A stretch of 23,688 bases of DNA, taken from positions 1 through 23,688 of the IMG/VR virus record IMGVR_UViG_3300037502_004177; one strand, written 5' to 3'. Below are positions 1 through 23,688 of the stretch, piece by piece (position 1 is the stretch's first letter; each line of letters starts with the position of its first letter). The stretch comes from a virus. Below the pieces are notes generated by a model. That model did no database searches. It was not told the DNA's origin and saw only the letters and a list, made by a program, of their open reading frames with translations. Position numbers and translations under genes: made by a program.

Positions 1-177
1 GTAGATGCAACCTGGTACTTTTTGGCGGCGTTTTTCTGGGATTGGGTCGCCACATTCGCCGCATTCATGTGCGCTTTCCCGTTCTTCAATTCGCTTAGCC
101 CTTGCCAGTTGGTTGGCAAGCGCCACTTCTGTGAATTGGGTTTCAAGACCGCAGGCATGGTCGATAACATCTGCCAT
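1..177 (-). CDS. TraR/DksA-type zinc-finger protein, partial (3' end outside window)
   Basis: The reading frame is open to the window edge, giving 59 residues of an incomplete protein. The visible part has a helical N-terminus (MADVIDHACGLETQ) followed by a CGECGDPIPEKRR segment. CxxC followed by GxxIPxxRR is the hallmark of phage TraR/DksA zinc-finger proteins, which act on RNA polymerase; the second CxxC would lie just outside the window. A strong AGGAGG lies just upstream of two consecutive ATG codons (180-178 and 177-175), and the second has the more normal spacing. It is the last visible gene of the late operon, 12 bp after the tail tube gene. A phage TraR in this position is usual in HP1-like phages. 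Whether it modulates host or late transcription here is inference. Confidence 0.85.
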   Translation of the reverse strand, partial: MADVIDHACGLETQFTEVALANQLARAKRIEERESAHECGECGDPIPEKRRQKVPGCIY

Positions 178-189
178 CATGCCTCCTTG

Positions 190-639
190 TTATTGAACCA
201 AATCTTCGGTTTCATCCGGACGCAGGTACGGCACACCGTTGATGCTGACAAAGTCTGGGCTTGTCACCTCGAACGGCAGCTTGTGAACTAATGCACTACC
301 GCCATTCGAATCGGCATCAAGTAGGTCAGAGATTTTGATACGACATCCGAAGGCTTCAATTTTGAGCTCATCTTTATCAATCTTGCCGTAGAACAGCGCG
401 TCAAAATCAGGCATTCCACGCCAAGAGCCGGCTTGTTTAGCGGCTTTGCTGAGCAGGTTAAATTGCTGCGTGGTCAGCTCCATTTCACCACTAGCCTCAA
501 CATCTCCGTCGACGTAACCATCTGGCACACCAGAGGTTTTATTGACGGCGGAATTATCGGTAATGGATAACGAGACTTTTTGTGCTTTGAGCTTGTAGTC
601 ACCCAAAGAGAAATGCATGTTCTTGCCAGAAATTCTCAT
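190..639 (-). CDS. Phage tail tube protein (DUF2597-like, HP1 type)
   Basis: This 149-residue protein follows directly after the tail sheath gene, as the tube gene does in contractile-tailed phages. The sequence has the alternating beta-strand pattern of tube subunits and resembles the DUF2597 family of HP1-like phages. Such proteins polymerise into the inner tail tube through which DNA passes. The start is well supported: a GGAGG lies 8 bases before ATG 639, and the sheath stop codon is only 3 bases away, so the two are translationally coupled. No membrane segment or signal peptide is seen. Tail function is confident from context and resemblance; the exact family name is from memory. Confidence 0.8.
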   Translation of the reverse strand: MRISGKNMHFSLGDYKLKAQKVSLSITDNSAVNKTSGVPDGYVDGDVEASGEMELTTQQFNLLSKAAKQAGSWRGMPDFDALFYGKIDKDELKIEAFGCRIKISDLLDADSNGGSALVHKLPFEVTSPDFVSINGVPYLRPDETEDLVQ

Positions 640-642
640 GGA

Positions 643-1773
643 TTACGCCTCCAAATCTGCAGGGTTAGTAAGATCAAGCGCGATGTTGACCACGATGTGT
701 TTCGGGCAGTTATGAGGGCGAACCATCAAACCGATCGACACTTTGGTTTTGGTTACCCACTGAATGGTGACGTCACCATCTTCTGGCGGCATGATTTCAC
801 CAGGGAAGGTAATGCCACCAACTTCTGTCGTTTTCGACATATCACGCATATCTTTGCGGAAGTAAGTGCGGTTCAGCTCAATGCTTGCAGGCGTTGAGTT
901 AAGAATACGGTCGGCAATACGGCGAATCGCTTTGATACGCACACGACGGTTAAGCTTGTGAACAGGGCGAACGTATTCGAGGTACTGATAATCGCCGCCT
1001 TTGGCTTCCAATGTGGTTGCGTCCGACCAATACACCCCTTCTAAATCGGCATACCATTGCGGCAATGAGTAACGTGCGTCTGCCAGCGTAGCGATGGTGC
1101 TCATCTCTAATGCTTTGCCTGCGCTGTCCGTTGGCATGTCTCCCAAACTCAATACTGAGCCTGTTGCGACACGCATCGGACTGTCTGCTACCGTGACGTT
1201 TCGATCACATAGACGACCAGCAAGTACACCCACGTTATTGCCGTTAAGCTGAGGAACGGGTGTCACGAGGTTTGCAGAAACATCTTTCACCAGGTCAAGC
1301 ATGGCGGTTTCGTACTCTGCCCACGTTTGGCCTGTATCAGGGGTTGAATCAATGCCCGCACAAGCGGCGAGGAAGAACACCCAACGACCAAGTTTGCTAG
1401 TCAGCTCGGTTGCTTTCGACTGCATATCATCAAACTGAGTTTTGACCGTGACTGGGTCACAAATAGCAATGCCTTCGAATGAGTCAGTCCGGTTCGCCAG
1501 ATCAACAGCATCTTGCCACGTATCATCTGCATCTAAGCCGACAATCGCACCCGTCCAGTTTTGCTTACCGTTAAGCTGGGCGGCTTTTACGTTAAGACCA
1601 AGCGCATCATCGGCGACAACTTCGTCAAGGTTGGTCATGTTATTAATGCGGGTCACTTTGCCTTGCAGTTCTGCCTTGTCAGTGCGCCCGATGAAAAGCA
1701 CGTGACGTTCTATCTCAGGGATACCGCCTTGTGCCAAATTGAGATTGTTAACCTCTACCTTTCCGGTTGCCAT
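643..1773 (-). CDS. Phage contractile tail sheath protein (DUF2586-like)
   Basis: The protein has 376 residues, close to the length of HP1 and P2 sheath subunits. It begins MATGKVEVNNLNLAQGG and contains an N-terminal region rich in phrases typical of the DUF2586 sheath family (for example ERHVLFIGR). The C-terminal half contains YLEYVRPVHKLNRRVR and a final beta-rich domain. The product forms the contractile outer tail sheath. The start at 1773 has AGAGGAAA upstream. The preceding gene stops only 3 bases before it (TAACCATG), so the ribosome site lies inside the upstream gene. The gene belongs to the minus-strand late operon and should be driven from the promoter upstream of gpO. Confidence 0.85.
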   Translation of the reverse strand: MATGKVEVNNLNLAQGGIPEIERHVLFIGRTDKAELQGKVTRINNMTNLDEVVADDALGLNVKAAQLNGKQNWTGAIVGLDADDTWQDAVDLANRTDSFEGIAICDPVTVKTQFDDMQSKATELTSKLGRWVFFLAACAGIDSTPDTGQTWAEYETAMLDLVKDVSANLVTPVPQLNGNNVGVLAGRLCDRNVTVADSPMRVATGSVLSLGDMPTDSAGKALEMSTIATLADARYSLPQWYADLEGVYWSDATTLEAKGGDYQYLEYVRPVHKLNRRVRIKAIRRIADRILNSTPASIELNRTYFRKDMRDMSKTTEVGGITFPGEIMPPEDGDVTIQWVTKTKVSIGLMVRPHNCPKHIVVNIALDLTNPADLEA

Positions 1774-1776
1774 TGG

Positions 1777-2433
1777 TTATTTCCTCTGTTTTGCCTGCTC
1801 AAATATCTTGATAAGCTGGCGGTTCACTTCACGTTCTTTACTACCGAGAATCTGACGCTCTGCTAATGGAATATCCCAACTGGTGATATTTGGCTGATTA
1901 GAGAGTTCTCGAATGAGCTGTCCTGCTTGTCCATGGGTGATGGTTGCCATCAACTCACGTAAGCTGGCTTTCTTTCGTCCTTTGCCGCTTTTTCTCGGTA
2001 CCGTGTAACCCAGTTCTCTTAGCTTTCTCGCTTGCCCTTTGGTACAAGGTGCTGAGTAATCCGGTTTACCCCATCGCTTTTGCATTTGGCGCTTGGTCAT
2101 TTTTTGCTTTTGACCAAGGTGGTGCCTTGCTGCGATTTTTGCGGTTAACTTGTTACTCCAAGTCAAATCAAGCTGGTTGGCGTTTCTCACATAAGGCGTT
2201 AAGCCCTTGGCCATCCGCTTTAAAACCTTACCTTTCTTCTTTCCTTTCTTTGGTTGCAGAGCGCGTCCGTTAACGTCTTTTTGGGACCGAATGCGCTTTC
2301 TGGTATTGGTCGTTTCCCAACGGCCAAGGGTTTTCAGTATCCAGACTCGCTTTTTAGGTGGCAGAGCCAGCATGGCCAGCTTTTCCTGCATGTTGAGCAC
2401 ATCGCGCTCATTGACCTTAATTTGCGGCTTCAT
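1777..2433 (-). CDS. Phage virion morphogenesis / tail completion protein, gpS-like
   Basis: This 218-residue protein is very basic, with many K/R clusters such as KPKKGKKKGK, and begins with a short helical segment containing LPPKKRVWILKTLGRW. The phrases RRIRSQKDVNGRAL-like at about residues 45-57 and the basic middle are typical of the phage virion morphogenesis family that includes P2 gpS and HP1 Orf22. That family is needed to complete tail assembly. The gene overlaps the upstream gpR-like gene by 17 bp and is 3 bp from the sheath gene, so it sits in a tight tail block. A GGAG lies 8 bases before ATG 2433. Family assignment is by resemblance plus gene order. Confidence 0.8.
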   Translation of the reverse strand: MKPQIKVNERDVLNMQEKLAMLALPPKKRVWILKTLGRWETTNTRKRIRSQKDVNGRALQPKKGKKKGKVLKRMAKGLTPYVRNANQLDLTWSNKLTAKIAARHHLGQKQKMTKRQMQKRWGKPDYSAPCTKGQARKLRELGYTVPRKSGKGRKKASLRELMATITHGQAGQLIRELSNQPNITSWDIPLAERQILGSKEREVNRQLIKIFEQAKQRK

Positions 2434-2908
2434 TCACCAACTCCGCTTCTTCTGCGGTGTAGATTTCAACGGCCTGTACTCGGTAGGTTTCCCCTCGCCA
2501 AGTGATCATTCCCGCAGGGTCAGGGATCAGCTCAATCGGCTCCATCATTTCCAGTTCAATGGCAACGTCGGCTACTTCACTGCTGATCACATCAACCGAA
2601 AGGTCTGGGTCGCCTAACTCATCTTCATTACGCGTGGTGTCGTAATCGCTCAGCCAACAGGCAACCAGCGCAAGTAAGCAGCGAGGGTCCAGAAGTCGGT
2701 GCGGAAACTCTTCAATACTGATCACTGCGTTGTACTTCCAGTAACACGCGATATAACCACCGTTCCCTCTGTCTTCACCGTTTGGCACGATGGAGCCATT
2801 TTCCTGCCAGGCATCGATTTTGTTATCGAGCACATTGGAATTCAGGTGACTGACGATGTAGTCCGTCAGGTGCTCAAGCTTGGTTTTGTTGTAAGTGGTT
2901 TCGCTCAT
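2417..2908 (-). CDS. Phage tail completion protein, gpR-like
   Basis: The 163-residue protein has a C-terminal stretch of alternating hydrophobic and acidic residues (VADVAIELEMMEPIELIPD) and ends with a segment containing GETYRVQAVEIYTAEEAE. This matches the layout of P2 gpR and HP1 Orf21 tail proteins, which cap or complete the tail tube for joining to the head. It starts inside the end of the gpL-like gene (4-bp overlap) and overlaps the following gpS-like gene by 17 bp. In P2 the lysis genes lie between L and R. Here L, R and S are contiguous, which is the HP1/K139 arrangement. Recognition is moderate on sequence and strong on context. Confidence 0.75.
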   Translation of the reverse strand: MSETTYNKTKLEHLTDYIVSHLNSNVLDNKIDAWQENGSIVPNGEDRGNGGYIACYWKYNAVISIEEFPHRLLDPRCLLALVACWLSDYDTTRNEDELGDPDLSVDVISSEVADVAIELEMMEPIELIPDPAGMITWRGETYRVQAVEIYTAEEAELVNEAAN

Positions 2909-3324
2909 ATCGAGTCAATCCCATTCGCACTGCGGCCAAGGAGCGCACGCACATCTTTGTTACTCTGGGCGAGAAAACGTGCCTCTTGTTCCGGTTCATC
3001 CGTTGCCACGCTTTCACCTTCTTTTCGGCGGTCTTGGGTCGCAAACTCTTTCAGCAACTCGGCGTGAGCCCGACCATAAACCGCACGTTTATAGAGCATG
3101 ATTTTCGGGTTGCTCAGCACTGGCTTTTCACCATCTACGATCAAGCTTTCTAATCGTCCTTGAATATTCAGCGCGGCGATGGTCACCGCGTAGTTCAAAG
3201 AGTCGTTATCAAACGTATGGGGAACACGGCGTAAACTACGAAATTCAGCCGTGGATAAATCCGGCCATCCTTCACCTGGTATGGCGATATCGACTGCGCT
3301 GTTAACATTTCCGCCAAAGCTCAT
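2905..3324 (-). CDS. Head completion protein, gpL-like
   Basis: This 139-residue protein lies downstream of the small terminase gene, where P2 and HP1 carry the head completion gene L. The protein contains DNDSLNYAVTIAALNIQGRLE and KIMLYKRAVYGRAHAELL-like helices (residues about 39-60 and 74-91), which fit the mostly helical head-completion family that closes the portal after packaging. It is somewhat shorter than P2 gpL (169 residues). A GGAA lies 6 to 9 bases before ATG 3324. Unlike its neighbours, it is separated from the upstream gene by 114 bp of apparently structured non-coding sequence. It overlaps the next gene by 4 bp (ATGA). Confidence 0.8.
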   Translation of the reverse strand: MSFGGNVNSAVDIAIPGEGWPDLSTAEFRSLRRVPHTFDNDSLNYAVTIAALNIQGRLESLIVDGEKPVLSNPKIMLYKRAVYGRAHAELLKEFATQDRRKEGESVATDEPEQEARFLAQSNKDVRALLGRSANGIDSI

Positions 3325-3351
3325 AACGGTTCCTTGCTTATTTAAATTAGG

Positions 3352-3422
3352 GCGCCTCTAGCCACTGGGTCGACGGTATCGAGTTAGCCAGTTGGCTTCT
3401 CTTACCTCACCAGCCGAGGCGC
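3352..3422 (-). other. Structured intergenic segment inside the late operon
   Basis: The 114-bp gap between gpM and gpL is bounded by a perfect 7-bp inverted repeat, GCGCCTC (3352-3358) and GAGGCGC (3416-3422). It encloses a smaller hairpin, AGCC-N4-GGCT (within about 3384-3396). In the minus-strand transcript this would fold as a closed stem 71 nt long with one or two inner hairpins. There is no T-run, so it does not look like a terminator, and a tRNA cloverleaf cannot be drawn from it. A role in mRNA processing or in setting the capsid-to-tail expression ratio is inference. Confidence 0.4.
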
Positions 3423-3438
3423 GGTGGCGTAGGAGTCT

Positions 3439-4155
3439 TTACAGATTCTTGCCTTCGTTAATGGCGCGAATACGGGCTTCAATCTTCTTGATTTGGGTAC
3501 CCACCCCCACTTTGCTGTTCTTATCGTGAGCGTGTTGAAGCAGAGCCAAAGCTTTTTCCAACGTTTCTACGTTGCCAACCGCAGTGGCTTGCGGCTGGCC
3601 TTCTTCATTTCGAATCAGGTATAAACCCGCGAACTTGTACCACTTGGCGTGAACCTTCTCGTGCAAGCGCCACTCTTTCTCTACCTTTTCGAATACCTGG
3701 GAGAAATAAGGTTCGATGGAATGACCACGTTCGGATTCAATCTCCGCCCATGCCAACACTTCGTCAGCACAGAACGTCGGCCAATCACGGCGGAAGTTTT
3801 CTGGCGTTGGTAAGTCCAGCTCAATGGCTTTCATGCACCAATCAATCGCCGTATCCAGTTCTTTAACGTCGAATAGCCAAACCACCATGTTGGTAAAGAT
3901 TGGGTTTTCGAACGCTTCGCCACTTTCTAAATAGGCTTGAACATACGGCTTGTACTTCGGTACCAGCACTTCACGTTTGTGCTTAATTCGATCAGCGATG
4001 GCATTGAATGAGCGCAAATACTTGCGGTCTTCTTCAAACTCAATCAGCTTGATGTGCAAGCTGTCGGTATCTGCACCGGAAACGGCTTCCGGTGCAGACT
4101 GGTTAGCTTGCTGTTCAATGAGCTTTCGGCGCTGTTTTGCTAATGGGCTAACCAT
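3439..4155 (-). CDS. M: Terminase small (endonuclease) subunit, gpM-like
   Basis: At 238 residues this matches P2 gpM (247). The protein starts MVSPLAKQRRKLIEQQ, with the basic N-terminus of the family. It contains the conserved centre around YKPYVQAYLESG, FTNMVVWLFDVKELDTAIDW and KAIELDLPTPENFRRDW (residues about 65-120). In P2 the gpM subunit carries the endonuclease activity that cuts cos, working with the gpP ATPase. It follows the capsid gene by 10 bp, with AGGAGT 6 bases before ATG 4155. An out-of-frame ATG just upstream (4159-4157) is not used. The family is recognised from sequence and gene order. Confidence 0.9.
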   Translation of the reverse strand: MVSPLAKQRRKLIEQQANQSAPEAVSGADTDSLHIKLIEFEEDRKYLRSFNAIADRIKHKREVLVPKYKPYVQAYLESGEAFENPIFTNMVVWLFDVKELDTAIDWCMKAIELDLPTPENFRRDWPTFCADEVLAWAEIESERGHSIEPYFSQVFEKVEKEWRLHEKVHAKWYKFAGLYLIRNEEGQPQATAVGNVETLEKALALLQHAHDKNSKVGVGTQIKKIEARIRAINEGKNL

Positions 4156-4165
4156 GCATTACTCC

Positions 4166-5170
4166 TTAAGCGACAGGCTCAACAACGGTGACCGCTTCAA
4201 TCGCAGCGAACTTATTTAGATTGCCGATTGCATAACCTTCCATACGGATGTGGTTTTGCTTGAAGCGAAGCTCGTCTTCGTCATTCTTCTGCTTGCGCCA
4301 CTGCGTCCCTTCCTGCGTGAGTACTTGCAGGTTTTTAGTGTTGGTTACCCAAACCATATCGGCAGGGAAGAACGGCGGCGTATAGGCCTTTTTACCCGCA
4401 ATGGTTTTGGCTAACTGCTGCGCGGCTTTGTGTTCCGTTGGTGTGTTTGCTGATTCCAGTAAACGGTGCTGCTCTGCTGCGACCAGGTTTGAACCGACGA
4501 GAACCACAAGATCAGGGTCTTGACGGTGCTCTGGTGCAATCGTGGTATTGATCAGGTCTTGAACCAACGAATCTAGGTTTTTGTATGAATCCGCGGCTGC
4601 GCCTGTTGGGTCGAGTTGGGCTGAAGCAAGAACTTGGCTCGCCTTTTTCTCTTTCGCGATGGTTAACCAACCTTTGTTAACATCCTGACCAAGCGGGTTA
4701 GCGACTGGGTCTGTGTTAGCTGCGATAGACGTACCATTAAAGCCAACGCGCAACATGTCTAATGCGAAACGGCGAGAGATGGCGTTTTTCATCATGGTCA
4801 ACCACTGACCTTTTGAGCCTGAGTTTGCCCACTGAGTCATGGTTTCCCACAAGATATGTGCGCCAGAATCCGTCTTAGTCAGCTCGTAAGTATTACCACT
4901 TTGGCCGACTTCAACGCTAAAGCGACCACTGTCTTTACGACCTGTAGACAGGCCATCATCACCCACATCAACAACCTGACCTTTAATTTGCTGAACTGGC
5001 AGCAATGAGACCATGCCAAGGAAAGCATCAGACTCCATGATCGCCTGACGAAGCTTGGTTTCCATTGGTGGTGTTAGGTTAAATGACTGAGTACCCTGCG
5101 GAGCATTTGCTGCTGCTAACGTCGCTGCACAAAACTCTTGTAGGTAGGTGGTAGATAGTGCATTCAGCAT
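4166..5170 (-). CDS. N: Major capsid protein, gpN-like
   Basis: This 334-residue protein has the features of P2-family major capsid proteins: an N-terminal helical arm (MLNALSTTYLQEF), then KLRQAIMESDAFLGMVSLLPV and QIKGQVVDVG (residues about 39-70). A central domain has a QDPDLVVLVGSNLVA stretch near residue 220, and the conserved end contains IRMEGYAIGNLNKFAAIEAV. Subunits form the icosahedral head, assembled on gpO and normally cleaved by it. The start codon overlaps the gpO stop by one base (TAATG), with GAGGAG upstream, so the two are translated together. It is slightly shorter than P2 gpN (357). Confidence 0.95.
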   Translation of the reverse strand: MLNALSTTYLQEFCAATLAAANAPQGTQSFNLTPPMETKLRQAIMESDAFLGMVSLLPVQQIKGQVVDVGDDGLSTGRKDSGRFSVEVGQSGNTYELTKTDSGAHILWETMTQWANSGSKGQWLTMMKNAISRRFALDMLRVGFNGTSIAANTDPVANPLGQDVNKGWLTIAKEKKASQVLASAQLDPTGAAADSYKNLDSLVQDLINTTIAPEHRQDPDLVVLVGSNLVAAEQHRLLESANTPTEHKAAQQLAKTIAGKKAYTPPFFPADMVWVTNTKNLQVLTQEGTQWRKQKNDEDELRFKQNHIRMEGYAIGNLNKFAAIEAVTVVEPVA

Positions 5171-6048
5171 TAAAAAATCTCCTCAGATGAGAACTTCTCA
5201 CTGGTACCCGATGGGTTCGGCTCTTGGCCTGGTACTTCCTGTGAAAGTTCAGCGAATTGGTTTTCGAGACCGTTCACTTTCTCAATTAACGGTTTTAGCT
5301 TTTCGTCCAGAGTGGCAGAGAACTGCTCAACGCTTGTGCCCTGCTCTTCTAGCTCTGGTGTTTCTGGCTCGTCTTGCAAATTGAACTCTTCTTTCAGTTC
5401 TTGCTTGAACTCGCCTTTGAATGCAGAAAACTGCTCTTTCAGTGCTGCTTTAAGTTGCTCTTCGGTCACATCGGTGTCCTCTACTTTTGATGGAGTTTCT
5501 GGCTCTTCATCGCCAGAAGAGAAAAATTCATTAAATGCCGCGAAAAAGCGGTCTTTGCGCGTGAAGCACTCGGAAAAATCGACTTCTTCCAATGCACTGC
5601 ACTCTAATTCGGTGGTTTCGCCAGATGAGCGAGAGAATTGAAGGAGCGAGGTACCAGTGGAGGCTGGGGAGTCAGTCGCAGCTAGGCCCATTAAATAGCA
5701 ACGCCCTTCGCCCTTGTAATCGGGATTTGGCTCGATGGATGTGAACAGCTTTTGCTTTTTGCGGTTGGCTTCCAGCATGAATTCATTTGGCTCAAGCTTC
5801 GCGAACAGACGTAATTTGCCATCTTCTTCTTCAGCTTTAAGCTCAACAACATTGCCCCAGTTTTCACCGTAGCCATAGAATCGACGGTGCTCTGGCCAGA
5901 TTAGTGCGGTGTACTCTTTCGGGTCATAGCTTGCCGCCATTTGCTCAATCCAATCACGGGTAATCTTACGCCCGTCTACGGTTGGCCCCTCAGTAGCAAT
6001 GATTTTCCAGTCACTAATCTTTGGCATTTTGGTACTCAAACTTGTCAT
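5170..6048 (-). CDS. O: Capsid scaffold and serine protease, gpO-like
   Basis: The 292-residue protein matches P2 gpO in length (284) and layout. The N-terminal protease domain retains the likely catalytic residues D25 (VDGR), H54 (PEHRR) and S104 (FTSIEP), at the places of P2 D19, H48 and S107. The C-terminal half is acidic and helical (residues about 175-275) with long E/K-rich stretches, as expected for the scaffold. It guides capsid assembly, then processes gpN and itself. The usual start is ATG 6048. A second ATG at 6027 (MPKISDW) would align better with the P2 N-terminus, so the first seven residues are uncertain. No strong ribosome site is seen before either. Confidence 0.92.
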   Translation of the reverse strand: MTSLSTKMPKISDWKIIATEGPTVDGRKITRDWIEQMAASYDPKEYTALIWPEHRRFYGYGENWGNVVELKAEEEDGKLRLFAKLEPNEFMLEANRKKQKLFTSIEPNPDYKGEGRCYLMGLAATDSPASTGTSLLQFSRSSGETTELECSALEEVDFSECFTRKDRFFAAFNEFFSSGDEEPETPSKVEDTDVTEEQLKAALKEQFSAFKGEFKQELKEEFNLQDEPETPELEEQGTSVEQFSATLDEKLKPLIEKVNGLENQFAELSQEVPGQEPNPSGTSEKFSSEEIF

Positions 6049-6064
6049 TCACATATCGGTGTGA
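6049..6064. repeat. Inverted repeat adjoining the gpO start
   Basis: TCACA (6049-6053) and TGTGA (6060-6064) form a perfect 16-bp dyad with a 6-bp centre. On the gpO mRNA it ends directly before ATG 6048, where a ribosome site would be expected. It could be an operator or a translation-controlling hairpin. Confidence 0.45.
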
Positions 6065-6103
6065 GCAAACAATACGCCTTTGAATAACGGCTTTCAGCCA
6101 CTT

Positions 6104-6152
6104 CAATTCCTACCAATTCGGATTTAGCCAAAACTAGAATTTTCAGGAATTT
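6104..6152. promoter_or_regulatory. Symmetric 16-bp inverted repeat, candidate late activator sites
   Basis: Arm 1 (6104-6119, read on the minus strand) and arm 2 (6137-6152, plus strand) both fit GAATTnnnAGGAATTn. Each arm is itself two GAATT units spaced 10 bp apart, one helical turn. Twelve of 16 positions agree, and the arms are separated by 17 bp centred near 6128, almost midway between the two operons. Arm 2 overlaps the TAGAAT -10 candidate. The arrangement suggests one regulator bound in opposite orientations to serve both promoters. Whether that is the Ogr-like protein encoded at 9073 is inference. Confidence 0.45.
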
Positions 6153-6161
6153 ATCTAGGTC

Positions 6162-6193
6162 AGCTGCAAGTTTTCGGCGCGTATGATGCAGCT
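6162..6193. repeat. Inverted repeat touching the gpP start codon
   Basis: AGCTGCA (6162-6168) and TGCAGCT (6187-6193) are a perfect 7-bp inverted repeat with an 18-nt centre. It ends at the base before ATG 6194. No Shine-Dalgarno sequence is visible there. The structure may act on terminase translation or be a DNA operator. Confidence 0.45.
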
Positions 6194-7969
6194 ATGGCAT
6201 ATTCAGATGAAATAAGAGAAGCCGCGAAAAAGCTCTATTTACGCGGTGTTCCTCCAAAAGAAATTGCAGCGCAACTGAATCTTAATAGTGAGCGCATCCT
6301 TTATACCTGGGCGGAGAAATTCGGCTGGGCTTTGTTGCTGGATGAATTGTCTGTAGAGCAGATGATTAACCGCCGTTTAGCGGTGCTGATAGATAAGGAT
6401 GAGAAAACCGATCAGCAACTCAAGGAAATGGACAAGCTAATCGATCACCACGTTAAGCTGTTAAAAGCTCACGCTGATGCAAAAGCCAAAGCAGAGCGAC
6501 ACCTTTCGCAAGACAGCTCACCAAAGAGTGATGGTGACTCATCAAAACAAAGCAGCAGTAATGGCAACCGTAAAAAAAGCCGTAAGAAAAACAGCATTGA
6601 GCACCTGACAGAAGATGACTTTAGAGGCTGGCACGAATCGCTGTTCGAATACCAGCACGAGATGCGCAATAACATCAAACAGCGTATTCGTAATATTCTC
6701 AAGTCTCGCCAGATTGGTGCTACCTACTATTTCAGTGGTGAAGCCTTAGAAGATGCGATTCTGACTGGTGATAACCAAATCTTTCTTTCTGCATCACGCG
6801 CACAGGCTGAGGTTTTCCGCAGCTACATCATTGCGATTGCTAAAGAATTTTTAGATATCGAGTTAACCGGCAACCCTATCATTCTCTCCAACGGTGCCGA
6901 ACTGCGCTTTTTGTCCACGAACAGCAAGACCGCGCAGAGTTACCACGGCCACGTTTATGTCGATGAATATTTCTGGATCCCTAAGTTCGATGAGCTGAAC
7001 AAACTTGCTTCGGCGATGGCAACGCATAAGAAATGGCGCAAAACCTACTTTTCTACGCCATCGTCGAAAATGCACCAGGCTTACCCGTTCTGGACTGGTG
7101 ACCAGTGGCGCAAGGGTAAAGACTCTCGCGCCCATGTCGAATTCCCGACCTTTGATGAATTTCGAGATGGCGGGCGACTCTGCCCCGACAAACAGTGGCG
7201 TTATGTTGTCACTATTGAAGATGCCGCGAATGGTGGTTGTGACCTATTCGACATTGACGAACTGCGCGAAGAATACAGCGATGATGATTTCAAAAACCTG
7301 TTTATGTGTGTGTTTGTCGACGGTTCGCTGTCTGTCTTCAAATTCTCTGACCTTGAAAAAGGCATGGTGGATGCCGCTCACTGGCAAGACTTTAAACCAA
7401 ATAACAAACGCCCTTTTGCCACTCGGGAAGTTTGGTTGGGTTATGACCCAAGCCGCACCCGAGACAATGCCTGTTTGGTGGTTGTCGCTCCGCCTGTCGT
7501 CGCGGGTGAACGTTTCCGTGTTTTAGAAAAGCACTATTGGAAAGGGCTGAATTTCCAATATCACGTTTCAGAAATAGACAAAGTCTTTCAGCGCTACAAA
7601 GTGACTTACATCGGAGTCGACACCACGGGTATTGGCGGCGGTGTTTGGGACTTAATTTCGAAGAAATACCCACGTGAAGCGCACGCCATCCACTACAGCA
7701 ACGAAAACAAAAACCGCTTGGTAATGAAGATGATTGACGTAGTAGAAGCCAAACGCCTGCAGTTTGATGCCGAACACAAAGACATTGCCATGGCGTTTAT
7801 GGCGATTAAGCGCGTCCCAACGGCCAGCGGTAACGCCATGACCTTTAAAGCAGAACGCAGCGAAACGACCGGACACGCCGATGCATTCTGGGCAATCTCT
7901 CACGCCATCATTAACGAGCCGTTAGATCACTCAACACCAACTAAATCAACCTGGGCCACTGCAGCATGA
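6194..7969 (+). CDS. P: Terminase large (ATPase) subunit, gpP-like
   Basis: At 591 residues it equals P2 gpP (590). It begins with a DNA-binding helix-turn-helix region (residues about 5-45, with [12 protein letters not shown]). Low-complexity S/K-rich linkers follow (107-135). The ATPase domain has a Walker A-like SRQIGAT (171-177) and Walker B VYVDE (254-258). The C-terminal nuclease-like fold has acidic residues D418 ([11 protein letters not shown]), D476 (IGVDTTG) and D563 (GHADAFW). The protein powers DNA packaging through the portal with gpM. It starts at ATG 6194, directly after an inverted repeat, and overlaps gpQ by 4 bp (ATGA). Identification is secure. Confidence 0.97.
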
Positions 7970-8994
7970 CCGAGCAAATGAACACTTTAGTCAAACAAGA
8001 AGAACACGCGCCAGAGTCGGTCTATCACATCGACTCCTCACCAGAGTCCATCGACTCAAACAGTTGGATGACCACCTATTCAGATTTGTTCTACAACGAT
8101 GCCGATAACTATTGGGAACCACCTATTTCACGCAGTGGTTTAGCCGATATCGCTCGGGCCAACGCCTATCATGGCTCATTGTTGATTGCTCGGGCAAACT
8201 ACGTAGCTGGGCGCTTCCTAAATGGAGGCGCGACCCGCCGCAGACACATTCAAGCCTTTTGCCGTGATTACTTCACCTTTGGTGATGCTGCATTTATTAA
8301 AATCCGCGATGGTTTCAAACGTGTGGTTCGTTTGCATCCATTACCTGGCATGTACCTTCGCAGACGCAAAAACGGCAATTTCGTCATTCTGGAACGCGAC
8401 AACCAGCAGCGGGAATATCGCAAGGAAGATGTTATTTTCTTGCCTCAGTACGACCCACAACAACAAATCTACGGTTTGGCGGATTATCTTGGCAGTATTC
8501 AGAGCAGCTTGCTGAATAAAGACGCGACTTTGTTCCGCCGTCGCTACTATAAGAACGGTGCACACATGGGCTTTATCTTCTACGCCACCGACCCAAACCT
8601 TAGTGAAGAAGATGAAGAAATGTTGAAGCAAAAGATCGCCAGTTCTAAAGGCGTGGGTAACTTCCGCAGTATGTTTGTGAATATTCCGAACGGCAAAGAG
8701 AAAGGGATTCAGCTGATTCCGGTTGGTGATATCGCCACCAAAGATGAGTTTGAGCGCATCAAAAATATTACCGCGCAGGATATTCTTGTCGGCCACCGCT
8801 TCCCAGTAGGTAAAGCGGGTATTATTCCAGAAGGAACAGCAAGTATGGGTGACCCAATCAAGATAGGCAGTGAATACGCCAAGGATGAGATCATCCCTGT
8901 GTGTGAGCTGATTATGGATGAGGTGAATTCAGACCCAGAGGTACCTAAACACTTGCGCCTTAATTTCAATTTAATACATGGAGATACTGCCTAA
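7966..8994 (+). CDS. Q: Portal protein, gpQ-like
   Basis: This 342-residue protein is almost exactly the size of P2 gpQ (344). It carries the family's signature segments: [21 protein letters not shown] (residues about 46-66), the [12 protein letters not shown] region, [39 protein letters not shown], and [20 protein letters not shown] near the end. Twelve copies form the packaging ring at one head vertex. The start overlaps the gpP stop in an ATGA arrangement, so it is translationally coupled. A weak hairpin with a T4 tail follows at 9008-9030. In P2, cos lies beyond Q; here the Ogr-like gene comes first. Confidence 0.96.
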
Positions 8995-9007
8995 CCACCG
9001 CTCCAAA

Positions 9008-9030
9008 GCTGTATAAAAACACAGCCTTTT
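9008..9030 (+). terminator. Weak hairpin with T4 after the portal gene
   Basis: GCTGT (9008-9012) pairs with ACAGC (9021-9025) around an 8-nt A-rich loop, followed by C and TTTT. With five pairs and a short T-run it is at best partial, so read-through into the Ogr-like gene is likely. A possible -10, TATGAT (9035-9040), lies just beyond it. Confidence 0.3.
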
Positions 9031-9072
9031 GACGTATGATTATTAAGTCAGTCAATAAGCTAGGTGTTTTAT

Positions 9073-9324
9073 ATGAGAGTGTTGTGCCCGGAGTGTGGAA
9101 GCAAGAGCCGTATCCAAAAATCCAACCGCTTAACCAACAGTCATTCAGATTTGTATTGCAGCTGCAGTGACCCAGAATGTGGACACACATTTGTGATGAA
9201 TTTGTCTTACAGCCATACGTTGAGCCCATCGGCAAAAACGACAAGCCAACTAGCATTCAACTTGTGTAAGGCGTTGCCGCCAGAGGCACGGCAACAGCTC
9301 AAACACCAACTATCTATGTTGTAA
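9073..9324 (+). CDS. ogr: Late gene transcriptional activator, Ogr/Delta family
   Basis: The 83-residue protein starts MRVLCPECGSKSRI and has the exact cysteine spacing of the Ogr/Delta zinc-finger family, C-X2-C-X22-C-X4-C (C5, C8, C31, C36). The family segment CSDPECGHTFV follows. These proteins bind upstream of P2-type late promoters and contact the RNA polymerase alpha subunit. I chose ATG 9073, which has TAGGTG about 7 bases upstream, over an in-frame GTG at 9064 with no ribosome site. In P2 ogr lies next to gene D; here it lies next to the portal gene. It may be read through from the gpP operon. A strong terminator follows at 9361. Confidence 0.93.
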   Translation: MRVLCPECGSKSRIQKSNRLTNSHSDLYCSCSDPECGHTFVMNLSYSHTLSPSAKTTSQLAFNLCKALPPEARQQLKHQLSML

Positions 9325-9325
9325 A

Positions 9326-9637
9326 TTACTTCGACATAAAAGCAGTACTCTCCGTTTCGCAAGCCATCTCGATAATACTCAAGATGGCTTTTTGTTTTTC
9401 AGAGTCCAACTGCCCTTTCGCATCCGCCAGTATTAAGCTTGCTATGTATGCACCTGCCGCTCGAGTTCGCTCTGTCGCCTCACTATTTGCTACACCATCA
9501 ATGACGATCTCTAAAGCAGACAACATGATATCGTTTTGATTTTTATCCGACATATCAACACCCTTACTAATCACCAGTGAAATATACTGTATATCCATAC
9601 AGGTTTCCACAGTGGTTTTTAGACATAATTCACTCAT
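9326..9637 (-). CDS. Small hypothetical helical protein
   Basis: This 103-residue protein has no family I recognise. From residue 29 (MSDKNQNDIMLSALEIVIDG) to the end it reads as a compact set of amphipathic helices. The first 28 residues look less ordered. Two starts are possible: ATG 9637 with AAAGGAAA upstream, and ATG 9553 with TAAGGGTG upstream, giving 75 residues. I give the longer one. It is tail to tail with the Ogr-like gene, with one base between stop codons, and its 3' part contains that gene's terminator hairpin on the other strand. No promoter was convincingly seen upstream. Its location beside a candidate cos site suggests an accessory gene. Confidence 0.6.
   Translation of the reverse strand: MSELCLKTTVETCMDIQYISLVISKGVDMSDKNQNDIMLSALEIVIDGVANSEATERTRAAGAYIASLILADAKGQLDSEKQKAILSIIEMACETESTAFMSK
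9361..9400 (+). terminator. Strong intrinsic terminator of the Ogr-like gene
   Basis: AAGCCATCT (9361-9369) and AGATGGCTT (9382-9390) form a perfect 9-bp stem with a 12-nt loop, followed by a T-rich tail to 9399. It is oriented to stop plus-strand transcription from the gpP-gpQ-ogr unit. It lies wholly inside the convergent coding region 9326-9637, where the stem encodes ordinary helix residues. Confidence 0.8.
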
Positions 9638-9696
9638 TAAGAATTTTCCTTTGTTACTTCGAGTTAATAGAAATCACGCTGCTACATCATTTAAAC

Positions 9697-9746
9697 AGGC
9701 GGTAAAGCATTTCCTAAAAGGGCAAATGCGTTGTTTACCAAAACAA
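9697..9746. other. Candidate cos (packaging) site
   Basis: AGGCGGTAAAGCAT (9697-9710) resembles the cohesive ends of P2 and 186, which I recall as containing GGCGGGGAAAGCA; here one base is missing and one differs. It is followed by two hairpins: GCATTT/AAATGC (9707-9712, 9724-9729) and TTGTTT/AAACAA (9731-9736, 9741-9746). The place, between the portal side and the replication gene, is where P2-like phages carry cos. Resemblance is short, so this is a hypothesis. Confidence 0.4.
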
Positions 9747-10033
9747 GCTAACTTAGGTTCCAGATCGCGCAATGCCTTAGAAAGTTGATGCGAATCACAA
9801 AAACAATCTAGAAATCGAGCTTGCGGAATTGGACGCCCGTGTTAATGGCGCAGCTATGCTTAATTAAAAAATTCAGATGAGGAATTGGGGAAGGAAGGTG
9901 TATTTATAGTTGCGGCATGGTGTTTTGGTGTCAATGGCCATCGCCTTAACGACGCAATTTTGTTAGGTTTCGCTCAACTTTTGCCTAATTTTTTATCACC
10001 TTGATGTTCATCGTTGAGAAGCTTTAGAAGTTC

Positions 10034-10049
10034 CATTCCGTACGAAATG
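10034..10049. repeat. Near-perfect 16-bp palindrome
   Basis: CATTCCGTACGAAATG is symmetric in 7 of its 8 base pairs around GTAC. It is non-coding and has the size of a dimeric regulator site. The ligand is unknown. Confidence 0.4.
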
Positions 10050-10197
10050 AGGTAGGCCAATTGGAATGCTGTTTGATGATTGCTGTGGTTTGGACTGGTA
10101 AGGCGACTTTGTGAATTAGTACTTGTTCCTACGCGCAGTATCGGATTTTGCCTGTGCTGTAGATTAGCAGATGTGAACTATACTAGTCTCTGACATG

Positions 10198-10237
10198 TGA
10201 TGTATGTTGATGAGCGTTGATGTTTATTGATTATATA
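10198..10237. repeat. Tandem 10-bp TGATG repeats
   Basis: Four successive 10-mers begin TGATG, TGATG, TGATG and TGATT (10198, 10208, 10218, 10228), so the shared bases recur once per helical turn. They stand about 60 bp before the start of the ClpP-like gene, at the edge of an AT-rich stretch. They could be binding sites for a regulator or an iteron-like element. Confidence 0.45.
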
Positions 10238-10289
10238 AATGATGATATATTGAGCATGTAAATTTAATAATGAAAATAAAGAACATAAG

Positions 10290-10856
10290 TTGTACGACGC
10301 AGAATTTAACATTATCAACTCTATAACAGATGAAACCATCTTGATGGCTGTTAATGGGTTGAAAACAGCAAAACTGATTGAACATGTTCTTATTCACTTA
10401 CCATTTAATAATGGTGGTAGTGCATCGGCAGCATTCGCTCTGGTAGAAGCGATTCAAAAGACTAAAGCTACGGTGACTATTGAAGTTGACCGATATGTTA
10501 TAAGTGCAGCAGCTTTTGTGTTTCTTTGGTTTACGGTGTTCAGAGAGGATCATGTATTCCCTCAAACAACACAAAATTGCGATAATCAGTTAGCGCCACC
10601 AATTATTGTTTATCACCGTCCACGACTGTGTTACGAAGGAAACATTATTGTTTTTTTAGATGACTTAGACGAAAAAGATAAACGATATGTTGGCTTGAAG
10701 TCGGCAACCGATCGTTTCGATGAGCTATTTGATGCACTGGTGGCTATGGGAGGCTATGACCCTGCTTTGCTGCCTGAAGACGGGGAACCGCTAACTGAGT
10801 TACAACACGCGGTCGCCGGCTACTACAACAACTATGATTTTATAACTACTTACTAG
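10290..10856 (+). CDS. ClpP/crotonase-fold protease-like protein
   Basis: The 188-residue protein has the core of the ClpP-type serine protease fold. An opening strand ends in NNGGSASAA (G42-G43, oxyanion-hole type). A helix follows, then a strand leading into VISAAAFVF, with S72 where ClpP has its catalytic serine in AASMGAF. IIVYHRP then supplies H109 where ClpP has its catalytic histidine. The third residue is not certain, but several aspartates follow. It is not a housekeeping ClpP, being too divergent and lacking the usual N-terminal loops. It starts at TTG 10290 with no clear ribosome site; ATG 10344 is the next in-frame choice but would cut the first strand. It sits alone between the candidate cos site and gpA, where P2 keeps tin and old. 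Confidence 0.65.
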   Translation: MYDAEFNIINSITDETILMAVNGLKTAKLIEHVLIHLPFNNGGSASAAFALVEAIQKTKATVTIEVDRYVISAAAFVFLWFTVFREDHVFPQTTQNCDNQLAPPIIVYHRPRLCYEGNIIVFLDDLDEKDKRYVGLKSATDRFDELFDALVAMGGYDPALLPEDGEPLTELQHAVAGYYNNYDFITTY

Positions 10857-10871
10857 TAAGGCGGAGGATAT

Positions 10872-11036
10872 ATGCTACATATGAAACTTCGTGAAAGCGC
10901 TGAAAAAGCACCTAAACTAAGCGCTGAAGAAAAGAAAAAATTATACGCTCGACTCAGAGAGTCAAAAAAACGAGCGCTTGAAACTCAAAAAGCCCTTAAT
11001 GAGCAAGGCATAGCTGCCGCTAAACTCATGGCGTAA
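10872..11036 (+). CDS. Small basic helical protein (54 aa)
   Basis: This short frame begins 15 bases after the ClpP-like stop codon, with GGAGG four bases before ATG 10872. It encodes 54 residues dominated by K, E, R and A (for example SAEEKKKLYARLRESKKRA), probably one or two long charged helices. A second ATG at 10881 is possible but further from the ribosome site. The tight spacing and a shared terminator immediately downstream indicate one two-gene unit with the ClpP-like protein, so it may be a substrate, adaptor or inhibitor of it. I recognise no family. Confidence 0.65.
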   Translation: MLHMKLRESAEKAPKLSAEEKKKLYARLRESKKRALETQKALNEQGIAAAKLMA

Positions 11037-11042
11037 TTCCTT

Positions 11043-11071
11043 AAGAGGTGGTTTCATAGCCACCTCTTTTT
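11043..11071 (+). terminator. Intrinsic terminator after the ClpP-like unit
   Basis: AAGAGGTGG (11043-11051) and CCACCTCTT (11060-11068) form a perfect 9-bp stem with an 8-nt loop and run into T5. It lies between the convergent 54-residue gene and gpA. The T-run favours the plus direction, but the stem could also slow minus-strand transcripts leaving gpA. Confidence 0.85.
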
Positions 11072-11074
11072 CCA

Positions 11075-13708
11075 TCAAAACAACGGCCAGTCATCTTCCA
11101 GTTCAGGGAAGAACGACAGGTCTGGTTGTTGATACTCTTGCTGTTCTGGTTGGGCGAATACCTTGTCCCAACCTTCAAAATCCATCCATTTAAGATCATC
11201 TGTAGGTGCGCGGCTTACTTCGACCAGCTGCGCCGGACGTTTATTGCCGTGTTCGTCTACTTCCGCAGGGCGGATTTGAATACTGGTTGCATCGTCGATG
11301 CGAATTGAGCTGCCTTTTAGCAGTGCGGCCAGTGCCGTTTCATCAATATTTGGCGGATTATTCGCCCGACTATTCATTGGGTCTAAAATTCGGGTTAGCT
11401 GATCGCTGACCTGTACCTCGCGATGCTCCGTACAGTTATTGACAGAACTCCGAGAGGAGCCAGAGGCTCCAATAGCGGTCGCTGCGCTCCCTTGGGTGAT
11501 CGCTTCAGCATCTTCGATAACCTTTGATTTCTTCTGAATCGTCCAGACTTTAGTGCGAGTTTTCACGACTGCTTCTGGTGTTTGGAAACCTTCCACCTTA
11601 CGCACGTCTTCACCGTGAGGTGATGCGAATGGTAGTACTTGATATGAGTTGGTGATCAGCAAATCTTCGCGTTTAACGAATGGTCCACCCTGCCCCATGA
11701 TGTAGCCTTGCCAATTACCATGATCTGCGGCTTTTAAAGTTTCTGTGATGCTTGAATCATCAGTATTTAAACTTGCTTGGAAACTATCCCCTATTACTTT
11801 TATTAACTCTTTATTAGAAATCAGCTTACTAGGCTTGATAGGTCCAACTAGGTCACGCTGTATCTTAATGTACATAGCAAGCAAATCCTCTCGCACTTGC
11901 ATGAAGAGGTATTCCATAAAGGCTTTTTTGTTTTGGTTCGCGAAGCGGCGCAGCTCTCGGTAAGTCGTAACCGGCGCACCACCAAAAAATTGAAACTGGC
12001 GAATCGCCCAGCGGCTTTTCCATGCGCTGACGTTCTTCGCCATGTCTTTGACTGATTTGCCTGTTTCGTCGGACACTTCATCGTCCATAGCAAAGCCGTC
12101 GATGTTCTTAGAAATGTATTTAGCAATGTAGCCCGTTGCTGTGCCTTTCTCTGGGTCGATATAGCCAAAATCACAACGTGGGCGGTAATCCATAGGACCC
12201 ACATAAGCACACTTACGAAATGGCTTTTGCTTTTCCTTTTCGTATTGCGGGTGCAGTTCTGCGCGGTCTTCTTGGGTCGCGTATGAAATAAAGATGTCAC
12301 GCACTTGCGCCACTTCTTCCAGTTTTACCCAGATCAGCAAATGCCAGTGTGGTGTTCCATCGTGATGAGGCTCAGCAACACGTACGCCAAACCAGCGGAT
12401 TTCTTCACGGCCTAATTTGGCGCGAATACGCTGCCAAGCATTGTTTAAGTACGCTTGTGCCTCTCGTGGGCTCGCACCGTTCCAATGCTCGATGAAACCG
12501 CCTTTCTTGTATGAGTTGTGGTATTTCGACGGCGTGGTCAGAGTCAGGAACAAGCCTTGTAACCCAAGTTCATTACCGATGTCTTCACAACCACGGCAAC
12601 GCACCATCAATTCATGACGGCGAATCGCAGGGTTAGACACACTTTTCAGAACCATTTCGGCTAGGTCTGCTTTCTCTTCGGTTTCTTCGTCAAAGAGTTC
12701 ACACTGCTTGATGTATTCCCAGTTGCGCTTTTGTTGCTCTTGGTGCTCTCGAATACAATCCCAAGACGCATAAGCAGAAGCTTTTGAAGATACTTGCCCC
12801 ATTGCAATGGCTAGGTGCTCACGCATAATTTTGCGAGCTTTAACCAAACGACCAAGCCACCACTTTTCGCTAATCATGCGAGAAATGTCTTGCAGTGCAG
12901 AAAGCTCATTTTGCTTCTTGTATTTACAAGGCGGCTTAATGCCAAACTGAGAAGTGAAAGCCGCTAACTGATGGTAGCCTTCAACGACAGGGCAGAACGT
13001 ATCGTCCTTTTCCAGTTCAGCTTCGGTAATGCTTTCCAACTTAGAAGAGGTAATGTGGAAACGCGCATTCATGATTTTTCCAATCTTGAACGCCATCTCT
13101 TTGAGTTCGTCCAGCTCCAGTTCCGCCAAGATGCGGCTTTTTACTGGCTTGCGGTTTTTCTCCGCCTTGTCGAAATCAAAGCGAAGTTGAGGTTTTGCTA
13201 TCTCTGGATGTGCAGACGCAAAGTCGCTTTGGTCAGTGTTATCGAGTTCTTCACTGAGCAAAGCAACCTTTTGGGTTGTTGGTAACTTCTTGTATTTGCG
13301 CAATACCATGATTGCACGATCTGCCGCAGGGCCAAGGCGTTCACGCAGAAAGGTATTTGAATCTTTACGCCCCTTCTTTTTGAAAACCGAGATATAGCGA
13401 TTTACAAAGTACTTGGTCAGGTACGTTGGTAACTTTTCTACTTTTGAATAAGCCCACTCAAAATCATCTGGGTTCGCTTCGAACAGTTTACGTTCTAGCA
13501 CGCTCATGTCGTCAGGTTCTTGCGACTCATCAAAACGTCTTGCACCAAAGCAAGCATCCGCTAGTGTTTTTGGCGCTTGCGGAAAAACGTGCAAACTTCC
13601 CCAACTTTGACAAGCCAGAGAAGCAGCACGTTTGTAGTCATGGTCAAAACCGAACTTATCCAAGTCTAATAGTTCGATTTCTGTTGGTTCGCTTAGGTAC
13701 TTCGACAC
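11075..13708 (-). CDS. A: HUH-type replication initiator endonuclease, gpA-like
   Basis: The 877-residue protein is the rolling-circle replication initiator of P2-like phages. In the middle lies the HUH metal site in TPHWHLLIW (H454, H456), followed by the paired tyrosines of the family in YIAKYISKN (Y527, Y531). These nick the origin and join to the 5' DNA end. The long N-terminal region and acidic C-terminus (about residues 700-877) are less conserved, and the whole is longer than P2 gpA (761). I chose GTG 13708 with a GGTGG site upstream, 8 bases after the stop of the preceding gene. The longer frame has only a TTG at 13747 and a poor N-terminus. In P2 the origin is inside A. Confidence 0.93.
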   Translation of the reverse strand: MSKYLSEPTEIELLDLDKFGFDHDYKRAASLACQSWGSLHVFPQAPKTLADACFGARRFDESQEPDDMSVLERKLFEANPDDFEWAYSKVEKLPTYLTKYFVNRYISVFKKKGRKDSNTFLRERLGPAADRAIMVLRKYKKLPTTQKVALLSEELDNTDQSDFASAHPEIAKPQLRFDFDKAEKNRKPVKSRILAELELDELKEMAFKIGKIMNARFHITSSKLESITEAELEKDDTFCPVVEGYHQLAAFTSQFGIKPPCKYKKQNELSALQDISRMISEKWWLGRLVKARKIMREHLAIAMGQVSSKASAYASWDCIREHQEQQKRNWEYIKQCELFDEETEEKADLAEMVLKSVSNPAIRRHELMVRCRGCEDIGNELGLQGLFLTLTTPSKYHNSYKKGGFIEHWNGASPREAQAYLNNAWQRIRAKLGREEIRWFGVRVAEPHHDGTPHWHLLIWVKLEEVAQVRDIFISYATQEDRAELHPQYEKEKQKPFRKCAYVGPMDYRPRCDFGYIDPEKGTATGYIAKYISKNIDGFAMDDEVSDETGKSVKDMAKNVSAWKSRWAIRQFQFFGGAPVTTYRELRRFANQNKKAFMEYLFMQVREDLLAMYIKIQRDLVGPIKPSKLISNKELIKVIGDSFQASLNTDDSSITETLKAADHGNWQGYIMGQGGPFVKREDLLITNSYQVLPFASPHGEDVRKVEGFQTPEAVVKTRTKVWTIQKKSKVIEDAEAITQGSAATAIGASGSSRSSVNNCTEHREVQVSDQLTRILDPMNSRANNPPNIDETALAALLKGSSIRIDDATSIQIRPAEVDEHGNKRPAQLVEVSRAPTDDLKWMDFEGWDKVFAQPEQQEYQQPDLSFFPELEDDWPLF

Positions 13709-13716
13709 GATAGTTC

Positions 13717-14145
13717 TTATCCACCAAAACCTAAAGCAACACGCCAAAGCGGGCTAATGTCAGTTGGTTTCTTAATACCAACCTGTTCAATTGGTTTGGC
13801 TGTTGATTTAGCGCGAAGCTTGCGAACTTGCTCAGCTCGCTTATGGCTTTTCTGAACCTTCGCTACCGCTTCATCTATGGTGCAACCTGCTGTCAAATGC
13901 TTGTAGATTGTGGTGTGCGTGGTACCAATAGCTTTAGCGATAATGTTTACACCTTTGATGCCCTTCCACTCGTGATTAGCAACGCCGCAATTGTTCTCAC
14001 GGCCATCAACAAAATGAACCGCTTCACGGATGGTTTTGCCGTTACGTAGGCGTGATTTCAAAGTACCCAGTGGAACGCCAAACGCTTTCGCGATCGCGGA
14101 TTGACCTTTATGACCGTCTAGTTCGTAGATGTAATCTGATCTCAT
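13717..14145 (-). CDS. Small DNA-binding protein with two tandem HTH units
   Basis: This 142-residue protein contains two similar helix-turn-helix units. Residues about 10-43 hold GQSAIAKAFGVPLGTLKSRL followed by GKTIREAV. Residues about 60-94 hold GVNIIAKAIGTTHTTIYKHL followed by GCTIDEAV. They clearly arose by internal duplication. A basic tail follows (KSHKRAEQVRKLRAK). It is probably a DNA-binding regulator or replication helper. The start at ATG 14145 overlaps the previous stop in an ATGA junction and has GGTGG upstream; an upstream extension would need a TTG. The gpA start lies 8 bases after its stop. I know no named family for it. Confidence 0.7.
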   Translation of the reverse strand: MRSDYIYELDGHKGQSAIAKAFGVPLGTLKSRLRNGKTIREAVHFVDGRENNCGVANHEWKGIKGVNIIAKAIGTTHTTIYKHLTAGCTIDEAVAKVQKSHKRAEQVRKLRAKSTAKPIEQVGIKKPTDISPLWRVALGFGG

Positions 14146-14375
14146 GCTGCCACCATCCCTAATTTTTCTTTCGCAAATACAACAAACCGCTTTTGCCAAT
14201 CTGGCTCATTAACGAAGCTTTCCAACTCTTCAATCCGAATGTTCATGGTTACACCCCAACCTTCTGGTCCAGCAAAGTAGGCAACCGCGCACTTTTCGAA
14301 TGTCGCCGTTCTGCCTTCAAAGACTTGGATTTTGTCTTCATCTACAGAGAGGGAAGTAATCTTCTTGTATTTCAT
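14142..14375 (-). CDS. Small hypothetical early protein
   Basis: The 77-residue protein begins MKYKKITSLSVDEDKIQVFEG and alternates short beta-like stretches with a C-terminal helix (WQKRFVVFAKEKLGM). No cysteine pairs, signal peptide or membrane segment are seen. GGAGG stands four bases before ATG 14375. It is linked by 4-bp overlaps to both neighbours, so it belongs to the early replication operon. I do not recognise a family and propose no function. Confidence 0.7.
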   Translation of the reverse strand: MKYKKITSLSVDEDKIQVFEGRTATFEKCAVAYFAGPEGWGVTMNIRIEELESFVNEPDWQKRFVVFAKEKLGMVAA

Positions 14376-14599
14376 ACCGCCTCCAGTTCCTGAGTGGTCA
14401 CCAACATAAAGCCGCCTTTTCCGTTTCCTTTGCTCAACACACCTTTGGTTAGGTGAGTACAGCTAAGGGAAACACATGCCTGTTCGATCGCTTGGTCTAG
14501 TGATTCGAAGTCGCCAACCATTACATTGGCAACTTCTTGCGTGTCTTCATGGCGAACAACGCCACCATCTGGACAAAGCATGATTGCTGCGTATTGCAT
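14372..14599 (-). CDS. Small hypothetical early protein
   Basis: The 75-residue protein has a MQYAAIMLCPDGGVVRHED start, a middle helix (DFESLDQAIEQACVSL) and a glycine-rich turn (SKGNGKGGFMLVTTQE). It looks like a small alpha/beta fold. GAGGAG is 7 bases before ATG 14599, and the end overlaps the next gene by 4 bp. Its family is unknown to me. The neighbours suggest an accessory role in replication or host takeover, but nothing in the sequence proves that. Confidence 0.7.
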   Translation of the reverse strand: MQYAAIMLCPDGGVVRHEDTQEVANVMVGDFESLDQAIEQACVSLSCTHLTKGVLSKGNGKGGFMLVTTQELEAV

Positions 14600-14602
14600 G
14601 GC

Positions 14603-14824
14603 TTACTCCTCTTCTGCACACTCATAGCAAATTGGCATCATGGCTTCTTCGCTGGTATCTAAATCAATATCTGCTTCTCGGTTACACGCCGCACAAATGT
14701 GCGCATGAATATCACTTTTACATTCATCACAAATCCAGCGACCGCCTCCATCGGCGTGTGGTAAGAAGTAGCAACTTTCAATTTCTCGACATTCCGAACA
14801 ATTCGTCACATATCCATCTCGCAT
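14603..14824 (-). CDS. Double zinc-ribbon protein with four CxxC pairs
   Basis: The 73-residue protein has four CxxC knuckles: C9/C12, C32/C35, C44/C47 and C66/C69. They are arranged as two probable zinc ribbons around a short HIHAHI-like segment. Such proteins bind DNA, RNA polymerase or partner proteins. The start is ATG 14824 with GGAGGC about 7 bases upstream. The frame is open further upstream, but that part reads as the antisense of the preceding gene. The start overlaps the preceding stop by one base (TGATG), so expression is coupled. It is part of the early minus-strand operon. No specific family is recognised. Confidence 0.7.
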   Translation of the reverse strand: MRDGYVTNCSECREIESCYFLPHADGGGRWICDECKSDIHAHICAACNREADIDLDTSEEAMMPICYECAEEE

Positions 14825-15225
14825 CAAATTGCCTCCAAAGTTGGGTATCCATGCAGTGGTTCGCAGTCTCGCCACCACGTTTGCATGGTGGTGTTTTGGC
14901 TTGTGCTTTTTGTGCATGCAGAGATAAAGAAAAGCGCGCGGATTGCGCCAATGGCCTGATGATGCGTTGCGTTGTCTGTGGATTGGTTGAATACCACGAC
15001 CCAGTAAACCCACCATGCGGTGATGAAGTCTTCCAGACACAAGCCTTGCTCAGTACCGTTCACGTTAACCAGCATTGCTCGAGTAGAATCAAGCTCCAGC
15101 ATGTTGCCCCGGCTTGATTCCACCGAATTGAATACGCGAATAAACTGCTCGATTTTGCGAGAAGTGAAACCTTCATACCGAAGGCCAAACTCTAGGTCTT
15201 TGCGATAGATTGTCAGGATGCTCAT
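14824..15225 (-). CDS. Hypothetical early protein
   Basis: The 133-residue protein begins MSILTIYRKDLEFGLRYEGF and has a hydrophobic aromatic central segment (FITAWWVYWVVVFNQS, about residues 68-83) that is too mixed to call a membrane helix with confidence. GGAGGTGGGAG lies just before ATG 15225, an unusually strong ribosome site. The gene overlaps the upstream gene by 4 bp and the downstream zinc-ribbon gene by 1 bp. I do not recognise the family. It belongs to the block of small early genes between CII and gpA. Confidence 0.7.
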   Translation of the reverse strand: MSILTIYRKDLEFGLRYEGFTSRKIEQFIRVFNSVESSRGNMLELDSTRAMLVNVNGTEQGLCLEDFITAWWVYWVVVFNQSTDNATHHQAIGAIRALFFISACTKSTSQNTTMQTWWRDCEPLHGYPTLEAI

Positions 15226-15650
15226 GCTCCCACCTCCGCTTTTGCTTCGGCAGCTTCACGGGCTTCAATGACGAGCTCTGTTATCTCGCTTTCGATTGCT
15301 AATAGTTGGGCAAAAGCATCTTCTTCGCCGAGTCGAACGCGCTTCTTAAACAAACTATTTCCACCCGGTTCGTACTGACACCCTTTCACATAAGCACTTG
15401 TCTCAAACCAATTTACGTTGGCTACAAAGCCGGTGTGAATTTCAATTACATCCTGATTACTGATAGCCAGCGCATTAATGGCGTTCACAATGTCTAACAC
15501 TTCACGGTTGGTGTTCAGGCCGCTAAATAGCTTTTGCTTTTGCGCCAATGCTTCTGCTGGTAAATCCGCATGCCCAATCGTGCCTACATTACGGTTGAGA
15601 ACTTGGTCTATGAGGTTTCTTGCTTCGGTTAACTTTTGATTGGTATTCAT
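15222..15650 (-). CDS. Hypothetical early protein, helical
   Basis: The 142-residue protein starts MNTNQKLTEARNLIDQVLNR and ends in a long acidic/alanine-rich helix (ESEITELVIEAREAAEAKAE). The middle contains a mixed segment with NANVNWFETSAYV-like aromatic residues. TAGGAGC lies about 9 bases before ATG 15650. The frame extends upstream to 15782 but would then cross a terminator and overlap the previous gene, so I reject that extension. It is the first gene after the intrinsic terminator at 15674-15704, so its expression may depend on read-through. Function is unknown. Confidence 0.7.
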   Translation of the reverse strand: MNTNQKLTEARNLIDQVLNRNVGTIGHADLPAEALAQKQKLFSGLNTNREVLDIVNAINALAISNQDVIEIHTGFVANVNWFETSAYVKGCQYEPGGNSLFKKRVRLGEEDAFAQLLAIESEITELVIEAREAAEAKAEVGA

Positions 15651-15673
15651 CTCTATGCTCCTACGCTTAGACG

Positions 15674-15704
15674 AAAAAAAGGCCCCCATGGATACAGCGG
15701 GGGC
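15674..15704 (-). terminator. Intrinsic terminator inside the early operon
   Basis: On the minus strand GCCCCC and GGGGGC (plus positions 15699-15704 and 15682-15687) form a 6-bp GC stem with an 11-nt loop, then C and T7 (15680-15674). It separates the Cox, CII and 111-residue genes from the replication genes. No promoter is visible in the 23 bases between the T-run and the next start, so it may act as an attenuator. Confidence 0.75.
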
Positions 15705-15720
15705 AAGGCTGGCTTGGTGA

Positions 15721-16056
15721 TTAATGGGTGTTGCTGAATTGGTAGTGTTTGAGGCGACGAACATCGCCGAGCGTGTTGTCAAAGCCCACGATCATTTCTT
15801 TTAGGTACTGCATTCCTGAACGGATTTTTTGCAGTTCTAAATCGTCGAACGACTCAAACTCACGTTGGTAATCTTTTGGTGACATACCGCCAGCGATAAG
15901 AACTAAGCCGCGGCTTTTGTCTGGCAGCTCGTTGAACACCTTTCTCAACTTGCCGCGTGTAGCGGAACCATTGAAAAGCGCTTTGCATGCAGCAATGCTC
16001 TCGTTGGCGTTGGGTGCTTGTTGTAATTGTTCTTGTTGAATAGCTAACTGACTCAT
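15721..16056 (-). CDS. Hypothetical early protein downstream of CII
   Basis: This 111-residue protein begins with a glutamine-rich segment (MSQLAIQQEQLQQAPN). It continues with predicted helices including KALFNGSATRGKLRKVFNELPDKS, then a segment containing YQREFESFDDLELQKIRSGM. Short conserved proteins of this type follow the CII gene in HP1/K139-like phages, but I cannot name a function. AAGGAG is placed correctly before ATG 16056, 9 bases after the CII stop. It is followed by an intrinsic terminator, so it closes the immediate-early unit that starts at Cox. Confidence 0.75.
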   Translation of the reverse strand: MSQLAIQQEQLQQAPNANESIAACKALFNGSATRGKLRKVFNELPDKSRGLVLIAGGMSPKDYQREFESFDDLELQKIRSGMQYLKEMIVGFDNTLGDVRRLKHYQFSNTH

Positions 16057-16065
16057 GATTGCTCC

Positions 16066-16605
16066 TTAGGCTAAACCCGGAATTGGTGCACCGTTGGCGA
16101 AAAAATCCAGCCCCATAGACAACATGGGTGTTGCGCCAGTCGTGCGGTTCTCTAAATCGGAAATCATCAAAACAAGGTTGCCGAGTGCGGCATGCGCTTT
16201 GGCTAATGTCTTGTTTTTGGTTGAACGCGGCAGGCGCTCTGCGGTGCACATTTGCATTGCATCGCCAGAAAGCTCGCCGCTTAGCGCGTTGTTGAGCAAC
16301 GTGCGCTCAATGAAGTTTTTCTGTTCTGATTCCTGTGGCAGTGCCACGGTCACGGTGCCCAAATTGCTATAAAGAACGTTATGGATGGAGTAGTCGCCGG
16401 AGTGGTAACACAACCAGGCTAACTCAATGGCGTATAGCTTGTGCGGCTGCTCTGGGTTGAGCTTGTTACGCAGCATGGTTTCACCCATGTCCATCTTTCT
16501 GGCGAGTCCTGCCATGTTGTGATTGGTTGCAAATGCGCAGCACGCCTCGTCAAACGCGTTTTGTTTGGCCTCACGTAATCTGCACATGGCGATGTTAGCG
16601 TCCAT
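16066..16605 (-). CDS. cII: Phage regulatory protein CII (P2/186-like, CP76 family)
   Basis: The 179-residue protein has an N-terminal helix-turn-helix region, AFATNHNMAGLARKMDMGE followed by MLRNKLNPEQPHKL, typical of the phage CII family of 186 and K139. A central segment with LELAWLC-like helices and a C-terminal helical multimerisation region follow. In 186, CII activates the promoter for establishment of lysogeny. I chose ATG 16605, which has AAGGA about 9 bases upstream. A TTG at 16614 would be too close to that site. The gene is in the early operon behind Cox, with a small hydrophobic reading frame and a hairpin between them. Confidence 0.85.
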   Translation of the reverse strand: MDANIAMCRLREAKQNAFDEACCAFATNHNMAGLARKMDMGETMLRNKLNPEQPHKLYAIELAWLCYHSGDYSIHNVLYSNLGTVTVALPQESEQKNFIERTLLNNALSGELSGDAMQMCTAERLPRSTKNKTLAKAHAALGNLVLMISDLENRTTGATPMLSMGLDFFANGAPIPGLA

Positions 16606-16617
16606 GTTTGACAATCC

Positions 16618-16713
16618 TTATAGCAACGTTGGAATGCAAATGACTGCCCAGGCGAATAAATGAAGCCAAAGCGGGCAGTAAGTTTTGGTTGGAATCAGGG
16701 AGGAAAAACGCAT
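16618..16713 (-). CDS. Possible 31-residue hydrophobic micro-protein
   Basis: An ATG (16713-16711) lies 3 bases beyond the Cox stop codon and is preceded by GGAT. It opens a 31-codon frame that ends 12 bases before the CII start. The peptide contains a hydrophobic C-terminal half (WLHLFAWAVICIPTLL) that could cross a membrane. The tight fit between two genes supports a coupled micro-gene, but the same DNA holds a strong hairpin, so the frame may be chance. Confidence 0.35.
   Translation of the reverse strand: MRFSSLIPTKTYCPLWLHLFAWAVICIPTLL
16628..16695. repeat. Hairpin flanked by 8-bp direct repeats
   Basis: GTTGGAAT occurs at 16628-16635 and 16688-16695. Between them lies a long imperfect hairpin: ACTGCCC (16643-16649) pairs with GGGCAGT (16673-16679), with GGC/GCC inside and CAAA/TTTG outside. 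The layout resembles a miniature insertion with target duplications. It could equally be an RNA control structure between Cox and CII. Confidence 0.45.
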
Positions 16714-16716
16714 GGC

Positions 16717-16929
16717 TTATCCTAATTTTGCCAGCGCTTCGCGAGCGGCTATCTCATTCATTGCAATGAGGTTTACCAGCGGCTTTTCTTTTGGGGCTTT
16801 TTTTTCTTGGATGATGATGCGGCCTTTACGAACGTAGTCTCGAATCGTTTCAAGCTTGAGACCAGTGATGCGAGAGTATTCCTCAAACGTCACAAATGGC
16901 ACGGGTAATACTGGGTTGTATGACAACAT
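16717..16929 (-). CDS. cox: Cox-like excisionase and early repressor
   Basis: The 70-residue protein begins MLSYNPVLPVPFVTFEEYSR and has a winged-helix-type core, SRITGLKLETIRDYVRKGRI followed by PLVNLIAMNE (residues about 19-58). This is the pattern of the phage Cox family. Cox represses the lysogenic promoter and directs integrase towards excision. It is the first gene of the early minus-strand operon, divergent from the CI gene, which is the usual place. AGGAT lies about 6 bases before ATG 16929. A promoter candidate lies 70-100 bp upstream. Confidence 0.88.
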   Translation of the reverse strand: MLSYNPVLPVPFVTFEEYSRITGLKLETIRDYVRKGRIIIQEKKAPKEKPLVNLIAMNEIAAREALAKLG

Positions 16930-17095
16930 GGTGGTATCCTATTTCATTGATTTAATAACATTTCACTGTACTCACGATTATTCGCACTAATCAGGTACAC
17001 AGGGATTATTGATCTCATTTGACATAGTTGCAAGGTCTTATTTGACACCATTCAACATTTAAGTGGGATTTTTTAGAGCTAGGTCTTATTTGAGC
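16930..17095. promoter_or_regulatory. Cox/CI divergent switch region
   Basis: A minus-strand promoter candidate has TTGCAA (17033-17028), 17 bp, and AATAAT (17010-17005), pointing to Cox. Just downstream is the dyad GATTA-N7-TAATC (16976-16992), framed by TGTAC (16967-16971) and GTACA (16995-16999), a likely operator. Towards CI, AGGTCTTATTTGA occurs twice (17033-17045 and 17081-17093), with a related ATTTGACA at 17017-17024, giving ATTTGA at 23- and 48-bp intervals. The second copy lies in the CI ribosome-site position. I found no convincing -10 for CI. Confidence 0.55.
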
Positions 17096-17737
17096 ATGAA
17101 TGAGAACGAAAAAATATTGCCGTACGAGTACCAGAAAGGTCGAGAATTCACTGATAACCTCAAAAAGGTCTTAAATTGTCGCAACCTAGAAGAGCTAAGT
17201 GAGATCTTGGGAGTACCAAAATCTACATTTACTACATGGAATGCACATGACAGAACATCGCATGAGTTAATGGTTAGGCTTCATTTAGCAAAGGGAATCC
17301 CTCTAGATGAACTTGCTTTGAGACCAGAGGATAGAAACTCTGAAACTCAAAAAGGATCGGCTAATTATCCTAGTTCGGAACGTTCGATAAATCCGCAGGC
17401 TAACTCTGTCATCATCAAAAGCTTCTGCTTAACTAATGGAAAGCTGCTAGATACAGGCGAAGTACCGTATCCAGTTCGCCGTATTAATGGCTTTGGTTTA
17501 GAGAATGCAGATCTGATTGAAATTGAAACCAACCAAAGTGTGGTATTGGTCGATAAGAAAGAGAACGACGCAATGAATGGTAATTACCTCATTGGCATCG
17601 ACGGCCGATACTCAATCAACCAGGTTCAACGCCTACCCGGCAAACTCGCTATCGCTTTCGACGGACAAACGATCGAAGTTCAGGACGGTGATATCGAGGT
17701 AATCGGTAAGGTAGTGTTAGAAACGAAACTTAAATAA
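17096..17737 (+). CDS. cI: Prophage repressor CI (P2/186/K139-like)
   Basis: The 213-residue protein has an N-terminal helix-turn-helix domain (NLEELSEILGVPKSTFTTWN, residues 30-49) of the phage CI family. A C-terminal beta-rich domain from about residue 105 ends QTIEVQDGDIEVIGKVVLE. This domain resembles the LexA/S24 dimerisation fold, but I see no SMxP serine motif or paired lysine, so self-cleavage is unlikely. It should keep the early promoter off in the lysogen. I chose ATG 17096; a GTG at 17063 would add 11 residues and cross the repeats. A run of same-strand accessory genes and int follow, probably in one transcript. Confidence 0.88.
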   Translation: MNENEKILPYEYQKGREFTDNLKKVLNCRNLEELSEILGVPKSTFTTWNAHDRTSHELMVRLHLAKGIPLDELALRPEDRNSETQKGSANYPSSERSINPQANSVIIKSFCLTNGKLLDTGEVPYPVRRINGFGLENADLIEIETNQSVVLVDKKENDAMNGNYLIGIDGRYSINQVQRLPGKLAIAFDGQTIEVQDGDIEVIGKVVLETKLK

Positions 17738-17762
17738 TAAAAATTGGCTAGGGAGAACCCAA

Positions 17763-18266
17763 ATGGCTAAAGAATGTAAGCACGTTAAGGCTTTTCGCGA
17801 AAAACACCTAAAACCAAGTGAAACGATTATCGCTACTGGTGAAGGCTACATCGGTGAAATGATGGGCTCAGGTGACAAGACCCAACACAATGGTGCTCTG
17901 ATCGTCACTAATGAGAAAGTGTATTTCTATCGAAAAGGATTTTTTGGCGAAGTTCTAGAAAATATCCCGCTTAAAAGTATTACCTCTATCGAGCGTAAAT
18001 CTACCCTAGGCCACTATACGGTTAGTCTTCATACAAGCCACGACGCTCTTACATTCAAATGCATGCAAGAAAAGGAAATTGTCCAAGCCCTTGTTGATGC
18101 TATCGAAGACGGTCGCTCCAACACTTCGAGCCAACCGAATGTATCTTCAGCCCCTGCCGAATCAGCGATTGATAAGCTAAAAAAACTGGGTGAACTCAAG
18201 GATGCTGGCGTTCTTACCGAAGAAGAATTCCAACAACAGAAAGCCAAGCTGCTAGCTGAAATCTAA
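17763..18266 (+). CDS. Bacterial PH-like domain protein with C-terminal SHOCT
   Basis: The 167-residue protein has a bacterial PH-type domain (about residues 15-115), with the typical strands GALIVTNEKVYFYRKGFFGEV and ENIPLKSITSIE. A proline/serine linker follows (118-132). A SHOCT domain ends it: IDKLKKLGELKDAGVLTEEEF with KAKLL (134-167). SHOCT modules usually mediate oligomerisation, and PH-like folds bind partners. AGGGAG precedes ATG 17763 by 8 bases in a leader shared with the following cargo genes. It has no membrane segment or signal peptide, so it is cytoplasmic. Its place right behind CI suggests a lysogenic accessory function; which one is unknown. Confidence 0.75.
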   Translation: MAKECKHVKAFREKHLKPSETIIATGEGYIGEMMGSGDKTQHNGALIVTNEKVYFYRKGFFGEVLENIPLKSITSIERKSTLGHYTVSLHTSHDALTFKCMQEKEIVQALVDAIEDGRSNTSSQPNVSSAPAESAIDKLKKLGELKDAGVLTEEEFQQQKAKLLAEI

Positions 18267-18307
18267 GTTTAAGAAAAATAAAAATATTAATTGGCTAGGG
18301 AAAAATA

Positions 18308-18775
18308 ATGAAATATGTAATTGGTCTATTTCTTGGGCTGTGCGCAGCATTCAGTTACGCGCAAGACGACATGAAAGTGATATTGGTTGGTGATGGGTTC
18401 ACTAAAAATAATCTTCCAGCAGCAACCATCTATAACTGCACTAGCGATGAACAAAGTTGCATCCAATACACTTTCAACTCCAAATCTCTATCAGAGCTTT
18501 TAAATGGTAAACAACTGACCAACAACATGAGAGATAACTTAGACCTTGAAGCCACCGCAAACATGGATGGTCAATATTTCGTTATTTCAAATAAGCACAA
18601 GACGCGTTTGGATGTAGAAGTCATCAAAAACGATAAAGAAGCTAAAAAGCTTACGCTTAGCTATAACCTTGTTCTTGTTTCATCGAAAGGCTACGACAAA
18701 CAGCTTGCACTTCATGGTAAGTCCCTAACCGTGGAAGGCGATTTTTATGACACTTTGGTTGGTATCGCCAACTGA
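18308..18775 (+). CDS. Secreted small protein downstream of CI
   Basis: The 155-residue protein starts with a clear signal peptide, MKYVIGLFLGLCAAFSYA, with a probable type I cleavage site SYA|QDD after residue 18. The cysteine in the signal lacks a lipobox, so it is not a lipoprotein. The mature part has two nearby cysteines (NCTSDEQSC), likely a disulphide in the periplasm, and beta-like segments. AGGGA stands 7 bases before ATG 18308. K139 encodes a periplasmic exclusion protein, Glo, near its repressor. This protein could fill the same role, but I see no sequence evidence of relation. Confidence 0.65.
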   Translation: MKYVIGLFLGLCAAFSYAQDDMKVILVGDGFTKNNLPAATIYNCTSDEQSCIQYTFNSKSLSELLNGKQLTNNMRDNLDLEATANMDGQYFVISNKHKTRLDVEVIKNDKEAKKLTLSYNLVLVSSKGYDKQLALHGKSLTVEGDFYDTLVGIAN

Positions 18776-18801
18776 CACCTGGTGAAATGACAATGAAATA
18801 G

Positions 18802-18858
18802 TCGGAAGAAGATATTAAGGTAATTGGCCGTGTGGCGGTGACTTTAAAGAAAGATTAA
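18802..18858 (+). pseudogene. Relic of a repressor CI 3' end
   Basis: In this frame the DNA reads EEDIKVIGRVAVTLKKD and then stop, matching the end of the intact CI protein, DGDIEVIGKVVLETKLK (D, I, V, I, G and V conserved in register). It is followed by the same AT-rich tail and AATTGGYTAGG leader found after the intact cI stop. An in-frame TAG at 18799 separates it from any start, so it is not translated as a gene. It looks like a scar left when a different repressor gene plus cargo replaced the original. Confidence 0.7.
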
Positions 18859-18883
18859 TAATAAAATTGGTTAGGAGTTTGAA

Positions 18884-19576
18884 ATGGCTCATTCATGGCA
18901 ATGCCCATACTGCAATCACAATGCAACTATTGATGGAAATCACTTGAGTATTGGTCGCCACAGTTTTGACCACGGTAATAAATTCAAGGTGGCGCTCATG
19001 ATTGAAACTGAGGTGATTACTTGTCCAAACCCCAATTGCTGCGAAATTTCGATTTCTGCAATTTTGGTCAAAAAATATGCACACATAGACCAAGAGCCAG
19101 ATGCCGTACTACGCTCTTGGCAGCTTCAGCCAAATTCAACAGCGAAGACTTTTCCAGATTACATTCCAAAAGCAATCCGCTCCGACTATGAAGAAGCATG
19201 CTTAATCAGAGACCTTAGCCCGAAGTCATCGGCAACATTGGCACGCAGATGTTTACAGGGAATCTTGCGAGATTTTTGGGAAGTTAAACCTGCGCGTCTA
19301 GTAGATGAAATCAAGAGTATTAAAGACAAAATTGACCCTCTTACATGGGCAGCCATTGACGGTGTCCGTGGTATCGGGAATATCGGCGCTCATATGGAAA
19401 AAGACATTAACGTGATAGTTGATGTTGAGCCAGAAGAAGCAGCTCTGTTAATCAACCTTTTAGAAATTCTCATTAAAGAGTGGTACATCAACAGGCATGA
19501 ACGTGAACAACGTATGCAGGCCCTTATTGGTGTTGCGCAGCAAAAGCAGGAAGATCGAAAGAAAGCTACTGAGTAG
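18884..19576 (+). CDS. DUF4145-like protein with N-terminal zinc knuckle
   Basis: The 230-residue protein starts with a zinc-binding module, WQCPYCNH and TCPNPNC (C7, C10, C47, C52). A helical DUF4145-like domain follows (about 95-205): KAIRSDYEEACLIRDLSP, ATLARRCLQGILRDF, and the conserved turn VRGIGNIGAHM (R162, H170). DUF4145 proteins are often found beside restriction and defence genes. The R...H arrangement recalls HEPN RNases, but the spacing (seven residues between) is longer than the usual Rx4-6H, so activity is uncertain. AGGAG precedes ATG 18884 by 7 bases. Sixty bases separate it from the four-gene unit, so it may be part of that system or an independent cargo gene. Confidence 0.75.
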   Translation: MAHSWQCPYCNHNATIDGNHLSIGRHSFDHGNKFKVALMIETEVITCPNPNCCEISISAILVKKYAHIDQEPDAVLRSWQLQPNSTAKTFPDYIPKAIRSDYEEACLIRDLSPKSSATLARRCLQGILRDFWEVKPARLVDEIKSIKDKIDPLTWAAIDGVRGIGNIGAHMEKDINVIVDVEPEEAALLINLLEILIKEWYINRHEREQRMQALIGVAQQKQEDRKKATE

Positions 19577-19635
19577 GTTGGCTATTGGATTCAACTAATC
19601 GATAGTACGGTGACGCAAAACTATAAGGGAATATC

Positions 19636-20085
19636 GTGACTAAAAGCAAATCATCTGAGGTGTCGAAGTTAACGAAATGGCTTTGGTATACCGTAATCAT
19701 TGGGCTAATCCCAATAGGGTTACGTTTGTTCTTTTGTTCGTTTATGGAAACAGTTAAGCCACTCAACGCCGCAGACTTTATCGCTGTAGGTTTTGTACTA
19801 CACATATCCATTTTCAATGAATTGGAACATATGTCAGGCGATCAAACCTGGAAAACAATGAGTAACGCCGGGTCGATTGTCGCAATCTTTTTTTACGGAG
19901 CGCTGACGTGTTTATTATTGATGCTCGAATCGGGTGTTAAAGGTATCAATGTCGAACATTTAACCAATTCGTCTATGGTTCTCTCCGCTTGTTCATTTAT
20001 ACTCTGCTTTGTCATTTTCTTTAGACTCAGTTCAAAAGCAAAATCTGAACAGCACGAGCAAACAGATGGAGAAGTTACATGTTGA
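19636..20085 (+). CDS. Four-helix membrane protein, first gene of cargo unit
   Basis: The 149-residue protein has four predicted membrane segments, about residues 15-36, 44-61, 78-98 and 113-131, with short loops and a charged C-terminal tail in the cytoplasm or periplasm. No family is recognised. It starts at GTG 19636 with AAGGGA six bases upstream. A possible weak promoter (TTGGCT and GATAGT around 19578-19606) lies in the gap before it. Its end overlaps the next small gene by 7 bp. As the membrane member of a unit with a KAP NTPase, it may be the effector or anchor of an exclusion system; this is inference. Confidence 0.7.
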   Translation: MTKSKSSEVSKLTKWLWYTVIIGLIPIGLRLFFCSFMETVKPLNAADFIAVGFVLHISIFNELEHMSGDQTWKTMSNAGSIVAIFFYGALTCLLLMLESGVKGINVEHLTNSSMVLSACSFILCFVIFFRLSSKAKSEQHEQTDGEVTC

Positions 20086-20261
20086 GTATCCTTATCAATG
20101 CAATCGGCATCATCGCGGTAATATTGACTGTCACATTTTCCGTTTGGACATTTATCGATACCAAACGCAAATACTCTATCGACGCTTTTAACGAATCTAA
20201 AAAAGAGCGCTTATCTGCTGCGCTAAAACGGCATAAAGATAAAACTAGGCTAGGAAAATGA
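20079..20261 (+). CDS. Single-helix membrane micro-protein (60 aa)
   Basis: The 60-residue protein has an N-terminal membrane helix (about residues 3-25, NAIGIIAVILTVTFSVWTF) followed by a strongly basic tail with KRKYSIDAF and KKERLSAALKRHKDK. Its ATG lies inside the end of the four-helix protein gene (7-bp overlap), and its stop overlaps the next start (ATGA), so translation of all three is coupled. Small membrane proteins of this kind often partner larger membrane proteins. It has no family I know. The coupling and the conservation of frame make it a real gene rather than chance. Confidence 0.7.
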   Translation: MLSILINAIGIIAVILTVTFSVWTFIDTKRKYSIDAFNESKKERLSAALKRHKDKTRLGK

Positions 20262-21202
20262 TTAAAAACTTTATCTATTTGGATGAACCAAAACTCTATT
20301 CTTTCTCCTCTCAACTCTTCGAAGGCGTTACCGAATACGTCCTCAACGAACATCATGTTGAACACACCGATCAGCACACACAAAAAGGTAAACTAGCCTC
20401 TGGAAAAATCATTGCGGATGTTATTAGAGAAACATCCTCTTCAACAACAAAGAAATTCCTTCACGATCACTCATTCAACCTGTTTCAAAAACGATTAGAA
20501 GAAGAAAGCAAGCTTCTTGACATAAATTCACTGGCCTCTACAGAGGATATCCTCTCCTCAATTTCCGATTATTCCTTTGTCAAAATCAAGGCTCAAATGC
20601 TGGTCGCGGATTCGCAAGAAGTACTAAATATCTATCGAAACTTTAATCGCATTGGTGAGAATATAATCATCTCCCAGATGCAAACTGAGTTAACAATACT
20701 TGAGCAAAAGCATTTAAGTTCAAACGTTAAAGACAAAGACTCTGCGGTGTCTAAAGAGTTTTTCAAAAACCATAACATCGAAAAACAAGCGCTTGAATCC
20801 AACTTAAGACAGCCTAAGTTGTTTCAGGAGTCTCTTATTGAGTTGCTTGAATTTGGCCAAAATGGTGCTCTTCAATTTCATCAGTTATTGCACGATACTC
20901 TTTTCTCATCGTATCTAGACCGAGACCATCTAAGAGAGCCTTTAAATTCAATTATCAAAAAGTACTCAAGGCTGACACAAAGAGAGTTTGTTGTACTTGG
21001 TGTCATCAGCCACAAGTGCTCTGATGATCCTTTCCAAGAAAAACACCCCTTAGCTCAAGTTACTTCATCTGATGATGTTGGTGATATGAAGTCTAAAATG
21101 AGAGCTATTTCGTCTTCGATGATAGGTGTCAGCAAATTTACCTATGGCTTGGAGCACAACGAAATCATAATCGAACCAGTGGCGATTTATACCGAGCTAT
21201 AG
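20258..21202 (+). CDS. DUF6414-like protein of the cargo unit
   Basis: The 314-residue protein begins MIKNFIYLDEPKLYSFSSQL followed by FEGVTEYV. This YLD-x-L-Y-S-x-x-SQL opening is the pattern I associate with DUF6414 proteins. The centre is helical and charged (residues about 95-190), and the end is beta-like with HNEIIIEPVAIY. No catalytic motif or membrane segment is evident. TAGGAAA precedes the ATGA-coupled start. It stands between the two membrane proteins and the KAP NTPase, so it could bridge sensor and effector. The family name is from memory and the function is unknown. Confidence 0.6.
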   Translation: MIKNFIYLDEPKLYSFSSQLFEGVTEYVLNEHHVEHTDQHTQKGKLASGKIIADVIRETSSSTTKKFLHDHSFNLFQKRLEEESKLLDINSLASTEDILSSISDYSFVKIKAQMLVADSQEVLNIYRNFNRIGENIIISQMQTELTILEQKHLSSNVKDKDSAVSKEFFKNHNIEKQALESNLRQPKLFQESLIELLEFGQNGALQFHQLLHDTLFSSYLDRDHLREPLNSIIKKYSRLTQREFVVLGVISHKCSDDPFQEKHPLAQVTSSDDVGDMKSKMRAISSSMIGVSKFTYGLEHNEIIIEPVAIYTEL

Positions 21203-21236
21203 AAAGCTGCATGCGTAACACATTAAAGGCCGTACT

Positions 21237-22679
21237 ATGTCTAACATCCATGAAGTCCCATCAGACATAATTTTCGAGAAATTTCCAGTCATCGATCGTA
21301 GGTCTTATGCCGAACATCTAACCGACTTCCTCAACGAAAAAGCTGAAGATGGTTACGTTCTTAACCTCAATGCTGAATGGGGAGCGGGTAAAACTACTTT
21401 CCTCCAGTGCTGGTATAACGAGCTGAAAGAAAAACACCCTGTTGTTTACTTTGATGCATGGAAGTCTGATTTTACTCATGACGCTATGTTAGCGTTACTT
21501 GAGGCTTTTCATTCACAGCTGATGAGTGCGATTACAGAGAACAAAGACCTACTAAACAAACTAATGGAAGGTGGCAAACATTTTGCCAAAAATACTTCAT
21601 GGAAGTTAATCCTTGGCTTCGTAAAACGCCAAGGGGGAATGGAAGCTGATGATTCACTGTTTTCAGACATATCAGATGGACTAAAAGATCTTGGTCTAGA
21701 AACTAGCGATTTAACCGATTCACTTAAAGACACTTTCTCCTCCATGCTTGAACAAAAGCAAAAGGTAGAAGGCATTAATGACTTTAAACAGACTCTTGTT
21801 GAATTAAGTGATGCATATATAAAGGTTCACAATGATAAATCTACCCCAATCTATGTCCTGATTGATGAACTTGACCGCTGCAGACCGACTTACGCTATAG
21901 AAGTAATTGAATCAGTTAAGCATTTCTTTAATACAAAAAACTTTGTTTTTGTGCTGGCTACGGATACCGATCAGTTACAACATTCAATTAGAGCTGTATA
22001 TGGTGAAGGGTTTGACTCAACTAGCTATTTGAGTCGTTTTTTTGATAGAAGCGCTACACTTTCAGCTCCGACGTTAAAGCAGTTCATTGAAATTGAACTG
22101 ACGTCTATAGTTGGTCCTATACCCGGAAAATACGAACATTTTGAACTTATCTCTCATATCATTACATGGCATGGTATTACATCGTTACGCGAAGTAAAAA
22201 AAATACTCAATGATATTGAAGTAGCATCCTCACAAAAGAAATCTTATAGAGTGCTACCTCTCGTTGTTCTCTCTATTCTCCGTCATCGTTATCCAGAGTT
22301 TTACAAAGAACTATATGCTCGGCACGATTCACCATACAATTCTCCAAACTCTCATAGTAAAGATAAAATAAATCAGTCTAGTATTGTTCCGCATTTCCAA
22401 TTAACTAAACACTCTTCAGGAAAAGTTTCTGTAAATCATATTTTGTATCAACTATCTAGAAACATTAAAACAAATGCAGATATTAACGATATTACCTACA
22501 TAAATTCGTATATAAGTGCTGAAATTAACCCCTCACTAACAGGAGGTAAAGTCGTAAACATTATTGAAGCATTTTCACATATTTACAGAACCCACTTAGA
22601 ATCCGACGAACATGCAGATAGAAACGACTACTTTTCTCTCTTAAATTTTGCAGGTTATATGACCGATGTCAGTTCGTAA
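21237..22679 (+). CDS. KAP-family P-loop NTPase
   Basis: The 480-residue protein is a KAP-type P-loop NTPase. Walker A is AEWGAGKTTF (K52, T53). The segment VVYFDAWKSDF follows (69-79). Walker B is YVLIDELDRC (D210, E211) with the family's downstream RPTYAIEVIESVKHFF, then VFVLATDTDQL and SYLSRFFDRS. Many KAP proteins have membrane helices inserted in the domain; this one has none, but separate membrane proteins are encoded just upstream. KAP proteins include PifA, which blocks T7 growth on F-carrying cells. AAAGG precedes ATG 21237. The gene's last 14 bp overlap the integrase start. The whole is AT-rich compared with the head genes, consistent with transfer. Confidence 0.9.
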   Translation: MSNIHEVPSDIIFEKFPVIDRRSYAEHLTDFLNEKAEDGYVLNLNAEWGAGKTTFLQCWYNELKEKHPVVYFDAWKSDFTHDAMLALLEAFHSQLMSAITENKDLLNKLMEGGKHFAKNTSWKLILGFVKRQGGMEADDSLFSDISDGLKDLGLETSDLTDSLKDTFSSMLEQKQKVEGINDFKQTLVELSDAYIKVHNDKSTPIYVLIDELDRCRPTYAIEVIESVKHFFNTKNFVFVLATDTDQLQHSIRAVYGEGFDSTSYLSRFFDRSATLSAPTLKQFIEIELTSIVGPIPGKYEHFELISHIITWHGITSLREVKKILNDIEVASSQKKSYRVLPLVVLSILRHRYPEFYKELYARHDSPYNSPNSHSKDKINQSSIVPHFQLTKHSSGKVSVNHILYQLSRNIKTNADINDITYINSYISAEINPSLTGGKVVNIIEAFSHIYRTHLESDEHADRNDYFSLLNFAGYMTDVSS

Positions 22680-23688
22680 CCTCAAAGATGGTAGCAAAAA
22701 GCCTTGGCTCTGTGAGTGCTACCCACATGGCCGATCGGGTAAACGCATTCGCAAACGCTTTGCTACTAAAGGTGAAGCAGTTTCCTTTGAACAATTCACC
22801 ATGCGCGAAGTTAACGACAAGCCCTGGCTTGGTGACAAACCCGATCACCGCCGTTTGTCTGAGTTAGTTGACTTGTGGTTTAAGCTACATGGCAAGAATC
22901 TCAAGTCCGGTGATCACACTCGCCTACGTCTAGAAAACATGGTTTTAGATTTAAACAACCCGATTGCTTCACACCTTAACTCAAAGCAACTCGCGACTTA
23001 TCGCTCTAGTCGTTCCAACAAAGGTCGAGGCCAGCAACACAAAGAACTTTCCATCGCTTCGAATAATGTGGACTTTGGATTGCTAAAGGCGTTGTTCAAT
23101 AAGTTGATAAAGCTTGGAGAGTGGAAGCTACCTAATCCGGTTGATGGGATTGAGGCGATTAAAAAGCCGGAATCTGAACTCGCTTTCCTGACCGAACAAG
23201 AGATTCGTCACTTGTTTGAAGTGGTTCAACAGAGCCCGATTGGTGATGAGCTGACGAAGATATATAAAGTGTGCCTGGCGACTGGGGCACGTATCAGGGA
23301 AGCAATTTATCTGAAGGGTTCTAACCTGACGAAATACCGCATTACCTACAACAACACCAAAAGTAAACGGAACAGAACGGTTCCGATCTCTGAAGAGTTG
23401 TACAACCAAATCTATAAACCAACGAATGACCGACTTTTCACTTGCGGTTACGGCGTGGCGTACAAATGGTTAACTAAAGCCCTTCCCCACTTACCAGAAG
23501 GACAAGCAACTCACGTTTTACGTCATACCTTCGCGAGTCACTTCATGACTAATGGCGGCAACATTCTTGTACTGAAGGAAATCCTCGGTCATCAACATAT
23601 CGATCACACGATGATTTACGCCCACTTTTCACCAAACCATTTGAGTGATGCGGTAAGGTTTAATCCGCTTACGGCTCTCAAAATCTAG
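22666..23688 (+). CDS. int: Tyrosine integrase (HP1/K139-like)
   Basis: The 340-residue protein is a tyrosine recombinase of the HP1 integrase type. It starts MSVRNLKDGSKKPWLCECYP, with an arm-binding and a core-binding domain (about 1-165). The catalytic domain carries R209 (ATGARIREA), K232 (NTKSKRN), H283 and R286 (THVLRHTFA), H309 (LGHQHI) and the nucleophile Y318 (MIYAHF). The set is complete, so it should be active. It joins the phage attP to the host attB, with Cox directing excision. ATG 22666 lies within the KAP gene, so int is read with the cargo. Its TAG stop is the last codon of the window, and the attachment site must lie beyond. Confidence 0.97.
   Translation: MSVRNLKDGSKKPWLCECYPHGRSGKRIRKRFATKGEAVSFEQFTMREVNDKPWLGDKPDHRRLSELVDLWFKLHGKNLKSGDHTRLRLENMVLDLNNPIASHLNSKQLATYRSSRSNKGRGQQHKELSIASNNVDFGLLKALFNKLIKLGEWKLPNPVDGIEAIKKPESELAFLTEQEIRHLFEVVQQSPIGDELTKIYKVCLATGARIREAIYLKGSNLTKYRITYNNTKSKRNRTVPISEELYNQIYKPTNDRLFTCGYGVAYKWLTKALPHLPEGQATHVLRHTFASHFMTNGGNILVLKEILGHQHIDHTMIYAHFSPNHLSDAVRFNPLTALKI

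Follow-up and report, generated by a model that had tools for sequence, protein, structure and literature searches.

In phage lambda, the arrangement cI-rexA-rexB places a 279-aa soluble protein (RexA) and a 144-aa protein with four transmembrane (TM) helices (RexB) beside the repressor gene. Unrelated pairs of a soluble and a 4-TM protein occur in other prophages, with a Rex-like action proposed or shown; in Sbash (gp30/gp31), CarolAnn (gp44/gp43) and Butters (gp30/gp31), they lie beside the repressor and their 4-TM protein measures about 145 aa (PMC7542560). Additionally, Rousset et al. (2022) described an antiviral hotspot in Vibrionaceae, which occupies the cI-int interval of a K139-like relative of P2 (PMC9122126).

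In this work, we analysed a window of 23,688 nucleotides, i.e. the whole stretch of DNA under study (IMG/VR record IMGVR_UViG_3300037502_004177), which is a Vibrio prophage carrying a three-gene unit, TM4-TM1-DUF6414 (19636-21202). The window shares slot, phage type and a mixed cargo including known defence families with the hotspot of Rousset et al. The location itself is thus already known as a published antiviral hotspot; the text of that article does not name the three-gene unit (PMC9122126).

The likeness of the unit to RexAB is architectural only. Only in the Vibrionaceae phage copies do a 4-TM protein and a soluble protein adjoin cI and share its orientation, and the absence of homology between TM4 and RexB (hhalign probability 1.8%; HMM 0.2 bits) and between DUF6414 and RexA (hhalign probability 0.3%; HMM -1.1 bits) rules out RexAB membership. 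By analogy, the unit may act in a Rex-like manner, yet it is not a member of the Rex family. It differs from Rex and the Rex-like pairs by an extra single-TM protein, by the order TM4-TM1-soluble protein and by an occurrence far beyond phages. Kiwa also combines a 4-TM protein (KwaA) with a second protein (KwaB); neither TM4 nor DUF6414 had a KwaA or KwaB match at E 0.1 in PADLOC v2, which includes Kiwa models, and Kiwa membership is thus not supported. Finally, the likeness to PDC-S20, a PADLOC candidate for which no proven function was found, concerns the neighbouring KAP gene only.

Gene content of the cI-int slot

The window phage, in which the gene A protein is present, belongs to the K139/kappa/PV94 group of P2 relatives. 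The main genes of the slot and its two borders are as follows:

17063..17737, + strand: CI repressor (PF07022, 2.8e-17; PF16452, 1.4e-10), upstream border of the hotspot
18884..19576, + strand: DUF4145 protein (PF13643, 1.3e-8; PADLOC PD-T7-4, 1.8e-12), a further cargo gene of the cI-int slot
19636..20085, + strand: TM4, first gene of the unit, 149 aa, four predicted TM helices, GTG start, no Pfam family
20079..20261, + strand: TM1, 60 aa, one TM helix (4-22), basic tail
20258..21202, + strand: DUF6414 (PF19952) protein, 314 aa, soluble, proposed trigger or sensor
21237..22679, + strand: KAP P-loop NTPase, 480 aa, PDC-S20 type, separate cargo outside the three-gene unit
22666..23688, + strand: tyrosine integrase, int (PF00589, 6e-19; PF24624, 8.5e-29), downstream border of the hotspot

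The slot also holds a protein with bacterial PH and SHOCT domains (17763-18266) and a second, small one that probably has a signal peptide (18308-18775); an 88% identical copy of the latter was found in a related Vibrio phage (L002).

A preliminary description of the locus had reported four same-strand genes with overlaps of 7 bp (TM4/TM1) and 4 bp (TM1/DUF6414) and a gap of 34 bp (DUF6414-KAP). The ORF coordinates confirm this arrangement, and they add a 14-bp overlap between KAP and int that had gone unmentioned. The membrane topology it gave was borne out by hydropathy, i.e. four TM segments in TM4 (19-37, 42-63, 79-97 and 113-131), one in TM1 (4-22) and none in the DUF6414 protein or in KAP, which has no membrane insertion. 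The position between cI and int, in cI orientation, also stood, and corresponds to the variable slot of a K139-like P2 relative published as a defence hotspot (PMC9122126). No terminator-like site was detected on the + strand from the cI stop to the inside of the KAP gene; this stretch is compatible with read-through from cI, without demonstrating it. Promoter predictions at the locus were no better than chance.

The DUF6414-like protein proved to be a full-length member of PF19952 (2.1e-20; 74.1 bits against a gathering cut-off of 25; profile positions 1-283 of 283) in which the family-wide N-terminal motif is present. For TM4, the family alignment revealed sixteen invariant positions (K14, W15, T19, G23, P26, R30, G52, H56, S58, N61, E62, E64, W72, K73, N77 and S120). 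PADLOC gave no convincing match for TM4, TM1 or DUF6414, no component matched a characterised defence family with confidence, and none of the papers searched mentions DUF6414. The three-gene family appears undescribed in PADLOC 2023, Pfam, PHROGs, NCBIfam and the literature searched. Assignments of TM4 to SLATT-type effectors (best PADLOC match 0.0015, in 5 of 30 members) or to Pfam DUF2178 (6e-4, in 3 of 30 members) were rejected, these matches being weak.

Linkage and distribution of TM4, TM1 and DUF6414

Loci were collected by similarity to the window's DUF6414 subfamily. The genome scan yielded 30 loci, and in 27 of them TM4 and TM1 precede DUF6414 in unchanged order. After removal of duplicates and addition of four further Vibrionaceae loci, 41 distinct loci were obtained; 38 of them carry all three genes, in constant order and strand, a figure that applies to this subfamily and not to PF19952 as a whole. 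Such a recurrence is far beyond chance. In one exception (L041), TM4 and TM1 were not seen; the other two, both from Poribacteria, carry upstream of DUF6414 a gene for a DUF2321-DpnII/MboI-type nuclease instead (L042:6777-7595 and L047:3490-4254). Carriers of the complete unit include K139/P2-type Vibrio phages, one filamentous phage and chromosomes spanning several phyla, and the short gene overlaps within the unit are mostly conserved across loci.

Scans with the separate alignments converged on the same loci. Among viral contigs, the DUF6414 and TM4 alignments matched an identical set of nine. In 218 Vibrionaceae genomes, DUF6414 exceeded the cut-off in eight and TM4 occurred in seven, with DUF6414 adjoining in all seven; the eighth DUF6414 (L056) is divergent and stands alone. 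In 369 Gammaproteobacteria, DUF6414 exceeded the cut-off in three; TM4 was found in one, adjoining DUF6414, and the other two DUF6414 genes are of a divergent type without TM4. TM4 and TM1 accompany only the DUF6414 subfamily with SSQ-FEG-TEY, divergent members occurring alone or after an EcsC-like protein. For example, a divergent DUF6414 lies downstream of an EcsC-family membrane-associated protein at L096:724-1389. No DUF6414 relative of this type was found in plasmids at E 0.001; one phage record has such a relative.

The identity matrices of TM4, TM1 and DUF6414 over 23 loci correlate at 0.57-0.68, a level reached by none of 1000 permutations. As descent in one block would give the same signal, this correlation indicates co-inheritance and not physical contact. 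TM4-TM1-DUF6414 is a discrete, co-inherited and horizontally transferred module, passed on as a single piece among unrelated bacteria and viruses.

Seven related Vibrio phages carry the unit downstream of cI, and ahead of int wherever the contig reaches int; the gene that follows DUF6414 varies as follows:

L002: Schlafen-AlbA protein
L003: int directly
L004: KAP
L005: AAA_21 ATPase
L007: int directly
L008: 226-aa protein
L009: 571-aa protein

The Vibrio cyclitrophicus phage PQ189350 naturally carries the unit without KAP. Outside tailed phages, an inovirus copy from Nitrosomonas marina (L006/L048) has the unit beside Zot and G2P genes.

The KAP gene

The protein encoded downstream of DUF6414 matches KAP_NTPase (PF07693, 2.6e-44). 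As previously noted, both of its Walker motifs are intact, with AEWGAGKT at residue 46 for Walker A and YVLIDELDRC near residue 205 for Walker B. Its best classification is PDC-S20, a single-gene candidate of PADLOC (2.8e-89; residues 5-454, profile positions 8-447 of 464), making it an independent candidate defence gene of this type. Neither a full-length PifA-type protein (5.9e-20 over positions 32-361 of a 720-position model, far below PDC-S20) nor QatA of QatABCD (71.3 bits against an equivalog cut-off of 600) is supported.

The preliminary description had grouped the four genes into one system in which KAP senses, DUF6414 adapts and TM4/TM1 execute. In its favour, four distinct Vibrionaceae loci (the window, L026, L027 and L036) have KAP after DUF6414, and these four KAPs fall within one supported clade of eight. 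Within that clade, however, they are interleaved with unlinked members, and 37 of the 41 loci are devoid of KAP. KAP was found ahead of a K139-type integrase in L070 and after a different cI-like gene in L069, the unit being absent from both. More broadly, the PDC-S20 model matched in 47 of 218 Vibrionaceae genomes, only two copies adjoining DUF6414, and 28 of 30 inspected PDC-S20 loci had no DUF6414 nearby. Since KAP occurs mostly apart from the unit, it is not a subunit but separate cargo and a frequent occupant of such slots; a four-gene KAP system is accordingly very improbable, and the role of sensor proposed for KAP falls with it. Of the four-gene proposal, the conserved three-gene part holds (38/41 loci) and the membership of KAP (4/41) does not. 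A search for the same four families in other genomes had been suggested as a check: three do co-occur, in some cases near defence genes, and the fourth, KAP, is independent of them, which for that gene is the outcome named in advance as refuting the proposal. Nor can TM4 and TM1 be the split-off membrane part of KAP, because their occurrence goes with that of DUF6414, not with that of KAP. The limits of the system are corrected in consequence, KAP, the sole recognisable enzyme there, falling outside the unit.

Possible function of the three-gene unit

Several genes near the unit or in equivalent slots belong to known defence families. In relatives of the cI-int slot, we found homologues of PD-Lambda-1 (L024, 3e-119) and PD-T4-4_A (L060, 3.6e-107). 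In the window, and there only, a distant PD-T7-4 relative (the DUF4145 protein) lies beside the unit, ending 59 bp upstream of TM4. Outside Vibrio, the unit starts 43 bp after Shango sngABC in L046, lies about 2 kb downstream of type I-F cas8/5f-cas7f-cas6f in L021 (L021:1759-8915), and is found near type IIG/ISP restriction enzymes (L040 and L050) and near PDC-M55C (L030). The fused Cas8/5f pattern of L021 is known from Tn7-like CRISPR transposons. About half of the copies on chromosomes are flanked by housekeeping genes, outside defence islands. As raw observations, uncorrected for a base rate, the defence neighbours would point to a defence role through guilt by association.

The DUF6414 protein itself evolves unevenly. 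Between the window and L007, identity reaches 72% for TM4, 75% for TM1 and 84% for DUF6414 residues 1-80, against 38% for residues 81 to the end; the N-terminal part is conserved as much as TM4 and TM1, or more, and the remainder diverges faster. This contrast suggests a constant N-terminal part that would meet the membrane proteins and a variable C-terminal part that would serve in sensing. An AF2 model built from 28 sequences was of fair quality (pLDDT 79, pTM 0.70), an earlier one from 9 sequences being poor (pLDDT 51). Foldseek searches with the DUF6414 model gave nothing significant in PDB or BFVD; OB-fold proteins (SSB, PriB, RPA and tRNA-synthetase OB domains) made up most of the top 50 PDB matches, with a best E of 0.5, which is no more than a hint of a barrel that binds nucleic acids or ligands. 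At the sequence level, DUF6414, TM4 and KAP had no match in the PDB.

We read the unit as a membrane-acting exclusion or abortive-infection module against superinfecting phages, with DUF6414 as trigger. This reading is based on the linkage of the three genes, their mobility, their place in the hotspot, the recurrence of defence genes nearby and the difference in rate between the two parts of DUF6414. We give it a probability of roughly 0.55; a function in defence, the roles of sensor and effector, permeabilisation of the membrane and transcription in the lysogen are inferred. The unit would be expressed along with cI in the lysogen, and TM4 and TM1 would form an inner-membrane complex that DUF6414 keeps silent or recruits. 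With its conserved N-terminus, DUF6414 would touch the two membrane proteins, and with its faster-changing C-terminal region it would detect a phage product, after which TM4/TM1 would permeabilise the membrane and the infection would abort, as in lambda RexAB. More tentatively, the unit could represent an anti-phage system so far undescribed, whose sensor, DUF6414, would have interchangeable partners, namely TM4/TM1 in most lineages, the DUF2321-DpnII/MboI-type nuclease in Poribacteria and, elsewhere, a membrane protein of the EcsC type. Its carriers would be tailed and filamentous phages and chromosomes of several phyla.

Chromosomal copies isolated amid housekeeping genes, as in Methylobacter (alaS/lysC), Psychrobacter, Shewanella and Piscirickettsiaceae, would also suit a module with a general role in the membrane or in stress homeostasis, which phages and other mobile elements would bring along as a means of lysogenic conversion and not of defence. 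This is unlikely given the patchy distribution of DUF6414 (eight of the 218 Vibrionaceae and three of the 369 Gammaproteobacteria exceed the cut-off), the presence of the unit in both tailed and filamentous phages and its repeated adjacency to unrelated defence systems. The linkage evidence also serves a superinfection exclusion acting at DNA entry without cell death, in which TM4/TM1 would block genome injection and DUF6414 would help in assembly or regulation; prophage exclusion genes typically adjoin the immunity region and encode small membrane proteins. The soluble partner, with its 314 aa and its variable C-terminal portion, nevertheless seems to exceed the needs of known injection blockers, and chromosomal, multi-phylum occurrence is unusual for phage-specific exclusion, which makes this alternative quite improbable.

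The translational coupling of small membrane proteins to a soluble partner also recalls a toxin-antitoxin-like addiction module, in which TM1 or TM4 would be toxic to the membrane and DUF6414 would neutralise them. In seven loci (L025, L036, L045, L046, L048, L049 and L050), however, the DUF6414 gene is broken by a stop or frameshift and TM1 and TM4 are intact, the opposite of what an antitoxin predicts, and we regard such a module as highly unlikely. These broken copies could be an effect of gene length, or could reflect selection against an active trigger. Homopolymer slippage was dismissed as their general source, fitting at most one or two loci; the Nitrosomonas marina copy (L048) has its frameshift close to ten consecutive A.

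If the membrane-acting module is indeed a defence system, it would achieve a Rex-like logic from unrelated parts over a wide host range, and would provide a role for DUF6414, a family so far without one. It would also offer a compact set of three genes directly testable by plating.

Finally, partial copies of the cI 3' end were observed after cargo genes of the slot, at 17683-17757, 18280-18304 and 18804-18866 in the window and at L003:5255-5398. Those of the window show 75-84% identity over 21-25 bases and are singly short, near chance level; that of L003 encodes a 47-aa CI tail. Together they look as if the 3' end of cI were the place where cargo is inserted or swapped.
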